The notes under the pieces are model-generated. The model saw only the letters and a program-made list of their open reading frames with translations, did not search any database and had not been told where the DNA came from. Below, one piece after another: positions 1 through 64,000 of a DNA stretch of 64,000 nt. The DNA lies in assembly GCF_027111255.2 (NCBI RefSeq), contig NZ_CP114285.2, positions 2,542,001 to 2,606,000 on the forward strand, read 5' to 3'. Source of the stretch: Flavobacterium flavigenum. Lineage in GTDB: Bacteria > Bacteroidota > Bacteroidia > Flavobacteriales > Flavobacteriaceae. A program made the translations under genes and the position numbers. The first letter of the stretch is position 1, and every line of letters starts with the position of its first letter.

Positions 1-1850
1 ATGCTTTCTGAAAGCATTTGCCTGCTTTTCTTAGACTTTGGTAAAACTTTTGGAGCCACATATTTTTTATCTTCTTTCCACCAGGAATTTAATGTTGTAA
101 AATAAATGTCTACATTTTCCCAATTATTCTTTTGCTGTGCCAGACTTCTGTCATGTTCCTGCTTTTTAATCCTGTCAAATTCTGCGCGTAATTCAGCAGG
201 AGGAATAATATCATACATAATATAATCCTGAAGATTTTCTAAAACAATCAGCGAAGTATTTTTGGTTATAATGCCGTATTTCTTTCCTAAAGATTCAATT
301 TCTTGGGCATTTTTGTCGTATTGCAATTCAAGATTGGCAATCTTTTTCTGAACCCAAAGTTTTTCGATATTCACTTCATTTGTATTTTGAAGAGCAGCGT
401 CTAAAGTTATCTTTCTTTCTAAAACAGCATCGTCTCCATTGCCAAACAACAATGTAATTTCATTTTTAGGAATTAAAGAAATTCCGGCAAAACTAAAACT
501 GCCCGAAACTGAAGTCCCTTCCATTGGAAACAAATCGGTAATTAAAAGGTTATCTTTAATTCCTAAAAACTTTAGATTTGTATTCGTCAATTTATCCACA
601 GCATTTTCGGTACTAAATTGGTTTAAATTGATGAAATTACCTCCCGTTTGCGAAGCGGTATAATTTAGAAAAGCAAAATCAGCCGATACACAAGATGAAA
701 TTGTAAATACCGCTTTTTTAGTTTTAGGAAATGAATTTTCACTCAAAGATGACAAACCATCTGTAGAAAACAGATACTGATCATGATTTGCAAAATTTAA
801 CTGTGAGTAGCGTGTTCCGCCATCGTATTTTGTATTTTCTAAAACCGTTTTTAATTCACTCCAGTTTCCATTAGAAATAACAAACTCTCTTTGCTTTTCA
901 AAAGTGTAATTCAAAAAGTACAAAGTCACTTTTGTATTTTTTATCTTTTGAAAATAAGAATCCAGCAAATCCAGTTCCTTTTTCAAATCACGAGTCTGAC
1001 AGCTCAAAGAATTATCCCAGATTAAACCGATTGAAGATGGAATTTTTCTTTCTTTAGTAATTCCTTCAATAAAAGTATTTCCATAAAAATAATACTGACC
1101 GCCAACATCCTGAGTCAAAACGCCTGGCGCATTATTTTGTATCGGAACTTCAAAAACGATCTTTTCTTCTGGCTGATAATTTTCTTTTTCGAAAGACGCT
1201 TCAAAAGACTGATTCCATTTTGAAAAAGAAATCCTGGACGACTTTTCAGTAATTTTGGGTGAAGTTGTAGCGCCAAGAACGGAAATCTTTACTGAAAATT
1301 TATCTAATTTCTTAGGATAGCGGCTTACCAGTTGATACGCCAGATTATTTTTGTCTGAAGCCGAAAGTTCTTCTTCATAACCAATAATTACAATACGTTC
1401 TCCATTTGGCATCAACGGATAAATTCTGGTTCTAAAGTTATTTCCATCCACTTTTTCCAATAATCCCGGATCAACTCTTCGATGCTCAATCGCTTCAAAA
1501 ACCTGCTTGCCTTTATTTTTATTTACCGGAACGGCTTCGCGCATTTTTCCGTTAATATCAATGGCATACCTCGAAACGGAAACATTTTCCGGCAGTGGAA
1601 AAATAAGTTCTGCCTCCATCTGGCGATTTCCTGAATTGAAAAAGTGCATTTCGGCAGTCGTATAGGCGATATTCCCCACCACTTTTACATTCACAATAAG
1701 CTGACTCATTCTGACTTTTTCAGCGTCTTCTCCTTTGACCGTCATCTCTGGACTTTGTGCAAAAGTTTTGGTTCCGAAAAATAACAAAACATAGAATAAT
1801 AATTTCAAACTGGCTTGAAAATTTTCTGGCTTAAACATTTTTGATTTCAT
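1..1850 (-). CDS. VIT and VWA domain-containing envelope protein (3' end outside window)
   Basis: The frame is open from the ATG at 1850 to the window edge (616 codons), so the C-terminus is missing. A signal peptide ends near FGTKTFAQ (residue 32). Residues about 40-160 look like a VIT domain, with the FPLPENVSVSRYAI and EHRRVDPGLLE segments. A von Willebrand A-like fold follows, with a DxSxS metal site (D279-N-S-L-S283). The late segment KNTSLIVLE is typical of VIT/VWA proteins. Such proteins are exported and thought to mediate metal-dependent protein contacts; the partner is unknown. A second in-frame ATG at 1838 is possible. The family is fairly sure, the role is not. Confidence 0.8.
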   Translation of the reverse strand, partial: MKSKMFKPENFQASLKLLFYVLLFFGTKTFAQSPEMTVKGEDAEKVRMSQLIVNVKVVGNIAYTTAEMHFFNSGNRQMEAELIFPLPENVSVSRYAIDINGKMREAVPVNKNKGKQVFEAIEHRRVDPGLLEKVDGNNFRTRIYPLMPNGERIVIIGYEEELSASDKNNLAYQLVSRYPKKLDKFSVKISVLGATTSPKITEKSSRISFSKWNQSFEASFEKENYQPEEKIVFEVPIQNNAPGVLTQDVGGQYYFYGNTFIEGITKERKIPSSIGLIWDNSLSCQTRDLKKELDLLDSYFQKIKNTKVTLYFLNYTFEKQREFVISNGNWSELKTVLENTKYDGGTRYSQLNFANHDQYLFSTDGLSSLSENSFPKTKKAVFTISSCVSADFAFLNYTASQTGGNFINLNQFSTENAVDKLTNTNLKFLGIKDNLLITDLFPMEGTSVSGSFSFAGISLIPKNEITLLFGNGDDAVLERKITLDAALQNTNEVNIEKLWVQKKIANLELQYDKNAQEIESLGKKYGIITKNTSLIVLENLQDYIMYDIIPPAELRAEFDRIKKQEHDRSLAQQKNNWENVDIYFTTLNSWWKEDKKYVAPKVLPKSKKSRQMLSES

Positions 1851-1945
1851 GACTCGAAAGTTAAGATTGTATTTCAATATAGAGATCAAAAAAACTAAAA
1901 AGGTTGGGAAGAAAAAACTTTATTTTCAAAAAAATCTAATATTGA

Positions 1946-2100
1946 AACCATATAAGCAATATAAGTTCATTAACGCAAAAAATCCCCAACGCAAAAACGA
2001 TGGAGATTCTTAAAAACAATTAATTTTCAATTAATGCTATAAGAAAACTTTTAAATGCAGTTTACTAAAACTTAAATTAACTTATATCACTTATATGGTT
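1946..2100. repeat. Inverted-repeat element with ACCATATAAG arms
   Basis: The left arm (1946-1973, starting AACCATATAAG) is an imperfect inverted copy of the right arm (2071-2100, ending CTTATATGGTT). It fills the gap between the VIT gene and the DAHP synthase gene. The same arm type flanks the element at 30049-30172, so this is a dispersed family. Confidence 0.65.
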
Positions 2101-2109
2101 CAGAAAAAA

Positions 2110-3192
2110 TTATGCATTGAAAATTTTCTCCTGGTGACCGATACTTTCCTGGTGAATTGCTTTAAACATTCTCAAAACAAACTCTTCAGTAAGACCTTTT
2201 TTCTCACCTTCTAAAATCATTTTTCCTAAAATTTCATTCCAACGGCTGTTTTGAAGAATTGCTACGTTAGCATCTTTTTTCACCTGACCAATTTCGTCAG
2301 CTACTTTCATACGTTTTCCTAAAAGCTCTAATAAGTTAGCATCAAGTACATCGATGTTAGCTCTCAGTTTCGTCATTTTTTGGCTGTACTCATCTGTAGT
2401 ATCATCCGTTTTTCTGATAGTCAAATCTTTAATGATTTGTTTCAAAGCATCCGGAGTAACTTGCTGTGCAGCATCAGACCAGGCATTGTCTGGGTCGAAG
2501 TGCGTTTCGATAATCATACCATCGTAATTCAAATCTAAAGCCTCTTGCGTTACTTCGAAAATCATTTTACGATCTCCAGTAATGTGAGATGGGTCGATGA
2601 TTAATGGTAAATCAGGGAATTTATTTTGCAATTCGATCGCAATCTGCCATTCCGGAATGTTTCTGTATTTTGTTTTTTCGTAAGTAGAAAAACCTCTGTG
2701 GATAACTCCTAATTTCTCGATACCTGCCATGTGTAAACGCTCAACACCACCTAACCATAAAGCTAAATCCGGGTTTACAGGGTTTTTAACCAAAACGATT
2801 TTATCTGTTCCTTTTAAAGTATCAGCAATTTCCTGAACTGCGAAAGGGTTTGCAGTTGTACGAGCACCAACCCATAATACATCGATATCATGTTCTAATG
2901 CTAGTTTACAGTGCGCTGCAGTTGCAACCTCAGTTCCCATTAACAAACCAGTTTCAGCTTTTGCTTTTTGTAACCATTTCAATCCGATTTCACCAACACC
3001 TTCAAATCCTCCCGGACGCGTTCTTGGTTTCCAGATTCCAGCTCTGAAAACGCTTACTTTAGAATCTTTTAATTCGTGAGCAATTTTCAAAACCTGATCT
3101 TCCGTTTCTGCACTACAAGGTCCAGCTATCACAAGTGGGTGATCTAAATTGAAATCTTCTAACCACTTTCTCATTTCTTTCTTATTTTCCAT
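2110..3192 (-). CDS. Bifunctional DAHP synthase / chorismate mutase
   Basis: The protein (360 aa) fuses two enzymes of aromatic amino acid synthesis. Residues 1 to about 262 form a KDPG-aldolase-like DAHP synthase that condenses phosphoenolpyruvate and erythrose-4-phosphate. It shows AGPCSAE at 23-29, KPRTRPGGFEG near 55-66 and the metal-site stretch IIDPSH. Residues about 275-360 form an AroQ-type helical chorismate mutase (chorismate to prephenate), with LRANIDVLDANLLELLGKR. It is the last gene of the pheA-aminotransferase-tyrA operon, 11 nt after tyrA. The fusion joins the first pathway step to the branch leading to Phe and Tyr, so the cytosolic enzyme is probably feedback-regulated through its mutase domain (inference). 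Confidence 0.95.
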   Translation of the reverse strand: MENKKEMRKWLEDFNLDHPLVIAGPCSAETEDQVLKIAHELKDSKVSVFRAGIWKPRTRPGGFEGVGEIGLKWLQKAKAETGLLMGTEVATAAHCKLALEHDIDVLWVGARTTANPFAVQEIADTLKGTDKIVLVKNPVNPDLALWLGGVERLHMAGIEKLGVIHRGFSTYEKTKYRNIPEWQIAIELQNKFPDLPLIIDPSHITGDRKMIFEVTQEALDLNYDGMIIETHFDPDNAWSDAAQQVTPDALKQIIKDLTIRKTDDTTDEYSQKMTKLRANIDVLDANLLELLGKRMKVADEIGQVKKDANVAILQNSRWNEILGKMILEGEKKGLTEEFVLRMFKAIHQESIGHQEKIFNA

Positions 3193-3203
3193 CTTATTCT
3201 AAT

Positions 3204-4064
3204 TTACTTTTTAGTTATTGTTAATCCGTTTAATATCTCTTTTATTTTATTTGTGCTTTCCATTTCATTAAAAATGGCGTTGTAATCTTCTTCTTTCAGC
3301 AAATCCCTAAACCGGCTCAGGTTTGCAATATATTCTTCTAAGGTTTCTAAGACGTGTTCTTTATTTTGTTTGAAAATCGGTGTCCACATCGCCGGCGAAC
3401 TTTTTGCAAGACGAACCGTGCTTTCAAATCCGCTTCCCGCCATGTCAAAAATATCCTGCTCGTCTTTTTCCTTATTCATTACCGTTTTTCCGAGCATAAA
3501 AGAACTGATGTGCGACAAATGCGAAACGTAAGCAATATGTTTGTCGTGCGAAACCGGATCCATATATCGAATTCTCATTCCGATTTCTGCAAAAAGTTTC
3601 AAAGCTTTTTCCTGCAGTTTAAAAGTGGTTTTTTCCACTTCGCATATAATATTTGTTTTTCCCTGAAACAAACCTCTTATTGCTGCCGATGGTCCTGAAA
3701 ACTCTGTTCCGGCAATTGGATGCGTCGCAATAAAATTTCTTCTTTTCGGGTGACTTGCCACTGCGTCACAGATTGGTTTTTTAGTCGAACCCACTTCAAA
3801 AACAATTGTTTTATCTCCAACTACATCGAGTACCTTTGGCAAAACCGTCAGTGCCACATCAACCGGAACCGAAACAATTACAAAATCGGCATCTGCCAAA
3901 TCTTCCATTTTTCCGGATTTTTCGACAACACCCAAATCAATTGCTTCCTGCAAATGTTTTTCGTTATTATCGATTCCAAAAATAGTCGCGTTCGGATGTT
4001 GCGCTTTGATGTCCAGCACCATTGAGCCACCTATTAACCCTATTCCTATTACATATACTTTCAT
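3204..4064 (-). CDS. tyrA: Prephenate dehydrogenase
   Basis: The 286-aa protein converts prephenate to 4-hydroxyphenylpyruvate with NAD(P)+, the committed step to tyrosine. An N-terminal Rossmann fold is visible (GIGLIGGSM, residues 6-14). The dehydrogenase motif HPIAGTEFSGP follows near residue 115, and an all-helical C-terminal half contains the HLSHISSFML segment. There is no ACT domain. It lies between the aminotransferase upstream (245-nt gap filled with two repeats) and the DAHP synthase-chorismate mutase downstream (11 nt). It is probably transcribed from the attenuated promoter at 6547-6576. Confidence 0.93.
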   Translation of the reverse strand: MKVYVIGIGLIGGSMVLDIKAQHPNATIFGIDNNEKHLQEAIDLGVVEKSGKMEDLADADFVIVSVPVDVALTVLPKVLDVVGDKTIVFEVGSTKKPICDAVASHPKRRNFIATHPIAGTEFSGPSAAIRGLFQGKTNIICEVEKTTFKLQEKALKLFAEIGMRIRYMDPVSHDKHIAYVSHLSHISSFMLGKTVMNKEKDEQDIFDMAGSGFESTVRLAKSSPAMWTPIFKQNKEHVLETLEEYIANLSRFRDLLKEEDYNAIFNEMESTNKIKEILNGLTITKK

Positions 4065-4078
4065 CTTTATTTTTATTT

Positions 4079-4166
4079 GAAGCTAATTCCTGCTATCCGC
4101 TTTATCTTTTATGGTGAACCCCACCATAAAAGGATGCCGCTTCTATCAGGGCTAGGGCTTTTTGTT
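4079..4166. repeat. Dispersed hairpin repeat (AACCC loop)
   Basis: A perfect 10-bp stem (4107-4116 with 4122-4131) encloses the loop AACCC. It is flanked by CTGCTATCCGC on the left and GCCGCTTCTATCAGGGC on the right. The same architecture occurs in inverse orientation at 7688-7712 with compensatory stem changes. It lies inside the aromatic operon between tyrA and the aminotransferase gene. Confidence 0.7.
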
Positions 4167-4199
4167 TTTTCAAGACCTTTAGATTTATTCGCCTTTTTT

Positions 4200-4300
4200 G
4201 TCATTTCGACTGAAAGGAGAAATCGCACTAGAAATTCCATCCGCTATTTCTTCAATCTTTGTCGAGTTCCGAGTGCGATTTCTCGTTCCTCGAAAATGAC
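4200..4300. repeat. GTCATTTCG-type palindromic repeat
   Basis: The 101-bp element begins GTCATTTCGAC and ends GAAAATGAC. Its outer ~30 bp pair with each other (GGAGAAATCGCACT on the left, AGTGCGATTTCTC on the right). A second, more divergent copy is at 10469-10596. It carries no ORF and looks like a miniature, REP-like mobile palindrome. Confidence 0.7.
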
Positions 4301-4309
4301 AAACTTTAT

Positions 4310-5455
4310 CTAAAACCTATCAATCGCTTCCTGTATCTTTTCCTCCTTAACACATAATGAGAACCTTATATATCCTTCACCGTTACTTCCAAAAATGGTT
4401 CCCGGCGTTATAAAAATATGTTTGTCGTATAATATTTCGTCAATGAACTTTTCTGCTGATTCGATGCCTTCCGGAAGTTTAGCCCAAACAAATAAGCCAA
4501 CTCCTTCTTTATATACTTTGCAACCTAGTTTCTCAGCCAGTTTTTCGGTTAATTCTCTACGGCGTCTGTAAATTTTATTATTATCTTCAAACCACGATTT
4601 ATCACATTTCAAAGCTGCAATCGCTCCTTTCTGAATTCCGTAGAACATTCCGCTGTCCATGTTGCTTTTTACTTTTAGAACTGCATCAATAATTTCAGGA
4701 TTTCCTAAAACCATTCCGACTCTCCAGCCTGCCATGTTGAATGTTTTACTAAGCGAATTCAACTCTAAAGCCACATCCTTCGCTCCTTCAAACTGCAGTA
4801 AACTCATCGGATTATCATTCAAAACAAAACTATATGGATTGTCGTTAATCAATAATATATTGTGTTTTTTAGCAAAAGCTACCAGTTTTTCAAATAACGC
4901 TGAACTTCCTCTCGCTCCTGTCGGCATGTGCGGATATCCCAACCACATAATTTTAACTTTCGAAAGATCTAATTTCTCTAAAGCTTCAAAATCCGGTTCC
5001 CAGGCATTTTCTTCTTTCAAATCATAATAAACCGGAACTGCCTGAACCAAATTAGTTACCGAAGTATAAGTCGGATACCCCGGATTCGGAATCAAAACGT
5101 GATCGCCTTCATTTAAAAATGCCAACGAAATATGCATAATTCCTTCTTTCGAACCCATCAATGGTAAAATCTCATTATTTGGATTCACTGCAACACCAAA
5201 CTGATCTTTATAAAAATCCGCCATCGCCTGTCTCATTTCCGGTAATCCCTGATAGCTTTGATAACCATGTCCGTTTTCATCCTGAATTGCTGCAGCTACT
5301 GCTTCAATTACTGCTTTTGACGGACTCAAATCAGGGCTTCCAATTCCCATACTGATGATTGGTTTTCCTTCAGACATCAATTGTCTCACTTCTCTCAATT
5401 TTGAGGAGAAGTAGTATTCTTCAACTGTGTCTAATCGTTTTGCTGTTGTAATCAT
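4310..5455 (-). CDS. PLP-dependent aminotransferase, aromatic/aspartate type (fold I)
   Basis: The 381-aa class I/II aminotransferase most likely transfers the amino group onto phenylpyruvate and 4-hydroxyphenylpyruvate, the last step to Phe and Tyr. The Schiff-base lysine is K237 in NSLSKTFNMAGWR. Other fold-I landmarks are IGSPDLSPS near residue 38, NPGYPTY in the substrate half, and INDNPYS before the lysine. Its position between pheA (86-nt gap) and tyrA supports the aromatic substrate. Sequence alone cannot exclude a broader aspartate or LL-diaminopimelate activity. Confidence 0.88.
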   Translation of the reverse strand: MITTAKRLDTVEEYYFSSKLREVRQLMSEGKPIISMGIGSPDLSPSKAVIEAVAAAIQDENGHGYQSYQGLPEMRQAMADFYKDQFGVAVNPNNEILPLMGSKEGIMHISLAFLNEGDHVLIPNPGYPTYTSVTNLVQAVPVYYDLKEENAWEPDFEALEKLDLSKVKIMWLGYPHMPTGARGSSALFEKLVAFAKKHNILLINDNPYSFVLNDNPMSLLQFEGAKDVALELNSLSKTFNMAGWRVGMVLGNPEIIDAVLKVKSNMDSGMFYGIQKGAIAALKCDKSWFEDNNKIYRRRRELTEKLAEKLGCKVYKEGVGLFVWAKLPEGIESAEKFIDEILYDKHIFITPGTIFGSNGEGYIRFSLCVKEEKIQEAIDRF

Positions 5456-5541
5456 GATTCTTATGTATTCTCTTTTAGAATTTTCTGTTTTTTAATCCCG
5501 AAGGATTGGAATTTGGTATTTTAAAAATTGAAATTTGCCAT

Positions 5542-6369
5542 TTATGGCTTGGTGTTTCTATATTCCCCCAATACTTTAAAATATTCTGCCATTATATTCA
5601 ACAATGCTTTTGCTTTTGCGTAATCTTCGTATTTTTCAAATGTCACATCTACAAAAAACGAATATTTCCAGGGTGTTTCAATTTTTGGAAGCGACTGGAT
5701 TTTGGTCAAATTCAGTTTGCAGTCGCTCATTACGTTTAGAACCGCTGCCAGACTTCCTCTTTTATGATCCAGTTCAAATTTGATGGAAGCTCTGTTGATT
5801 TCGCTTTCTGGCAAAAATGAATTTTGCTTTTTAATGATTACAAAACGGGTCATGTTGTTTTTGATTGTCTGAATCTCCGGTGCAATAATTTCAAGCTCGT
5901 ACATTTCTGAAGCTACTTTACTTCCTATCGCTGCAATTCCGGTTAATTGTTTTTCCTGAATTCTTCTTGCCGTTTCCGCCGTATCTTTATCTTCAACCAA
6001 TTTGATATTTGGATACGTTTTCAGGAAATCCATACATTGCAATAGTGCCATCGGGTGCGAATGAACTTCTTTTATGTCTTCAATCTTCTGACCTTTTAAA
6101 GCCATTAAATTTTGATGAATGCTCAAATAATGTTCTCCTATTATGTGTAAATTATTCTTGTCAATCAAAGCATAATTCGGAATAATCGGCCCCGCAATAG
6201 AATTTTCGATTGCCATAACCGCCTGATCTGATTTTCCGGCAATAAGGCTGTCAACCAATTCTTCAAAAGATAAACATTCGTCGATTTCAACATTTTCAGC
6301 AAAATACTCTTTCACTACCTGATGATGAAAAGAACCTTTGATACCTTGTATTGCAATTTTAGTTGTCAT
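5542..6369 (-). CDS. pheA: Prephenate dehydratase
   Basis: The 275-aa protein converts prephenate to phenylpyruvate for phenylalanine synthesis. Residues 1 to about 180 are the dehydratase domain, with IQGIKGSFHHQVV at the start and the catalytic T174-R175-F176 motif. Residues about 190-270 are an ACT domain (ELDHKRGSLAAVLNVM, then KIQSLPK where many homologues have an ESRP-like stretch), which usually senses phenylalanine. It is the first structural gene of the operon. Its ATG sits only 6 nt behind the U-tract of a terminator hairpin, so its expression depends on readthrough of the attenuator. Confidence 0.95.
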   Translation of the reverse strand: MTTKIAIQGIKGSFHHQVVKEYFAENVEIDECLSFEELVDSLIAGKSDQAVMAIENSIAGPIIPNYALIDKNNLHIIGEHYLSIHQNLMALKGQKIEDIKEVHSHPMALLQCMDFLKTYPNIKLVEDKDTAETARRIQEKQLTGIAAIGSKVASEMYELEIIAPEIQTIKNNMTRFVIIKKQNSFLPESEINRASIKFELDHKRGSLAAVLNVMSDCKLNLTKIQSLPKIETPWKYSFFVDVTFEKYEDYAKAKALLNIMAEYFKVLGEYRNTKP

Positions 6370-6375
6370 ATAGTC

Positions 6376-6404
6376 AAAAAAAAATCCTGATTTTCATCAG
6401 GATT
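6376..6404 (-). terminator. Attenuator terminator of the phe operon
   Basis: On the minus strand a perfect 9-bp stem (AATCCTGAT / ATCAGGATT, 6404-6396 with 6391-6383) with a GAAA loop runs into a nine-T tract. The tract ends 6 nt before the pheA ATG, so the hairpin ends transcription before the first structural gene. The 5' arm is shared with the alternative stem at 6399-6459. Confidence 0.9.
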
Positions 6405-6459
6405 GTATATTAGTTTTATTTGTCTTAAATTTTGTTTCAAATAACCATAGCACAATCCT
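6399..6459 (-). promoter_or_regulatory. Antiterminator stem of the phe attenuator
   Basis: AGGATTGT (6459-6452), overlapping the leader stop codon, is perfectly complementary to ACAATCCT (6406-6399), which includes the 5' arm of the terminator. The two hairpins are therefore mutually exclusive. A third, weaker pairing joins 6493-6483 (inside the leader codons) with 6464-6449, giving the classical 1:2, 2:3, 3:4 arrangement. Confidence 0.8.
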
Positions 6460-6517
6460 AACTTCTACTAAAGAAGAAATAAAAGTTGTTGCTAAAATAA
6501 AAACGGTTAGTTGCCAT
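6458..6517 (-). CDS. Phe/Tyr-rich leader peptide of the phe operon
   Basis: The short ORF reads MATNRFYFSNNFYFFFSRS and stops at TAG. It has six Phe and two Tyr codons in 19, including a Phe-Tyr-Phe-Phe-Phe run at codons 12-16. It starts about 30 nt after the predicted transcription start and ends 52 nt before the terminator hairpin. A ribosome stalled on codons 12-16 would cover region 1 (6483-6493) and free 6452-6459 to form the antiterminator. A ribosome reaching the stop codon would mask that segment and let the terminator form. It is analogous to PheL of enterobacteria, though the sequence is unrelated. It was found by reading; it is below usual gene-calling length. Confidence 0.85.
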   Translation of the reverse strand: MATNRFYFSNNFYFFFSRS

Positions 6518-6546
6518 TTTGTTTGTGTTATTTTTTAAATTCTGTG

Positions 6547-6576
6547 CGAATGTATAAATTATTTTGACCTCACCAA
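6547..6576 (-). promoter_or_regulatory. Promoter of the phe operon leader
   Basis: On the minus strand TTG (6576-6574), 19 nt, then TACATTCG (6554-6547) matches the Bacteroidota -33/-7 consensus TTG / TAnnTTTG with one mismatch. The start of transcription would be near 6541, about 25 nt before the leader peptide ATG. Confidence 0.7.
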
Positions 6577-6691
6577 AAAAAATATTGCATTTTATGAAAC
6601 AAAAAAGGATTTCTTAACAAAATACATCCGTTTTGTATGATATTTTAATAAATCTGGCTTAAAATAAGATTTTTACAATTGGTATTTTTGA

Positions 6692-6740
6692 AAAGGTTCT
6701 AAGGATCTGAGTTGCTAAGCTTCTAAGATTTTAATCTTTT
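6692..6740. repeat. AAGGTTCTAAG-type dispersed repeat
   Basis: The stretch AAGGTTCTAAGGATCTGAG, then GTTGCTAAGCTTCTAAG, recurs in similar form at 10382-10430 and 56554-56597, always between genes. The rest of the gap from 6577 to 6807 shows no gene. Confidence 0.55.
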
Positions 6741-6807
6741 TGGAATCAATTTCAAATGAAAGGCATACATAAAATACAACCTCGCAAAACCAATGTTATG
6801 GTCAGTT

Positions 6808-7317
6808 TCATCTTGATAAGTATTTTTCCCTTAAATCAAGACCGTCTTCAAAATACGCTTCTTTTGGGTGAATATTAATGTAGGTTTTACGTGAAACTTC
6901 TAATATTGAGTCAATAAAAACGTCACCAAATCTTCTGTAAATTTCCTCTTGCATTTCATTACGGTAGCAAAAAGGATCAAATCTCCCAGGTCTTAAACAT
7001 CCACCAACAAAACTTTTAGTTTCTACATTGTATTTTTTCAAAATTGATTTGATTAACTCAAATTCCTTTCTCGATTCTGTATAAAATACTAACTTTCCAT
7101 CTTGAATATCTTTAAGAGCTTTTATTTTTTGAAAAATACAGCTTGTATCTACAGTTTGATAATTAGACTTAATTCTTAGAAAATTTGGATTATTAGTAAA
7201 ATCTTGCACATTGTAATATATTCTATTTCCATTAAAATCTTTTTTGGGAAAATTTTCCTTTTGATTACAAGAAGAAAATGCAAATACTAACAGAATTAAA
7301 ATACCAAAATGCCGCAT
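6808..7317 (-). CDS. Predicted lipoprotein, function unknown
   Basis: I chose the ATG at 7317, which gives MRHFGILILLVFAFSSC, a clean lipoprotein signal with the lipidated cysteine at residue 17. The upstream ATG at 7347 would add ten residues ahead of the signal and lies 2 nt after the stop of the antitoxin-like gene. The mature part (about 150 aa) is mixed alpha/beta and mostly hydrophilic, with a GGCLRPGRFDPFC stretch holding two cysteines. I recognise no family. It occupies the place where a RelE-like toxin would be expected but shows none of that family's features. Confidence 0.6.
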   Translation of the reverse strand: MRHFGILILLVFAFSSCNQKENFPKKDFNGNRIYYNVQDFTNNPNFLRIKSNYQTVDTSCIFQKIKALKDIQDGKLVFYTESRKEFELIKSILKKYNVETKSFVGGCLRPGRFDPFCYRNEMQEEIYRRFGDVFIDSILEVSRKTYINIHPKEAYFEDGLDLREKYLSR

Positions 7318-7349
7318 GCTTTTATAGGTTTTGAAAAAATAGCCCATAA

Positions 7350-7553
7350 CTACATAGATTTTAAATGAGACTTAACCTCATCCCAGGAATATAGCCCTGC
7401 TTTTCCTTCTTCTAAATTCTGGATTCTAACATCCAATTCTTTTTTTATATCCTCTGAAATTTCTAAGTCTTTTTTGGAAACACTATCCCATAGTTGTTCA
7501 GCCAAAAAAAAAAATTCGGCATCACTATATTTAGATAAATCTTTAACTTCCAT
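7350..7553 (-). CDS. Putative addiction-module (antitoxin-like) protein
   Basis: The 67-aa protein has the layout of the addiction-module component family (PF09720-like): LSKYSDAEFFFLAEQLWDSV near the N-terminus and a C-terminal YSWDEVKSHL, matching the family's WxEVK ending. These proteins are usually the antitoxin of a RelE/ParE-type pair. No toxin follows: the next gene is an unrelated lipoprotein. Upstream on the minus strand, between 7570 and 7605, are two TAAATTTG boxes suited to a -7 element. It is probably an orphan antitoxin. Confidence 0.7.
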   Translation of the reverse strand: MEVKDLSKYSDAEFFFLAEQLWDSVSKKDLEISEDIKKELDVRIQNLEEGKAGLYSWDEVKSHLKSM

Positions 7554-7659
7554 GTTCTTTCTATTTAATTGCCTATTACAAATTTAGACAAATTTAATTT
7601 TGAATACGAATGTTTTTTTAGCCCCGATTACTTCACTATTATTTATTTTAATTCGAGTT

Positions 7660-7745
7660 CAGTGAACTTCGTTTGCAGTGAAAATCCTTTTGTGCCGGGG
7701 TTCGGCACAAAAGATTGCAACGAAAAGCGGGAATAGCTCCTGAAA
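7660..7745. repeat. Dispersed hairpin repeat, second copy (possible terminator)
   Basis: A 10-bp stem (7688-7697 with 7703-7712) has loop GGGTT on the plus strand, which is AACCC on the minus strand. Minus-strand flanks AGGAGCTATTCCCGC and AAAAGGAT match the copy at 4079-4166. It lies just after the DUF1501 stop codon and could end that transcript. Confidence 0.7.
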
Positions 7746-7748
7746 ATT

Positions 7749-8912
7749 TTAAAACAAGCCAGAAACCGGACTATTTTTAATTCCGATTTTCGAATAATCG
7801 AATTCCATTTTTTGCTGTAACAATGATGCATAAACTGACCTAAAATCAATTTGGTGTTTTAAATCGCCATTATCCAAATCGGTTAAATTTGGATTATTAC
7901 CCAGAATTGTTCCTTTATTACTTCCTCCTATTACAAACATTGGCGCTGCCGTTCCGTGATCAGTTCCGCTGCCGTTGTCTTTTACGCGTCTTCCAAATTC
8001 TGAAAACACCACAATCGTTACATTTTGCAGCAATTGAGCTTGTTTCAAGTCGGTATAAAAACTGTATAAAGCATCGTTTAGTTCTGTTAATTTGCGTTCG
8101 TGGATAGAAAGCTGGTTATCATGCGTATCGAATCCGCCAAGCGAGGTGTAATACACTTTTGAATTCAGGTTTCCTTTTACGAGTCTTGCAATCCATTCCA
8201 GATTTTTGGACAATCCGGTTTTTGGATAACTGATTTCTGTTTTCGATTGCTTTAGTGCATTCTGAATGTCATCTGATCCTTCGACAACCGAATTGGCAAT
8301 TTTGCGCACGAAGTCCAATTGCGGATTTTCAGATAATGTTACATTTTCCTTGCCCGTTTTTATCTTAAAACGATCTGGGTCTTTAACTGTGATTGAGTTC
8401 GGCTCCATTCCTTTCAAAGCCAGATTATCGATAGAATCGAGATTGATTCCGGCGGTTGGCTGATGATCGTGACATTGTACATCCAAATAACGCCCAAGCC
8501 ATCCCTGATTTATATATTTATTGGAATCTGCCGCTGTTTGCCAAATTTCCTGACTACGGAAATGGGAACGCACCGGCTCCGGATAGCCCACATTTTGAAT
8601 TACCGTTAAATCTCCGTTTTGCTGCATCTGCGCAAAATCTTTTAAAGCAGGATGAAACGCCATTCCTCTATTTTTGCCCACAACAACGTCTTTATTCAGG
8701 GAAATTTTTGTTCTCAAATCGTAATACAAAGGATCTTCATACGGAATAAAAGTATTCAGACCGTCGTTTCCTCCGTTGAGCTGAACAAATACCAGACATT
8801 GCTCTCCAGTAATCAGATTGTTCTGTTGGCCAAAAGCATGCAAAAAATTTGGAAGCACCAGCATTCCGCCGGTAAAAGTCCCTGTCAGGGTTAGAAAATT
8901 TCTTCTGTTCAT
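7749..8912 (-). CDS. DUF1501 domain-containing exported protein
   Basis: The 387-aa protein starts with a twin-arginine-like signal (NRRNFLTLTG), suggesting export of a folded protein. DUF1501 proteins belong to the alkaline phosphatase/sulfatase-like superfamily. Visible segments are FVQLNGGNDGLNTFIP, GGFDTHDNQ near residue 265 and VFSEFGRRVKDNGSGTDHGTAAP, typical of the family's metal-site region. The biochemical function is not established. It lies 11 nt after the DUF1800 gene, with which it is paired in many Bacteroidota and Planctomycetota, so the two probably act together in the envelope. Confidence 0.9.
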   Translation of the reverse strand: MNRRNFLTLTGTFTGGMLVLPNFLHAFGQQNNLITGEQCLVFVQLNGGNDGLNTFIPYEDPLYYDLRTKISLNKDVVVGKNRGMAFHPALKDFAQMQQNGDLTVIQNVGYPEPVRSHFRSQEIWQTAADSNKYINQGWLGRYLDVQCHDHQPTAGINLDSIDNLALKGMEPNSITVKDPDRFKIKTGKENVTLSENPQLDFVRKIANSVVEGSDDIQNALKQSKTEISYPKTGLSKNLEWIARLVKGNLNSKVYYTSLGGFDTHDNQLSIHERKLTELNDALYSFYTDLKQAQLLQNVTIVVFSEFGRRVKDNGSGTDHGTAAPMFVIGGSNKGTILGNNPNLTDLDNGDLKHQIDFRSVYASLLQQKMEFDYSKIGIKNSPVSGLF

Positions 8913-8923
8913 AGCGCTGCGTT

Positions 8924-10327
8924 TTAAATCAATTGATATTCCGGCAATTTGGTGATGTAATTAAACAAACGAATTACGGCAAAATTGGCATTGGGTTGTT
9001 TAGGGTCAAAATCATACTTGAGTAAATTTTCCATATCTTTCTGCATTTCACTATTTACCTCAAATAACAATCTGTTGGATAAGTCTGCAATGATGGTTTT
9101 ATTGTTTCCGTTAGAATCGAATTTTATCTTTACTTCTCTTTTCTCCAGTTCTTTTTTCGGCTTTATATTTTCTTCATCCATCATCATAATGCCAGACGCT
9201 TTTTTAGGAAGTTTTCGACCACTGCAAAGCAAATCTGAAGTATTGTTTCGCTGCAAATACACCTGTGAAGTCAGCCATGCATTTCCGCCATCCCAGCCTT
9301 TTACATTTAACTGATTATACAAATCCATCCCTTGCTGTTTCAGGAATGCGGCAATCATGCTCTCATCATAGTCGTCCAGCTGCAATTCATCAGTAAGCTG
9401 CAAAATATAAACTAAAGGATCTTTTATTTTTTTTCCGGTCTTGTCTTTGGCATATTCTTCGGTAAACATTTTGGTTAGCAGAGGCTTGATTTCAAAGTTC
9501 GATTTCCTAAAATAATCGCCATACCGAATCACCATTTCTTCTGATGGGTCATCATAAAGAAACCATTTCAGGATTTTTCGGGTAATCAGGTACGGAATAT
9601 TTTTTTGTTCGAAAATAATATCCACCAGATCATCGGCTTTCCAGTTTCCCGTTCTCCCGAAGTACGTTTTATTACCGTTATCTTCTGCTTTTGGCTGGTA
9701 AACAGCACCTTCATCACCAAGATTTAATCCTGCCAAAGCCCTTGCTCCGTTTTTGATATCGTCTTCGCTATAATTCCCGATTCCGATGGTGAATAATTCC
9801 AGTAACTCACGGCTTAGGTTTTCGTTGATCTTGCCTTTTTTGTTGTCAATGTTATCCAGGTATTTAACCATAGCATTCGATTTTACAATCTTTTTGGTCA
9901 TTTCTTTGAAGTTCCCAAAAGCATTTTCACGCAAAATCATATTGTGCTGGTAAAGCCAGTAATTGATTTTTACTTTTTGGGAAGCAGAGACAAAATGATT
10001 GTGCCAGAAACAAACCATTTTTTCGCGCAGTGGAAATTCATCGGTTTGCATTTTTGCAATCCACCATTGTTTTAATTCGCCTGTGGTATAAATTTCTTTT
10101 CTCTGGATTTTCTTTTTTTCTTCCGGATCCAGATCTTTTAGTGATTGCCGAAGCGCTTTTAATTCGGCAGTGGTCTTGGGTGTGTTTTCTAAAAAAGCGG
10201 GAAGTTGTGTATCAAACTTTGAATAATAGGATTTTTTTAGAAATTTTTCCAATCCCAGTTTTTCTATTTTATTAGATTCTTTTCCTGAGAAGCCCAATCG
10301 TAACGACCAAAGATTGCTTTTTTTCAT
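8924..10327 (-). CDS. DUF1800 domain-containing protein
   Basis: The 467-aa protein carries the DUF1800 pattern: an N-terminal helical part, MVCFWHNHFVSASQKV near residue 104, and NENLSRELLELFTIGIGNYSE with the conserved RELLEL(F/H)T core. The late segment is VKGWDGGNAWL (GW..G..W). No signal peptide is evident. Function is unknown. It is the promoter-proximal partner of the DUF1501 gene, which follows after 11 nt in the same operon. Confidence 0.9.
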   Translation of the reverse strand: MKKSNLWSLRLGFSGKESNKIEKLGLEKFLKKSYYSKFDTQLPAFLENTPKTTAELKALRQSLKDLDPEEKKKIQRKEIYTTGELKQWWIAKMQTDEFPLREKMVCFWHNHFVSASQKVKINYWLYQHNMILRENAFGNFKEMTKKIVKSNAMVKYLDNIDNKKGKINENLSRELLELFTIGIGNYSEDDIKNGARALAGLNLGDEGAVYQPKAEDNGNKTYFGRTGNWKADDLVDIIFEQKNIPYLITRKILKWFLYDDPSEEMVIRYGDYFRKSNFEIKPLLTKMFTEEYAKDKTGKKIKDPLVYILQLTDELQLDDYDESMIAAFLKQQGMDLYNQLNVKGWDGGNAWLTSQVYLQRNNTSDLLCSGRKLPKKASGIMMMDEENIKPKKELEKREVKIKFDSNGNNKTIIADLSNRLLFEVNSEMQKDMENLLKYDFDPKQPNANFAVIRLFNYITKLPEYQLI

Positions 10328-10381
10328 AACAAAGAGGTTAGTTTAAGATAAGACTTTTGTTTTTTAGAAAGGTTTAATTTG

Positions 10382-10430
10382 AGGAAGGTTCTGAGGTCTT
10401 CAGTTGCTAAGGTTTTAAGATTTTGAAAGT
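10382..10430. repeat. AAGGTTCTGAG-type dispersed repeat
   Basis: A relative of the repeat at 6692-6740: AAGGTTCTGAGGTCTTCAG followed by TTGCTAAGGTTTTAAGATTTT. It is part of the gene-free stretch 10328-10806, which holds only repeats and the upstream region of the hydrolase gene. Confidence 0.55.
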
Positions 10431-10468
10431 TTTTGGTAATATTAAACGAGAAACTTCATCCGAATATT

Positions 10469-10596
10469 GTCATTCCTTTCGAAAGGAGAAATCACGCTAG
10501 AGACTCGACAAAGATTGGCGATATACTTTGCTGAATTTCTAGTGTGATTTGCTTCGCCTGTTAGCTATCGCTCGAGTCTCGTTCCTTGAGGATGAC
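10469..10596. repeat. GTCATT-type palindromic repeat, second copy
   Basis: It starts GTCATTCCTTTCGAAAGGAG and ends TTGAGGATGAC, about 128 bp, with complementary outer arms (AGAAATCACGCTAG against CTAGTGTGATTTGC). It is the counterpart of the element at 4200-4300, with an enlarged centre containing GACTCGA words in both orientations. Confidence 0.65.
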
Positions 10597-10639
10597 AAAA
10601 TTGGTAGAAAAAACTTTGTGCCCTCTCGCCTTTTCAAGT

Positions 10640-10692
10640 AAGTAAATTAGCATACTTTTTGCGAAAACTTCCGCATACTTTGCGGTTAAAAA
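10640..10692. repeat. ACTTTGCGGTT-type dispersed repeat
   Basis: Two GCATACTTT(TT)GCG words precede the A-tract. The same ACTTTGCGGTTAAA-like words recur at 48376-48500 and 57943-58055 between genes. Confidence 0.45.
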
Positions 10693-10806
10693 AAACATTC
10701 CAATATTGGAATTTAATTATTGAAAATTTTCAAAATTTTGTAACATTTTAATAGTTGCCGTATCCAAAGCACGGATCCGATTATTTATAAACTTAAAACT
10801 ATTAAA

Positions 10807-11658
10807 ATGAAAAAGTATATCATCTTAGTTATCGCATTCTTATTTTCAGCATTATGTTTAAATGTTTTTGCACAAAGTAAATCGTATCCTTTTGAAGTTG
10901 TAAAAACCGGAAACGGAAAAAAATCAATAATATTCATTCCGGGATTTGCTTCTTCTGGCGATGTTTGGAATGAAACCAAAGTCAATTTCGAAAAAAATTT
11001 TACTTGTTATACACTTACAATGGCCGGTTTCGCTGGCGCAAAACCTGTAGAAAATTCTTCATTTAAAAACTGGAAAGACGGAATTGCAGCATTCATTAAA
11101 GATCAAAAAATAGAAAAACCAGTTGTAATCGGGCACAGTATGGGAGGCGGTTTGGCTTTGGCAATTGCTTCAGATTATCCTGAATTGGTTGGAAGTATTG
11201 TCGTTGTTGATGCTTTACCATGTTTGGCCTCGCTTTCGGATCCTTCTTTTCAATCAAAAGAAAATAATGACTGCTCGCCAGCTGTAAAACAAATGACGGC
11301 TATGAATGAAAAGCAATTTTACGATATGCAGAAACAAACAATGCCAAGACTTTTGGCAGATCAATCAAAACTGGAAATGGTTGTGGATTGGAGTGTAAAA
11401 TCAGATCGAAAAACTTTTGCCGAAATGTATTGTGATTTTTATAATACCGATTTGAGAAACAGGATTGCACAGATAAAATGCCCGTCGTTAATTTTGTTAG
11501 AGTCTTATTTTATAAATTTAAAACCTGCAATTGAGGAACAATATAAAAATTTGAAAACGGCTGATTTTAAATACGCTGCGAAAGGGCTTCATTTTATTAT
11601 GTACGATGATACAGCCTGGTATCTGGAACAATTAAATAATTTTTTAAAACCTGAATAA
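10807..11658 (+). CDS. Secreted alpha/beta hydrolase
   Basis: The 283-aa protein has a signal peptide (to LNVFAQ, residue 22). The alpha/beta hydrolase fold shows the oxyanion stretch IFIPGFASSG and the nucleophile elbow GHSMGGG (Ser about 116). The acid probably lies near SLILLESY and the catalytic His is in AKGLHFIMYDD. The substrate is unknown; the family covers esterases, lipases and lactonases. Its stop overlaps the ATG of the ECF sigma gene (TAATG), so a periplasmic hydrolase is translationally coupled to a sigma factor. That is unusual, because such enzymes are normally targets rather than operon leaders. Confidence 0.85.
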   Translation: MKKYIILVIAFLFSALCLNVFAQSKSYPFEVVKTGNGKKSIIFIPGFASSGDVWNETKVNFEKNFTCYTLTMAGFAGAKPVENSSFKNWKDGIAAFIKDQKIEKPVVIGHSMGGGLALAIASDYPELVGSIVVVDALPCLASLSDPSFQSKENNDCSPAVKQMTAMNEKQFYDMQKQTMPRLLADQSKLEMVVDWSVKSDRKTFAEMYCDFYNTDLRNRIAQIKCPSLILLESYFINLKPAIEEQYKNLKTADFKYAAKGLHFIMYDDTAWYLEQLNNFLKPE

Positions 11659-12131
11659 TGGAGTTTGAAACTATCTACAAAACATATTGGGACAGAATTT
11701 TCAGGCTATGCATGGGCTTTGTTAACGATTATGATATCGCGCAGGATCTCGCCCAGGAAACCTTTATAATCGTATGGCAGAAACTGGAAACTTTTAGAAA
11801 CGAGTCGGCAATTGGAACCTGGATTTTTAGAATTGCTTCGAATAACTGTTTAAGACAGATTGAAAAAGACAAACGTTTTCCAAAATCAGATCTGCCGGTT
11901 CATCTGAGCGAAGAAAAACAAACTTCGATTGAACCCCATATTCAATTTTTATACAAATGTATAGCCGAATTACCAGAAACAGACCGTATTATTATTTCAC
12001 TGGAATTAGAAGATCTAAAACAGTCGGAAATTGCCAGAATAGTTGGGCTTTCTGAAGCCAATGTACGCGTGAAAATTCACAGAATAAAAGAAAAACTGAC
12101 TCAAAAATTTAAAGAACATGGACCACGATAA
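11658..12131 (+). CDS. ECF-type RNA polymerase sigma factor
   Basis: The 157-aa protein has sigma region 2 at about 5-70 (YWDRIFRLCMGFVNDYDIAQDLAQETFIIVWQKL, with the DLAQETF core) and region 4 at about 100-150 (IISLELEDLKQSEIARIVGLSEANVRVKIHRIKEKL). It has no region 1 or 3, as expected for extracytoplasmic-function factors. It overlaps the hydrolase by one base and the following membrane protein by 14 nt. The latter is probably its anti-sigma factor. The inducing signal is unknown. Confidence 0.93.
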   Translation: MEFETIYKTYWDRIFRLCMGFVNDYDIAQDLAQETFIIVWQKLETFRNESAIGTWIFRIASNNCLRQIEKDKRFPKSDLPVHLSEEKQTSIEPHIQFLYKCIAELPETDRIIISLELEDLKQSEIARIVGLSEANVRVKIHRIKEKLTQKFKEHGPR

Positions 12132-12714
12132 TAATATAGATTTTAAAGATTTATGGAAAAAACAAACCGTAAGCCAGCCTGACATGCAGGATTTGCTTTC
12201 CAGGGTGAGCGTGTTTAAAAAAATGGCACTGCGCAGTTTATGGATGACCAATATTATGCTTTTGGCAACAAGTATTTTTATAATTTTTATCTGGATGTAT
12301 TTTAAGCCTCAGTTGATATCAACTAAGATCGGAATCGTTTTGGTGATTCTCGCTATGGTGATTTATCTGTTAGTTTACAATAAATTATTTGGGAAATATA
12401 AAGATATTGACGCAACTATAACCAATCATGATTACCTCCAAAAATTAGTTTTGATTAAAAAGAAACAGCAATTTTTACAAACTAATATGATGAGCCTGTA
12501 TTTTCTGATGCTAAGTGCCGGGATTGGCCTGTATATGTATGAATACGCTAGCCGAATGACTCTTTTGGGAGCAGTGTTGACTTATGGGATAACGTTTTTA
12601 TGGATTTTATTCAACTGGTTTTTCATTCGCCCCAAACAAATCAAAAAACAGCAGAACAAAATAAATAGTCTCATTCAGAGATTCGAGGAGGCAACGCATC
12701 AGTTAGAATCATAA
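12118..12714 (+). CDS. Membrane protein, probable anti-sigma factor of the ECF operon
   Basis: The 198-aa protein has a short hydrophilic N-terminus (about 40 aa, containing DFKDLWKKQTVSQPDMQDLL). Four hydrophobic segments follow: near 43-62 and 70-87, then after a basic stretch (LVLIKKKQQFL) near 120-138 and 147-168. The gene starts inside the sigma gene. Position and topology suggest that the cytosolic N-terminus binds the sigma factor. There is no zinc-finger (ZAS) motif and no FecR domain, so assignment as anti-sigma rests on context. Confidence 0.6.
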   Translation: MDHDNNIDFKDLWKKQTVSQPDMQDLLSRVSVFKKMALRSLWMTNIMLLATSIFIIFIWMYFKPQLISTKIGIVLVILAMVIYLLVYNKLFGKYKDIDATITNHDYLQKLVLIKKKQQFLQTNMMSLYFLMLSAGIGLYMYEYASRMTLLGAVLTYGITFLWILFNWFFIRPKQIKKQQNKINSLIQRFEEATHQLES

Positions 12715-12724
12715 AAAAAAACCA

Positions 12725-12761
12725 AAAAGCACCTCAAAATACAATTTGAAGTGCTTTTTTT
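12725..12761 (+). terminator. Rho-independent terminator of the ECF operon
   Basis: AAAAGCAC pairs with GTGCTTTT, extended by TCAAA/TTTGA inside, and runs into a T-tract. It lies 10 nt after the membrane-protein stop codon. Confidence 0.85.
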
Positions 12762-12893
12762 AGATATTATTAAATCTAATATAAAATCAATTGTAATATA
12801 TTAGTTTTAATTTTTAAGTAAGTCACTATCATAATCAAAATCTACATATAAAGAAAATTCATTTCCAACTAAAGGCTGATAAAGCACTTGAAT

Positions 12894-13184
12894 ATGCCCC
12901 CTTATAAAGCAATCGAAGGTGAAATTGTGTTTAGTGAAGAAGTGAAAACTATAATTAGCCAGCCATTATGTGAAGATTTAGAGCGAATTCCGGCTTTAAG
13001 CAGAAGAGAGCGTGATATTGCACTATTGTTATCGCAAGGAAAGTCAACTCAGGAGATAGCCGACGATTTATTTCTAAGTTTTTTGACTGTTCAAACCCAT
13101 CGCCGTAATATTCTTCAAAAATACAAAATGAAGAATGTGGCAGAACTAATTGCTTTTCTACTCAAAAACAATATGCTGAACTGA
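12894..13184 (+). CDS. Small LuxR-family HTH transcriptional regulator
   Basis: The 96-aa protein is little more than a GerE/LuxR DNA-binding domain: ALSRRERDIALLLSQGKSTQEIADDLFLSFLTVQTHRRNI and a trailing helix KNVAELIAFL. The 35-residue N-terminus shows no receiver or ligand domain. I use the ATG at 12894; a TTG two codons earlier would be in frame, and a TAA lies just before it. The missing sensor domain means it either responds through a partner or is a remnant of a longer regulator; upstream sequence shows no receiver coding. Confidence 0.8.
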   Translation: MPPYKAIEGEIVFSEEVKTIISQPLCEDLERIPALSRRERDIALLLSQGKSTQEIADDLFLSFLTVQTHRRNILQKYKMKNVAELIAFLLKNNMLN

Positions 13185-13285
13185 GACATAATGGGTATAA
13201 AAATGCCAAAATGACATTTTGTTAAAATGGTTCATAATTTGCAGATCGTTTTGTAAATTTAGATTCAATCAAATCAAATAAAATC

Positions 13286-13972
13286 ATGGGAAGTGGATAT
13301 TTAATTATTGCCGGGGCTATAATGTTATTTAGCTGGCTGGTAAGTTCAAGACTAAAAAGTAAATTCGAATTATACTCCAAACTGCAATTACAAAACGGTA
13401 TGAGCGGGAGGGAAATTGCCGAAAAGATGCTCGCAGACAATGGTATTTACGATGTTCGTGTGATTTCGACTCCGGGTCAATTGACAGATCATTATAATCC
13501 TGCAGATAAAACGGTTAATTTAAGCGAGGCGGTTTACAATCACAGAAATGCAGCAGCAGCAGCAGTTGCGGCTCACGAGTGCGGTCATGCGGTGCAGCAT
13601 GCAATTGGTTATGAGTGGCTGACAATGCGTTCGGCATTAGTGCCTATTGTAAGCGTAGCATCCAATTATGTACAATGGATTTTATTGGCCGGAATCCTGA
13701 TGATCAGGACTTTTCCACAATTATTATTAGTAGGTATCGTGATTTTTGCCGCAACAACATTGTTTACAATTATAACTTTACCTGTTGAATATGATGCAAG
13801 TAATCGTGCGCTCGCGTGGTTAGAAAATAAACGAATGCTCACACAACAAGAGCAGGCGGGAGCAAAAGATGCATTAAAATGGGCAGCGAGAACGTATGTG
13901 GTAGCAGCTATTGGTTCAATTGCAACCTTGTTGTATTATATTTCGATTTATTCAGGAAGCAGAAGGAATTAG
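13286..13972 (+). CDS. Membrane neutral zinc metallopeptidase (YugP-like)
   Basis: The 228-aa protein has an N-terminal membrane helix (residues 4-20) and the zinc-binding HECGHAVQH near residue 98. Two hydrophobic helices follow (about 118-135 and 145-165). LPVEYDASNRALAWL matches the family's third-ligand region. It is the Zn_peptidase_2/YugP type. Substrates of this family are not well defined. It is a single gene, convergent with the Lrp regulator across a bidirectional terminator. Confidence 0.9.
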   Translation: MGSGYLIIAGAIMLFSWLVSSRLKSKFELYSKLQLQNGMSGREIAEKMLADNGIYDVRVISTPGQLTDHYNPADKTVNLSEAVYNHRNAAAAAVAAHECGHAVQHAIGYEWLTMRSALVPIVSVASNYVQWILLAGILMIRTFPQLLLVGIVIFAATTLFTIITLPVEYDASNRALAWLENKRMLTQQEQAGAKDALKWAARTYVVAAIGSIATLLYYISIYSGSRRN

Positions 13973-14020
13973 TTTTAATGTGGCAATTGAGATAATTAGC
14001 CGATTAGATAATTATTTATA

Positions 14021-14053
14021 AAGCCCGACAAATTTTCAAATCTGTCGGGTTTA
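14021..14053. terminator. Bidirectional terminator between convergent genes
   Basis: AAGCCCGACA pairs with TGTCGGGTTT across a short loop, with A- and T-rich flanks on both sides. It serves the zinc peptidase (+) and the Lrp regulator (-). Confidence 0.8.
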
Positions 14054-14109
14054 TTATTTATATGTGTTTTGAATATTATCAAATTATCAAATTGACACAT
14101 TATCTAATT

Positions 14110-14580
14110 TTACAGCTGAATCTGTCTGTCAATCTGCTGATCCAGTGAAATGAAGGTTTCAGTTCTCGAAACCCCCTCAATTGCCTGAATTTTGGTATTT
14201 AAAAGCTGCATTAAATGTTCGTTGTCACGACAGATAATTTTAATTAAAACTGACCAGTTTCCGGTAGTATAATGACATTCTAAAACTTCAGGAATTTTTC
14301 TAAGTTCTTTTACAGCTTCGGAATTTCCGGAAGCTTTGTCGAGATAAACACCAATAAATGCCATGGTATTGTAGCCTAAAACTTTTGGGTTTACAGTAAA
14401 TTTTGACCCTGATATCACACCGGATTGTTCCAGCTTCTTCAAACGCTGATGAATCGCCGCTCCCGAAATGCCTATTTTATTGGCAATTTGAAGAATAGGT
14501 TTGCGGGCATCGTCCATAAGATATCGAAGGATTTCTTTGTCGATACCGTCAATTTCAATTAATAGGGAATTGATTTTCAT
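14110..14580 (-). CDS. Lrp/AsnC-family transcriptional regulator
   Basis: The 156-aa protein has an N-terminal winged helix (IDKEILRYLMDDARKPILQIANKIGISGAAIHQRLKKLEQSGVI) and a C-terminal RAM/ACT-like ligand domain (FIGVYLDKASGNSEAVKEL, then CHYTTGNWSVLIKIIC). Members typically sense amino acids. The minus strand has TACATTTG at 14636-14629 as a good -7 element, giving a leader of about 45 nt. Its targets cannot be told from the sequence. Confidence 0.93.
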   Translation of the reverse strand: MKINSLLIEIDGIDKEILRYLMDDARKPILQIANKIGISGAAIHQRLKKLEQSGVISGSKFTVNPKVLGYNTMAFIGVYLDKASGNSEAVKELRKIPEVLECHYTTGNWSVLIKIICRDNEHLMQLLNTKIQAIEGVSRTETFISLDQQIDRQIQL

Positions 14581-14718
14581 AACTTAAAATTTGAAACTAT
14601 TCTTGTAATTTGAGTTTAGAATAGAAATCAAATGTAGTTAAATTGGTCTGAAAAAGAAAATCCAAATCCCAAGTGTTAAATTGGAATCTGGATTTTTTAA
14701 GATTGTATATTTTAGAAT

Positions 14719-15468
14719 TTATTTCGCTTTGTTTGCTTCGGCAATGTATTTTTCCAGAGCCATTGTCATAGAAGGAGTTTCAGGAGTCGGGGCAAGAATG
14801 TCAATTCTTAAACCATGGTCTAAAGCTTCTTTTTGAGTTGTGCTTCCAAATACAGCAATTCGGGTATTGTTTTGTTTAAAATCAGGAAAGTTTTTAAACA
14901 ATGATTTTATTCCCGTTGGGCTGAAAAAAGCCAAAACATCATAATAAACGTCTGCTAAATCTGACAAGTCGCTCATTACAGTTCTGTAGAAAATAGCTTG
15001 TGCCCAGTCTACTTTCAAACCGTTTAAAGTTATTGGTGCATCAGCATTTAACTGATCAGAAGCCGGCAATAAGAATTTTTCGTCCTTGTATTTTTTAATA
15101 AGCGGAGATAAATCTGCAAAATCTTTCGCGCCAACATAAATTTTACGTTTTCTGTAGACCACATATTTTTGCAGGTAAAAAGCCACCGCTTCAGATTGAC
15201 AAAAATATTTCAATCCTTCAGGAACTTTGTAACGCATTTCGTCAGCAACTCTGAAAAAATGATCAACCGCATTTCGGCTTGTTAAAATAATTGCAGTGTA
15301 ATGATTAAGATCGATTTTTTGTAATCGGATTTCTTTTGCACTAACTCCCTCCACATGAATAAAAGGTCTGAAATCAATTTTTATTTTGTGTTTCTGTTGG
15401 AGCTCAAAGTAAGGGGAGTTTTCCACTTTAGGTTCAGGCTGTGACACCAAAATTGTTTTCACTTTCAT
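14719..15468 (-). CDS. hemD: Uroporphyrinogen-III synthase
   Basis: The 249-aa protein matches the two-lobed HemD fold that closes hydroxymethylbilane to uroporphyrinogen III in haem synthesis. Typical segments are ILTSRNAVDHFFRV near residue 72 and FFSPTGIKSLFKNFPDF near residue 170, with TPETPSMTMALEKYI at the end. It starts 11 nt after the DUF4271 gene and is probably cotranscribed with it. The family is poorly conserved, so the call relies on these stretches and on the DUF4271-hemD pairing common in Flavobacteriia. Confidence 0.88.
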   Translation of the reverse strand: MKVKTILVSQPEPKVENSPYFELQQKHKIKIDFRPFIHVEGVSAKEIRLQKIDLNHYTAIILTSRNAVDHFFRVADEMRYKVPEGLKYFCQSEAVAFYLQKYVVYRKRKIYVGAKDFADLSPLIKKYKDEKFLLPASDQLNADAPITLNGLKVDWAQAIFYRTVMSDLSDLADVYYDVLAFFSPTGIKSLFKNFPDFKQNNTRIAVFGSTTQKEALDHGLRIDILAPTPETPSMTMALEKYIAEANKAK

Positions 15469-15479
15469 ATTATAGACAT

Positions 15480-16157
15480 TTACTGAGCCGCCTTAGTAAT
15501 CCAATAATACAGGAAATAATAAGGGGCTATTTCAAGAGCGCAAAGATACAAAATAAAATAAAACAATTTATTGATTATTGTATTTTGATAAGTTTTAATT
15601 GAAATAAAGTATGAAAACATACTGATGCATGCTGAAACACCTATGATTGCTAATGGTATGATTTTAGGAATATCGTCATGATAGAACAAAATTGCATTAA
15701 CGGGAAGTATTAATAAACCAATATAGGTTCTGTAAGTTGCTTTTTGTAAGTTGAAAAGATCGACAAATTCATTAATGTTGAAAGAAGTTCCTACGATTTT
15801 TTCAATTAAATATTTAGCTAATATAAAATAGGTCAGAAAAGTGACAATTTGGGTAAAAAGCATCCAGTCTGTTTTTTCTGTTTTTACCGGAAACTCAAAG
15901 ATGTGCATTGTAATTTGTATGAAAAAGGCATACGAAATAATTTGTACAAAAAATAAGGCTACTGTAAAACTGCTTCTGAGATGTGAAACGTCGCGGTAAA
16001 TTTTAACGTACTTATCCGAGAAAATAAGTCTGGTAAATTCGCTAAATCTGTTTTCATATGCTGATTTAGTAATCGCAACAACAGCAAAAGCCAACACAAA
16101 TAAAAGTGTTGCCCAATCTTTGTTTTCTATTATCCTGAGGTGAAACTGTTCCATCAT
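15480..16157 (-). CDS. DUF4271 integral membrane protein
   Basis: I start at the ATG at 16157 (MMEQFHLRIIEN). A longer frame would need a TTG at 16220 and would include the likely -7 box TAATTTTG at 16172-16165. The protein (225 aa) has about six membrane segments and the family's early SAYENRFSEF and HLRSSFTVALFFVQIISY. Function is unknown. It is followed by hemD and is divergent from the mannosyltransferase gene. Confidence 0.85.
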   Translation of the reverse strand: MMEQFHLRIIENKDWATLLFVLAFAVVAITKSAYENRFSEFTRLIFSDKYVKIYRDVSHLRSSFTVALFFVQIISYAFFIQITMHIFEFPVKTEKTDWMLFTQIVTFLTYFILAKYLIEKIVGTSFNINEFVDLFNLQKATYRTYIGLLILPVNAILFYHDDIPKIIPLAIIGVSACISMFSYFISIKTYQNTIINKLFYFILYLCALEIAPYYFLYYWITKAAQ

Positions 16158-16265
16158 AACATTTACAAAATTAGTAATTTTTTGTGTCAATACTTTTATT
16201 ATAGATTTATTATGAACCAAATGCTATAAAAAAGTTTACTTTTGCGGTGAAATTACGCAGAAAAA

Positions 16266-16991
16266 ATGAGTGATAGTATTGTCATAATTCCTACCTATAA
16301 CGAAATTGAAAACATAGAAAGTATAGTACGTGCTGTACTTTCGCAACATAAATCTTTTCACCTTTTAATTATCGATGATAATTCTCCTGATCGCACTGCT
16401 GATAAAGTGATTGCGCTTCAGGAAGAATTTCCGGGAAGACTGTTTCTGGAAAAAAGAGCTAAAAAATCTGGTCTTGGTACAGCTTATGTTCATGGTTTCA
16501 AATGGGCTATGGAACGTAAATATGATTTCATTTTTGAAATGGATGCTGATTTTTCACACAACCCAAATGATCTTGAAAAATTGTACAATGCCTGTCATCT
16601 TGGAGGGGCTTCTTTAGCTATTGGGTCACGTTATGTTACAGGAGTAAACGTAGTAAACTGGCCTCTTAGCAGGGTATTGATGTCTTATTTTGCTTCGGTT
16701 TATGTAAAGTTTATTACCGGAATGAAAATTCACGATGCAACAGCAGGTTTTGTGTGTTATAAAAGAGAGGTTCTGGAAAAGATAAATCTCGATAAAATCA
16801 AATTTGTTGGATACGCTTTTCAAATCGAAATGAAATATAGAACTTATTGTGGTAAATTTGAAATAACAGAAGTTCCGATTATTTTTACCGATCGTACAAA
16901 AGGAGTCTCAAAAATGAGCAATGCCATTATTAAAGAAGCAATACTTGGAGTTATTTCGCTTCGATTAAAAAAAATATTCAATACACTATAA
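16266..16991 (+). CDS. Polyprenol monophosphomannose synthase (GT2)
   Basis: The 241-aa GT2 glycosyltransferase has VIIPTYNEIENI at the N-terminus, DDNSPD, the metal-binding EMDADFSHNP and the GSRYVTG stretch typical of dolichyl/polyprenyl-phosphate mannose synthases. It has no membrane helices, like the single-domain Dpm1/Ppm1 enzymes, which make lipid-linked mannose for O-glycosylation or surface glycans. The -7 box TACTTTTG is at 16237-16244. Dihydroorotase follows after 10 nt. Confidence 0.87.
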   Translation: MSDSIVIIPTYNEIENIESIVRAVLSQHKSFHLLIIDDNSPDRTADKVIALQEEFPGRLFLEKRAKKSGLGTAYVHGFKWAMERKYDFIFEMDADFSHNPNDLEKLYNACHLGGASLAIGSRYVTGVNVVNWPLSRVLMSYFASVYVKFITGMKIHDATAGFVCYKREVLEKINLDKIKFVGYAFQIEMKYRTYCGKFEITEVPIIFTDRTKGVSKMSNAIIKEAILGVISLRLKKIFNTL

Positions 16992-17001
16992 ACGAACGGC
17001 G

Positions 17002-18342
17002 ATGAACAGGATTTTAATTAAGAATGCCAAAATTGTAAACGAAGGATCAATTTTTGAAGGTGATGTTTTAATCGAAAACGACTTAATTGTAGAAGTTGCA
17101 GACAGCATCAGTCTAAAATCATCCGATTGTAAAGTAATAGATGCCGAAGGAAATTTTCTGATTCCGGGCGCAATTGACGACCAGGTACATTTTAGGGAAC
17201 CGGGACTTACACATAAAGGGGATATTGAATCGGAGTCGAGAGCTGCCGTAGCAGGAGGAATTACTTCTTTCATCGAACAGCCAAATACAGTTCCGAATGC
17301 TGTTACACAGGAAATTTTAGAAGATAAATACCAAATAGCTTCCCAGAAATCATTCGCTAATTATTCCTTTATGATGGGAGCTACGAATGATAACCTGGAG
17401 GAAGTGTTAAAAACAAATCCTAAAAATGTTGCCGGAATCAAGATTTTCCTGGGGTCTTCAACCGGAAATATGCTGGTTGATAAAGAAGAGACTTTAGAAA
17501 AAATATTTTCGAGTACGCCAATGCTAATTGCGGTTCATTGTGAAGATGAAACCACGATTCAGAATAATTTGGCTGAATTCAAAGAAAAATATGGAGATGA
17601 TATTCCGGTTACGGCGCATAATCTGATCCGTAGTGCAGAAGCTTGTTATATTTCGTCTTCAAAAGCGGTGGCTTTGGCGAAAAAAACAGGAGCCCGTCTG
17701 CATATTTTCCATCTTTCAACCGCGAAAGAAATGGAATTGTTTACGAATAAAATTCCGTTGGAAGATAAAAAAATCACAGCTGAGGTTTGTGTACATCATC
17801 TTTGGTTTACCGATGAAGATTACAAAACTAAAGGAAATTTTATCAAATGGAACCCTGCCGTAAAAACGGATGCAGACAGAAAAGAACTTTGGAAAGCTTT
17901 AAATGATGGCCGTATTGACGTTATTGCAACCGATCATGCACCACATACAAAGGAAGAAAAATTACAATCTTATTTAAAAGCGCCTTCAGGAGGACCTTTA
18001 GTGCAGCATGCTGTTGTTGCAATGTTTGAAGCGTACCATCAGGGGAAAATCACGGTGGAAAAAATCGTAGAGAAAATGTGCCATAACCCTGCGAAGATTT
18101 TTAAAATCGAAAAAAGAGGTTTTATTAAAGCAGGTTATTATGCAGATTTGGTTATTGTAAATCCAGGTTTGCCATGGAGTGTGAAACCAGACAATATATT
18201 GTATAAATGCGGCTGGTCTCCGTTTGAAAATTTTACTTTCAAATCGAGAATTACACATACTTTTGTAAACGGAGAAATGGTTTATAATAATTTTAAAGTA
18301 AAAGACATCCGTGCCGGAAAACGATTATTATTTAACAGATAA
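17002..18342 (+). CDS. pyrC: Dihydroorotase
   Basis: The 446-aa amidohydrolase cyclises carbamoyl-aspartate in pyrimidine synthesis. It shows the metal-binding DDQVHFREPG (HxR type) near residue 60, a KIFLGSSTG stretch (carboxylated lysine region), HCEDE, HIFHLSTA and the catalytic DHAPHTKEEK. These are characteristic of class I dihydroorotases and close to allantoinases; no urate-pathway neighbour is present. It is 10 nt after the mannosyltransferase and 7 nt before the DUF4296 lipoprotein gene. Confidence 0.92.
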   Translation: MNRILIKNAKIVNEGSIFEGDVLIENDLIVEVADSISLKSSDCKVIDAEGNFLIPGAIDDQVHFREPGLTHKGDIESESRAAVAGGITSFIEQPNTVPNAVTQEILEDKYQIASQKSFANYSFMMGATNDNLEEVLKTNPKNVAGIKIFLGSSTGNMLVDKEETLEKIFSSTPMLIAVHCEDETTIQNNLAEFKEKYGDDIPVTAHNLIRSAEACYISSSKAVALAKKTGARLHIFHLSTAKEMELFTNKIPLEDKKITAEVCVHHLWFTDEDYKTKGNFIKWNPAVKTDADRKELWKALNDGRIDVIATDHAPHTKEEKLQSYLKAPSGGPLVQHAVVAMFEAYHQGKITVEKIVEKMCHNPAKIFKIEKRGFIKAGYYADLVIVNPGLPWSVKPDNILYKCGWSPFENFTFKSRITHTFVNGEMVYNNFKVKDIRAGKRLLFNR

Positions 18343-18349
18343 ACTGCAA

Positions 18350-18847
18350 ATGAAGAATTTTGTATTTATAATATTGGTTGTGTTTCTTTCTGTAAGCTGT
18401 AAAAAAGAGCTGGTCAAAGAACCGGCTAAACTTATAGAGAAAGATAAGATGATCGATATAATATATGATTTATCTCTTTTGGAAGCTATAAAATACCAGC
18501 AGCCTTTGTCGCTGGATTCAGTTGCATCTAACCCAACAAAGTTTATTTTTAAAAAATACAAAGTTGACAGTCTGCAATTTGCACAAAGTAACATTTATTA
18601 TGCAGCTGATTATGATAGCTACAAAGAAATGTTTGATGAAATAAATGCGAGGCTGGATAGAGAAAAAAAGAGTACTGAGAAAAAGCTGAAAGCTGAAGAA
18701 AAAAAAGAAAAAGCAAAAAAAGCAGCTGAAGCTAAAAAGAAAAACTTAAATGAAACTCCTAAAGATTCTGTCAAAAAGAAAGTAATTAAAAAAGCTGACA
18801 TCGATTCTATAAAAAGAAAGAGAAGTCTTCAGCATAAAGGATTATAA
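18350..18847 (+). CDS. DUF4296 lipoprotein
   Basis: The ATG at 18350 gives MKNFVFIILVVFLSVSC, a lipoprotein signal with the lipidated Cys at residue 17. An in-frame ATG at 18311 would overlap pyrC and precede the signal. The domain has MIDIIYDLSLLEAIKY and the YKVDSLQFAQSNIYYAAD pattern typical of DUF4296. It ends in a Lys/Ala/Glu-rich, probably coiled tail. Function is unknown. Its last six bases overlap the convergent epimerase gene. Confidence 0.85.
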   Translation: MKNFVFIILVVFLSVSCKKELVKEPAKLIEKDKMIDIIYDLSLLEAIKYQQPLSLDSVASNPTKFIFKKYKVDSLQFAQSNIYYAADYDSYKEMFDEINARLDREKKSTEKKLKAEEKKEKAKKAAEAKKKNLNETPKDSVKKKVIKKADIDSIKRKRSLQHKGL

Positions 18848-19843
18848 TTTCGATGCTTCTTTTATGTATTCATGCACATCCAGAAAAACCGTTCCCAGAG
18901 CGGTTTTTATTTTTTCATTCGAATACAGATTTTTAGAATAAGAAGCTTTTGCAGTGGCTTTTGTAAGGCTTCTTTTTTGAAAGAACAGAGTTGAAAAGAT
19001 ACTGTCTGCAATCCAAAGAAGATTCATAAATATTGGTTTGGCGTGAATTGTTGGTTTTTTTACTTTTAAAACTTCAGCAAGCGTGTTCAGAATATCCCTG
19101 AACACAATATTGTCAGCAATTACCGTAAAACGTTCATTTTTTATATTGCTTTTCATGAGCTCAAAAGCTACTCTTACAACATCATTTATAGTGATAAATC
19201 CGCTTTTTCCAAGGGTGTAGAATGAAAGTCCTTTACTTACTTTTAGATACAGTTCATTACTTCCGTGTTCAAAAATTGATTTTGTAGCAACGGGAGCTAA
19301 AATAACGCCGGGATTTACAATAATGACATCTAAGCCTTCCTGAACGCCTCTCCAGACTTCCATTTCGGCACCGTATTTTGAAATAGCGTAGTCGCTGTGT
19401 GGTTTTTCCGGATTCCAGTCAGTTTCTTCAGTGATATAAGTTTCATGTGGCTGTAAATCTCCCAAAGCAGCAATAGAACTTACGAAACAGAATTTCTTTA
19501 CATCTTTTGCTAAAGAAAAATTAACCATATTGGCAGTTCCTTCGATATTGGTTTTTCGAAGTGCATCCTCATCTTTTGGATCAAAAGAAATAAGGGCAGC
19601 GCAATGATAAACGTGTTCTATATTGATGAAAGCAGTCTCAAGGGAAGGAACGTCTAATATATCGGCTTCAAGCCAATTGATTTTTTCGAATAAATCGCCT
19701 TTTTTATACAATTCAAAAACCGATTTTGTTTTTTGGATATTGTTTTGGCTGCGATAAATAGCCCTGACATTTTCTCCATTTTCAATCAAATGAAGCAATA
19801 AATGTGCGCCAACTAAACCGGTTCCTCCTGTTACTAATACCAT
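18842..19843 (-). CDS. NAD-dependent epimerase/dehydratase family protein
   Basis: The 333-aa extended short-chain dehydrogenase has the Rossmann motif TGGTGLVGAHL at residues 5-15 and HVYHCAALISF. The catalytic pair lies in FVSSIAALG (Ser) and HSDYAISKYGAE (YxxxK). The C-terminal half varies and fits sugar, dihydroflavonol-like or sterol-like substrates. The true substrate cannot be read. It converges with the DUF4296 gene and is divergent from tyrS. Confidence 0.85.
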   Translation of the reverse strand: MVLVTGGTGLVGAHLLLHLIENGENVRAIYRSQNNIQKTKSVFELYKKGDLFEKINWLEADILDVPSLETAFINIEHVYHCAALISFDPKDEDALRKTNIEGTANMVNFSLAKDVKKFCFVSSIAALGDLQPHETYITEETDWNPEKPHSDYAISKYGAEMEVWRGVQEGLDVIIVNPGVILAPVATKSIFEHGSNELYLKVSKGLSFYTLGKSGFITINDVVRVAFELMKSNIKNERFTVIADNIVFRDILNTLAEVLKVKKPTIHAKPIFMNLLWIADSIFSTLFFQKRSLTKATAKASYSKNLYSNEKIKTALGTVFLDVHEYIKEASKL

Positions 19844-20135
19844 TTTGTAAATATACTGTTTTGGGTCAAAGTTACAAAGTTACAAAGATGCAAAGGCTCA
19901 AAGTTTTTTTACTCCAAATTACATTTATTTCCCTGTTGGTGCAGTTCTAATCACTGTAATCCCTTACGGTCTTATTTTTACAAAACAGAAACGAAATGTA
20001 AACAGCCCTTGAAAAAATTGGAATTTAGAATTTTTTAAGGCATGGAATTTAAAATTTATTGAGTTTTGAAACTGAGTTTTGAAACTGAGTTTTGACATTG
20101 TCATTGCTTTTTGAATTTGCCATTGCCATTGTTTT
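19844..20135. other. Gene-free stretch with simple repeats
   Basis: The gap between the divergent epimerase and tyrS genes has no supportable ORF. It holds GTTACAAAGTTACAAAGATGC at 19875-19890, a 13-bp tandem repeat (20060-20098) and many CATTG words leading into the tyrS promoter. Confidence 0.6.
20060..20098. repeat. 13-bp tandem repeat, three copies
   Basis: TGAGTTTTGAAAC occurs at 20060-20072 and 20073-20085, followed by the variant TGAGTTTTGACAT at 20086-20098. Confidence 0.85.
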
Positions 20136-20166
20136 TTGCCATTGAAATTGATATTGATTACATTTG
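20136..20166 (+). promoter_or_regulatory. tyrS promoter
   Basis: TTG (20136-20138), 20 nt, TACATTTG (20159-20166): a perfect match to the Bacteroidota consensus. Transcription would begin about 11 nt before the tyrS ATG at 20184. Confidence 0.75.
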
Positions 20167-20183
20167 CGCAAAAATATTTTAAA

Positions 20184-21479
20184 ATGAAGAATCTAGTTGA
20201 AGAATTAAAGTGGCGCGGTTTGTACCATGATAGCATGCCAGGAACGGAAGAACAATTGCTAAAAGAGGTAACATCGGCTTATATTGGTTTTGATCCAACG
20301 GCAGATTCGCTGCATATTGGCAGTATGGTTCAGATTATTTTATTGGTTCATTTAAAGAATTTTGGTCATCAGCCTGTTGCTTTGGTGGGTGGTGCGACCG
20401 GAATGATTGGTGATCCATCCGGAAAATCTGATGAAAGAAATCTGTTGAACGAAGAAACTTTAGCTAAAAATGTTGCCGGAATCAAAAGTGTTCTGTCGCG
20501 TTTTTTAGATTTTAATTCAAATGAACCAAACGGACCAATCATGGTAAATAACTATGACTGGATGAAAGAGTTCTCGTTTATTGATTTTGCCCGTGAAGTT
20601 GGAAAACGTATTACGGTAAATTATATGATGGCGAAGGATTCTGTTAAAAAGAGAATTAACGGAGAAGGTGAAGGAATGTCTTTCACAGAATTCACCTACC
20701 AACTGATTCAGGGATACGATTTTTATCATTTATATAAAAACAACAACTGCCTTTTGCAAATGGGAGGTTCTGACCAATGGGGAAATATTACCACAGGTAC
20801 AGAATTAGTGCGCAGAATGGGCGGAGAAAATGCGAAAGCTTTTGCATTGACAACGCCTTTAATTACAAAAGCAGACGGATCTAAATTCGGAAAGTCTGAA
20901 GGAGGAAATGTATGGCTGGATGCTGATAAAACTTCGGTATATAAATTTTACCAGTTTTGGGTAAATGCTACTGATGCTGATGCGGAAAAATACATTAAAA
21001 TCTTTACTTTTTTAGATAAAGAAACAATAGAAGCTTTGATTGCAGAACATCAGGCAGCACCGCATTTAAGAGTTTTGCAAAAGAAATTAGCTGAAGAAAT
21101 CACTATTTTTGTTCACAGCAAAGAAGAATTAGAAAAAGCGATTCAGGCTTCGAATATCTTGTTCGGGAATTCAACTGCGGATGATTTAAAGAAATTGGAT
21201 GAAAAAACCTTTTTAGAAGTTTTTGACGGAGTTCCGCAAGCCGAAATTGCAAAAGCTGATCTTGAAAATGGTTTAGACATTATCACTGTTTTAAATGAAA
21301 AAACAGGTTTCTTTAAATCAAATGGAGAAGCGAGAAGAGCTTTAACAGCTAATTCTATTTCGGTTAACAGAGAAAAAATAAAAGAAGATTTTGTTTTGAC
21401 AGTAAATGATTTAATCAACAATCAGTTTGTGTTATTGCAAAGCGGTAAGAAAAATTATTTTGTGATTCGAATTATTTAG
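20184..21479 (+). CDS. tyrS: Tyrosine--tRNA ligase
   Basis: The 431-aa class I synthetase charges tRNA-Tyr. It has a HIGH-like LHIGS near residue 47, the KMSKS-equivalent KFGKSEGG near residue 236, and a C-terminal S4 RNA-binding domain (about 360-431). I use the ATG at 20184; the open frame upstream contains the promoter itself. No T-box or leader peptide is visible. A terminator follows at 21511-21540. Confidence 0.96.
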
Positions 21480-21510
21480 TTCTTATTCAGAAAACTTAAT
21501 TAAAAATATA

Positions 21511-21540
21511 AAAAGCATCAGCGGTAGCCGATGCTTTTTC
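21511..21540 (+). terminator. tyrS terminator
   Basis: AAAAGCATC pairs with GATGCTTTT and a T-rich tail follows, 31 nt after the tyrS stop. Confidence 0.8.
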
Positions 21541-21557
21541 GTTTTAGTGAATATTTT

Positions 21558-23231
21558 TTATTTAATAACTTTTCGGGTTTCATTTTTAGATTTAATCATA
21601 TAAATACCGCTTTTTAACGAATCTAATGATTTGTTTTCTTCTTCTTCAGAGCTAACTTCTTTTGTTAAAACTTTTTGACCTTGGAAATTATAAACATTAA
21701 TAGAATAGGGTTGCTTAACCTCTTCAGCTTCTAATTTGGATTGTACTATTTTTCCAAAAGGATTATAGAAAGTTACAGGTATGGCAGTCACGTTATTATT
21801 TTCATTTGATTCAGCATTTGTTTTAGAGTCATCAACTGAAATAAGAATGTTTCTGTTTCCGGTAAATGTTGTGCCGATATTACCAAAATCAGAAGAGAAA
21901 ATTGTTTTCGATACTGTAATTGAAGCTCCTGGGTTTATTGCGTTTATTGTGATACTACCTGCAGTAGATTTTAAATCAGCTGTGTCAATAATACCGTCAG
22001 TTGATAAATAAAACTGAAGGTTTGTAGGAGTCGATGCAGCGTTTCCAGTATTTTTAATGGTTATTGCCTGTAAATTGATACTTCCGGATTGATTGCTTAT
22101 AGTGTGTCTTCTGTTTCCTAAATCACTTAGTGCTGCGGGACAATCAAAACAATTACTAAAAACAATTGTATTATTTCGATCGATAACTAAATCCGGTTTT
22201 CCTGTTGGATTTGGGTTTGGATTTGTTGGAGATGTCCCATCTTTTATAACTATTTTATAAGGTGACGACACAATATTATTGTATCCATTAAAATCTTCAG
22301 TGTTAGTTATTCTCATAGTTAGATAATACTGACCGTTGCTAATAGTATTAGGGACAGTATAAACCACACTTGCAGTATAGCTATTATTTGCATTTGAAGG
22401 CGTGACCCACTGAGTAGCGGTAAGTAGTTGTGTATCGTCACTACCATCTGTATAATTGCTTGATTTTGAAAGATAAAATGTAAGTGTAGTAGTGGCACTT
22501 TGAATATTTGTACCTATATTTCTTATTGTAAAAGTTGCTGATTTTATTGAACCTCTATAGAGCTCTTCATAAGTAGATGGAGTAACTGCTACAGCTTGCA
22601 AGTCGGGTTTTTGACAGTTAAATGCAACAATAGAAAAAAGTGAATTACTGTCTGTAGAGTCTACTTCATAATCTGCATCACCGCTTTCTACACTTGCCCC
22701 ATCAATTAAATAATAATTAGCACCTTTGCCAAAATCCATAAAACAAACATCACCTGAAGCTAACGATTTTGCTATTTTAATATTTACCATTTCTCTGGTA
22801 TTATTAACTGTTAAGTTCGAACAAAAGTTATTTTGAGCCTCTTGCAATGTTGATCCTAATAAAATAGGTCTTATGTATTTCCAAGATAAAGAATTACATA
22901 AATCAGTAATTGGTGCGCCAAAGTCTATAGGAGTATATATATCTATTCCTCTTTCATAAGGAATATCATCTGTATATTTTACTCTGTAATATCTTGTACC
23001 CTCACCTAAACCTAAGTCAATTTTATATATATTACCTACTTTTAGTTTGTAATTTTGTTTTAAATTTAATTCTATAACTCGTAAAGGACTGAAGTGATGA
23101 GTGCATTCAATTGAAATAGCCCATTCTATATTGGGTCCCAAATCTTCTAGATCGTGATACCTGTAATCTGGATTCTGTGACCATCCAATTAAGGTTAAAA
23201 AGCAAAATAATACTAAAGTAATTTTCTTCAT
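21558..23231 (-). CDS. Secreted protein with CARDB repeats and T9SS type A sorting domain
   Basis: The 557-aa protein has a signal peptide (MKKITLVLFCFLTLIGWSQ). A cysteine-containing N-terminal region (about 20-210) follows. Two CARDB-like beta domains start KPDLQAV (about 215) and KPDLVID (about 345), separated by a Pro/Asn/Thr linker. The last ~70 residues are a type IX sorting domain (INVYNFQGQKVL, then SGIYMIKSKNETRKVIK). It is therefore exported through the T9SS and anchored or released. CARDB modules are adhesion-like; the N-terminal domain is not recognised. Confidence 0.82.
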   Translation of the reverse strand: MKKITLVLFCFLTLIGWSQNPDYRYHDLEDLGPNIEWAISIECTHHFSPLRVIELNLKQNYKLKVGNIYKIDLGLGEGTRYYRVKYTDDIPYERGIDIYTPIDFGAPITDLCNSLSWKYIRPILLGSTLQEAQNNFCSNLTVNNTREMVNIKIAKSLASGDVCFMDFGKGANYYLIDGASVESGDADYEVDSTDSNSLFSIVAFNCQKPDLQAVAVTPSTYEELYRGSIKSATFTIRNIGTNIQSATTTLTFYLSKSSNYTDGSDDTQLLTATQWVTPSNANNSYTASVVYTVPNTISNGQYYLTMRITNTEDFNGYNNIVSSPYKIVIKDGTSPTNPNPNPTGKPDLVIDRNNTIVFSNCFDCPAALSDLGNRRHTISNQSGSINLQAITIKNTGNAASTPTNLQFYLSTDGIIDTADLKSTAGSITINAINPGASITVSKTIFSSDFGNIGTTFTGNRNILISVDDSKTNAESNENNNVTAIPVTFYNPFGKIVQSKLEAEEVKQPYSINVYNFQGQKVLTKEVSSEEEENKSLDSLKSGIYMIKSKNETRKVIK

Positions 23232-23378
23232 GATTTTATATTTAAAATTTTATTTAAAAGTAATTTTAAAATATAAATCCAGTATTTTTCGTATATTAAT
23301 TGTAGGTTAATAAATTACGTATATTCTTACTAATTATGTAAAATAGAAGTAAGAGACAAAGAAACAAAGAAAGATTGC

Positions 23379-24359
23379 TTACAGTACCATCAAATTACAG
23401 CCACGAATATCAGAATTATCAAAACGTCCCAATACCTCGAAAGAGTTGTTGGGATTTTTTTTGCCTAAATCCTGTGTGGCGATAAATGAACAGGAATTGA
23501 TATTGGCTAAATCAATCACATTGATTCCACCTGTTTTTCCGTCTTTCACATATGTTAGCGCATCTTCGGGATCACGCATGAGAACATGCATCCAGGAAGG
23601 ACATTCGAAAACGCCTTCACCTAAAGAGTAAGCCTGCGCCAAAAGTTCGGTCATACCATATTCTGAATGAATTGAAGAAACGCCAAAGCCTTTACAAAGC
23701 TGTTCATGCAGTTCTTCGCGAATCATTTCTTTACGTTTGCCTTTCATTCCGCCGGTTTCCATAATAATGGTATTTTGAAGACTGAATTGATGTTTTTCAA
23801 TTAAATCTAATAAAGCATATGTAACGCCAATCAAAATCACATTCTGGCCTGATTCATCCAATGCAGTCAGCTTTTTAATCAGGTCGTCGTGGTTGTGTAA
23901 ATAAAACCCGCTTTCAGGCTGATTGGATAGTTTTATTAAGTCTTCGACCATATAAATTAACGAAGAGCCATCTCGTTCTAAATAAGATGGTAAAAGGGCT
24001 AAAACAACGTAGTCTTCGATATTGCCGTAAAATTGTGAAAAGCCTTTTCGGTAGCTTTCTTCATATAGGGAAACGTCCGAAACCAAATGCCGGCTCGTAA
24101 CCATTTCGGTAGTACCGCTACTGGTAAAAGTTACCTGAGGGAAATCAGAATTTGAAACTACTTCGTGGCTTTTGAAAAACTGAATCGGTAGAAACGGAAT
24201 TTTTTCCAGAGATTTTACCTGTTGCGGATTTATGTTTAAAAAATCACAGAAATTACGATATACTTTATTGTTTTCATATTGAAAACGAAACACCTTAAGT
24301 GCTATTTTTTCAAATTGTTTCTGACTTGAGATGGTAAATATATTGTTGGCTGTAATCAA
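23379..24359 (-). CDS. LuxE/PaaK-like acyl-activating protein
   Basis: The protein resembles LuxE acyl-protein synthetases and the AMP-forming phenylacetyl-CoA ligase group. It has LPIQFFKSHEV, the nucleotide-binding TFTSSGTTEM near residue 95, and METGGMKGKRKEM with SEYGMTELLAQAYS. I start at TTG 24359 (then ITANNIFTISS). The only upstream ATG (24419) lies inside the terminator hairpin of the previous gene, and TACCTTTG (24378-24371) is a perfect -7 box between them. The enzyme probably activates a carboxylic acid, perhaps for surface lipid or pigment synthesis. Confidence 0.72.
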   Translation of the reverse strand: MITANNIFTISSQKQFEKIALKVFRFQYENNKVYRNFCDFLNINPQQVKSLEKIPFLPIQFFKSHEVVSNSDFPQVTFTSSGTTEMVTSRHLVSDVSLYEESYRKGFSQFYGNIEDYVVLALLPSYLERDGSSLIYMVEDLIKLSNQPESGFYLHNHDDLIKKLTALDESGQNVILIGVTYALLDLIEKHQFSLQNTIIMETGGMKGKRKEMIREELHEQLCKGFGVSSIHSEYGMTELLAQAYSLGEGVFECPSWMHVLMRDPEDALTYVKDGKTGGINVIDLANINSCSFIATQDLGKKNPNNSFEVLGRFDNSDIRGCNLMVL

Positions 24360-24410
24360 AACTTTTTTTGTGCAAAGGTATAAATTATTGTAGGTGTAAG
24401 GATAATAAAA

Positions 24411-24431
24411 AAGCTCCAAATTATGGAGCTT
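24411..24431 (-). terminator. Terminator of the small T9SS protein gene
   Basis: AAGCTCCA pairs with TGGAGCTT, and the minus strand continues into six Ts. It lies 22 nt after the stop codon at 24453. Confidence 0.8.
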
Positions 24432-24452
24432 TATATGTGCATTTTCTATGGT

Positions 24453-24788
24453 TTATCGAACAATTAATTTTCGCGTTGCCGAATTGCCTTGTTCACTTAT
24501 TTTTATGATGTAAACTCCTGGTGTGAGATCAGGAATGCTAAGTTCTTTTGAAGTCAAATGTGTCTGAAGTACTTTTTTTCCTAAAACATCAAAAATTATA
24601 ATTTCTTTTTCAAGATCATTTTTGGAAGTAATATATACTTTCCCATTTAACACAGGGTTAGGGTACAAGCTCAACCCCTCTATAGGAGCCCCCTGAGTTT
24701 TAGGCGTTGGTTTACTGTCCTGAGCTGAGACGCTTACAGTAAAGAAAAAAGCCAGTAAGAAAGTAATATAAAAGTAATTTTTTGCCAT
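24453..24788 (-). CDS. Minimal T9SS type A sorting-domain protein
   Basis: The 111-aa protein is a signal peptide (to VSVSAQ, residue 22), a linker of about 15 residues, and a complete type A sorting domain (LSLYPNPVLNGKVYI ... IIIFDVLGKKVLQ ... LTPGVYIIKISE). There is no cargo domain. T9SS sorting domains normally guide a large N-terminal passenger, so this is a bare tag. It is monocistronic, with its own terminator. Confidence 0.88.
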   Translation of the reverse strand: MAKNYFYITFLLAFFFTVSVSAQDSKPTPKTQGAPIEGLSLYPNPVLNGKVYITSKNDLEKEIIIFDVLGKKVLQTHLTSKELSIPDLTPGVYIIKISEQGNSATRKLIVR

Positions 24789-24846
24789 CGCATGATTTTA
24801 GATAAGTAAATATACAAAAAAGTTTTCAAAAATTACACCAAAAAAA

Positions 24847-24870
24847 AACATCCTAAGTATTTAGGATGTT
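24847..24870 (-). terminator. Terminator after the beta-helix lipoprotein gene
   Basis: AACATCCTAA pairs with TTAGGATGTT (10 bp, loop of 4), with an A8 tract on the plus strand, which is a U-tract for minus-strand transcripts. Confidence 0.85.
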
Positions 24871-24893
24871 TTTAACATTATATTTTAAGTGAA

Positions 24894-26090
24894 TTATTTG
24901 ATCAAGTTAACACCGTCAACTGTAGCCCAAGCTCCAGGAGTTAATGAAGCTCCAGTTGCAGTAGTGCTAGTTGTCCAGTTTGTTAAAGGAAGAAAACTAG
25001 CTGCAGATAATGTAAAAGTAGCTTGTCCTGAAATGAAGGTAATAGGTGAGTTGGTGATTTTTACGTCTTTTAATTTAATTTTACCACCAGCAACTTGATG
25101 ATCATAAGTAACTTTATCCAGTATTTGTAGTACACCACCATTAAATGCAGTAGGAGTAGTTTGACTAACATAACCATCAATTACGATGTTGCTGAAATCT
25201 CCATTTCCTTCTTTTTTAAATTGAAAAGCGTCCAATTGAATTTCTTTTTGTTCTTCAGTAACCGTACCAGCAGCTCTTTTTAGAGTGATGTTAGTTACTT
25301 TTGGGAAATAAGCATTATCATTTGAAGAAGCTTCAATTTCCATACCATAGTTTCCTTTGTCAATTTGGTAAGCATACCAGTTACTATTTGCCTGACCTTG
25401 CCATCCATCTTGCCAGTCAAATGAATCATCATAGTTACCGTAAGAGATAGCATTAGTCATACTTACAGTTCCTCCAAAGAATTCGAATCCGTCATCAGCA
25501 CCTTTGTAAGATACTAAGTGATCTAAAGTTGTTCCTGAACCTACTGAGTAAAAAGTAAAACCATTGTTTTCTTTTGCACCGTCAGCTAATTTTGAACCAG
25601 CATATTCAACTCTTGTGTAAACTAATGAACCACTATTGTGAGCTGCATTTGTTCCTCCGTATGAGATGTTATTTCCGTCTTCTGAAGTAGAAGATGCTTT
25701 TCCGCCAGCTACATTTACTGGAGCATCACCATAGATTATGATTCCTCCCCAAGATCCTGGAACCTTAGATTTTTCTGTAAATACAACTGGTTTATCAGCA
25801 GTTCCTTTTGTGATTAATTTTCCATCTTTTAATACAACTAATGCATTGTCGCCAGTTGCTTTGTCTATTGTGATGGTTGATCCTGCCTCAAATGTTACTG
25901 TAACGCCAGAGTTGATTTTTACAATTCCTTTTAAAGTGTAGTTCCCATAAGCATAAGTAACGTCCTTAGTTATTGGTCCTGTAATTTCACCAGTAGCAGG
26001 AGGAGTAACTGGAGTTGAATCGTCGCTGCTTGAGCATGAATTTAAGAATAACCCTGTTACAAGTGCTAAAGCTAAAAATTTTGTTTTCAT
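24894..26090 (-). CDS. Beta-helix surface lipoprotein partner of a TonB receptor
   Basis: The ATG at 26090 gives a lipoprotein signal, MKTKFLALALVTGLFLNSC, with Cys at 19; a start at 26138 would include the -7 box. Behind a Ser/Asp/Pro/Thr linker, about 350 residues read as a right-handed parallel beta-helix (NYTLKGIVKINSGVTVTFE, GSWGGIIIYG, GADDGFEFFGGTV, YDDSFDWQDGW). The gene sits beside a TonB-dependent receptor and shares the same 11-bp Pho-box-like repeats in its promoter. It probably captures a phosphorus-containing ligand for that receptor (inference). Confidence 0.75.
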   Translation of the reverse strand: MKTKFLALALVTGLFLNSCSSSDDSTPVTPPATGEITGPITKDVTYAYGNYTLKGIVKINSGVTVTFEAGSTITIDKATGDNALVVLKDGKLITKGTADKPVVFTEKSKVPGSWGGIIIYGDAPVNVAGGKASSTSEDGNNISYGGTNAAHNSGSLVYTRVEYAGSKLADGAKENNGFTFYSVGSGTTLDHLVSYKGADDGFEFFGGTVSMTNAISYGNYDDSFDWQDGWQGQANSNWYAYQIDKGNYGMEIEASSNDNAYFPKVTNITLKRAAGTVTEEQKEIQLDAFQFKKEGNGDFSNIVIDGYVSQTTPTAFNGGVLQILDKVTYDHQVAGGKIKLKDVKITNSPITFISGQATFTLSAASFLPLTNWTTSTTATGASLTPGAWATVDGVNLIK

Positions 26091-26116
26091 AAGAGTGTTG
26101 TTATATTTTATTTTCA

Positions 26117-26172
26117 CAAATGTATAGGCTAAATTCAAGTTGTGGGTTATCTCAATATTACTTTACGGTTAT
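26117..26172 (-). promoter_or_regulatory. Pho-box-like promoter of the beta-helix lipoprotein gene
   Basis: On the minus strand ATAACC (26172), GTAATA (26161) and ATAACC (26150) repeat at exactly 11 bp, followed in register by a degenerate CTTGAA (26139). The -7 box TACATTTG is at 26124-26117, and no -33 TTG stands at the usual distance. Confidence 0.65.
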
Positions 26173-26252
26173 CAAAATAAAAGTTTAATGTCAAGAAAAT
26201 GTTATGTGTTTTTTGTTCTGTTGATTTTAAACTCAATTTGCTTGTGTATAAA

Positions 26253-26276
26253 AAAAGCTCCAAAAATGGAGCTTTT
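26253..26276 (-). terminator. Terminator of the TonB receptor gene
   Basis: AAAAGCTCCA pairs with TGGAGCTTTT around AAAA. The minus strand continues into a T-rich run. It is 20 nt beyond the receptor stop. Confidence 0.85.
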
Positions 26277-26295
26277 AATAATTGTTTTTGTTGTT

Positions 26296-29112
26296 TTAAA
26301 AAGTATAACCAAATTTTAACGAAAACCCAACTCCTTTTTTGTAACTGTTAGCTAATAATGATTCTTCGTCAACTTTTATGGTTCCATTATTTCCAAATTC
26401 CAATTTTCGTAGTGGATTTAGTAAGTTGTCAGCAGTAAATTTCACATCAAAGTGTTCTGAAATTTTACTTCCCCAAACAAAGTCTAATTGCTGTACCGGC
26501 AATTCATAAGTATGATCCTGACCATTTGTTCCTACAGCATATATTCTTTTTCCAAAAACACCATAAACTAATGAAACAGTATTTGACCAGTCTTTGCTAA
26601 AATTAAATTCATATTTTAAATCCGAATTTACTAACCAGTCTGATGCCCCTTGTAACGATCTTGATTGATGCGTTTCTATAGAAGGTTTTACGGTAATAAT
26701 TCCGTCTTCGTCTATAGATTCAAAATTAGGGCTTACAGTAACTTTAGATGACATCAAAGTAGCATTTAATCCCCATGAAAAACTACCTAAGCTTTCGCTG
26801 ATTCTTTCTAGTCCAACAAGAAGTTCAGCTTCTATTCCATATAAATTGGCACTGTCAGAATTTAGAAAAGTGGTAACCGTTCCTGTGGTTGCGTTTGATA
26901 TAAAAGTTTTTTCAATTGGATTGATAATATGTTTTCCAAATAATCCAACAGCAATCATTTCTTTTGCAGTTGGGAATAATTCATATTTTAAATCAAAATT
27001 GTAATTATCGCTGTTTTTCAAAATTGAATTTCCTTGAGTAGATGTTCCATCAGCATTGATGAAAGATATCGGGAAAGCCTCCATGATAACTGGTTTAGTG
27101 TATGTTTTACTTGCTGCAAAACGAATGTTAGAAGTTTCAGTCAACAAATACTTCAAATTTAATGAAGGTAAGAAATAGGCATTATCATATTTTAATATTT
27201 TGAAAGGAGCATCAAAGGTACCTAATCCTCTGTAATGAGTTTCTTTAAGAGTACTTTCAAATCGAATCCCTGCATTTACTTCAACTTTCTCTCCAAATTT
27301 TAAAAACAAATTAGCATAGCCTGCATTAGCCATTTCGTTAAGCTTAACTTTGTAAGTAGCATTAGAATTTTCGCTAAAAGACATTTTATTGGCTAAAATA
27401 TCGTTGTTTATTTGAGTATCTACATTATTTATGCTTGAAGAAAAACCATCATTACCGGTACTTGAAATAAAACGGTATGAAGATTCCATCATAGATCCGT
27501 TGCCATTATATCCTATTGTCAATTTGTTTTGTTTGTCATTTTTTCCGAATTTCAAATTATACTCTACCAATGCTGAATAAAATGAATTGCCATCTACAGT
27601 TAAATATTGACGCAGGAAATTATTTCCTCCATAAGAAGTACTTATCAAATCATCACCAGTTTTAAGACCTGAGAAAAACTTTCTATCTGGCTGTTCATAT
27701 TTTGTGATTGCATATGAAGCTCCGGCTTTGATAGTTTGATTTTTGTCTTTGGTTAATGCATATTCACCTAATAATTGGCCATTTAAATAATCACTTTTGT
27801 CTAGCTGATTCGTGCGTATAAATCCATTTTCAGCAGCTGTCCCTCCTGAAGGTCCGTACTGGTCTTTTATAGAGTTTAAGTTAGTTCTGATGTATAATGT
27901 GTTAAACGATAGTTTAAGCCTGTCAGTGCCATAGTTTAAACCAACTAATGCAGAGTTTGTGGTTTTGAAACGATAATCAGTGGTGATAAAGTTGTTTACA
28001 TACTTAGATCCGGAAGACTGTAAATCGATAGTTCTGTCAACCCCTTCTCTTATCATAAAACTATTATCGTAATTAATAGAGAATAAGTAAGAAAAAGTAC
28101 GATCGTTGCTTAAATTAAATTTTTCAGCATGCAATAAGTTTAAACTTGAATTTAAAGGAGCTTTTATTTGACTGACATCAAAACCTTTATTACCACTTAT
28201 TGAATTTAATGCCTGATCTGTTGTGAAAGTTTGTCTCGTTGCCTGATTTCCAAGAAAACCTGGTAACTCTCTGTCTTTTCCATTAAATCCAAAAAAACCT
28301 GCGGCTGTATCTGAGTCAGATGATAATAAGAAATCTTTAAAGCTGTTTCCGGTTGTATAACCAGCTCCAATGTTTATTTTCGTAATACTTTTTGTTGGTT
28401 TTGAAGTTTGAATATTAAAAGTTCCACCAGCAAAATCTCCGTAAATATTTGGGTTGAATGTTTTGTATACATCAATAACGCCTACAATGTTTGTTGGAAA
28501 TAAATCTAAAGGAATAATTTTTGAAAAAGGATTATTAGTAGGTGCTGATAAGTCATTAACCAATAAGTTATTGTAACGATCTTCAAGACCGCGTACAAAT
28601 AAACCTCTTGATCCTACTTTAGTAATTCCTGTAATTTTAGTTAAACCTTCCTCAACATCGCTAACTCCTTTTCTGGACATTTCTTGTGCGCCGATACTTT
28701 GTTTAATAACGACAGCATTTTTTTGTTCTAAAAGTAAAGCTGTTTCTTTTTCTCTGTTTCCTCCTGCTGATTTCACAACAACATCTTTCAGTGTGTAACC
28801 TCCGGCAGATAATACCTGGTTAACAGTAATTGTTTCGTTTGCTTTAACCGTAACAGGCTTTTCTACAGATTCATATCCAACAAAACTAAAAACAAGAGTA
28901 TAGTCTCCCGGATTTACGGATAAGGAATATTTTCCGTCAATGTCAGTGTTGGCACTAATGTTGGTTCCTTTAATTAAAATATTTGCAAAAGGAAGTACTT
29001 CATTATTAGTTTCTTTATCGGTTAATACACCAGAAATCGTACCTTTGTTTTGTGCGATCGAAATCGTACAGATAAATAATGTAATAAATAGAAATTTTAA
29101 ATTGAATTTCAT
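26296..29112 (-). CDS. TonB-dependent outer-membrane receptor with carboxypeptidase-like N-domain
   Basis: The 938-aa protein has a signal peptide (to ISIAQ, residue 21) and a carboxypeptidase-regulatory-like domain (about 24-110, with GTISGVLTDKETNNEVLPFANI). The plug follows (about 115-260, with RGLEDRYNNLLVNDLSAP) and then a 22-strand-type barrel ending in GVGFSLKFGYTF. It imports a ligand across the outer membrane using TonB energy. Divergence from phoB and a Pho-box-like promoter (29142-29197) suggest uptake of a phosphorus compound under phosphate starvation. No SusD gene is adjacent; the lipoprotein at 24894 may play that role. Confidence 0.9.
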   Translation of the reverse strand: MKFNLKFLFITLFICTISIAQNKGTISGVLTDKETNNEVLPFANILIKGTNISANTDIDGKYSLSVNPGDYTLVFSFVGYESVEKPVTVKANETITVNQVLSAGGYTLKDVVVKSAGGNREKETALLLEQKNAVVIKQSIGAQEMSRKGVSDVEEGLTKITGITKVGSRGLFVRGLEDRYNNLLVNDLSAPTNNPFSKIIPLDLFPTNIVGVIDVYKTFNPNIYGDFAGGTFNIQTSKPTKSITKINIGAGYTTGNSFKDFLLSSDSDTAAGFFGFNGKDRELPGFLGNQATRQTFTTDQALNSISGNKGFDVSQIKAPLNSSLNLLHAEKFNLSNDRTFSYLFSINYDNSFMIREGVDRTIDLQSSGSKYVNNFITTDYRFKTTNSALVGLNYGTDRLKLSFNTLYIRTNLNSIKDQYGPSGGTAAENGFIRTNQLDKSDYLNGQLLGEYALTKDKNQTIKAGASYAITKYEQPDRKFFSGLKTGDDLISTSYGGNNFLRQYLTVDGNSFYSALVEYNLKFGKNDKQNKLTIGYNGNGSMMESSYRFISSTGNDGFSSSINNVDTQINNDILANKMSFSENSNATYKVKLNEMANAGYANLFLKFGEKVEVNAGIRFESTLKETHYRGLGTFDAPFKILKYDNAYFLPSLNLKYLLTETSNIRFAASKTYTKPVIMEAFPISFINADGTSTQGNSILKNSDNYNFDLKYELFPTAKEMIAVGLFGKHIINPIEKTFISNATTGTVTTFLNSDSANLYGIEAELLVGLERISESLGSFSWGLNATLMSSKVTVSPNFESIDEDGIITVKPSIETHQSRSLQGASDWLVNSDLKYEFNFSKDWSNTVSLVYGVFGKRIYAVGTNGQDHTYELPVQQLDFVWGSKISEHFDVKFTADNLLNPLRKLEFGNNGTIKVDEESLLANSYKKGVGFSLKFGYTF

Positions 29113-29141
29113 TTCAGTGTTGTGTTTAATTTATTTTGGTG

Positions 29142-29197
29142 CAAAGAAATACACACACTGTAAAGTTCATGTTAGGCACTTGTTATGTTTTTGTGTC
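29142..29197 (-). promoter_or_regulatory. Pho-box-like promoter of the TonB receptor gene
   Basis: On the minus strand GACACA (29197, weak), ATAACA (29186), CTAACA (29175) and TTTACA (29164) are spaced by exactly 11 bp. The -7-like TTTCTTTG is at 29149-29142, 15 nt from the start of the last hexamer. No -33 TTG is present, as expected for an activator-dependent promoter. Confidence 0.7.
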
Positions 29198-29345
29198 TTG
29201 TAGATTATCAAATTGTTACCAGATTAAATTACCGTTAACACGACTTTTTAACCGTTGTTTTTATATTATATTTACCATCGCAATTCAAAAGCATCAAATC
29301 CATAACACATAAAATTTGATGTAAAAATTTCAATTTTTGTTATTT

Positions 29346-30029
29346 ATGAAAAAAACACAAACCAAGATTTTGTTAGTTGATGATGAGCCGGATATTCTTG
29401 AAATTGTAGGGTACAACCTGGCCCAGGAAGGCTACCAGATTGTTACCGCTTCAAATGGAAAAGAGGCAATCACAAAAGCTCAGAAAGAATTACCGGAACT
29501 TATTATTATGGATGTAATGATGGCCGAAATGGACGGGATGGAAGCTTGTGAACACATTAGAAAAATTCCGGAATTAAATAACGTTATCATAACATTTTTA
29601 ACCGCAAGAAGCGAAGACTATTCTCAAGTAGCTGGTTTTGATGCCGGTGCTGATGATTACATCACAAAGCCAATAAAACCGAAAGTCCTGGTAAGCAAAG
29701 TAAAGGCTTTGTTAAGAAGGTTAAAAGAACAGGTAGTAATTACAGATACTTTAAACGTAGGTGGAATAGAAATCAATCGTGAAGAATACAAAATCATTAA
29801 AGATAATGTTGAAATTTCCCTTCCGAGAAAAGAATTCGAATTATTCTATTTACTGGCTTCAAAACCCGGAAAAGTATTTAAAAGAGATGAAATCTTAGAT
29901 AAAGTTTGGGGAAATGAAGTGGTAGTAGGCGGAAGAACTATTGATGTACACATCCGAAAATTACGCGAAAAAATTGGCGAAGACCTTTTTAAAACCATAA
30001 AAGGAGTTGGCTATAAATTTGAAGCTTAA
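29346..30029 (+). CDS. phoB: PhoB-like response regulator
   Basis: I use the ATG at 29346 (MKKTQTKILLVDDEPD); the frame can be extended only to a TTG. The 227-aa OmpR/PhoB-type regulator has a receiver domain (phospho-acceptor Asp in IIMDVMM, near residue 55; Thr and Lys switch residues in FLTARS and DYITKPIKPK). Its winged-helix output domain shows LPRKEFELFYLLASKPGKVF and GGRTIDVHIRKLREKIGE. Its partner kinase follows after 180 nt, and an OprP-type porin after that. It is the likely activator of the three promoters with 11-bp TAACA repeats. Confidence 0.85.
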   Translation: MKKTQTKILLVDDEPDILEIVGYNLAQEGYQIVTASNGKEAITKAQKELPELIIMDVMMAEMDGMEACEHIRKIPELNNVIITFLTARSEDYSQVAGFDAGADDYITKPIKPKVLVSKVKALLRRLKEQVVITDTLNVGGIEINREEYKIIKDNVEISLPRKEFELFYLLASKPGKVFKRDEILDKVWGNEVVVGGRTIDVHIRKLREKIGEDLFKTIKGVGYKFEA

Positions 30030-30048
30030 AAATTCAATATAAATTTGA

Positions 30049-30172
30049 ACCCTATAAGTCCTGTAAGTTTAGTAAATTTATAGTGCTCATAACTTAACTG
30101 AAGTCAATCTTTGTCAAAGTTTATTTGTCAAAGATTGACTTTTTTAAATGAACTTACAGGACTTATATGGTG
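30049..30172. repeat. Inverted-repeat element with nested hairpin between phoB and phoR
   Basis: Outer arms: ACCCTATAAGTCCTGTAAG at 30049-30067 against CTTACAGGACTTATATGGT at 30153-30171. Inside, GTCAATCTTTG (30103-30113) and CAAAGATTGAC (30129-30139) form a perfect 11-bp stem. The arms resemble those of 1946-2100. It lies within the presumed phoB-phoR transcript. Confidence 0.8.
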
Positions 30173-30209
30173 AAAAAATATTTCCTTAATTGTTTATTTT
30201 AAAATTTAA

Positions 30210-31289
30210 ATGAAAATCAATTTCAAAAAAACATATAGATTCGCTATCAAGTCGGCATTATATATAAGCTTGTTTACAACAGGATTTGTATTACTGCTGA
30301 TGAATATATTCTATAAAAACCAATTAAAGTATCAGGCAGGATTTGGAATAATCTTTTTGATTTCAGTTTACATCTTTTCATTTCTTGTACTTCAGTATCG
30401 TGTAGAACGCTTTATATACAGAAGGGTAAAAAAAATCTATGATGAGGTTTCTTTACTTGAATCAACACCTCTTATCAATCAACCCATTACAACTGATATG
30501 GAAACGCTTTCGCGTGAGGTGAAAAAATTTGCTACCGATAAAAAACTAGAAATCGAGATGCTTGAAATCAGGGAACAATATCGACGAGAATTTTTAGGAA
30601 ACGTTTCGCACGAACTTAAAACCCCCCTGTTTACTGTTCAGGGATATGTTTCGACTTTGCTGGATGGCGCTATGGATGATAAAACCATTCGGAAGAAATA
30701 CTTGAAGCGTGCAGAAAAAGGAGTAGAACGCCTGATTTATATCGTTGAAGATCTTGATATGATCACCAAATTAGAATCAGGAGATTTAGATTTGAATTTT
30801 ACGGAATTTAATATTGTTGAACTGATTCAGAATGTTTTTGATTTATTAGAAATGAAAGCTGATAAAAAGAAAATCAAATTAGCATTCGAAAGCAAGAACG
30901 TTCAATCCTTAATAGTGAAAGGGGATAAAGACCGAATTCAGCAGGTTTTGGAAAATCTGATTGTGAACTCAATTAAATATGGTAAAGAAGGAGGCTTGAC
31001 TGAAGTTGGTGTGGTCAATCTTACCAAGAAAAAGGTCTTAATTCGTATTAGCGATAACGGAGAAGGGGTTGAAAAACAAAATATTTCACGTTTGTTTGAA
31101 CGTTTTTACAGAGTTGATAAAAGCGGTACCCGCTCTGAGGGAGGTTCTGGTTTGGGACTGGCAATTGTAAAGCATATTATCGAAGCTCACAAAGAGAAAG
31201 TATATGTAGAAAGTGAATTCGGAATTGGTTCTGAATTTTCTTTTACGCTCGAAAAAGCAATTAAAGCAACAAAAACCGAGGTTAAATAA
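30210..31289 (+). CDS. phoR: PhoR-like sensor histidine kinase
   Basis: The 359-aa membrane kinase has two adjacent transmembrane helices (about 13-30 and 42-62) with almost no periplasmic loop, and a linker. The HisKA domain contains FLGNVSHELKTPL (phospho-His near 133). The ATPase domain has NLIVNSIKYG (N box), ISDNGEGVE (G1), LFERFYRVDKS and GGSGLGLAIVK (G2). The tiny external loop fits PhoR-type kinases, which are thought to sense phosphate through a transporter or inside the cell. It pairs with phoB upstream. Confidence 0.85.
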   Translation: MKINFKKTYRFAIKSALYISLFTTGFVLLLMNIFYKNQLKYQAGFGIIFLISVYIFSFLVLQYRVERFIYRRVKKIYDEVSLLESTPLINQPITTDMETLSREVKKFATDKKLEIEMLEIREQYRREFLGNVSHELKTPLFTVQGYVSTLLDGAMDDKTIRKKYLKRAEKGVERLIYIVEDLDMITKLESGDLDLNFTEFNIVELIQNVFDLLEMKADKKKIKLAFESKNVQSLIVKGDKDRIQQVLENLIVNSIKYGKEGGLTEVGVVNLTKKKVLIRISDNGEGVEKQNISRLFERFYRVDKSGTRSEGGSGLGLAIVKHIIEAHKEKVYVESEFGIGSEFSFTLEKAIKATKTEVK

Positions 31290-31382
31290 TTGTAAGTACT
31301 GTTTTTTTAAAAGCCCTAAAACAAGGGTTTTAACGATAAATCAACATTAGAATTCGGTCCATAACATTAAATTTTTATTATA

Positions 31383-31428
31383 ATAACATCTGGTTAATGA
31401 TTTCTTAACATAGGTGGTTACATCTTTG
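31383..31428 (+). promoter_or_regulatory. Pho-box-like promoter of the OprP-type porin gene
   Basis: ATAACA (31383), TTAATG (31394) and TTAACA (31405) repeat at 11 bp, with a further GTTACA at 31417. The -7-like CATCTTTG is at 31421-31428, 16 nt from the start of the third hexamer. No -33 TTG is present. Confidence 0.7.
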
Positions 31429-31456
31429 CATCCTGAAATTAAGGGCAATAGAAAAA

Positions 31457-32755
31457 ATGATAAAAAAAATAATAGTGGCAGTTTTAATACTGCTTACCTG
31501 CGGATTACATGCACAGGAATTGAATAAACAGGATGTGAAAAACGAAGTAATGCGTATTTTAGATTCAATCAATAAAGCAAAATTACCTGATACTAAATCC
31601 GGGGGCGGTGTCGAAGAACACTGGTATGACAAAATCTCTTTAAGAGGTTATGCACAAATCAGATACAATGGTTTGTTTTCTACAAATGATAAAGTTTCCT
31701 GCGACCAGTGTGATAAATCATGGGGAACAACTTCTACAGATCCGGATGCAAAAGCAAACAACGGGCTTTTTGTCCGTCGTGCACGTTTAGTGTTTTCAGG
31801 ACAGGTTCATCCAAATGTGTTCTTCTATTTTCAGCCGGATTTTGCCAGTTCACCAGGCACCGGGCTTAATAACTTCGTACAGATTCGTGATTTGTATTTT
31901 GATCTTTCATTTGATAAGAAAAGAGAATATCGGGTGCGAATTGGCCAGAGTAAAATTCCCTATGGATTCGAAAATATGCAGTCCAGCTCCCAGCGTCTGA
32001 CGTTAGACCGTGCAGATGGTATAAATAGTGCAATAGCAAATGAAAGAGATTTAGGAATGTTTTTTTATTGGGCACCAGCCGAAATCAGAAAGCGTTTTGA
32101 AATGCTGGTAAAAGATGGTTACAAAGGTTCAGGTGATTTTGGGGTGTTGGCTTTGGGAGCTTATAACGGGCAAATAGCCAATAAAATAGACGGGAATAGA
32201 GATTTAAATGTTGTAGCAAGAGCTACTTATCCTTTTGTTATAGGGAACCAGATTATAGAACCCGGAATTCAGGCTTACACAGGAAAATGGGCTTTTACCG
32301 GAGAAATTTCATCAGGAGTTGTAGTAAATGGAGATCCTAAATATATAAAAGATGAGAGAATAGGTGCGACTTTTGTTTTGTATCCAAAGCCTTTTGGAAT
32401 CCAGACTGAATATAATATTGGAAAAGGACCGCGTTATAACCCAACAACCAACTCGGTTGATGTTACAGATTTAAATGGTGGGTACGTTTTGCTGAATTAT
32501 AAATGGGACATTAAAAAACAGCATGTTTATCCTTTTGCCAAATTTCAATATTATGACGGAGGTAAAAAATATGAAAAGGATGCCAGAAGTTACGTCGTAA
32601 GAGATTACCAATTTGGTGTAGAATGGCAGCCAATTAAAGCATTTGAGTTAGTAGCAGAATACGTTATTGCCGACAGAACATTTGAAGATAGTGCCATTCC
32701 GGTTAACAGACAACAGGGAAATTTATTGCGGTTACAGGCGCAGTTTAATTTCTAA
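31457..32755 (+). CDS. OprO/OprP-type phosphate-selective porin
   Basis: The 432-aa outer-membrane protein has a signal peptide (to GLHAQ, residue 20) and a short helical stretch. The porin OprP/OprO barrel follows: SLRGYAQIRYNGLF, VRRARLVFSGQVHPNVFFYFQPDF, YRVRIGQSKIPYGFENMQSS and a terminal aromatic strand ending QAQFNF. Family members are anion channels for phosphate or polyphosphate. Its place behind phoB-phoR and its own Pho-box-like promoter support induction by phosphate limitation. Confidence 0.9.
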   Translation: MIKKIIVAVLILLTCGLHAQELNKQDVKNEVMRILDSINKAKLPDTKSGGGVEEHWYDKISLRGYAQIRYNGLFSTNDKVSCDQCDKSWGTTSTDPDAKANNGLFVRRARLVFSGQVHPNVFFYFQPDFASSPGTGLNNFVQIRDLYFDLSFDKKREYRVRIGQSKIPYGFENMQSSSQRLTLDRADGINSAIANERDLGMFFYWAPAEIRKRFEMLVKDGYKGSGDFGVLALGAYNGQIANKIDGNRDLNVVARATYPFVIGNQIIEPGIQAYTGKWAFTGEISSGVVVNGDPKYIKDERIGATFVLYPKPFGIQTEYNIGKGPRYNPTTNSVDVTDLNGGYVLLNYKWDIKKQHVYPFAKFQYYDGGKKYEKDARSYVVRDYQFGVEWQPIKAFELVAEYVIADRTFEDSAIPVNRQQGNLLRLQAQFNF

Positions 32756-32757
32756 AT

Positions 32758-33828
32758 TTACTTCTCAAAAACAGTAAATAACAAATCCCAGTCGATTTTA
32801 TTTTCAAATTCGGATAAACCTTTAAACGATTTTACTTTTGAAAGATCTTCAATAGTAAAGTCGTTTTGCGTTGCGTAAGGTACCAATTGTTCTTCCTGAA
32901 GTTTTATGGCCAGATATTCCTGCTCGTATTGACCGGGAGTTGGAATAAAAAAAGCTTTTTTACCCAGTTTTGCCAAATCCATAACGGTAGTATAACCTGA
33001 GCGGCACAAAACCAAATCACTTTCATTAAATGTCTGTTCCAGCTGTTTGGTATTCATAAAATTGTAATACGTCACATTTTTGATCTGCTGTTTGGTTTGT
33101 GTTTTTTCGACAATGCCTTTTACAAAAACAATTTCACCTTTGTATTGTGTAATTTCTTCCTGCAGTTTTTCTTCCAGCAACGTACGCTGAGGCTCCGGAC
33201 CTGACAAAATAATCATTAGGTCATATTGTTTTGGAGTGTCTTTTTTACGCATTCTGCTCAAAGGCCCAATATATTTCAGGTTTAGTTTACTTTCTTTAAG
33301 ATGTCCAAGGTTGCCTGTCAAATTTGGATCTCCATCTGTATCAGGGATCCAGCATTCATTATATTTTTTTATAAAATACTGATGGCATTTACTGGTAAAC
33401 TTTGTCGTATTTCCTGTCATCACATTTAGCTGATGTGTAATAAATACCGAAGGCACTTTTTTACTGAAAACCCCTAGCCTATTATCTGAAATGATACCAT
33501 CTATATCATATTTTTTGATCCATGAATTCACTATTTTCTTTTCATCCACAATAGCGGCAATCATTTTAGGTAAACTTTTAATCAGTTTCCATTTAAAGTT
33601 TTTGCCATTTTTAGCATATTCAATATGATAAGAAGGGAGTTCTAAAGTCTGAATATATGGAAATTCTTTTTGCAATAATGCCAAAGCAATGCCATCTGAA
33701 GCAATTATGGGAATATAATTATTTTCCTGTAATGCTTTAATTATAGGAATGCATCGGGTTGCATGGCCCAATCCCCAGTTTAAAGGAGTAATTAAAATAG
33801 TTTTATTGGCAGTATATTCGATGCTCAT
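32758..33828 (-). CDS. Glycosyltransferase, GT28/GT1-like
   Basis: The 356-aa protein has a GT-B layout. The N-terminal lobe has ITPLNWGLGHATRCIPII (glycine-rich acceptor loop, residues 12-29). The C-terminal lobe has LMIILSGPEPQRTLLEEKL and DLVLCRSGYTTVMDLAKLGKKAFFIPTPGQYEQ, the nucleotide-sugar site typical of MurG-like enzymes. Acceptor and sugar are unknown. Its stop lies 2 nt from the porin stop, so the two genes converge without room for a separate terminator. Confidence 0.82.
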   Translation of the reverse strand: MSIEYTANKTILITPLNWGLGHATRCIPIIKALQENNYIPIIASDGIALALLQKEFPYIQTLELPSYHIEYAKNGKNFKWKLIKSLPKMIAAIVDEKKIVNSWIKKYDIDGIISDNRLGVFSKKVPSVFITHQLNVMTGNTTKFTSKCHQYFIKKYNECWIPDTDGDPNLTGNLGHLKESKLNLKYIGPLSRMRKKDTPKQYDLMIILSGPEPQRTLLEEKLQEEITQYKGEIVFVKGIVEKTQTKQQIKNVTYYNFMNTKQLEQTFNESDLVLCRSGYTTVMDLAKLGKKAFFIPTPGQYEQEYLAIKLQEEQLVPYATQNDFTIEDLSKVKSFKGLSEFENKIDWDLLFTVFEK

Positions 33829-33967
33829 GTGTAGCGATTTTGAAACGAAGATAAAAAAATCCTCTTTTTTTGTTATTTCGGATACATTACTAAATTATTA
33901 ACTCTAAAGTTCGAAAAGCAAGGCAAGTAATATTAAATTTTTGGAGAATTTCTTTGTTTGCATTCAT

Positions 33968-34000
33968 AAAAAAAGCCCGGACTTCTCAATGGAGATCCGG
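33968..34000 (-). terminator. Terminator of the Lys/Ala-rich secreted protein gene
   Basis: CCGGA (33977) pairs with TCCGG (34000), extended by TCTC/GAGA with a 2-nt bulge, and the minus strand runs into seven Ts. Confidence 0.75.
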
Positions 34001-34025
34001 ACTTATCTGGTCAGACATAAAGTTT

Positions 34026-34541
34026 TTAATCCTGAATATACGTTTTGTTTCCGTTTTTGTTGATGTAATATTTTCCTCCTTTCGGGCCGGTATAGACTTT
34101 TTTACCATTGTATTCACCGGTAACTTTATCGGCTACTTTTGGTGCCCTTTCGTTAGTTTCTTTTAAAGTTTTACTTTTTGCAGCAGATTTTTTAGCCTTG
34201 TCAGCTGCGGTTTTAGCTTTTGCAGCTTCTTTGTTTGCTGTACTTTTTGCATTTGTGGCTTCCTTAGCAGCATTTTTTGAACTCGCAGCTTCTTTTTTAG
34301 CTTTTACAGCTTCTTTATCTGCATTGTTTTTTGCATTTGCAGATTCCTTTTTTGCTTTTTCTGCTGCTTTTTTAGATTTTTCAGCTTCAGCTTTCGCATC
34401 AGCCTTAGCTTTATCAGCGTCTGATTTGGCTTTTTTTGCAGAAGCCTCAGTTTTGCTCTTAGTTGTTTTTACAGCTGTTTCCTGAGCATAAAAAGGAGAT
34501 GAGAATACAACTATAAAACAAAGTAATACTAATTTTTTCAT
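34026..34541 (-). CDS. Secreted Lys/Ala-rich coiled protein with PBCV-type basic adaptor tail
   Basis: The 171-aa protein has a signal peptide (to SPFYAQ, residue 20). About 100 residues of Lys/Ala/Glu heptad-like repeats follow (KAKADAKAEAEKSKKA, AKTAADKAKKSA). The compact C-terminal module (VYTGPKGGKYYINKNGNK) resembles the PBCV-specific basic adaptor domain (PF08789). The repeated part should be a long charged coil. Similar proteins are sometimes auto-named colicin import protein because of the Lys/Ala composition; I see no other reason for that name. Confidence 0.75.
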   Translation of the reverse strand: MKKLVLLCFIVVFSSPFYAQETAVKTTKSKTEASAKKAKSDADKAKADAKAEAEKSKKAAEKAKKESANAKNNADKEAVKAKKEAASSKNAAKEATNAKSTANKEAAKAKTAADKAKKSAAKSKTLKETNERAPKVADKVTGEYNGKKVYTGPKGGKYYINKNGNKTYIQD

Positions 34542-34605
34542 AAGATTAGGAGTTTAAAGTTGAATTAAAATTAATCAATTTTGTAATAGCTTTTTCAGTA
34601 AAGTG

Positions 34606-37600
34606 CTAAAAATAAGCACGAAGCTGTATGTTCCCTGTATGTACGGTAACACCTGTTTCACTTTTACGTCCCTGATAATTTAAATTGACGTCTAAAAACT
34701 GGGTTATATTTTTCTGCAGAAGTAATTTCCAGACTAAATTTTCACCAGCCTGAAGTCCTTCGAGCATTTGAAATCCAACTGAAGAAAATTCATTTCCAAC
34801 GAATTTATTTTCATAAAAAGAGAACTCTCCGTTCACTGTCACTTTTTTGTCTCCGGCATACGAAAATGAAGTTCCTAAACGGTTTTGTGTTAAGGTTTCA
34901 AAATTTCCAATCTGGTTTTCTTTTTTCTGCAATTCATAAAAGAAGTCAAGACTGGTGTTTTTCGAAAATAAATAACTGATTTTAGGGGCGACTTGAAAAC
35001 CGGTTAAATCATAATTTTTCTCGGTGAAATCCTCTGATGTCAGTGAAGTTTTAATTGTTTTTGTAAACAGATTAAATAGCCAGCTTTTTTGGTACAAATG
35101 CGTGTATTGTAGCTGATGGGAATAGTTTTTTACAGACTGAGAACCAATAGAAAGCAGGTTTTTTCCATTATTAATCAGATAAGAATAAGTGACAGAATGC
35201 TTTTGTTTTCCCCGGTTATAAAACAAACTGTTCCTGAAACTCGAATTCAGTCCTAAGATATTTTCTTCTGAAGAATAAAACGGATTCAGTTCAAAATTAT
35301 CGCCATCACTTTTCACTTTTCTATCCAGAATAAAAGAGGTCTGGTTATAAAAATAAGATACTATTTTTTTGTATCCTTTTTCATTCTGCCATTGCAAAGG
35401 GTTTATCGTAAGCGACTGTGAAAACTTGTTCTGGTTGGTTTTGATGTAAACCCGATTGGGTAAAAAAACACGAATGAATTTTGCCTGATCCGGAAAAGGT
35501 GCTATTTCAAACTCTTCCAGTTCCTGGACATTATTGCCGTTATAATCATTCCACGCATATACACCCTGACCGGCAGGAACTTCCAAATAAGTATATTCCT
35601 GCTGTGCAATCGTTCCGGAACTGGTTTCGTAAACGGTTCCGATTTGAAGAAATTGATTAAAAAAACGGTCATTATATAAAATTCTTGAATTCAATGAAGG
35701 CTCACTTTTTCGATTGGTGTCAGTAAAGTCTAATTTTCGATAACTGGCATAAACGGCTAAATCTGTTTTTTTGTTCTGAATCAGTTTAGATTTTAAAAAA
35801 TACGTTTGAGAATTGCTAACATGCTGCAATAATCCGTTTTGCAAACTATCGTTTTTTCTGCGCAAATAACCCAGTTCTACAAAAACTTTGGTGCTGTCCC
35901 CTCGTCCAACAAAAATGCCATATTCTGAAAATCGCTGGCTAATTGTCGAAAACTGGTTCGTAGCCTTGTCTTTTTCCTGATTGTCTTCTATCTGGATATT
36001 GCCGCCAACCCAGTTTTTGCCAAAATGATATTTGGTTTTGGTAATGTTTCTAATGAATTTTGAAGTAGAAGCTGTGGCATCACTGCTCAATAAACTGCCC
36101 TGATTTTCGATAGTCCAGTTCTTTAATTTAAAAAAAGCGGTAGAAGTATGTCGGTTTCCGGAATAACTTTCGGTAAAATCCAACTTTTCAAACTGATAAG
36201 TAAACAATCCGATATTGGTTGTTTTTTTCTTCGAAAACAAATCAAAATTTAAGCCTGCGACTAATAAACTCTGATCACCTAAAAGTGTTGTATTTAAATT
36301 CCAGTCCCTGTTGAATTCGATATTATACAAACGTTCGACCGATTTAAAATCTTTCTCTACAAATTGATAGTTCGCATAACCATCCAAAGTCCAGTCTTTC
36401 GTAAAAAGGCGTTTTTTGGTGTTTAATTTTAAAGCGATTCCGTTGTTGTCGCCATCATCAAGGTCTGAAAACAGATTCTGGTCATTGTTACTAATTCCAA
36501 TTTCAAAATCAACCAGTGTTTTTTCGTTCGGATTGTACTTTCCTGAAAAAGTTGCTATCTGAAGTTTCATCGGTGCGACTAATTGTACAAGAGGTTCGTA
36601 ATTTCCCTGTTGAATTCCGTTTACGGGAGCTGTATATTCATAAATCCGCTCAACTGAATTGGTATTTTTAATTACATAATTTCCAGAGTTTGCACCTATA
36701 AGACTGAATTTTACATTATACAAAACATCATCAGGATTATTGGAGTACTCGTAAACTTCAATGCCATTTACAATTGTTTTTTTATATAAAATTTTCTTAT
36801 CAGAAAAGGTGTCTTCATACGCTGACGGTGCTTTCATTAAAGTGGCATCATCTCCGGCCTCACCTATAATCTGAACTTGTTCCGGAGAAAGATTTTGCTG
36901 CAAAGGCTGATTTTTTAAATCATTTTCAGAATATAAATAACCGGCAAAACTCCAGCTTTTATTTTCATGGGAAGCCCCGGCATAGGTTAACATACGATTG
37001 TAGTTGCGGTCTGAATACTGGTATTCGATATTGATTCGCATTTCAGAAGTAATCGTAAAAAGCGATGTAAAAACAATTTCCCCGGCATTGTAATCAATCA
37101 CATAATCATTATTTTCTCCTCTTTTGAGCAAAATGCCATTTACATAAACTCGTTCAGATCCTGAAATGACCAAAACGTACAATTCGCCATTTTGTCCTTT
37201 TAATTTATACGGACCCTGATTGCCTTCCTGTCCGGTAAAAGTACTTTTGGCGTATTGACCCTTTGCAAAAGCTACAGATGCAAAGACATTAGTCTTATTG
37301 TCTTCATCGCCAAAATCAAAACTCGCCGAAAGTCCCTGAACTTTTTTATTGAAACTTAAAAATTGCGTTTTCCTGTTTTCTAAAAATACATCTCCTGCAC
37401 GAATATTCCAGTCGTCACTGAACAATTCCATAAAGATATTATCAAACTGATCGAGTTTTTGAGAGTAACCGCCTTCCTGCAATGGAATATTATTGTCCTG
37501 AAGCGATGCCCTAAGACTTACCTTGTCAGATATTTTACCGGTAATCTGAAGGTCTAAATTGGAGTTTAAAACCGTATTTTGATTGTTTCCAATGGTAACC

Positions 37601-38037
37601 CCTCGTGTAATACTTCCTGAAGTATTCAAGCCATCAAATGGAGTTATTTTTTTAGAATTCGAATGGTCTATTTTATATAATTTTTCAGAGCCAGCATCGT
37701 TACTCACTACCTGACTGGAATTATAAAGACTGTATTCTTTGGTTAAAAAATCAGGGTATTTTAAATAATTAACCGTTAAAGTATCTGTATCCGAACTAAT
37801 ATTTTCTTTTAAAAGAAGATGTCCTTTTTGAAAATCAATTTTATAAAAAATTGAATCTATAGGTTCATTTTTTGAATTTAAAAGCTGAAAAAAACCGGAA
37901 TTGATACTCACATTTTCCAAATGAATCGTATCTCTGGTGATCTTTACCCTTTTGGTTTTATAGAGCAAATCTGTTTCCTGGGCCTGAAGTCCTGAACAAC
38001 AAATTAAAACCAATAAAATCAGTAATTTTTTCAGCAT
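34606..38037 (-). CDS. Large outer-membrane beta-barrel protein, SprA-like segments
   Basis: The 1143-aa protein has a signal peptide (to GLQAQ, residue 20). Residues about 130-240 resemble the barrel-entry region of SprA-type proteins (GSITRGVTIGNNQNTVLNS, SLRASLQDNNIPLQEGG, NIRAGDVFL). A VYVNGILLKRGENNDYVIDY module follows. More than 800 residues of alternating amphipathic strands, rich in aromatic residues, end in a terminal Phe (NIQLRAYF). It is half the length of SprA, so it is not the T9SS translocon itself. It probably forms a large barrel; cargo or function is unknown. Confidence 0.65.
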   Translation of the reverse strand: MLKKLLILLVLICCSGLQAQETDLLYKTKRVKITRDTIHLENVSINSGFFQLLNSKNEPIDSIFYKIDFQKGHLLLKENISSDTDTLTVNYLKYPDFLTKEYSLYNSSQVVSNDAGSEKLYKIDHSNSKKITPFDGLNTSGSITRGVTIGNNQNTVLNSNLDLQITGKISDKVSLRASLQDNNIPLQEGGYSQKLDQFDNIFMELFSDDWNIRAGDVFLENRKTQFLSFNKKVQGLSASFDFGDEDNKTNVFASVAFAKGQYAKSTFTGQEGNQGPYKLKGQNGELYVLVISGSERVYVNGILLKRGENNDYVIDYNAGEIVFTSLFTITSEMRINIEYQYSDRNYNRMLTYAGASHENKSWSFAGYLYSENDLKNQPLQQNLSPEQVQIIGEAGDDATLMKAPSAYEDTFSDKKILYKKTIVNGIEVYEYSNNPDDVLYNVKFSLIGANSGNYVIKNTNSVERIYEYTAPVNGIQQGNYEPLVQLVAPMKLQIATFSGKYNPNEKTLVDFEIGISNNDQNLFSDLDDGDNNGIALKLNTKKRLFTKDWTLDGYANYQFVEKDFKSVERLYNIEFNRDWNLNTTLLGDQSLLVAGLNFDLFSKKKTTNIGLFTYQFEKLDFTESYSGNRHTSTAFFKLKNWTIENQGSLLSSDATASTSKFIRNITKTKYHFGKNWVGGNIQIEDNQEKDKATNQFSTISQRFSEYGIFVGRGDSTKVFVELGYLRRKNDSLQNGLLQHVSNSQTYFLKSKLIQNKKTDLAVYASYRKLDFTDTNRKSEPSLNSRILYNDRFFNQFLQIGTVYETSSGTIAQQEYTYLEVPAGQGVYAWNDYNGNNVQELEEFEIAPFPDQAKFIRVFLPNRVYIKTNQNKFSQSLTINPLQWQNEKGYKKIVSYFYNQTSFILDRKVKSDGDNFELNPFYSSEENILGLNSSFRNSLFYNRGKQKHSVTYSYLINNGKNLLSIGSQSVKNYSHQLQYTHLYQKSWLFNLFTKTIKTSLTSEDFTEKNYDLTGFQVAPKISYLFSKNTSLDFFYELQKKENQIGNFETLTQNRLGTSFSYAGDKKVTVNGEFSFYENKFVGNEFSSVGFQMLEGLQAGENLVWKLLLQKNITQFLDVNLNYQGRKSETGVTVHTGNIQLRAYF

Positions 38038-38138
38038 AAATACTTTAACTCTAAAAAGCCAAAAGTAGTATTTATAATTGGGAAATGTGGTGTGCGCTGT
38101 TTTAGTTTCGACAGCTAATAAAGTATAATTTATGAAAA

Positions 38139-38366
38139 TTAATGAGCAGACAGTGTGAAGATTAATATGACTGAAATCAATATTAACATTACAATTGCTG
38201 AATTAGGATTTGCAAAGTTTATTGTCCATCCAAATTCTTTGATTTTTTTGGGTAGATATAATCTCGGGTCTTCTGGATTATAATAAAATATTCCCCAAAC
38301 CCAATTGTCCGGATCATTATGCCATCTGTTTTTGGTTTCTTCACTTGGTTCATAATCGTTATTCAT
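38139..38366 (-). CDS. DUF5808 small membrane protein
   Basis: The 75-aa protein matches DUF5808: a soluble N-terminal part with NWVWGIFYYNPEDPRLYLP and GWTINFANPNS, then one C-terminal membrane helix (about 54-72). Function is unknown. It is a single gene between the barrel protein and the aspartate kinase gene. Confidence 0.85.
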   Translation of the reverse strand: MNNDYEPSEETKNRWHNDPDNWVWGIFYYNPEDPRLYLPKKIKEFGWTINFANPNSAIVMLILISVILIFTLSAH

Positions 38367-38487
38367 GATTCATATATTTGTTTGGTTATCATAAAGTTAA
38401 TTTAATTTTTAAATAAAAAAAAGACAGTTGTAATTTTATTTAAATTATGATATTTTGTAAAAGTGGACATCTCATATGAAAACAAAA

Positions 38488-38513
38488 AAGGCTTCACTTT
38501 TACATGAAGCCTT
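38488..38513 (-). terminator. Aspartate kinase terminator
   Basis: AAGGCTTCA pairs with TGAAGCCTT; the minus strand continues into six Ts. It is 34 nt beyond the kinase stop. Confidence 0.85.
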
Positions 38514-38546
38514 ATTATCCTGAATTAAATATAACCTTTTCTTGAA

Positions 38547-39806
38547 TTAATTGAGTTCTTTGGTTACAATCTGCATGGTTTCGCGGCTTACTTGTCTAAG
38601 TAAAACTTCTTTGTTTTCTACAACAGTTTCTGCAGCTTGTTCATTAAAATGACGAATCGTGTATAAGGTTACATTGTCAGTAAAATCAACTTTGAATTTT
38701 TTCGAAAGTATCGCATTCAGTTCGTTGAAGTTTCCAAATTTATCTTCTACGCAAACAGAGAAACTAATCGCTGAGTTCTGAATTAAATTTACTTTCAGTT
38801 TAAATTGATGGAATAATCCGAAAATTTCACTGATGTTTTCTTCCATAATAAAAGAAAAATCAATAGAAGAAAGCGAAATCAAAAGCTGCTCTCTTTTTAC
38901 AATAAAACAAGGCAGATAAGGCTCTAAATCTACTCCTTTAGAAACGCACGTTCCTTTTAATAACGGATTAACAAATGATTTTACGTATAAAGGAATCTCT
39001 TTCTTTTGTAATGGCTGTAATGTTTTCGGGTGGATAACCGTTGCACCGTAAAAAGCAAGTTCAATGGCTTCTCTGTATGAAATCTGGTTTAATAAACTCG
39101 CATTCTCAAAATAACGCGGATCAGCATTCATAACTCCCGGAACATCTTTCCAGATCGTAACGCTTTCTGCATTTAGGCAATAAGCAAAAATTCCGGCAGT
39201 GTAGTCAGAACCTTCACGGCCTAAAGTGGTAGTGAAATTGTTTTCGTCTGCGCCTAAAAATCCTTGTGTAATGTTTAATATTTTGCGTGGTACATTTTTG
39301 CTGATATTTTGTTCGGTTGTTTCCCAGTCCACTTCTGCATCTCTGTAATTTGCGTTGGTTTTAATGAAGTTACGTACATCAAGCCATTGTGTCTGGATGC
39401 CCATGAAATTCATAAAATGACTTAGGATATTTGTCGAAATCAACTCACCAAAACTCACAATTTGATCGTAAACGAAATTGTAGTTCGGGGATTTATTATG
39501 CGCCAGAAAATATTCTAATTCTGAAAATTGCTCATTCACAGCTGCAAAAACAGCATGCTTTTCATCTTCAAATAAATCAAGCAATATTTGATTATGATAT
39601 TTTTTTATCTCTTGTACAGATGAATTAAGCTCTTCGGGCTTATCAAAATAATTTTTGATAACAAGCTCCAGAGCATTTGTGGTTTTCCCCATAGCCGAAA
39701 CGACTAAAATCACATCTTCATACCCAACTTTTTGTAAAACGTCATAAACGTTTTTAATTCCTTCAGCATCTTTTACCGATGCACCACCAAATTTAAATAC
39801 TCTCAT
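38547..39806 (-). CDS. lysC: Aspartate kinase (monofunctional)
   Basis: The 419-aa protein phosphorylates aspartate, the first step to Lys, Thr and Met. It shows KFGGASVKDAEGIKNV at 5-20, VVSAMGKTTN, LGREGSDYTAG near residue 194 and the WKDVPGVMNADPR stretch, then a C-terminal pair of ACT-like units (about 300-400). There is no homoserine dehydrogenase domain. No Lys-rich leader peptide or lysine riboswitch is visible in the 108 nt upstream. Confidence 0.92.
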   Translation of the reverse strand: MRVFKFGGASVKDAEGIKNVYDVLQKVGYEDVILVVSAMGKTTNALELVIKNYFDKPEELNSSVQEIKKYHNQILLDLFEDEKHAVFAAVNEQFSELEYFLAHNKSPNYNFVYDQIVSFGELISTNILSHFMNFMGIQTQWLDVRNFIKTNANYRDAEVDWETTEQNISKNVPRKILNITQGFLGADENNFTTTLGREGSDYTAGIFAYCLNAESVTIWKDVPGVMNADPRYFENASLLNQISYREAIELAFYGATVIHPKTLQPLQKKEIPLYVKSFVNPLLKGTCVSKGVDLEPYLPCFIVKREQLLISLSSIDFSFIMEENISEIFGLFHQFKLKVNLIQNSAISFSVCVEDKFGNFNELNAILSKKFKVDFTDNVTLYTIRHFNEQAAETVVENKEVLLRQVSRETMQIVTKELN

Positions 39807-39822
39807 CTTTAATTTGTATTGT

Positions 39823-39847
39823 TGAGACGCACTGCAGTGAGTCTCTA
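39823..39847. repeat. GAGACGCACTGCAGTG palindrome
   Basis: TGAGACGCACTGCAGTGAG followed by TCTCTA forms a near-perfect palindrome centred on CTGCAG, lying between the kinase start and the GNAT gene. I recall such GAGACGCA palindromes as dispersed in Flavobacterium, but no second copy is in this window. Confidence 0.55.
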
Positions 39848-39914
39848 TCAGTTTTTTAAAATTTTAATATTGTGACAGGCACACTCCTTAATTACCCTGT
39901 CGTTTTTTGTTTGA

Positions 39915-40391
39915 TTAATTTATTTTTTCCAAGTACGAATTAATTCCTGCTTCATCCATCTGCACTACTCTCCATCCTTCGAGAACTTTTGCGCCTGAGT
40001 TTTCGTAGAAATTTACGGCAGGGGTATTCCAGTCAAGAACGTTCCATTCAATTCTTCGAACATTATCTTTTTTTCCTTGTTTCATTATTTCAGAATAAAG
40101 TGCAGATCCTAGCCCCGTGCCCCTCATTTTTTCTTTTACAATTAAATCTTCAAGGTGTATTGTTTTTCCTTTCCAGGTAGAATATCGATAATAATACAAA
40201 GCTATGCCAACAATCTCTTTATCAGCCTCTGCAACAAAAACATGAAATAATGGATTTTCTCCAAAACCATCACGTATCAAATCTTCCTGGGTTATTAAAA
40301 CAGCATCCGGCTCTTTTTCAAATATCGCAAGCTCCTGAATCAGTGCTAAGACGGCTTTCATATCTTCAGGTTTTCCTTTTCTAATATCCAT
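39915..40391 (-). CDS. GNAT-family N-acetyltransferase
   Basis: The 158-aa protein has the GNAT fold: IRKGKPEDMKAVLALIQELA at the start, IVGIALYYYRYSTWKGKTIHLEDLIV, and the acetyl-CoA loop VKEKMRGTGLGSALYSEIM (R/Q-x-x-G-x-G/A) near residue 95. The final block is VLDWNTPAVNFYENSGAK. It resembles diamine/spermidine and small-molecule acetyltransferases; the substrate is not determined. It is divergent from fbp. Confidence 0.88.
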   Translation of the reverse strand: MDIRKGKPEDMKAVLALIQELAIFEKEPDAVLITQEDLIRDGFGENPLFHVFVAEADKEIVGIALYYYRYSTWKGKTIHLEDLIVKEKMRGTGLGSALYSEIMKQGKKDNVRRIEWNVLDWNTPAVNFYENSGAKVLEGWRVVQMDEAGINSYLEKIN

Positions 40392-40497
40392 AATTCATAT
40401 TTTTAACCTGTTATTCTCTAATTAAGTATTTTTTTAAATAAAACTTTTTGCGTTTCATTAGCAAATATACAATAGTAGCAAACTAACGAAATAATTT

Positions 40498-40529
40498 TTG
40501 AATCATTCTCACAAAAAAAGCGATATTTG
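40498..40529 (+). promoter_or_regulatory. fbp promoter
   Basis: TTG (40498-40500), 21 nt, GATATTTG (40522-40529): one mismatch to TAnnTTTG. It leaves a leader of about 27 nt before fbp. Confidence 0.55.
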
Positions 40530-40562
40530 TGACTTATAATTAAAAACTACAACGATATAGCA

Positions 40563-41570
40563 ATGGAAGAACGCAATAAAACACTGGGAGAGTTTATTAT
40601 TGAGAACCAAAAAGCATTTCAGTATTCATCTGGGGAATTATCCCGGATTATCAACTCTATACGTCTGGCGGCAAAAGTTGTCAACTATAAAGTAAACAAA
40701 GCTGGATTAGTGGATATAATAGGCGCCGTTGGCGAACAGAATGTTCAGGGAGAAGACCAGCAAAAATTAGATGTCTATGCCAACGAAGTATTCATTCAGA
40801 CGTTAATAAACCGTGAGATTGTCTGTGGAATAGCTTCAGAAGAAAACGACGAATATATTACTGTCAAGGGGAGCGACAACAGTAATAATAACAAGTACGT
40901 GATCTTAATGGATCCGCTTGACGGATCTTCAAACATTGATGTAAATGTTTCTTTGGGAACTATTTTTTCTGTTTTCAGAAGAATAACGCCAATTGGAACT
41001 CCGGTAACAAGTGAGGACTTTTTACAGCCGGGAGTGAATCAGGTTGCGGCAGGATATGTTATTTATGGAACTTCAACTATGTTGGTTTACACAACCGGAC
41101 ATGGTGTAAACGGATTTACTCTGAATCCGGCAATTGGAACTTTTTATCTTTCACATCCAAACATGCAATTTCCTAAAGACGGGAATATTTATTCGGTAAA
41201 CGAAGGCAATTATGTTCACTTTCCGCAAGGGGTCAAAAATTATATCAAATATTGCCAGCGTGAAGAAGAGGACAGGCCTTATACTTCCAGATACATTGGA
41301 AGTTTAGTTTCTGATTTTCATAGAAATATGATCAAAGGTGGGATTTATATATATCCAACCAGCTCAAAAGCACCAAAAGGGAAACTGCGATTGATGTACG
41401 AATGTAATCCGATGGCATTCATAGCAGAACAGGCCGGAGGGAAAGCAACAGACGGTTTTGGAAGAATTATGGAAATCCAGCCGACAGAATTGCATCAACG
41501 TGTTCCGTTTTTCTGCGGAAGCATTAATATGGTTGAAAAAGCTGAGGAATTTATGAAGGAAGCAGAATAG
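40563..41570 (+). CDS. fbp: Fructose-1,6-bisphosphatase class 1
   Basis: The 335-aa protein hydrolyses fructose-1,6-bisphosphate in gluconeogenesis. The metal-binding signature [20 protein letters not shown] lies near residue 119, with the substrate loop [19 protein letters not shown] and the C-terminal [20 protein letters not shown]. Length and order are normal for the class. Confidence 0.96.
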
Positions 41571-41635
41571 TCGTAATGTTTTTCTCAACGCAACCTTTTT
41601 ACATTTTCAACATCTTTTAAATAAAAATAAAATTT

Positions 41636-42016
41636 ATGAAAAAAATATTGATTTTAGTTATGATGGTTGTAGCTTTATTTGGCTGTTCTAGTGATGATTC
41701 AAATTCGTCTGAATTGAGAATTCGATTGTCGAATTCGAGTAAATTTAATTTTCAAAATATTAAAGTAAACACTTCAACTGGAAATGTGAACTTTGAGAAT
41801 ATAAGTTCCGGACAAAATACGGCATACAAAATATTTGAGAAAGCTTATGGCTATGCTTTTGTTGAATTACAAATTGAAGGAAAAACATATAGAATACAGC
41901 CTTTTGATTATGTTGGAGAAACTCCACTGAAAAAAGGGAATTATACTTATCAGATTACTGCAAATGACTCTCACGAAGAATACGGAAAATTAAGTTTGAC
42001 ATTAGTTAAAAATTAA
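41636..42016 (+). CDS. Small lipoprotein, function unknown
   Basis: The 126-aa protein has a lipoprotein signal (MKKILILVMMVVALFGC, Cys at 17) followed by SSDDSNSS, the typical acidic/Ser tether of Flavobacteriia surface lipoproteins. The rest is a small beta-rich domain (LRIRLSNSSKFNFQNIKVNT ... GNYTYQITAND). I recognise no family. It stands alone behind fbp and before a bidirectional terminator. Confidence 0.75.
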   Translation: MKKILILVMMVVALFGCSSDDSNSSELRIRLSNSSKFNFQNIKVNTSTGNVNFENISSGQNTAYKIFEKAYGYAFVELQIEGKTYRIQPFDYVGETPLKKGNYTYQITANDSHEEYGKLSLTLVKN

Positions 42017-42107
42017 AATGCCAAATTCACTTCTTATCAAATAAATTGTTGAAAATAAATAATTTGATATTTTATAATTGATAATCTGGAGATATTATAA
42101 GCAAAAG

Positions 42108-42138
42108 AAACCCGACAAATTTAAATTTGTCGGGTTTT
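42108..42138. terminator. Bidirectional terminator between lipoprotein and TerB-like genes
   Basis: AAACCCGACAAATTT pairs with AAATTTGTCGGGTTT around no more than a few unpaired bases. The stem is very similar to the terminator at 14021-14053. Confidence 0.85.
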
Positions 42139-42177
42139 ATGATTTAATCTGGCTTTAATGTAACTGAAAGTAGAATA

Positions 42178-42609
42178 TTATTTATTCATGTGCTGCATTT
42201 CATACACAAATGTGTCTAAATCCACTTTTTTATCTACTAACGACAATGCTTTTGCAATGATATAATCTACGTTACTAGGGGTAAATCCTAAAGCTACGCT
42301 TATCTTTTTTAATAAAACTTCTTGTTTATCTTCAAGATGGTGGTCAACGTGTACCATTCTTGTTAAATCATATAAACGCTCCAAGCGCTGAACATATGAA
42401 TAAGGCGGGTTGATAGGGTATTTTAAAGGATCGCTAAGGATTTCTTCGTATTCAGACTCAGTTATTTCTAAACGGGATGCAAGTTTATCCAAGAAGTTTT
42501 TTTCTTCCGGATATACAACTCCGTCTGCTAGCGCTACGCGAACAATAGCTGAAAAGTGACCTTTATTTCTTTGTTTGAATTCGCTATCAAATAATTCTGC
42601 AAATGACAT
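42178..42609 (-). CDS. TerB-like protein
   Basis: The ATG at 42609 (MSFAELFDSEFKQRN) is used because a longer frame starts at a TTG inside the -7 box. The 143-residue all-helical protein resembles the TerB family: a first helix pair with VRVALADGVVYPEEKNFLDKLA, whose acidic residues form the family's metal-binding site in TerB, and a second repeat with RMVHVDHHLEDKQEVLLKKI. It is probably a cytosolic stress-linked scaffold; tellurite resistance as such is not implied. Confidence 0.8.
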   Translation of the reverse strand: MSFAELFDSEFKQRNKGHFSAIVRVALADGVVYPEEKNFLDKLASRLEITESEYEEILSDPLKYPINPPYSYVQRLERLYDLTRMVHVDHHLEDKQEVLLKKISVALGFTPSNVDYIIAKALSLVDKKVDLDTFVYEMQHMNK

Positions 42610-42630
42610 ATTAAAAGTGTTTTTATTGAG

Positions 42631-42659
42631 CAAAGATAAATTTTATTTTAAATTATCAA
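42631..42659 (-). promoter_or_regulatory. Promoter of the TerB-like gene
   Basis: On the minus strand TTG (42659-42657), 18 nt, TATCTTTG (42638-42631): a perfect consensus match that also settles the start codon at 42609. Confidence 0.7.
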
Positions 42660-42778
42660 TTTTAAAGTTCTCATAAAATTTAACTTATTTTTCTGCGTTG
42701 ATTTACTAAAGGGCTTTGTTTATTTTTCAAAATAAATTGTATGTTTACAGCCCCAAATCAATTAATATAAGTACACTC

Positions 42779-43372
42779 ATGTCAGAATTTTGGATTTATT
42801 TTCAGATCGGTTTAAAGCATGTTTTAGACATTCATGCTTATGATCACGTATTGTTTTTAATCGCTTTGACAACCCCATATGCATTTAAGGACTGGAAACG
42901 GATTTTATTGCTTGTTACGATGTTTACGGTTGGTCACACATTAGCGCTTTTGCTTTCTGTTTTTGGAATTATAGCTGTAAAAGCAAGTCTGGTAGAGTTT
43001 TTAATTCCGGTTACCATTTTAATAACCGCCTTTTTCAATCTTTTTACAGCGGGTAAAGCATCTAAAAATGAAAGTCTTAATCTGGTGTTTTTTCTAACGT
43101 TATTTTTTGGAATTATTCACGGGCTTGGATTCTCAAATTATTTTAAGACGATTTTAGGAGGTACAGCATCTTCAAAATTAGTACCTTTATTGGAATTTGC
43201 ACTCGGAATCGAAGCGGCGCAATTAATAGTAGTCTTTGTAGTTTTGGTTATATCGTATATCGTACAGACTGTATTTCGTTTTTCAAAACGTGACTGGGCG
43301 CTTGTAATGTCGGCTTTTGTTATTGGAGTTGTAATTCCGATGATTGTAGAAAGTCCTATTTGGAACAGATAA
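42779..43372 (+). CDS. HupE/UreJ-like membrane protein
   Basis: The ATG at 42779 (MSEFWIYFQIGLKHV) is the family-typical start. The 197-aa protein has six or seven membrane segments. The conserved histidine-bearing stretch GLKHVLDIHAYDHVLFLIAL is at residues 11-30, and FGIIHGLGFSNYF follows near residue 118. HupE/UreJ proteins are secondary nickel/cobalt or related transporters; the substrate here is unknown because no hydrogenase or urease genes are near. The dCMP deaminase gene follows after 4 nt. Confidence 0.82.
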   Translation: MSEFWIYFQIGLKHVLDIHAYDHVLFLIALTTPYAFKDWKRILLLVTMFTVGHTLALLLSVFGIIAVKASLVEFLIPVTILITAFFNLFTAGKASKNESLNLVFFLTLFFGIIHGLGFSNYFKTILGGTASSKLVPLLEFALGIEAAQLIVVFVVLVISYIVQTVFRFSKRDWALVMSAFVIGVVIPMIVESPIWNR

Positions 43373-43376
43373 ATTA

Positions 43377-43808
43377 ATGGAGATAAAAAAATTAAACAAA
43401 TACGATAAAGCTTATTTGCGGATAGCCAGGGAATGGGGTTCGCTGTCGTATTGTAAACGTAAACAGGTAGGTGCTATAATTGTAAAAGACAGAATGATTA
43501 TCTCTGATGGATACAATGGAACACCAACCGGATTTGAAAATTGCTGCGAAGATGAAGACGGATTAACACGTTGGGATGTTTTGCATGCCGAAGCAAATGC
43601 AATCTTAAAGGTAGCCAGATCAACCCAATCCTGTGAAGGCGCAACTTTATATATTACACTTTCGCCGTGTAAAGAATGCAGCAAGCTCATACATCAGTCA
43701 GGCATAAAAAGGGTGGTATACCAAAATGGATATCGTGATGATTCCGGAATCCAGTTTTTATTGAAAGCAGGTGTTGAGGTAGAACATATTCCTGTTTTAG
43801 AAGAATAA
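43377..43808 (+). CDS. Deoxycytidylate (dCMP) deaminase
   Basis: The 143-aa zinc-dependent deaminase converts dCMP to dUMP for thymidylate synthesis. The catalytic HAEANAI (His-Ala-Glu) is near residue 70, and the second zinc ligand pair is in LSPCKECSKLI. The N-terminal CKRKQVGAIIVKD is typical of the family (ComEB-like). Its stop overlaps the ATG of the S41 protease gene (TAATG), so the two are translationally coupled. Confidence 0.93.
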   Translation: MEIKKLNKYDKAYLRIAREWGSLSYCKRKQVGAIIVKDRMIISDGYNGTPTGFENCCEDEDGLTRWDVLHAEANAILKVARSTQSCEGATLYITLSPCKECSKLIHQSGIKRVVYQNGYRDDSGIQFLLKAGVEVEHIPVLEE

Positions 43809-45385
43809 TGAAATTCAATTCAAAATATTTGCCAATCGTTATCGGAGCAGCCTTTGCTCTTGGAACTGTTCTCGGAAGCCTGATGAATGCTCCGGTAGAG
43901 GATACGCTTTTGGCTAAAAACTATTCGAAAACCAAACTCAATAAACTGATTGATTTTATCAATAATGAGTATGTGGATAGTGTTGATACAGATTCGATTG
44001 TAAATCTGACTGTAGATAATATATTGTCCAAATTAGACCCGCATTCTGTTTATATTCCGCCTAGTGAACAGGCAGAAGTTGCTGAAAGTATGAAAGGAGA
44101 CTTTGTAGGCGTGGGAATTAATTTTTACATGTATAAAGACTCTGTTGCGATCATAAAACCTGTTGAAAATGGCCCTTCGGCGAAAGCCGGAATAAAATCT
44201 GGTGACCGGATTTTATATGCAGGAAAAACAAAATTATATGGAAGAAAACTGCCTTCGGATAGCTTGTTCTCTAAATTAAAAGGTATAAAAGGATCAGAAA
44301 TCGAACTGACTGTTTTTAGAAAATCAGAAAAAAAGAAACTGAAGTTCAAAATCAAAAGAGATGTTATTCCGCTAAAAAGTGTAGATGCATCATTATTGCT
44401 TGATAATAAAACGGGTTATATCAAAATCAATCGTTTTGCAGAAACCACGTATGATGAGTTCAAAGTTGGTCTGACAAGATTAAAACAAAAAGGAATTCAG
44501 TCGCTGGTAATCGATCTTCGTGATAACGGCGGTGGATATATGGAAGAAGCTGTCGCTATTGCTGATGAATTTTTAAAAGATAAGCAATTGATCGTTTTTA
44601 CCAAAAACAAAAATGGCAGTACTGAAAAAACGTATGCCACAAAAAGCGGAAGTTTTGAAACAGGAAAAGTAACGGTTTTGATTAATGAAAACAGTGCCTC
44701 GGCAAGTGAAATTCTGGCAGGTGCAATACAGGATAACGATCGCGGAACAATTGTTGGGCGACGTTCTTTTGGAAAAGGTTTGGTACAGCGCGAAATGGAC
44801 TTCAATGACGGTTCTGCAGTTCGATTAACTGTGGCGAGGTATTATACCCCAACCGGAAGATCCATTCAAAAACCTTACGCTAAAGGAAACGAAGAATATT
44901 TTAAGGAATCTGAAGCAAGAATAAAATCAGGCGAATTGTATGCAAAAGACAGTATAAAAGTGGCTGATTCTTTAAAATTTAAAACTCCAAAAGGAAGAAT
45001 TGTTTATGGTGGAGGCGGAATTGTTCCTGATGTTTTTGTGCCAATGGAAGCAGAGCACGGAAATGAAAATGTAGCTTACTTATTGCAGACAGGGGTTGTA
45101 GGTCATTTTGTCTTTGAAGAGTTGGATAAAAACCGAAATGCTTTTGCAGGACTTCATTTTAATGAGTTTTTATCTAAAATGAAAAAGTCTGATGTTTATT
45201 TTAAGAAATTCAAAAACTACATTTTTATGACTGGTCTGGATCTTAAATTAGATAAAACCAAGGATTTGGTCAATCGCTATATTACTGCCGAATTTGGCCG
45301 ACAATTATACGGTGAATTGTATTACTACGATGTGATTTTAAAAGAGGACGCCATGATTAAAAAGGTGCTGAATGTAAAGAAATAA
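43808..45385 (+). CDS. S41-family carboxy-terminal processing protease
   Basis: The 525-aa protein starts with a signal anchor (about 7-24). It has a helical cap, a PDZ domain (about 90-170; GVGINFYMYKDSVAIIKPV) and the tail-specific protease core. The nucleophile is in NENSASASEILAGAIQD (Ser near 298) and the lysine in GRRSFGKGLVQ (near 323). A C-terminal helical extension of about 100 residues follows. It acts in the periplasm on C-termini of envelope proteins. It is coupled to the dCMP deaminase gene. Confidence 0.92.
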   Translation: MKFNSKYLPIVIGAAFALGTVLGSLMNAPVEDTLLAKNYSKTKLNKLIDFINNEYVDSVDTDSIVNLTVDNILSKLDPHSVYIPPSEQAEVAESMKGDFVGVGINFYMYKDSVAIIKPVENGPSAKAGIKSGDRILYAGKTKLYGRKLPSDSLFSKLKGIKGSEIELTVFRKSEKKKLKFKIKRDVIPLKSVDASLLLDNKTGYIKINRFAETTYDEFKVGLTRLKQKGIQSLVIDLRDNGGGYMEEAVAIADEFLKDKQLIVFTKNKNGSTEKTYATKSGSFETGKVTVLINENSASASEILAGAIQDNDRGTIVGRRSFGKGLVQREMDFNDGSAVRLTVARYYTPTGRSIQKPYAKGNEEYFKESEARIKSGELYAKDSIKVADSLKFKTPKGRIVYGGGGIVPDVFVPMEAEHGNENVAYLLQTGVVGHFVFEELDKNRNAFAGLHFNEFLSKMKKSDVYFKKFKNYIFMTGLDLKLDKTKDLVNRYITAEFGRQLYGELYYYDVILKEDAMIKKVLNVKK

Positions 45386-45403
45386 TCTTTTAACTTTTTT
45401 ATA

Positions 45404-45769
45404 ATGAAAACAGAAACAGTTGTAAATGCTGAGATTGAACTTTTTGCAGCTATTAAAAAAGCGGATATTTCAGTTTTAGAAAAGGTGCTGCATGACGACT
45501 TGCTATTCAATTTGCCGGATGGGAATACCATTACCAAAGAATTTGATTTGAATTCATATCGTTACGGTAAAATGAAAATCGATTCACTGGAAGCTTCCGA
45601 TCAAATCATAAATATAATTGGTGATACTGCTGTGGTTGCCGTAACCGTTTCTTTAAAAGGAACATTTGATAATAATCCTATAAACGGGGTTTTCAGATAT
45701 ATTCGGGTGTGGAAACAATTTGAAGACAGTATTAAAGTTATTGCCGGTAACTGTATAGCCTTACAATAA
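45404..45769 (+). CDS. NTF2-like (DUF4440-type) protein
   Basis: The 121-aa protein matches the cone-shaped NTF2/SnoaL-like fold: an N-terminal helix pair (VNAEIELFAAIKKADISVLEKVLHDDLLFNLPDG) and three or four strands (AVVAVTVSLKGTF, GVFRYIRVWKQFEDSIKVIAG). No catalytic dyad is obvious, so the function is open. It lies 18 nt after the S41 gene and may be cotranscribed. Confidence 0.75.
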   Translation: MKTETVVNAEIELFAAIKKADISVLEKVLHDDLLFNLPDGNTITKEFDLNSYRYGKMKIDSLEASDQIINIIGDTAVVAVTVSLKGTFDNNPINGVFRYIRVWKQFEDSIKVIAGNCIALQ

Positions 45770-45851
45770 AAATAATAATACTTTTTTAAAATATTCTATA
45801 ATAAAGTATCCTTAACGTTTAAGAAATTTGTGAGAATAAAAAATCTAAAAA

Positions 45852-46163
45852 ATGAAAAATCTAAAAAAAATAAGTTTACTGTTCGTTTTAATGACCTTTG
45901 TGATTTCATGCGCTTGTATGAAAGATAAAAATACAGTTTCCGGAAAAGTGGAATCGATAGAATCAGGAAAAGACGGTTATACGGCCAAAATCAATACGAC
46001 TAAAAACGAAGTTTATTTTGCGACAATTAGTATTGTAAACGTAGGTGGACCTCAAAATTATAAACAACTGAAAGAAGGTGAAGAAGTAACTTTAAAAGGT
46101 GAAATCTGGAAAACCGACACAGAGAAGCATATTAAAGTGAAAGAGATTGTGTCTGTGAAGTAA
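45852..46163 (+). CDS. Small lipoprotein, possible OB-like fold
   Basis: The 103-aa protein has a lipoprotein signal (MKNLKKISLLFVLMTFVISC, Cys at 20; ACMK follows). A beta-rich domain comes next (VSGKVESIESGKDGYTAKINTTKNEVYFATIS ... LKEGEEVTLKGEIWKTDTEKHIKVKEI) whose alternation suggests a five-stranded OB barrel. No named family is recognised. Confidence 0.7.
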   Translation: MKNLKKISLLFVLMTFVISCACMKDKNTVSGKVESIESGKDGYTAKINTTKNEVYFATISIVNVGGPQNYKQLKEGEEVTLKGEIWKTDTEKHIKVKEIVSVK

Positions 46164-46241
46164 TTGTATTTATTTAATTTTCAATACATAAAGCTTTCAA
46201 TAGAGAATTAATCTTTAAATTTGAGTGTAAATAAAAAGGGT

Positions 46242-46478
46242 ATGAATACAGTTGAACAAATAAAACGAAATTTAATTTCAAGAATAGAAGATTCTGAAGA
46301 TTTGAATTTTCTAAATGCACTTCAGACAATTTTTGATTCTTCAGAACAGGCTTTGTATAAATTATCTTCAGATCAGGGGGAGGTAATAGAAAACAGTCGT
46401 GTAGAGATTGAAAATGGGAAATTTCATAAAAATGAAGATGTAATCTCTGAAATGAAAGAATGGCTAAAAAAGAAATAA
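46242..46478 (+). CDS. Antitoxin of a RelE/ParE-type pair
   Basis: The ATG at 46242 is used; an upstream TTG lies within the -7 box TAAATTTG (46216-46223). The 78-aa acidic protein has MNTVEQIKRNLISRIEDSEDLNFLNALQTIF, which resembles the addiction-component type, and a C-terminal EMKEWLKKK. It overlaps the toxin gene by 19 bp. I identify it by position and size; no DNA-binding domain is evident in the N-terminus, so autoregulation may need the complex. Confidence 0.75.
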   Translation: MNTVEQIKRNLISRIEDSEDLNFLNALQTIFDSSEQALYKLSSDQGEVIENSRVEIENGKFHKNEDVISEMKEWLKKK

Positions 46479-46759
46479 TTTGGTCTGAACTCGCTAAAAT
46501 CCAGTTTTCCAATGTTCTTGAGTTTTACTTTAACCGAAATGAAAGTTCTGATTACAGTTTAAAAATTTTGGCAGAAGTAGAGGATTTATTGGAAACTCTT
46601 TCTGAAAATGAAGGTATAGGGAGGTTGACTTCTAATAAAATAACCCGTGTAATTCCCATGAATGTATATTTGGTCTTTTATGAAATTAATAAAGATAGAA
46701 TAGAAATTCTTTCTTTTTGGGATAATCGCCAAAATATTGACAATAGAAAAATAAAATAA
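46460..46759 (+). CDS. RelE/ParE-family toxin
   Basis: The 99-aa protein has the ParE/RelE fold: IIWSELAKIQFSNVLEFYFNRNESSDYSLKIL (two N-terminal helices) and a beta-sheet ending VYLVFYEINKDRIEILSFWDNRQN, the family's typical last strand with Phe/Tyr and Asp/Arg. ParE types inhibit gyrase and RelE types cleave mRNA on ribosomes; which applies cannot be read. The gene follows its antitoxin in the usual order. Confidence 0.85.
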   Translation: MAKKEIIWSELAKIQFSNVLEFYFNRNESSDYSLKILAEVEDLLETLSENEGIGRLTSNKITRVIPMNVYLVFYEINKDRIEILSFWDNRQNIDNRKIK

Positions 46760-46760
46760 T

Positions 46761-47366
46761 TTATCGAATACTATCATGTGCGTGAGTCTGCACGCCATTG
46801 TTCCATAAAGTCAAAATATCGGTTGCAACAGCAGCTCCGCTTCCGGCAGCAATTGCCAATTGGCTTCTCCATCCGGCTAAAGTTCCAATTACATAAATGC
46901 CTTCAGTGACTTTGTGATCCTCGTTTTTAAGCTGGATGCGCTGTTTTTCCGGTAAAGCTTTTTTGTGAGGTTCTATATATTGCATCAAACCTTGGATGTC
47001 AAAAGTATTTGCGGAACCAATTCCTATAACTATATTTTTTGTCTGATAAGAGTTTTTGTTTGTAATTACCGTAAATTCTGGATAGATTCCCTCAATTTTA
47101 ATTACCTTTTCATTTGGAATCTGAGCAATGTGCGGGTAGGTTTTAGCTAAATCCTGAGTGCTTTCGGATAATAATTCTGAACCCAATTTGCCTGGTGTTA
47201 TACCATAAGCATTGTAAAAAATAGCTTCCTGTAAAGAAGAGCTTTTCTGGTGTGTAAAAATCCCGATTTTTTTATCGGTAACAAAAGCTTTGTTTTTGGC
47301 AGATCCTAAAACAAGGGCACATGACATGCCTGAAACGCCTCCGCCAACAATTAAAACGTCAAACAT
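46761..47366 (-). CDS. Short FAD-dependent oxidoreductase (thioredoxin-reductase-like)
   Basis: The 201-aa protein has the FAD-binding VLIVGGGVSGMSCALVLG at residues 4-21 and the C-terminal flavin-site block EGIYVIGTLAGWRSQLAIAAGSGAAVATDIL. The central NAD(P)H-binding domain and the CxxC of true thioredoxin reductases are absent, which explains the length (about 310 aa is usual). It probably oxidises or reduces through bound FAD with another electron source. It lies 1 nt before the next minus-strand gene upstream, so they likely form an operon. Confidence 0.78.
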   Translation of the reverse strand: MFDVLIVGGGVSGMSCALVLGSAKNKAFVTDKKIGIFTHQKSSSLQEAIFYNAYGITPGKLGSELLSESTQDLAKTYPHIAQIPNEKVIKIEGIYPEFTVITNKNSYQTKNIVIGIGSANTFDIQGLMQYIEPHKKALPEKQRIQLKNEDHKVTEGIYVIGTLAGWRSQLAIAAGSGAAVATDILTLWNNGVQTHAHDSIR

Positions 47367-47367
47367 A

Positions 47368-47568
47368 TTATCTTCCGTTTGTTTTCTCTTCTATTTTTTT
47401 TGAAATTCTAAAAATCAAAAGAATTAAAACAGCACAGAATGAAGCAGCGACTCCAATAAGAGCTACAGCACTGTCCCCTTCAAATGGATTTTGAAAGTCA
47501 AGCTGCGTAATATTAAAGACGATTAAAGCCAGTGCCAAAACCACTAAGATGGAAGTAAAGATTTTCAT
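47368..47568 (-). CDS. Small membrane protein, function unknown
   Basis: The 66-aa protein is two membrane helices (about 4-22 and 36-54) with a short acidic loop (FQNPFEGDS) and a basic tail (KKIEEKTNGR). It overlaps nothing and ends 1 nt before the flavoprotein ATG, suggesting cotranscription. No family is recognised. Confidence 0.7.
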   Translation of the reverse strand: MKIFTSILVVLALALIVFNITQLDFQNPFEGDSAVALIGVAASFCAVLILLIFRISKKIEEKTNGR

Positions 47569-47655
47569 AGGATTATTTATTTGTCTAAAATAATAAAGCA
47601 GAGCTTTTTGAGCTGTATTTTAGAATTTTATGGAGCAAATTTAAAAAAATATCCT

Positions 47656-48234
47656 TTAGACGAACAAACCTTTAACATTAGCAGCAAATAATTTAACAGC
47701 TATTGCTAAGAGAATTACCCCAAATGTCTTGCGAACTACGCCAAGCCCGTTTTCACCTAATAAAGTTTCAATTTTTTTAGATGATTTTAAAACAATATAA
47801 ACCAATATAATATTCAATAAAATCGCAATAATGATATTGAAAGTATGAAATTGAGATCGTAATGAAAGCAAGGTAGTCATAGTTCCTGCTCCTGCAATTA
47901 AAGGAAAAGCTAATGGAACAATAGAGGCCGATCCGGGTTCTTCATCACGATAAATACGAATCCCTAAGATCATTTCCAAAGCAAGGAAGAACAATACAAA
48001 AGAACCGGCAACAGCAAACGAGTGTACATCGATGCCTATAAGATTAAGCAGGCCTTCACCAACAAAAAGGAAAACAATCATAATTGCACCGGCAACAAGC
48101 GAAGCTTTTTCTGATTCGATGTGTCCAACCTTTGCTCTTAAATTTACAATGATTGGTATAGAGCCCACGATATCAATAACGGCAAATAGCACCATACTTA
48201 CTGTAACGATTTCTTTTAAACTGATTTCTAACAT
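47656..48234 (-). CDS. MarC-family integral membrane protein
   Basis: The 192-aa protein has six membrane segments and the MarC signature stretches: FAVIDIVGSIPIIVNLRA near the start, FVLFFLALEMILGI in the middle and PLAFPLIAGAGTMTTLLSL. Function is unknown despite the name; a role in multiple antibiotic resistance has not held up in Escherichia coli. A -7 box TACTTTTG is at 48275-48268 on the minus strand. Confidence 0.88.
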   Translation of the reverse strand: MLEISLKEIVTVSMVLFAVIDIVGSIPIIVNLRAKVGHIESEKASLVAGAIMIVFLFVGEGLLNLIGIDVHSFAVAGSFVLFFLALEMILGIRIYRDEEPGSASIVPLAFPLIAGAGTMTTLLSLRSQFHTFNIIIAILLNIILVYIVLKSSKKIETLLGENGLGVVRKTFGVILLAIAVKLFAANVKGLFV

Positions 48235-48375
48235 ATCGCTTTGATTTTAAGGGATTAAAAACTGTTGCAAAAGTAAATAATAAAGTTAGGTGTTTTTATC
48301 CAGAAAGTATTTTTGTTATAAAAACATATTTTTATTCTTAAATAAGTGATTTTTGTAACAATTAATGTGTTTGCC

Positions 48376-48500
48376 ATAAAGTTTCGCAAGGTTTTTTTAC
48401 AAAGTTTCGTGAAGTAATACTTTGAAATAGCATTTATAAAAAGAAATCTTAGTGAAACTTTGTGGTTGCCTTCGTGAGTCTCTGCGAAACCTCTTTTTAT
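48376..48500. repeat. AAAGTTTCGCAAGG / CTTTGTGG-type dispersed repeat
   Basis: Words AAAGTTTCGCAAGG, AAAGTTTCGTGAAG, GTGAAACTTTGTGG and GTCTCTGCGAAACCTC fill the gap upstream of the DUF3109 gene. Related words are at 57943-58055 and 10640-10692. There is no other gene signal between 48276 and 48514. Confidence 0.5.
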
Positions 48501-48551
48501 CCATATTCTTTGACTATCTTTGCACTTTATAAATTTCAGTACTTTATTATC

Positions 48552-49121
48552 ATGTTTCAGTTAGGAAAAACCATTATTTCGGAAGATATTCTTGAAAAAG
48601 AATTTGTGTGCAACTTGTCAGCTTGTAAAGGTGCGTGCTGCGTTGACGGGGATGCCGGTGCTCCTTTGAGCGAAGCAGAAACCAAAATTCTGGAAGAGAT
48701 ATATCCTAAAGTAAAACCTTTTTTGCGTAAAGAGGGTATTGCAGCTATTGAAGCGCAGGGAACCTGGGTAAAAGGTACCGACGGTGATCTTGAAACCCCG
48801 CTAATCGATAATAAAGATTGCGCTTATGTGATTTTTGATGGTAAAACGGCTCTTTGTGGAATCGAACAAGCCTACAATCAGGGAATTGTTGACTGGAAAA
48901 AACCGGTTTCCTGTCATTTATATCCAATTCGTGTAAAAGATTTTACGGAATTCGCTGCAGTGAATTATGATAAATGGGATATCTGCGATGATGCCTGTTC
49001 TTTGGGTAAAGAACTGGAAGTTCCTGTTTATAAATTTGTAAAAGAAGCACTTATTCGACGTTTTGGTGAAGACTGGTATATCGAGCTTGAAAAGGTGGCC
49101 GAAGAGTATAAAAAAGTGTAA
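48552..49121 (+). CDS. DUF3109 cysteine-rich protein
   Basis: The ATG at 48552 ([18 protein letters not shown]) is used; the upstream extension contains the -7 box TATCTTTG (48515-48522). The 189-aa protein carries the family's cysteine clusters: [20 protein letters not shown] near residue 20, a C in ALCGIEQAY, and SCHLYPIR plus CDDACSLG later. These suggest iron-sulfur or zinc binding, as in the related YkgJ-like proteins. Function is unknown; it is a monocistronic housekeeping gene in Flavobacteriia. Confidence 0.87.
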
Positions 49122-49374
49122 AATCAACACCCTTATTTAAGGATTAATTTTGATCTTTTTTAGCTCAAAAAAAACTTTTTTTAACTCAAAAAAAACTTTT
49201 TAAAACAATCTTAAATTCCTTGTTTCTTATTCTAAAAAGTCTATATTTTACGGGGGTTTGCGCTATAACGGATGTATTTAATTTATTCATTTACAGTATT
49301 TTAAATATTGTCTGAAAAAAGTTTCATTTTTTCTCTTTGTTAAAAACTACGCTCGATTGTGAATAAGTTTGAGT
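49122..49374. other. Gene-free AT-rich stretch upstream of nrdB
   Basis: No ORF is supportable. It holds a direct repeat of AACTCAAAAAAAACTTTTT (two adjacent copies near 49161-49203) and poly-A/poly-T runs. I see no NrdR-box pair. Confidence 0.5.
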
Positions 49375-49404
49375 TTGATTTTTGGCGATAAATGACAATC
49401 TTTG
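49375..49404 (+). promoter_or_regulatory. nrdB promoter
   Basis: TTG (49375-49377), 19 nt, AATCTTTG (49397-49404): one mismatch to TAnnTTTG. It leaves a leader of about 45 nt. Confidence 0.55.
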
Positions 49405-49454
49405 TAATCGTTCTGAATAGGGGGAATTCATTATAAAAATTAAACAAAAATACA

Positions 49455-50432
49455 ATGTCACAAGTTGAACCAATTTTACAAGAAAATAAGAATCGCTTTG
49501 TTATTTTTCCAATTAAACATCATGATATTTGGGAATGGTATAAGAAAATGGAAGCTAGCTTCTGGACTGCCGAAGAAATCGATTTGCATCAGGACTTAAC
49601 AGATTGGAACAACAAACTTAATGATGACGAAAGATATTTTATCAAACACATTTTAGCATTTTTTGCTGCTTCTGATGGAATCGTAAACGAAAACCTTGCT
49701 GAGAACTTTGTAAATGAAGTACAATACGCCGAAGCTAAGTTTTTCTACGGTTTTCAGATTATGATGGAAAATATTCATAGCGAAACCTATTCTTTACTAA
49801 TTGATACTTACGTGAAAGATGAAGCCGAAAAAGCAGAATTGTTTAATGCTTTGGAAGTTTTTCCTGCAATTGCCAAAAAAGGGGAATGGGCTCTAAAATG
49901 GATCGAATCTGATTCGTTTGCTGAAAGGCTGATTGCTTTTGCTGCAGTTGAAGGTATTTTCTTCTCAGGTGCTTTCTGTTCTATTTATTGGTTGAAAAAA
50001 CGTGGATTAATGCCGGGATTAACTTTCTCAAATGAGTTAATTTCCCGTGACGAAGGCGTACATTGTGATTTTGCAGTTCACTTGCATAATCACCATTTAA
50101 TAAACAAAGTTCCAAAAGAAAGAATTAAAGAAATCATTGTTGATGCTTTAAATATTGAAAGAGAGTTTGTAACTGAATCTCTTCCGGTAAGTTTGATTGG
50201 AATGAATGCTGCTTTAATGACACAATACTTAGAATTTGTTGCTGACAGATTATTAGTAGAATTAGGCTGTGAACGTGTTTATGGATCAGCGAATCCGTTT
50301 GATTTCATGGACATGATTTCTCTTCAGGGAAAAACTAATTTCTTTGAAAAACGTGTTGCAGAGTATCAAAAGTCAGGTGTGATGAACACAGACAGTGATG
50401 CTCAGAAAATATCGTTTGACGCAGATTTTTAG
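49455..50432 (+). CDS. nrdB: Class Ia ribonucleotide reductase small subunit
   Basis: The 325-aa radical-generating subunit has the di-iron carboxylate bundle. NENLAENF holds the first Glu, and [22 protein letters not shown] holds the radical Tyr and the Glu/His ligands. [12 protein letters not shown] and [11 protein letters not shown] complete the site. The last residues (SFDADF) carry the acidic C-terminal tail that docks on NrdA. It precedes nrdA by 289 nt. Confidence 0.95.
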
Positions 50433-50721
50433 AACAAAAAAAATACTGCATTTTAGTGTCCGCCACGAACACTAAAACAATAAAATCAAGAAACGAAAGT
50501 TTCTATACTAAACAAAATTTTAGATTGGATCTCACTCCCAAATCGAAGATCCGGTTGCATTTTTACGGGTTTTTTCGTCTATATTTTAGATTGAAGAACG
50601 AATAACTATGGGGATTTTACAATTCTCAAAAAAAATAAATTTAAAAACACGCAATGTTTAGTGTCGGAATTCATTTTCCGGTGCCTTTCATTTTTTCAAT
50701 AACTATAAAAAAAGTAAGCTT
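50433..50721 (+). other. Structured intergenic region between nrdB and nrdA
   Basis: The 289-nt gap has no ORF. It contains TTTTAGTGT (50453) pairing with ACACTAAAA (50470). A GATC/GGTTGC segment lies around 50528-50555 (ACTCCCAAATCGAAGATCCGG). TAGTGTCGGAATTCATTTTCCGG follows near 50660-50682. Hairpins of this kind suggest an untranslated leader for nrdA or a 3' end for nrdB. Confidence 0.45.
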
Positions 50722-53112
50722 ATGTATGTAGTAAAAAGAGATGGCCACAAAGAGCCTGTAATGTTTGATAAGATTACAGAAAGAATCAAAAAATTGTGTT
50801 ACGGGCTTAATGAGCTTGTAGATCCTGTTAAGGTAGCTATGAGAGTTATCGAAGGGTTGTATGACGGAGTTTCTACATCTGAATTAGATAATCTTGCAGC
50901 AGAAACAGCGGCATCTATGACTATTGCACACCCGGATTATGCACAATTGGCAGCTCGTGTGGCAATTTCAAACCTGCATTCAAATACCAAAAAATCGTTT
51001 TCAGAAACGATGAAAGATATGTATCATTACGTAAATCCAAGAAATGGTCAGGATGCTCCGTTAATTGCTGATGATGTTTACAAAGTGATTCAGGAGAACG
51101 CAGCTTTCTTAGATTCTCACATTATTTACACAAGAGATTTTAATTACGATTACTTTGGATTTAAAACTTTAGAGCGTTCTTATCTTCTAAAAATAAACGG
51201 AAAAATCGTAGAGCGTCCGCAGCATATGTTAATGCGCGTTTCTGTGGGGATTCACTTAGACGATTTGAAATCGGTTATTGAAACGTACGATTTAATGTCT
51301 AAAAAATACTTCACGCATGCAACACCAACGTTGTTCAATGCGGGAACACCTAAACCTCAGATGTCTTCTTGTTTCCTTTTGGCAATGCAGGACGACAGTA
51401 TTGACGGAATTTACGATACATTAAAACAAACGGCTAAAATCTCGCAGTCAGCGGGAGGAATCGGTCTTTCTATTCACAACGTTCGTGCAACAGGATCTTA
51501 CATTCGCGGTACAAACGGAACTTCAAACGGAATCGTTCCGATGTTGAGAGTATTCAACGATACAGCCCGTTATGTAGATCAGGGTGGTGGAAAACGTAAA
51601 GGAAGTTTTGCGATTTACATCGAAACCTGGCATGCTGATATTTTCGAATTTTTAGATTTGAAGAAAAATACCGGAAAAGAAGAAATGCGTGCAAGAGACT
51701 TGTTCTTCGCAATGTGGACCTCCGATTTATTCATGAAACGTGTTCAGGAAGATGGTCCCTGGACGTTAATGTGTCCTAACGAATGTCCGGGACTATATGA
51801 TGTTTACGGAGAAGAATTCGAAAAACTATACATGGATTACGAGTTCAGAGGAAAAGGAAGAAAAACAATCCGTGCCCGTGAATTATGGGAGAAAATCTTA
51901 GAATCTCAAATCGAGACCGGAACACCGTATATGTTGTACAAAGATGCAGCAAACCGTAAATCAAACCACAAAAATTTAGGAACGATCCGTTCTTCTAACT
52001 TGTGTACAGAGATTATGGAGTTTACTTCTAAAGACGAAATTGCAGTTTGTAACCTGGCTTCAATCTCATTACCGATGTTCATTGAAAACGGAAAATTCGA
52101 TCACGAAGCGCTTTACAATGTTACAAAACGTGTAACCCGTAACCTGAACAAAGTAATCGACAGAAACTATTATCCGGTAAAAGAAGCTGAAAACTCTAAC
52201 ATGCGTCACCGTCCGGTAGGATTGGGAGTGCAAGGCTTAGCAGATGCTTTCATTATGCTTCGTATGCCGTTTACAAGTGATGAGGCTAAAAAACTGAATC
52301 AGGAGATTTTCGAAACTTTATACTTTGCAGCCGTAACCGCTTCTATGGAAATGGCAAAAGAAGAAGGTCCATATTCTACATTTGAAGGTTCGCCAATGTC
52401 AAAAGGAGAATTCCAATACAATATGTGGGGAATGAAAGATGAGGAATTGTCAGGCCGTTGGGACTGGGCTTCTTTAAGAAAAGAAGTGGTAGAGCACGGA
52501 GTTCGTAACTCGTTATTGGTTGCGCCAATGCCAACAGCATCGACTTCTCAGATTCTTGGAAACAACGAAGCTTTCGAACCATATACTTCTAATATTTATA
52601 CGCGTCGTGTATTGTCCGGAGAATTCATCGTAGTAAACAAACATTTACTGCACGATTTAGTTGAAAGAGGATTGTGGAACGAATCGTTGAAACAGGAAAT
52701 CATGCGTCACAACGGATCTGTTCAAAATATTGATGTGATTCCGCAAGACTTAAAAGAATTGTACAAAACAGTTTGGGAAATGTCGATGAAAGACATTATC
52801 GATATGTCTCGCCAAAGAGGTTATTTTATTGACCAATCGCAGTCATTAAACTTATTCATGCAGGATGCCAATTATTCTAAACTTACGTCAATGCACTTTT
52901 ACGCTTGGCAGTCAGGTTTGAAAACAGGAATGTATTACCTGAGAACAAAAGCTGCAGTTGATGCGATTAAATTCACATTAAATAACGATAAAAAAGCAGA
53001 ATCCCCATCTTTAGTTGCAGAAACCGAAGAAATCGATATTGAGGATTATAAAGCAATGCTTTTAAAAGCACAAGCTGCAGGTCCAGAGGATTGTGAAATG
53101 TGCGGATCTTAA
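50722..53112 (+). CDS. nrdA: Class Ia ribonucleotide reductase large subunit
   Basis: The 796-aa catalytic subunit reduces ribonucleoside diphosphates. An N-terminal ATP-cone (about 1-90; [16 protein letters not shown]) gives overall activity control by ATP/dATP. The active site has Cys in [10 protein letters not shown], and N-x-C-x-E in [11 protein letters not shown] near residue 425, with the radical-transfer C in CTE. The C-terminal CEMCGS holds the redox-active cysteine pair reduced by thioredoxin. Length and motif order are normal. Confidence 0.96.
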
Positions 53113-53154
53113 TTTTAGCGTTTAGATTTAAGATTTTTAAAATATATTTATATG

Positions 53155-53187
53155 AAAGCAGTTATTGTAATGATAACTGCTTTTTTT
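53155..53187 (+). terminator. nrdA terminator
   Basis: AAAGCAGTTAT pairs with ATAACTGCTTT followed by a T-tract, 43 nt after the nrdA stop. Confidence 0.9.
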
Positions 53188-53290
53188 GTATCGATTTGTT
53201 TTATATACAATCTTGTCAGAAATAACAAACTGTATGTTTCTGAAATAAAATTCATTATAATTCGCGCAATTCGCGGCAGAAAAAAAAGCA

Positions 53291-53336
53291 CAAAAAAAAA
53301 TCCCAAATCCCAATCGTAAAATTGGAATTTGGAATT
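53291..53336 (-). terminator. leuS terminator
   Basis: On the minus strand AATTCCAAATTCCAAT pairs with ATTGGGATTTGGGATT (some G-U pairs), then a run of Ts (plus-strand A-tract at 53292-53300). It lies 27 nt beyond the leuS stop. Confidence 0.8.
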
Positions 53337-53362
53337 TATTTATATTGGAATTTAAAATTTGG

Positions 53363-56300
53363 TTATCCAACCAAATTAATGATCTTCCCAGGAACAATAA
53401 TCACTTTATTTGGCGTTCTTCCCTCTAATTGTTTTTGCGTTCTTTCGTCTTTCATTACGATTTCTTCGATTTGTGCTGCGGTCAAATCCAAAGGCAATTT
53501 GATGGTGAAACGCATTTTTCCGTTGAAAGAAACCGGATATTCTTTCTCCGATTCTACCAAATGTTTTTCTTCAAAAACCGGGAAAGGAACTTCTGAAATG
53601 GAAGTTGTATTTCCTAACTGTGACCATAATTCCTCTGCAATATGTGGCGCGTAAGGCGAAACCAAAATCGCTAACGGTTCTAAAATCGCTCTTGAATGAC
53701 AATTTTGAGAAGACAATTCGTTCACACAAATCATAAACTGTGAAACCGACGTATTGAAAGAGAAATTCTCAATATCATCTGCTACTTTTTTGATGGTTTT
53801 ATGTAATGATTTCAAGTTGTCTTTTGTTGGTTCGTCGTTGTTTACGATTAAGCCGTTATCATCAAAATACAATCTCCATAATTTTTTAAGAAAACCAAAA
53901 ACTCCCGAAATACCAGCCGTATTCCAGGGTTTTGCCTGCTCTAACGGACCTAAGAACATTTCGTATAAACGTAATGTATCTGCTCCGTATTCTGCACAAA
54001 TATCATCTGGCGTTACTACGTTGTATTTCGATTTTGACATTTTTTCAACTTCTCTCGAAACAAAGAACTTCTCATTTCTAGTTACAAATTTAGCCTCTCT
54101 AAAATAAAAATCATTTTTCTTTAATTCTTCAAAATCTAATTCGTCATTTCCATTTACAAAACTAACAGGAACATGCAATCTATATGTTTTTAAAGGAGAT
54201 AATGGGGAAATTTCAATATTCTCTTTATTAATACCATTCTCCTCTAACTCTTTATAAATAGGAACTAAAAATTCATCTGAAATTTCTCGAAATAATGTAT
54301 CTGAATTAACATCATTTACATTTTTCAGATCTGATACAATATCAGCCGAAAAATATGTGTTTTTAATAATTTCAGCTTTTTCAATTATTTGATTTATTTT
54401 TTCAAAGTCCTGATCTGCTTCCTTTATTTGACTATTTAAATTAGGGAATTTCTCATTGTCAGATTTCTTAGACACTTTCAAATTAAATCCTATCATATTT
54501 ACAAACGCACTAGTCCCTAAAATCATTCCCTGATTAATCAGTTTTTTGAATGGTTCTTCAGTTGGAGCGAAACCTTTGTCTTTTAAGAATTTATTCCAGA
54601 AACGAGAATACAATAAGTGTCCGGTTGCGTGCTCGCTTCCTCCAATGTATAAATCTACACTTTCCCAATAGGCCAAAGCTTCTTTTGAGGCAAATTCATT
54701 TTCATTATGTGCGTCCATATAACGCATCCAATACCATGAACTTCCTGCCCAGCCCGGCATTGTGTTTAATTCTAAAGGAAAAATCGAAACGTTATCAACT
54801 AAATCGGTATTAACAACTTTGTTTTCGTTCGTGTCCCAAGCCCAAACGGCAGCATTTCCTAATGGAGGCAATCCGTCTTCGGTTGGTAGATATTTCTCTA
54901 CTTCCGGCAAAATAATGGGCAAATGCTGTGCCTCGATCATTTTAGGCAATCCGTTTACGTAATAAACCGGGAAAGGCTCTCCCCAATAACGCTGACGTGA
55001 GAATACTGCATCACGCAAACGATAATTGGTTTTACCGGTTCCCTGACCTATTTCTTCTAATTTTTCGATCGCTTTTTTAGTCGCTTCTTTATAATTTAAT
55101 CCGTTTAGGAAATCAGAATTGGCGATTTCAACATTGTCTTTTGATCCGTAAGCGGCTTCAGAAACATCAACATTGGCGAAAATGTTTTTGATTTCCTGCA
55201 TTCCGTTTTGACCTTTAAAGAAATTAGCAAAAGCGTAATCTCTTTCGTCTCCGCAAGGAACCGCCATAACAGCACCAGTTCCGTAACCTGCCAAAACGTA
55301 ATCTCCAATCCAAACCGGAATTGGTTCTTTTGTAAACGGATGCTCTGCATACGCTCCTGTGAAAACTCCAGAAATGGTTTTTACATCCGCCATACGCTCA
55401 CGCTCCGAACGTTTTGATGTTTTTTCGATATAGGCTTCAACCGCTGCTTTTTGTTCCGGAGTTGTAATTTTAGCAACCAAATCGTGTTCAGGTGCCAAAG
55501 TCATGAATGTTACTCCGAAGATGGTATCAGGTCTTGTTGTGAAAACATCTATAGTTGTTGGTTGTTGGTTGTTGGTTGTTGGCACTACATTAAAACTCAC
55601 CATTGCACCAACACTTTTTCCAATCCAGTTTCTTTGTGATTCTTTAATTGACTCACTCCAGTCGATATCATTTAATCCTTGAAGCAAGCGTTCGGCATAA
55701 GCAGAAATTCGCATACTCCATTGTGTCATTTTTTTTCTTATGACAGGATAGCCTCCACGTTCCGAAACTCCGTTTACGATTTCGTCGTTTGCCAGAACAG
55801 TTCCTAAGCCTGGACACCAGTTTACTTCTGTTTCTGCTAAATAGGTTAATCTGTATTGCAAAAGGATTTTTTCCTGTTCCTCTTTCGAAAATAACATCCA
55901 TTCATTTGATGAAAAAGTCACAACGTTATCATCGCAAACTGCATTTACACTTCTATTTCCATCTTGTTCAAAAATTGAAACTAAAGTCGAAATATCTTCT
56001 GCTTTATCTGAATTTTTATTGTACCAGGAATTGAACAACTGAATAAAAATCCATTGTGTATGTTTATAATAATCCGGATTTGAGGTACGCACTTCACGCG
56101 CCCAGTCAAATGAGAACCCGATTTTATCTAATTGTTTTCTGTATCCTGCAATTTGCTTTCCTTCTTTATCTACTCCTCCATCAATATTTACGCGAGTTGT
56201 GTCTTCCGGACGTTGTCCTGTCTGAATGGCGTATTGCTCTGCCGGCAATCCGAAACTGTCGTAACCCATCGGGTGCAAAACATTGAATCCCTGATGTCTT

Positions 56301-56494
56301 TTGAAACGAGAATAAACGTCTGAAGCAATATATCCCAGCGGATGCCCCACGTGTAATCCTGCTCCGGATGGATAAGGAAACATGTCTAAAACATAATGCT
56401 TTGGCTTTTCAGAGTTATTTTTGGCAGCAAAAGTCTGGTTTTCTGCCCAATATTTTTGCCATTTGGCGTCTATTTCGTTTGGATTATATTTCAT
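53363..56494 (-). CDS. leuS: Leucine--tRNA ligase
   Basis: The 1043-aa class I synthetase has HIGH-like LHVGHPLGY near residue 48. The CP1 editing domain contains TTRPDTIFGVTFM (about 319) and GTGAVMAVPCGDERDYAF. The KMSKS loop is EKMSKSKYN with M at 819, followed by the anticodon and C-terminal domains. It is clearly longer than the usual 810-970. One reason is a segment of roughly 100 residues (about 672-800, rich in Lys/Glu/Asn/Asp) before KMSKS. A four-copy heptanucleotide repeat at 55555-55582 encodes PTTNNQQPTT just before the editing domain. The frame is intact, so the enzyme is probably functional. Confidence 0.95.
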   Translation of the reverse strand: MKYNPNEIDAKWQKYWAENQTFAAKNNSEKPKHYVLDMFPYPSGAGLHVGHPLGYIASDVYSRFKRHQGFNVLHPMGYDSFGLPAEQYAIQTGQRPEDTTRVNIDGGVDKEGKQIAGYRKQLDKIGFSFDWAREVRTSNPDYYKHTQWIFIQLFNSWYNKNSDKAEDISTLVSIFEQDGNRSVNAVCDDNVVTFSSNEWMLFSKEEQEKILLQYRLTYLAETEVNWCPGLGTVLANDEIVNGVSERGGYPVIRKKMTQWSMRISAYAERLLQGLNDIDWSESIKESQRNWIGKSVGAMVSFNVVPTTNNQQPTTIDVFTTRPDTIFGVTFMTLAPEHDLVAKITTPEQKAAVEAYIEKTSKRSERERMADVKTISGVFTGAYAEHPFTKEPIPVWIGDYVLAGYGTGAVMAVPCGDERDYAFANFFKGQNGMQEIKNIFANVDVSEAAYGSKDNVEIANSDFLNGLNYKEATKKAIEKLEEIGQGTGKTNYRLRDAVFSRQRYWGEPFPVYYVNGLPKMIEAQHLPIILPEVEKYLPTEDGLPPLGNAAVWAWDTNENKVVNTDLVDNVSIFPLELNTMPGWAGSSWYWMRYMDAHNENEFASKEALAYWESVDLYIGGSEHATGHLLYSRFWNKFLKDKGFAPTEEPFKKLINQGMILGTSAFVNMIGFNLKVSKKSDNEKFPNLNSQIKEADQDFEKINQIIEKAEIIKNTYFSADIVSDLKNVNDVNSDTLFREISDEFLVPIYKELEENGINKENIEISPLSPLKTYRLHVPVSFVNGNDELDFEELKKNDFYFREAKFVTRNEKFFVSREVEKMSKSKYNVVTPDDICAEYGADTLRLYEMFLGPLEQAKPWNTAGISGVFGFLKKLWRLYFDDNGLIVNNDEPTKDNLKSLHKTIKKVADDIENFSFNTSVSQFMICVNELSSQNCHSRAILEPLAILVSPYAPHIAEELWSQLGNTTSISEVPFPVFEEKHLVESEKEYPVSFNGKMRFTIKLPLDLTAAQIEEIVMKDERTQKQLEGRTPNKVIIVPGKIINLVG
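55555..55582. repeat. Heptanucleotide microsatellite inside leuS
   Basis: TTGTTGG is repeated four times exactly, reading CCAACAA on the coding strand (codons 305-314). Because 7 is not a multiple of 3, gain or loss of one unit would shift the reading frame. Confidence 0.95.
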
Positions 56495-56553
56495 TCCTAT
56501 TTTTTATTTTCTTTTTAATGGAGTCATGCTTTCGCTCACTCAAGTCATTTTTT

Positions 56554-56597
56554 AAGGTACTAAGGTTCTAAGTTGCAAAGGTTCTGAGGTTTTCCTC
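56554..56597. repeat. AAGGTACTAAGG-type dispersed repeat
   Basis: AAGGTACTAAGGTTCTAAG then TTGCAAAGGTTCTGAGG is related to 6692-6740 and 10382-10430. It lies in the leuS leader, so it would be transcribed. Confidence 0.55.
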
Positions 56598-56622
56598 TCT
56601 TTGTCACTTAATTATAAGTCCG

Positions 56623-56652
56623 CAAATTTACATTTATTGCGCATTGTACCAA
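56623..56652 (-). promoter_or_regulatory. leuS promoter
   Basis: On the minus strand TTG (56652-56650), 19 nt, TAAATTTG (56630-56623): a perfect consensus match. The leader would be about 120 nt and contains the dispersed repeat at 56554-56597, with no Leu-rich leader ORF. Confidence 0.75.
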
Positions 56653-56683
56653 AGCTATTTAGCGGACAAACAAATAAAATAAC

Positions 56684-56741
56684 AAAATACTTATTTTAAT
56701 TACGTAAAAATACTTAATATTGCAATTGCAAAATACGTATT
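56684..56741. promoter_or_regulatory. Three 23-bp-spaced direct repeats, candidate operator
   Basis: AAAATACTTATT (56684), AAAATACTTAAT (56707) and AAAATACGTATT (56730) start exactly 23 bp apart. The last contains the perfect palindrome AATACGTATT. They lie between the leuS promoter and the ModE-like gene, overlapping a possible -7 box TAATATTG (56715-56722). Confidence 0.6.
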
Positions 56742-56761
56742 GAATAAAATTGTATTTTTTC

Positions 56762-56893
56762 AACACATAGAAACATAGAATTTTATTTTTATAAAGAATA
56801 ATAATAGAAACTCGTTTCTTACACATAGTGATCTATGTGTATTTTTGATAAGTGAAACGTCTTTCAACAGTTTCAAAAAACTATGACTCTATG
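56762..56893. repeat. ACACATAG-type dispersed repeat
   Basis: CAACACATAGAAACATAGA opens the element. TACACATAGTGATCTATGTGTA is a perfect hairpin (56820-56841), and CTATGACTCTATGTATTG closes it. The words CATAG/CTATG recur throughout. The end of the element runs into the first possible start codon of the following gene. Confidence 0.55.
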
Positions 56894-56900
56894 TATTGAA

Positions 56901-57272
56901 ATGAACTCAACGAATAAAACATCGATGGCAGAAAACAAAAAATACAATATCGAAGTCCGGCTTTGGATTGAAGAAACAGAAGGGCCATTTTTAGGAATTG
57001 GAAAAGTCTGGCTGTTAGAAAATATTCGAAAAACAGGTTCAATCACCAATGCTGCAAAAGAAATGAAAATGGCGTATCGTCAGGCCTGGCAATTGGTTGA
57101 AGAAATGAATCAGCGTGCTGAAAGTCCGCTTGTAACAAAATTGCTTGGTGGGAAAGGCGGCGGTGGAGCTAAACTTACCGAAGCAGGTGAAAAAGCTATT
57201 GTTGTTTTTTATGAAATCGAAAAACGTATTAAGGATTTCGTTCAAAAAGAAACTCAAAACCTGAAATTTTAA
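56901..57272 (+). CDS. ModE-like winged-helix transcriptional regulator
   Basis: The 123-aa protein matches the N-terminal DNA-binding domain of ModE/LysR-like regulators: EVRLWIEETEGPFLGIGKVWLLENIRKTGSITNAAKEMKMAYRQAWQLVEEMNQ, then LGGKGGGGAKLTEAGEKAI (wing). It lacks the molybdate-binding TOBE domains, so it is the short type. I prefer the ATG at 56901; 56883 lies in the dispersed repeat, and 56925 is also possible. The next gene is a molybdopterin-oxidoreductase-like protein, which fits a molybdenum-linked role. Confidence 0.82.
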   Translation: MNSTNKTSMAENKKYNIEVRLWIEETEGPFLGIGKVWLLENIRKTGSITNAAKEMKMAYRQAWQLVEEMNQRAESPLVTKLLGGKGGGGAKLTEAGEKAIVVFYEIEKRIKDFVQKETQNLKF

Positions 57273-57341
57273 AAATTTAAACAGCAGTATTCCTTTAAAA
57301 ACATATTGAATCTGAGTTCAAACTAAATTCCAAAATTTTAT

Positions 57342-57930
57342 ATGAAAACCAAAAATTATATTCTAGTTTTATTGATTGCATTTTCATGCACAATGTGTAA
57401 TTCTTCTAAAAAAGAGGAAACAGTTTCAATAGAAATTTCAAAGCCAGACAATGACAAATATCCTGTTCTTTCCCCTGTAGATAGTTTGAAAATGGTAAAT
57501 CATCAGATTGAGGTAAAAGGCGATGTTGAATTTCCGCTGCTATTGAATGTTGATTCCTTAAAAAAAATGAAGGTAGTTACAATCGATGATTTGAAAGTCG
57601 TTTGCCAAAGTGGTGAGATCAAAAAAGACGACAAGGTTTGTAAAGGCGTTCTTTTGAAAGATATTTTAGAAAAAGCTAAAATCAGGCAAAACGGCCATAA
57701 AGACCGAAACTTTTATATCGTTGCCAGAGCTTCTGACGATTATAAAGCAACATTTTCATGGGCAGAAATTTTCAATAACCCAACCGGGGGAAAACACGTT
57801 CATTCTATTTGAAGAAAATGGAAAACCGGTTAAAAATGGCGAAATGATTGCGATTTGTAAAAATGATATCAAAACTGGCCCGAGACATGTGTATTGGCTG
57901 AAAAGCATAGAGGTTTATAAGATCAAATAA
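57342..57930 (+). pseudogene. Molybdopterin-oxidoreductase-like lipoprotein, frameshifted
   Basis: The reading frame starts with a lipoprotein-type signal (MKTKNYILVLLIAFSCTMC). It continues with EVKGDVEFPLLLNVDSLKKM, VCKGVLLKDILEKA and DDYKATFSWAEIFNNPTG, the pattern of small sulfite-oxidase/YedY-like domain proteins. It then runs out of frame after a G5 tract (57786-57790). With four Gs it would continue ENTFILFEENGKPV to KSIEVYKIK at 57930, as in intact relatives. It is either a true frameshift or a base-call error in the homopolymer. It sits behind the ModE-like gene. Confidence 0.75.
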
Positions 57931-57942
57931 CTTTAAATTTTA

Positions 57943-58055
57943 AACGCAAAGTATTATCCAAAGCTCACAAAGCTTTATCAACACAAAGCTTTGCGAACTT
58001 TGTATTTTTTTTCTAAACCAGGTATAAAATTTGCGTGCTTTGCGGTTAAATCATT
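57943..58055. repeat. ACTTTGCG-type dispersed repeat
   Basis: ACGCAAAGTATTATCC, AAAGCTTTGCGAACTTTG and GCGTGCTTTGCGGTTAAA are words shared with 48376-48500 and 10640-10692. They fill the gap before ftsX. Confidence 0.5.
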
Positions 58056-58167
58056 TTTAAGGCTTCGTATTTTCAATATCTAATTGTACATTTATAGTAT
58101 AAAAGTTCGTTAATAACTTTAAATAAAGAAATTGTTTATTATTTTTACCACATAATTTAAGCATACT

Positions 58168-59043
58168 ATGAGTTCTAACTTTGATAAATTTCAAAAGCGC
58201 AGGTTAATTTCCTCTTATTTTTCGGTTGTATTGAGTGTATTTCTGGTATTATTCCTTTTGGGAGTACTGGGATTATTCATTATCAATTCAAAAAAACTGG
58301 CTAATGATTTTAAAGAAAAAATCGCCATGACCGTTTTCTTTAAAAATGAAGCTACAGACAGTGTTACCAAAGCTTTTGATACCGAATTGAAAAGAGCTCC
58401 TTTTGCAAAATCGTATGTTTACGTTACCAAAGAAAAAGCGGCAAAAGAACATACTGATATTATTGGAGAAGATTTCCTGACCTTTTTGGGAGAAAACCCA
58501 TTATTGAATTCTTACGACATTCATTTAAAAGCAGATTATGTTGAAAGGGACAGCATTGTTAAAATTGAAAGCAACCTGCGTAAAAATACTATGATTGAAG
58601 ACATTGTTTACGATAAACAATTGGTAAATCTGGTAAATGATAATATCAAAAAAGTAAGTATGTGGATTTTGATCATCAGCGGTTTCCTTGCGGTGATTGC
58701 GGTTTTATTAATCAACAGTTCTTTGCGTTTATCGATTCATTCTAACCGATTTATCATTAAAACCATGCAAATGGTTGGGGCTACAAAAGCATTCATCCGC
58801 AAACCTTTTGTAATGCGCAGTGTAAAACTGGGAATGTTAGGGGCCGTATTGGCAATTGTTGCGTTAATTGCCCTATTACTTTATGTTGAAAACAATTTCC
58901 CCGGATTAGGAATTATGGAAGACAAAGCTTTGATAGGTTTAGTATTGCTGGCGGTGTTTGCTTTAGGAGTTTTAATTACCTGGGTAAGTACACACTTTGC
59001 TACACAGCGTTTCCTTAACTTAAGAACCGACGATCTTTATTAA
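58168..59043 (+). CDS. ftsX: Cell-division protein FtsX
   Basis: The 291-aa membrane protein has an N-terminal helix (about 17-40) and a periplasmic domain (about 45-165). Three C-terminal helices follow, with the FtsX/MacB permease region (SIHSNRFIIKTMQMVGATKAFIRKPFV). With FtsE it controls cell-wall hydrolases at the septum. No ftsE is adjacent. It leads the conserved order ftsX, DUF3098, uppP, truB. Confidence 0.92.
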   Translation: MSSNFDKFQKRRLISSYFSVVLSVFLVLFLLGVLGLFIINSKKLANDFKEKIAMTVFFKNEATDSVTKAFDTELKRAPFAKSYVYVTKEKAAKEHTDIIGEDFLTFLGENPLLNSYDIHLKADYVERDSIVKIESNLRKNTMIEDIVYDKQLVNLVNDNIKKVSMWILIISGFLAVIAVLLINSSLRLSIHSNRFIIKTMQMVGATKAFIRKPFVMRSVKLGMLGAVLAIVALIALLLYVENNFPGLGIMEDKALIGLVLLAVFALGVLITWVSTHFATQRFLNLRTDDLY

Positions 59044-59123
59044 TTTTAGATTCGAGCTTAGCATTTTTGATTAAAAACTTTAAATATTTGGAATGAGATT
59101 GCTTCATTCCCCGCAAAGACAAG

Positions 59124-59384
59124 ATGAAAAACAATTATAAAGAAGAACCGCAATCAGAGCCTCAAAAACAGGAATTCCTTTTTGACAACATCAATTACAA
59201 AATCCTTTTGATTGGAATTGGCGTTATCGTATTAGGCTTTATTTTAATGTCAGGTGGAGGAAGTAAGGACCCGAATGTTTTTAACGAAGAAGTTTTTAGC
59301 TTTAGACGTATCAGACTGGCTCCAACAACTGTATTGATTGGTTTTGGAATCACGATTTATTCTATCTTCAAAAAATCTAAATAG
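59124..59384 (+). CDS. DUF3098 small membrane protein
   Basis: The 86-aa protein has a hydrophilic N-terminus with FLFDNINYKILLIGIGVIVLGFILMSGG (first helix), a conserved PNVFNEEVFSFRRIRLAP loop and a second helix (TVLIGFGITIYSIF). This is the DUF3098 pattern, found between ftsX and uppP in Bacteroidota. A role in the division or cell-wall apparatus is inferred from position only. Confidence 0.9.
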   Translation: MKNNYKEEPQSEPQKQEFLFDNINYKILLIGIGVIVLGFILMSGGGSKDPNVFNEEVFSFRRIRLAPTTVLIGFGITIYSIFKKSK

Positions 59385-59468
59385 ACACTTAGACTTCAGA
59401 CATCTTAGATTATTAGATTAAACTTATCTAAGAAGTCTAATATTCTAATAATCTAACAAATCTCATAA

Positions 59469-60266
59469 ATGAATACATTACAAGCTATTGTTCTTGCCAT
59501 CATTGAAGGAATCACAGAATTTTTACCTGTTTCTTCAACTGGACACATGATTATTGCCTCTTCTTTTTTTGGAATTGCACACGAAGACTTCACAAAGCTT
59601 TTTACGATTGTTATTCAACTTGGCGCCATACTTTCTGTTGTGGTATTATATTTCAAGCGTTTCTTTCAGACACTTGATTTTTACTTTAAACTTTTGGTTG
59701 CTTTTATACCAGCTGTAGTTTTAGGATTATTATTAAGCGATTTTATTGATGGCTTATTAGAAAATCCGGTTACCGTTGCCATTTCACTTTTAATCGGTGG
59801 TTTGATATTATTGAAAGTTGATGAATGGTTCAATAATCCAACTACAGCAGAAACTTCTCAGGAAATCACCTATTTACAAGCTCTTAAAATTGGTTTATTT
59901 CAGTGTTTGGCCATGATTCCTGGAGTATCCCGAAGCGGCGCCAGTATTGTGGGCGGTATGTCACAAAAATTATCCCGAACAACTGCTGCCGAGTTTTCCT
60001 TTTTCCTTGCTGTTCCTACCATGTTGGGAGCAACCGCAAAAAAATGTTACGATTACTATAAAGATGGTTTTGAATTATCGCACGAACAAATCAATATCCT
60101 TATTATCGGAAATGTTGTGGCTTTTATTGTTGCGCTTTTGGCCATCAAAACTTTCATTGGTTTCTTAACTAAAAACGGTTTTAAAGTGTTTGGTTATTAC
60201 AGAATTATTGCCGGAATCTTTTTATTATTAATTCACTTTTTTATTCACCCGCTTACCATAATATAA
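59469..60266 (+). CDS. uppP: Undecaprenyl-diphosphate phosphatase
   Basis: The 265-aa polytopic protein recycles undecaprenyl pyrophosphate for wall and surface glycans. The family motifs are [17 protein letters not shown] (residues 12-28, Glu-rich site) and the second block [15 protein letters not shown] near residue 151. About eight membrane segments are present. It is 84 nt after DUF3098, and its stop overlaps the truB ATG. Confidence 0.95.
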
Positions 60267-60964
60267 TGACACCTGAAGAATATTTAGACGGACAAATTTT
60301 ACTGATAGACAAACCTTTAAAATGGAGTTCGTTTCAGGCAGTCAATAAATTAAAATACCTACTAATAAATAAAGTTGGACTACCAAAAAAGTTCAAAATT
60401 GGTCATGCCGGAACATTAGATCCTTTAGCAACAGGGTTATTAATCATCTGTACCGGAAAATTTACCAAACGAATTTCTGAACTTCAGGGTCAGGCAAAAG
60501 AATATACGGGAACATTTTACATAGGAGCCACTACTCCATCCTATGATCTGGAAACCGAAATCGATCAGACCTTCTCCACTACACATATTAACGAAGCTTT
60601 AATTCACGAAACAGTAAAACAATTTCTAGGCGAAATCGATCAAAAACCACCTATTTTCTCCGCTATTAAAAAAGATGGCGTTCGCCTGTATGAACATGCA
60701 CGTGCAGGAGAAACTGTAGAAATAGCCAGTAGAAAGACAACTATTCATGAATTTGAAATTACCCGGATTGCATTACCTGAAGTCGATTTTAGGGTAGTTT
60801 GCAGCAAAGGGACTTATATACGTTCTTTAGCTTATGACTTTGGAAAAGCAATGGATACCGGATCACATTTAACAGTTTTACGCCGAACCAAGATTGGCGA
60901 TTACGATGTTAAAAATGCTATAGATATTACCCTTTTTGAAGAAAACCTTAAAAACATTAAATAA
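60266..60964 (+). CDS. truB: tRNA pseudouridine(55) synthase
   Basis: The 232-aa protein makes pseudouridine 55 in the T-loop of tRNAs. It shows LLIDKPLKWSSFQAV, the catalytic HAGTLDPLATGLLIIC (Asp near residue 53) and CSKGTYIRSLAYDFG. It lacks a C-terminal PUA domain, as is usual for short versions. It is translationally coupled to uppP (TAATG). Confidence 0.95.
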   Translation: MTPEEYLDGQILLIDKPLKWSSFQAVNKLKYLLINKVGLPKKFKIGHAGTLDPLATGLLIICTGKFTKRISELQGQAKEYTGTFYIGATTPSYDLETEIDQTFSTTHINEALIHETVKQFLGEIDQKPPIFSAIKKDGVRLYEHARAGETVEIASRKTTIHEFEITRIALPEVDFRVVCSKGTYIRSLAYDFGKAMDTGSHLTVLRRTKIGDYDVKNAIDITLFEENLKNIK

Positions 60965-60966
60965 AA

Positions 60967-61001
60967 AAGCACATTACAAATGTGACGACAGTAATGTGCT
61001 T
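60967..61001. terminator. Terminator, mainly for the minus-strand small transcript
   Basis: AAGCACATTAC pairs with GTAATGTGCTT. The U-tract (six Ts) is on the minus strand, so it would end a transcript arriving from 61125, though it may also serve truB. The rest of the gap 60965-61333 holds only the 25-codon ORF and AT-rich sequence. Confidence 0.65.
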
Positions 61002-61047
61002 GTTCCAGCTTCCCGATTAAAAATAAAATTATTCCATACTTTGGAAT

Positions 61048-61125
61048 TTAATAATGAGGGATGTTTTTTCCTCCAAATAGAAGTCTTGAAAAAAAATCGT
61101 AGAATTTTTCGAATAACGTTTTCAT
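61048..61125 (-). CDS. Possible 25-residue amphipathic small protein
   Basis: An ATG at 61125 opens the frame MKTLFEKFYDFFSRLLFGG followed by KNIPHY and a stop. The first 18 residues form a strongly amphipathic helix of alternating aromatic/aliphatic and charged residues. A short hairpin (ATTCCAAAGTATGGAAT) and a minus-strand terminator (60967-61001) follow, so a small transcript is plausible. It is too short for gene callers. Whether it is translated is unproven; the alternative is a chance ORF in an untranslated RNA. Confidence 0.4.
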   Translation of the reverse strand: MKTLFEKFYDFFSRLLFGGKNIPHY

Positions 61126-61333
61126 AATAGTGTATTTTTAAATTATTAAATATTAAATAAAACACCAATTAAAAAAGTAAATCAGAAAATAAATAGTAGA
61201 AATGGGATTATATTACTAAGTTACAACATTTAAGCTTATAAAAAACATTTTTAACGTATTTTTTATTACTAAAATTCTTGTTTTCAGCAAATTACCTCTA
61301 AAATAACACCTTTAAACGATTTTTGACAGAAAA

Positions 61334-61951
61334 TTACAGCCTGTTATATTTTATATTTTCCATAATTTCGACTAATTCTTCCTGAACCGAGATTCCTTTG
61401 TCAGCCAAATACCATAATTGTAAATCGTTTTTGATTTTTTCATCTATAACCCCAAAATCCTTTTTATAATTTGCCATTAATTCTGCTGCTCCTTTTGGCC
61501 TTGGCCCCCAATCAGTGCGCACAATTCCGGCTTCTTTACAAATCACGATAACTTTTGGTATTGCCCTTCCGCCATTTGTTAAATATTGACCCATCAATTC
61601 GTCATTTTCATCTCTTAAAACAATTCTGAGATCAATTTTCTTATCCGATGACACAGCCATCTTGTTTAATATTGGAAGTATTTGAGCTGCATCACCACAC
61701 CATCCTTCAGAAATAACCAGCCATATATAATGATTGTCTAAATTTTGAAGCTTCGAAATCACATCTTCAGAAATTTTTATGGTTTTCTCCAAACGATTCA
61801 TTCTTGCTTCGTTCAGGCTTGTGTAATGCGTTAAGCTTTCAGATTGTTCTTCGCCGGTAGATTTTCCTTCAAATAACAAATCGGTAACTAGTTTTCGATA
61901 TTCAGTATAAGAATGACTATTGAATAATGCTTTGGCTACAATACTTTTCAT
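61334..61951 (-). CDS. Thioredoxin-family protein
   Basis: The ATG at 61951 (MKSIVAKALFNSHSYTEYRKLV) is the family-like start; an earlier in-frame codon at 61996 lies in AT-rich leader. The 205-aa protein has YIWLVISEGWCGDAAQILPILNKMA, a thioredoxin-like fold with a single active-site cysteine region WCGDA instead of WCGPC. GGRAIPKVIVI carries the cis-Pro. The missing second cysteine argues against classical disulfide exchange. No operon partner is near. Confidence 0.8.
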   Translation of the reverse strand: MKSIVAKALFNSHSYTEYRKLVTDLLFEGKSTGEEQSESLTHYTSLNEARMNRLEKTIKISEDVISKLQNLDNHYIWLVISEGWCGDAAQILPILNKMAVSSDKKIDLRIVLRDENDELMGQYLTNGGRAIPKVIVICKEAGIVRTDWGPRPKGAAELMANYKKDFGVIDEKIKNDLQLWYLADKGISVQEELVEIMENIKYNRL

Positions 61952-62106
61952 ATTTCTTTCGTTTTGATTCCATAAAAATACAGTTTTTAAAAACATTGCC
62001 GAATGACTTTTATCACATTTAAAGAAATTCAGAAATGCAGCAGAAATTTAATTCGAAAAGAACAATTAATTTTTTAAAACTCTATTTCAAAAAAACAGAA
62101 TATGTC

Positions 62107-62114
62107 TATATTTG
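62107..62114 (+). promoter_or_regulatory. -7 element of pyrH
   Basis: TATATTTG matches TAnnTTTG exactly. It decides the start of pyrH, because the longer frame beginning at 62102 would include it. Confidence 0.6.
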
Positions 62115-62134
62115 CACAAACAAAAGCAACACAC

Positions 62135-62842
62135 ATGAAATATAAAAGAATTCTTCTGAAATTAAGCGGCGAAGCCTTAATGGGAGACTTACAATACGGA
62201 ATTGACCCTAAAAGATTAGCTGAATATGCCGATGAAATTAAGCAGATTCACGACAAAGGAGTAGAAATTGCTATTGTTATTGGAGGAGGAAATATTTTTA
62301 GAGGAGTTGCCGGAGCAAGTTCAGGTATGGACAGAGTACAAGGCGATTACATGGGAATGCTTGCTACTGTTATTAACGGAATGGCTTTGCAGGGTGCTCT
62401 TGAAGACAAAGGAATGAAAACCCGCCTGCAGACTGCTTTGAAAATGGAGTCTATTGCAGAACCTTATATCAAAAGAAGAGCAGACCGTCATCTCGAAAAA
62501 GGAAGAATCGTAATTTTTGGTGCCGGAACCGGAAACCCATATTTTACTACCGATACAGCAGCAGTTTTGAGAGGAATCGAAATCAATGCTGATGTTATTC
62601 TAAAAGGAACACGTGTAGATGGGGTTTACGATTGTGATCCTGAAAAAAATGCTTCAGCTGTAAAATTTGACTTTATTTCTTTTGAAGATGTGATCAAAAA
62701 AGGATTAAATGTAATGGATACTACAGCTTTCACATTAAGTCAGGAAAATAAATTACCGATTGTTGTTTTTGACATGAACAAAATTGGAAATCTTTTAAAA
62801 ATCTGCGAAGGCGAAAATATCGGAACTGTAGTTAATATTTAA
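62135..62842 (+). CDS. pyrH: UMP kinase
   Basis: The 235-aa bacterial UMP kinase makes UDP. The start at 62135 ([17 protein letters not shown]) is the family's usual one. The glycine-rich nucleotide site is [10 protein letters not shown] near residue 55. Other segments are [19 protein letters not shown] and [17 protein letters not shown]. It precedes frr by 162 nt, a conserved pair. Confidence 0.95.
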
Positions 62843-63004
62843 ACTATTTTAGATTGTTAGAATTTAGATTATTATTTTTAATATTCATTCTACAATCTTT
62901 ACATATTCAAAAAATAAAATTATATTAGTTAGCATAATTAGATCATTGCTTTTTTAGAAAAATCTAAAAATCCAAAAAGTCTGAAAATCTAAAAATCTAA
63001 AAAA

Positions 63005-63568
63005 ATGACTGAAGAAATAGATTTCATATTAGAAAGTACTGAGGAATCAATGAATGGCACGATTGCACATTTAGAAAAAGAATTTCTAAATATCCGTGCA
63101 GGTAAAGCTTCTCCGGCAATGCTTGGAGGTGTTTTTGTTGATTATTATGGTGCTGCAACACCGCTTTCCCAGGTATCTAAAATTAGTGTTCCTGATGCAA
63201 GAACCATTACCTTGCAGCCTTTCGAAAAAAACATGTTATCAGCAATTGAAAAAGCAATTTTGATTGCCAATATTGGTTTTAACCCAATGAACAATGGTGA
63301 TGTTATTATCATCAGTGTTCCGCCTCTTACGGAAGAACGCCGCAGGGATTTGGCAAAACAGGCAAAATCTGAGGCTGAAGATGCGAAAATTGGTATCCGT
63401 AATTCCCGTAAAGATGCTAATACTGATATTAAAAAATTAGAAAAAGAGGGAACTTCTGAAGACATCTGTAAGTCTGCTGAAGAAGAAGTTCAAAACTTAA
63501 CAAATACATACATCAAAAAAATAGATGAATTATTAGCTGTTAAAGAAGCTGAAATCATGAAAGTGTAA
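63005..63568 (+). CDS. frr: Ribosome recycling factor
   Basis: The 187-aa protein splits post-termination ribosomes together with EF-G. The long helical bundle (HLEKEFLNIRAGKASPAMLGGVFVDYYGAATPLSQVSKISVPDARTI) and the second signature PPLTEERRRDLAKQAKSEAEDAKIGIRNSRKDA are complete. The leader is built of CTAAAAAT words (62955-63003). A terminator follows at 63590-63627. Confidence 0.97.
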   Translation: MTEEIDFILESTEESMNGTIAHLEKEFLNIRAGKASPAMLGGVFVDYYGAATPLSQVSKISVPDARTITLQPFEKNMLSAIEKAILIANIGFNPMNNGDVIIISVPPLTEERRRDLAKQAKSEAEDAKIGIRNSRKDANTDIKKLEKEGTSEDICKSAEEEVQNLTNTYIKKIDELLAVKEAEIMKV

Positions 63569-63589
63569 TGTATTTTACATAAATTTAAG

Positions 63590-63627
63590 AATCCGTTTGG
63601 TTAAAATTATACCAGACGGATTTTTTA
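63590..63627 (+). terminator. frr terminator
   Basis: AATCCGT with inner TGGT pairs with ACCA and ACGGATT, then a T-tract. Confidence 0.85.
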
Positions 63628-63686
63628 TTTATTACTTTTGCATACCAAAATAAATTTCCTTTGGTTTCAAAACCACAATACTCTGT

Positions 63687-64000
63687 ATGAAGCTATTCTG
63701 TTTGTTTACTTTGTTTTTTACACTTACCCTACAGGCACAATTTCAAATAAACGGAATTGTAAAAGACTCCGGCAACAAACCGCTTCCGTTTGCTACTATT
63801 ACCACTTCAGAAAACAATAATACAATTACAGACGTTGATGGGAAATTTATACTTTCAACGAATGTAAAAATTTCTTCTTTTACAGTTTCTTATATTGGGT
63901 TTCAAACGAAAGTCATTCCTGTCCAGGACAATAAAAAATTTTACCCGGTTTCTCTAAAACAAAAAACAGACGACCTCAAAGAAGTGATTGTTTCTAATGA
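63687..64000 (+). CDS. DUF5686 / carboxypeptidase-like regulatory domain protein (5' part)
   Basis: The frame is open to the window end (104 codons). It has a signal peptide (to LTLQAQ, residue 17) and a carboxypeptidase-regulatory-like beta domain (INGIVKDSGNKPLPFATITT, VDGKFILSTNV, VSYIGFQTKVI). Then comes LKEVIVSN, which leads into the barrel in DUF5686 outer-membrane proteins. Position after frr is typical in Flavobacteriia. A -7 box TACTTTTG is at 63633-63640. Confidence 0.8.
   Translation, partial: MKLFCLFTLFFTLTLQAQFQINGIVKDSGNKPLPFATITTSENNNTITDVDGKFILSTNVKISSFTVSYIGFQTKVIPVQDNKKFYPVSLKQKTDDLKEVIVSN

Follow-up and report, generated by a model that had tools for sequence, protein, structure and literature searches.

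Leader-peptide attenuation is a textbook mechanism that is best known from Proteobacteria and Actinobacteria. In the enterobacterial pheL-pheA system, a Phe-rich leader ORF is accompanied by alternative RNA pairings and by a terminator that adjoins pheA. For the Bacteroidota, the text of a 2021 study of Flavobacterium psychrophilum (PMC9723704) describes conserved structured 5' elements upstream of pheA and hisG, reports such elements, which lack Rfam hits, from other genera of the Flavobacteriaceae, and speaks of 'strong clues' for leader-peptide attenuation ahead of amino acid biosynthesis operons. The sequence of the leader, its pairings, the spacing of its codons and its distribution beyond these genera are absent from that text; some of these may be included in Table S7/D9 of the study. 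In addition, Table 1 of PMC2864571 lists the Bacteroid-trp motif (RF01692), a cis-regulatory RNA candidate of Bacteroidetes, and, from Actinobacteria, a 'pheA' motif that bears no Rfam number there. A search for literature on leader-peptide attenuation in Bacteroidetes, which covered little of the subscription literature, returned nothing closer than PMC9723704 (a 2010 survey may list cases).

Here we analyse the region upstream of pheA in a 64-kb stretch of Flavobacterium flavigenum DNA, the whole of which we refer to as the window. The element found there resembles pheL-pheA (RF01859, Phe_leader) in having a Phe-rich leader ORF, alternative pairings and a terminator adjoining pheA. Unlike pheL-pheA, its leader contains Tyr codons, and in relatives often Trp codons, besides those for Phe; the leader has no Shine-Dalgarno-like motif; and the operon adds genes for an aminotransferase, TyrA and a DAHP synthase/chorismate mutase. 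The RF01859 covariance model does not match the window (18.3 bits, E 0.95, against a gathering score of 55), and RF01692 has no match in the 64 kb. The pheA element described in the text of PMC9723704 belongs to the same gene and the same genus as the one studied here, so that the original prediction, which had called leaders of this type in Bacteroidota little documented, was only partly right. The mechanism of attenuation and, from that text, a conserved 5' element of pheA in F. psychrophilum were already known; the present analysis adds the occurrence throughout and outside the family, the covariation of three strands, the spacing between codons and hairpin, and a larger 1:2 hairpin.

Organization of the pheA leader region

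The features of the locus are the following.

6547..6576, minus strand: predicted Bacteroidota sigma-A promoter (TTG at 6576-6574, N19, TACATTCG at 6554-6547)
6458..6517, minus strand: leader peptide ORF MATNRFYFSNNFYFFFSRS, 19 codons (ATG at 6517-6515, stop TAG at 6460-6458)
6503..6509, minus strand: outer arm of region 1, TAACCGT, predicted to pair with ATGGTTA at 6448-6442
6483..6493, minus strand: inner arm of region 1, AGCAACAACTT, predicted to pair with 6459-6449 (part of region 2)
6438..6462, minus strand: region 2, with core AGGATTGT at 6459-6452, extended to 6438; its partner is region 1 or region 3
6411..6422, minus strand: distal antiterminator arm CAAATAAAACTA, which pairs with 6447-6438 and lengthens the antiterminator
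6396..6407, minus strand: region 3, TACAATCCTGAT, with ACAATCCT at 6406-6399; its partner is region 2 (antiterminator) or region 4 (terminator)
6383..6391, minus strand: region 4, ATCAGGATT, the 3' arm of the terminator
6404-6396 with 6391-6383, minus strand: stem of the intrinsic terminator, 9 bp with loop GAAA; termination is predicted
6376..6384, minus strand: T tract of the terminator, nine T's, two of them inside the stem
5542..6369, minus strand: pheA, prephenate dehydratase, 275 aa, first gene of the operon (ATG at 6369-6367)
4310..5455, minus strand: PLP-dependent aminotransferase gene (matches aminotransferase models with scores below the curated cut-offs)
3204..4064, minus strand: tyrA, prephenate dehydrogenase (PRK08507, 396 bits against a cut-off of 295)
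2110..3192, minus strand: fusion gene of DAHP synthase and chorismate mutase domains (both matched, below the curated cut-offs)

The leader ORF contains six Phe and two Tyr codons, and its aromatic clusters are formed by codons 6-8 and 12-16. The original prediction of a 19-residue leader with this codon content was borne out by the sequence, as were the 9-bp 3:4 terminator, the tract of nine T's and the pheA start 6 nt beyond it; this start lies 13 nt past the end of the 3:4 hairpin. The core of region 2, AGGATTGT, overlaps the leader stop codon, and region 3 reads ACAATCCT(GAT). The pheA product matches prephenate dehydratase models (best E 7.9e-59) with 199 bits, which is below the curated cut-off of 219. 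The genes in the predicted order pheA-aminotransferase-tyrA-DAHP synthase/chorismate mutase are probably co-transcribed as an operon.

When both strands of the window were searched for ORFs of 10-45 codons with at least six aromatic codons in 10, 26 were found, two of which are followed by a terminator-like site: the pheA leader, with its ATG, and a TTG-started ORF at 53999. The rule that combines leader and terminator was satisfied by none of 960 dinucleotide-shuffled pheA upstream regions. (Two Flavo-1 RNAs (RF01705) flank the region, one at 4082-4157 on the minus strand (79.1 bits), inside the operon between the aminotransferase gene and tyrA, and one at 7661-7738 on the plus strand (61.4 bits). 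Among 20 pheA loci of the same genus that were scanned, eight have a Flavo-1 match past the aminotransferase gene, a count that may miss further matches because the loci stop about 1500 nt past pheA.)

Proposed mechanism

The pheA leader is, with high probability, a ribosome-mediated transcription attenuator, as the original prediction had held for this Phe/Tyr operon; the conservation of codons, stems and spacing described below supports this assignment. The evidence for it in the sequence consists of conserved parts, compensatory pairings and spacing; transcription start, co-transcription, stalling, termination and the response to amino acids are inferred. RNA polymerase would start near position 6542 and a ribosome would load at once on the leader ORF. 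With ample charged Phe (and Tyr) tRNA, the ribosome would reach the stop codon and sit on region 2, leaving region 3 free to pair with region 4, and transcription would end at the T tract before pheA. If charged Phe or Tyr tRNA were short, the ribosome would stall in the aromatic block (codons 12-16, and also 6-8), where it would cover region 1 and leave region 2 open; regions 2 and 3 would then pair, no terminator would form and the operon would be transcribed. The 1:2 hairpin would be the one able to form first whenever region 1 is free of a ribosome.

Distribution of the element

A pheA gene was found in 59 of 91 genomes of the same genus. Of these, 58 upstream regions were read (G069, with two contig-end fragments, was left out), and 56 were complete; L030 and L040, which are cut by contig ends with the terminator still visible, are not among the 56. 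Leader and terminator are present in 54 of the 56 and missing in L057 and L058, the pheA of which is 42-49% identical. In the best 80 of 420 named pheA loci, 76 of which belong to Flavobacterium (the closest being F. hibisci, 99%), leader and terminator are present in all 80. (Note that 32 genomes of the genus gave no pheA match, among them 22 of the 76 with a completeness of 90% or more and a contamination of 5% or less; it seems that the genus has commonly lost Phe synthesis.)

For the family as a whole, 149 genomes of 148 genera were surveyed. These yielded pheA in 138, and the 136 outside the genus were taken. The element is present in 133 of the 136 genera (127 by script and 6 by eye) and missing in L107, L161 and L181; in L138 it lies more than 300 nt upstream of pheA. 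Thus 192 upstream regions entered the strict scan and 181 passed, the 11 failures being the 6 with an element recognized by eye and the 5 without one (L107, L161, L181, L057 and L058). The original prediction had suggested aligning pheA upstream regions of other Flavobacteriaceae, and in this comparison Phe and Tyr codons and stems are conserved in 54 of 56 within the genus and 133 of 136 other genera. Having been placed in a single Flavobacterium, the attenuator proves to have been assigned too narrowly: it is found throughout the family and beyond.

Outside the family we took L200-L212 and L214-L244, a subset of the distant matches (L220 and L221 were not re-found by tblastn). Among seven other families of the same order with a pheA match, leaders are present in four (L200-L204, L206, L214-L216) and missing in three (L205, L207-L212, L217-L219). 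In other orders of the class, an aromatic-rich leader precedes pheA at seven of eight loci, L222 being without one. The 15 loci from other classes of the phylum comprise L225 and L226, with leader and hairpin (pheA 44-46% identical), and L232-L244, with a leader at none of the 13 (pheA 31-41% identical). Of note, the pheA genes of L225 and L226 are closer to that of the window (44-46%) than are the pheA genes of other genomes from their families (about 30-33%), which suggests that pheA and its leader and hairpin were transferred laterally together.

Pairing was tested at 18 distant loci with an aromatic-rich leader. A hairpin and a region 2 were recovered at 16 of them, and in 15 of these 16 the 2:3 pairing beat at least 97% of 200 base-shuffled controls; L225 did not (p 0.33). 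The remaining two, L224 and L230, returned no hairpin within the range of the script, though one can be recognized by eye. The stems of the distant loci are unrelated to those of the window, for instance AGAGCGGTC with GACCGCT in L214 and GGACCATC with GATGGTCC in L229.

Two simpler markers were tried and discarded. FYFFF-like aromatic runs occur at 53 and 63 places in the genome, against 40 and 47 for the reversed pattern, and are uninformative alone; the terminator pattern by itself also occurs in genomes without pheA. (The CCTGAT form of the terminator occurs at one place in the genome of the window, with up to one mismatch allowed.)

Promoter and translation start context

The promoter that the original prediction had placed ahead of the leader is recovered as a sequence close to the Bacteroidota sigma-A form at 6576-6547. 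From it, transcription is predicted to start at about 6542, which would leave about 25 untranslated nt ahead of the leader ATG; a start downstream of 6458 would have spoken against the leader, and the predicted start lies upstream of it. Across the upstream regions, 173 of 180 have a -7 box, TAnnTT[TCA]G, in the 70 nt that precede the leader ATG, against 12.8% of 1800 shuffled sequences, and a -7 box with TTG 17-21 nt upstream is present in 122 of 180, against 0.9% of shuffled sequences (these shuffles preserve base composition only). The position of the -7 box relative to the transcription start was taken from the text of PMC9723704.

The leader start codon is ATG in all 181 regions, in a scan whose script favours ATG when several starts are possible. 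Position -3 is occupied by an A in 151 of 181, and one of the 181 has an SD-like motif. Bacteroidetes mRNAs are described in PMC6847099, as far as its text was consulted, as lacking SD sequences, with an A at -3 aiding initiation, and the putative translation context of the leader fits this norm of the phylum.

Amino acids probably sensed by the leader

Phe and Tyr codons both occur in all 181 scanned leaders. In the 127 leaders recovered by script from other genera, the mean number of codons per leader is 5.4 for Phe, 3.5 for Tyr and 0.7 for Trp, and at least one Trp codon is found in 84 of these 127 and in 17 of the 54 Flavobacterium leaders. The original description of a Phe/Tyr leader therefore holds for Phe and Tyr, which are used throughout, and is incomplete in that Trp is also used in most other genera. 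Since the operon serves the synthesis of Phe and Tyr and also encodes the step by which the common aromatic pathway is entered, codons for Tyr and Trp would make sense in its leader.

Predicted alternative pairings of the leader RNA

In the predicted 1:2 hairpin, the first aromatic cluster lies unpaired within the outer stem TAACCGT/ATGGTTA. The 1:2 pairing proposed originally (6483-6493 with 6449-6464) had captured the inner part of this hairpin and missed the outer stem. In other lineages of Flavobacterium both outer arms are replaced, for example by ATAGCACA/TGTGCTAT in L051. Relative to shuffles that preserve dinucleotides, the 1:2 segment has a mean z of -3.2 (z < -2 in 153 of 181) and the 2:3 segment a mean z of -4.05 (z < -2 in 176 of 181). 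For the window, the stability of 2:3 (-17.2) exceeds that of 1:2 (-14.9); the order is reversed in 143 of 181 upstream regions.

We looked for compensatory changes in the stems, a check that the original prediction had called for, and found them for both 3:4 and 2:3, in the genus and in the family. The 54 alignment rows of the genus had been chosen with a terminator pattern in which most letters of the stem are set and one position on each side may vary, so that only the free position and positions outside the pattern are informative on 3:4. Among the 49 distinct rows, the freely varying position of the terminator stem is U-A in 26, C-G in 22, U-G in 1 and mispaired in none; at the same region-3 position, the antiterminator 2:3 is A-U in 25, G-C in 22 and gapped in 2. 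In these 49 rows, 97.9% of cells are paired in the antiterminator core and 79.6% in the weaker distal arm CAAATAAAACTA. For 3:4 and for 2:3, the covariation score and the paired cells lie above those of all 500 shuffles, in tests of a sort that kinship among rows inflates. On the weaker measures, both-sided changes were reached by 6 (3:4) and 28 (2:3) of 500 shuffles, and further pair types by 500 (3:4) and 79 (2:3) of 500.

In the pairing count across the family, which left out six of the 181 rows with another form of hairpin, the six core positions of region 3 each find a partner in region 2 in at least 144, and in up to all, of the 175 rows. Exchanges of the G-C to A-U type occur at three region-3 positions and are matched in region 4. 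(Note that 3:4 is paired in 175 of 175 by construction, since pairing was demanded; the information lies in the differing letters and in region 2.) As read from these alignments, regions 2, 3 and 4 change together, a three-strand compensatory change in which the antiterminator and the terminator would be mutually exclusive.

Because region 2 was defined as the best duplex with region 3, controls with the region 3 of another genome and with shuffled bases were included. The 2:3 duplex has a mean energy of -12.2 kcal/mol with its own region 3 (< -8 in 178 of 181), -8.3 kcal/mol with that of another genome (53% < -8) and -5.5 kcal/mol after base shuffling (12% < -8). That 53% of partners from other genomes pass -8 kcal/mol is explained by the many genera that share stems.

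The same hairpins could in principle act mainly on translation, with the 3:4 hairpin, 13 nt before the ATG, hindering ribosome binding to pheA and 2:3 freeing the site. In the window, the hairpin does fall within the stretch that a 30S subunit at the pheA start would likely cover, and in 94 of 181 regions no more than 15 nt separate the hairpin from the earliest in-frame codon at which pheA could start. In 29 of 181, however, this distance exceeds 50 nt, which is beyond the reach of occlusion, and hairpin and T's remain, so that occlusion of the start cannot be what the hairpin does in general. Moreover, none of the 54 genus rows has a T tract shorter than 7 T's (the selection pattern demanded at least 4). 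We consider such a translational switch improbable. (L026 and L034 have 65-85 nt between the terminator and the conserved pheA start, together with an earlier in-frame start 15-26 nt past the hairpin, and their pheA product seems to bear an extra N-terminal stretch. These long gaps were dropped as an argument against translational control, as the pheA frames start 26 and 15 nt past the hairpin, respectively.)

Codon-to-hairpin geometry and modelled ribosome position

Measured in 3-nt bins, aromatic codons occupy the positions 24, 21, 18 and 15 nt before region 2 in 98, 100, 99 and 95% of leaders, respectively, and those at 12 and 9 nt in 37% and 1%. In 165 of 181 leaders, 9-13 nt separate the last aromatic codon from region 2; outside the family the distance is 9-14 nt in 11 of 16, the others being 4, 4, 6, 6 and 20 nt. 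In E. coli the ribosome footprint extends 18 nt upstream and 12 nt downstream of the A-site codon. With a footprint of this size, a ribosome in the aromatic block would spare region 2, and one positioned one or two codons later would cover part of it.

This spacing also bears on whether the peptide itself, rather than slow decoding, stalls the ribosome. Within most of the genus NRFYFSN and FYFFF-like runs are kept, as would suit an arrest peptide, yet across genera only the aromatic character of the block is kept: F, Y and W swap at most block positions, other residues vary freely, and the distance from the end of the block to region 2 is nearly constant. Nascent-peptide arrest is therefore very improbable. 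A ligand- or tRNA-binding RNA (riboswitch or T-box) or a protein-binding attenuator to which the small ORF is incidental would share the alternative hairpins common to all of these, but it is the least probable reading of all, as no Rfam family, T-box and riboswitch models included, reaches its gathering score at the leader site, where the scores below threshold are at chance level, and distant relatives differ in stem sequence and keep the aromatic codons and frame.

Returning to ribosome-mediated attenuation, a ribosome with the assumed footprint that has reached the leader stop would overlie half or more of the bases of region 2 in 172 of 181 leaders, none in 5 of 181 and all of them in the window. 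Under this model, the original prediction that a ribosome finishing at the stop would mask region 2 holds for the window. The placement of the stop over region 2 likewise stands for the window and does not extend to relatives, in which the stop can lie as early as 7 nt ahead of the first base of region 2 and as late as 29 nt beyond it. The stop is labile: the clade of the window has TAG just before GATTG, and 74 of the 80 named relatives have a sense codon there and read through region 2 to ...DCAMVI. The RNA is thus preserved as the end of the leader peptide changes. Aromatic codons occur again within region 2 in 30% of the leaders that reach +9 nt, and in the footprint model a stall at these codons would give no antitermination.

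We modelled how likely 2:3 is to form while region 4 has yet to be transcribed. The mean probability is 0.93 for a ribosome stalled at whichever of the last four aromatic codons gives the highest value, and 0.003 for one at the stop, the stalled value exceeding the stop value in 181 of 181; the low value at the stop arises partly because the fold was restricted to RNA downstream of the ribosome. For a ribosome on the earliest codons the modelled probability is 0.8-0.9. In an equilibrium fold with no ribosome and RNA up to region 3, the probability of 2:3 is 0.82 in the window and 0.61 on average, and below 0.5 in only 64 of 181. Since 2:3 often wins at equilibrium in the absence of a ribosome, default termination would rest on 1:2 forming first.

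Discussion

The comparative evidence indicates that a leader-peptide attenuator is the usual arrangement at pheA across the Flavobacteriaceae, and that it is found in other lineages of the class as well. Attenuation would thus be present in bacteria whose mRNAs largely lack Shine-Dalgarno sequences. Because attenuation needs a ribosome that paces RNA polymerase, the coupling of transcription and translation in Bacteroidota becomes directly testable at this leader.

We lean somewhat towards a broader reading, namely that the leader senses Phe, Tyr and Trp, that this design is old in the Bacteroidia, with its stem sequences completely turned over and its spacing mostly kept, and that it likely moved with pheA to at least two other lineages of the phylum, those of L225 and L226. 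If so, an old three-aromatic design would imply close coupling of ribosome and RNA polymerase at gene starts in bacteria that initiate translation without relying on Shine-Dalgarno sequences. The tight spacing from the last aromatic codon to region 2 would further provide an evolutionary estimate of the front half of the ribosome footprint in Bacteroidota, and the roughly 200 homologues with covarying stems could serve as the basis for a new RNA family.

A second candidate was observed in the same genome. Upstream of hisG (L245, about position 1325), a GC-rich hairpin with T's comes after a His-rich leader, MFINQLHHHHFHNCSQAMC, the two forming a putative attenuator. In this one genome looked at, the putative his leader has the same layout as the pheA leader and differs from it in its His codons and in the operon that follows.
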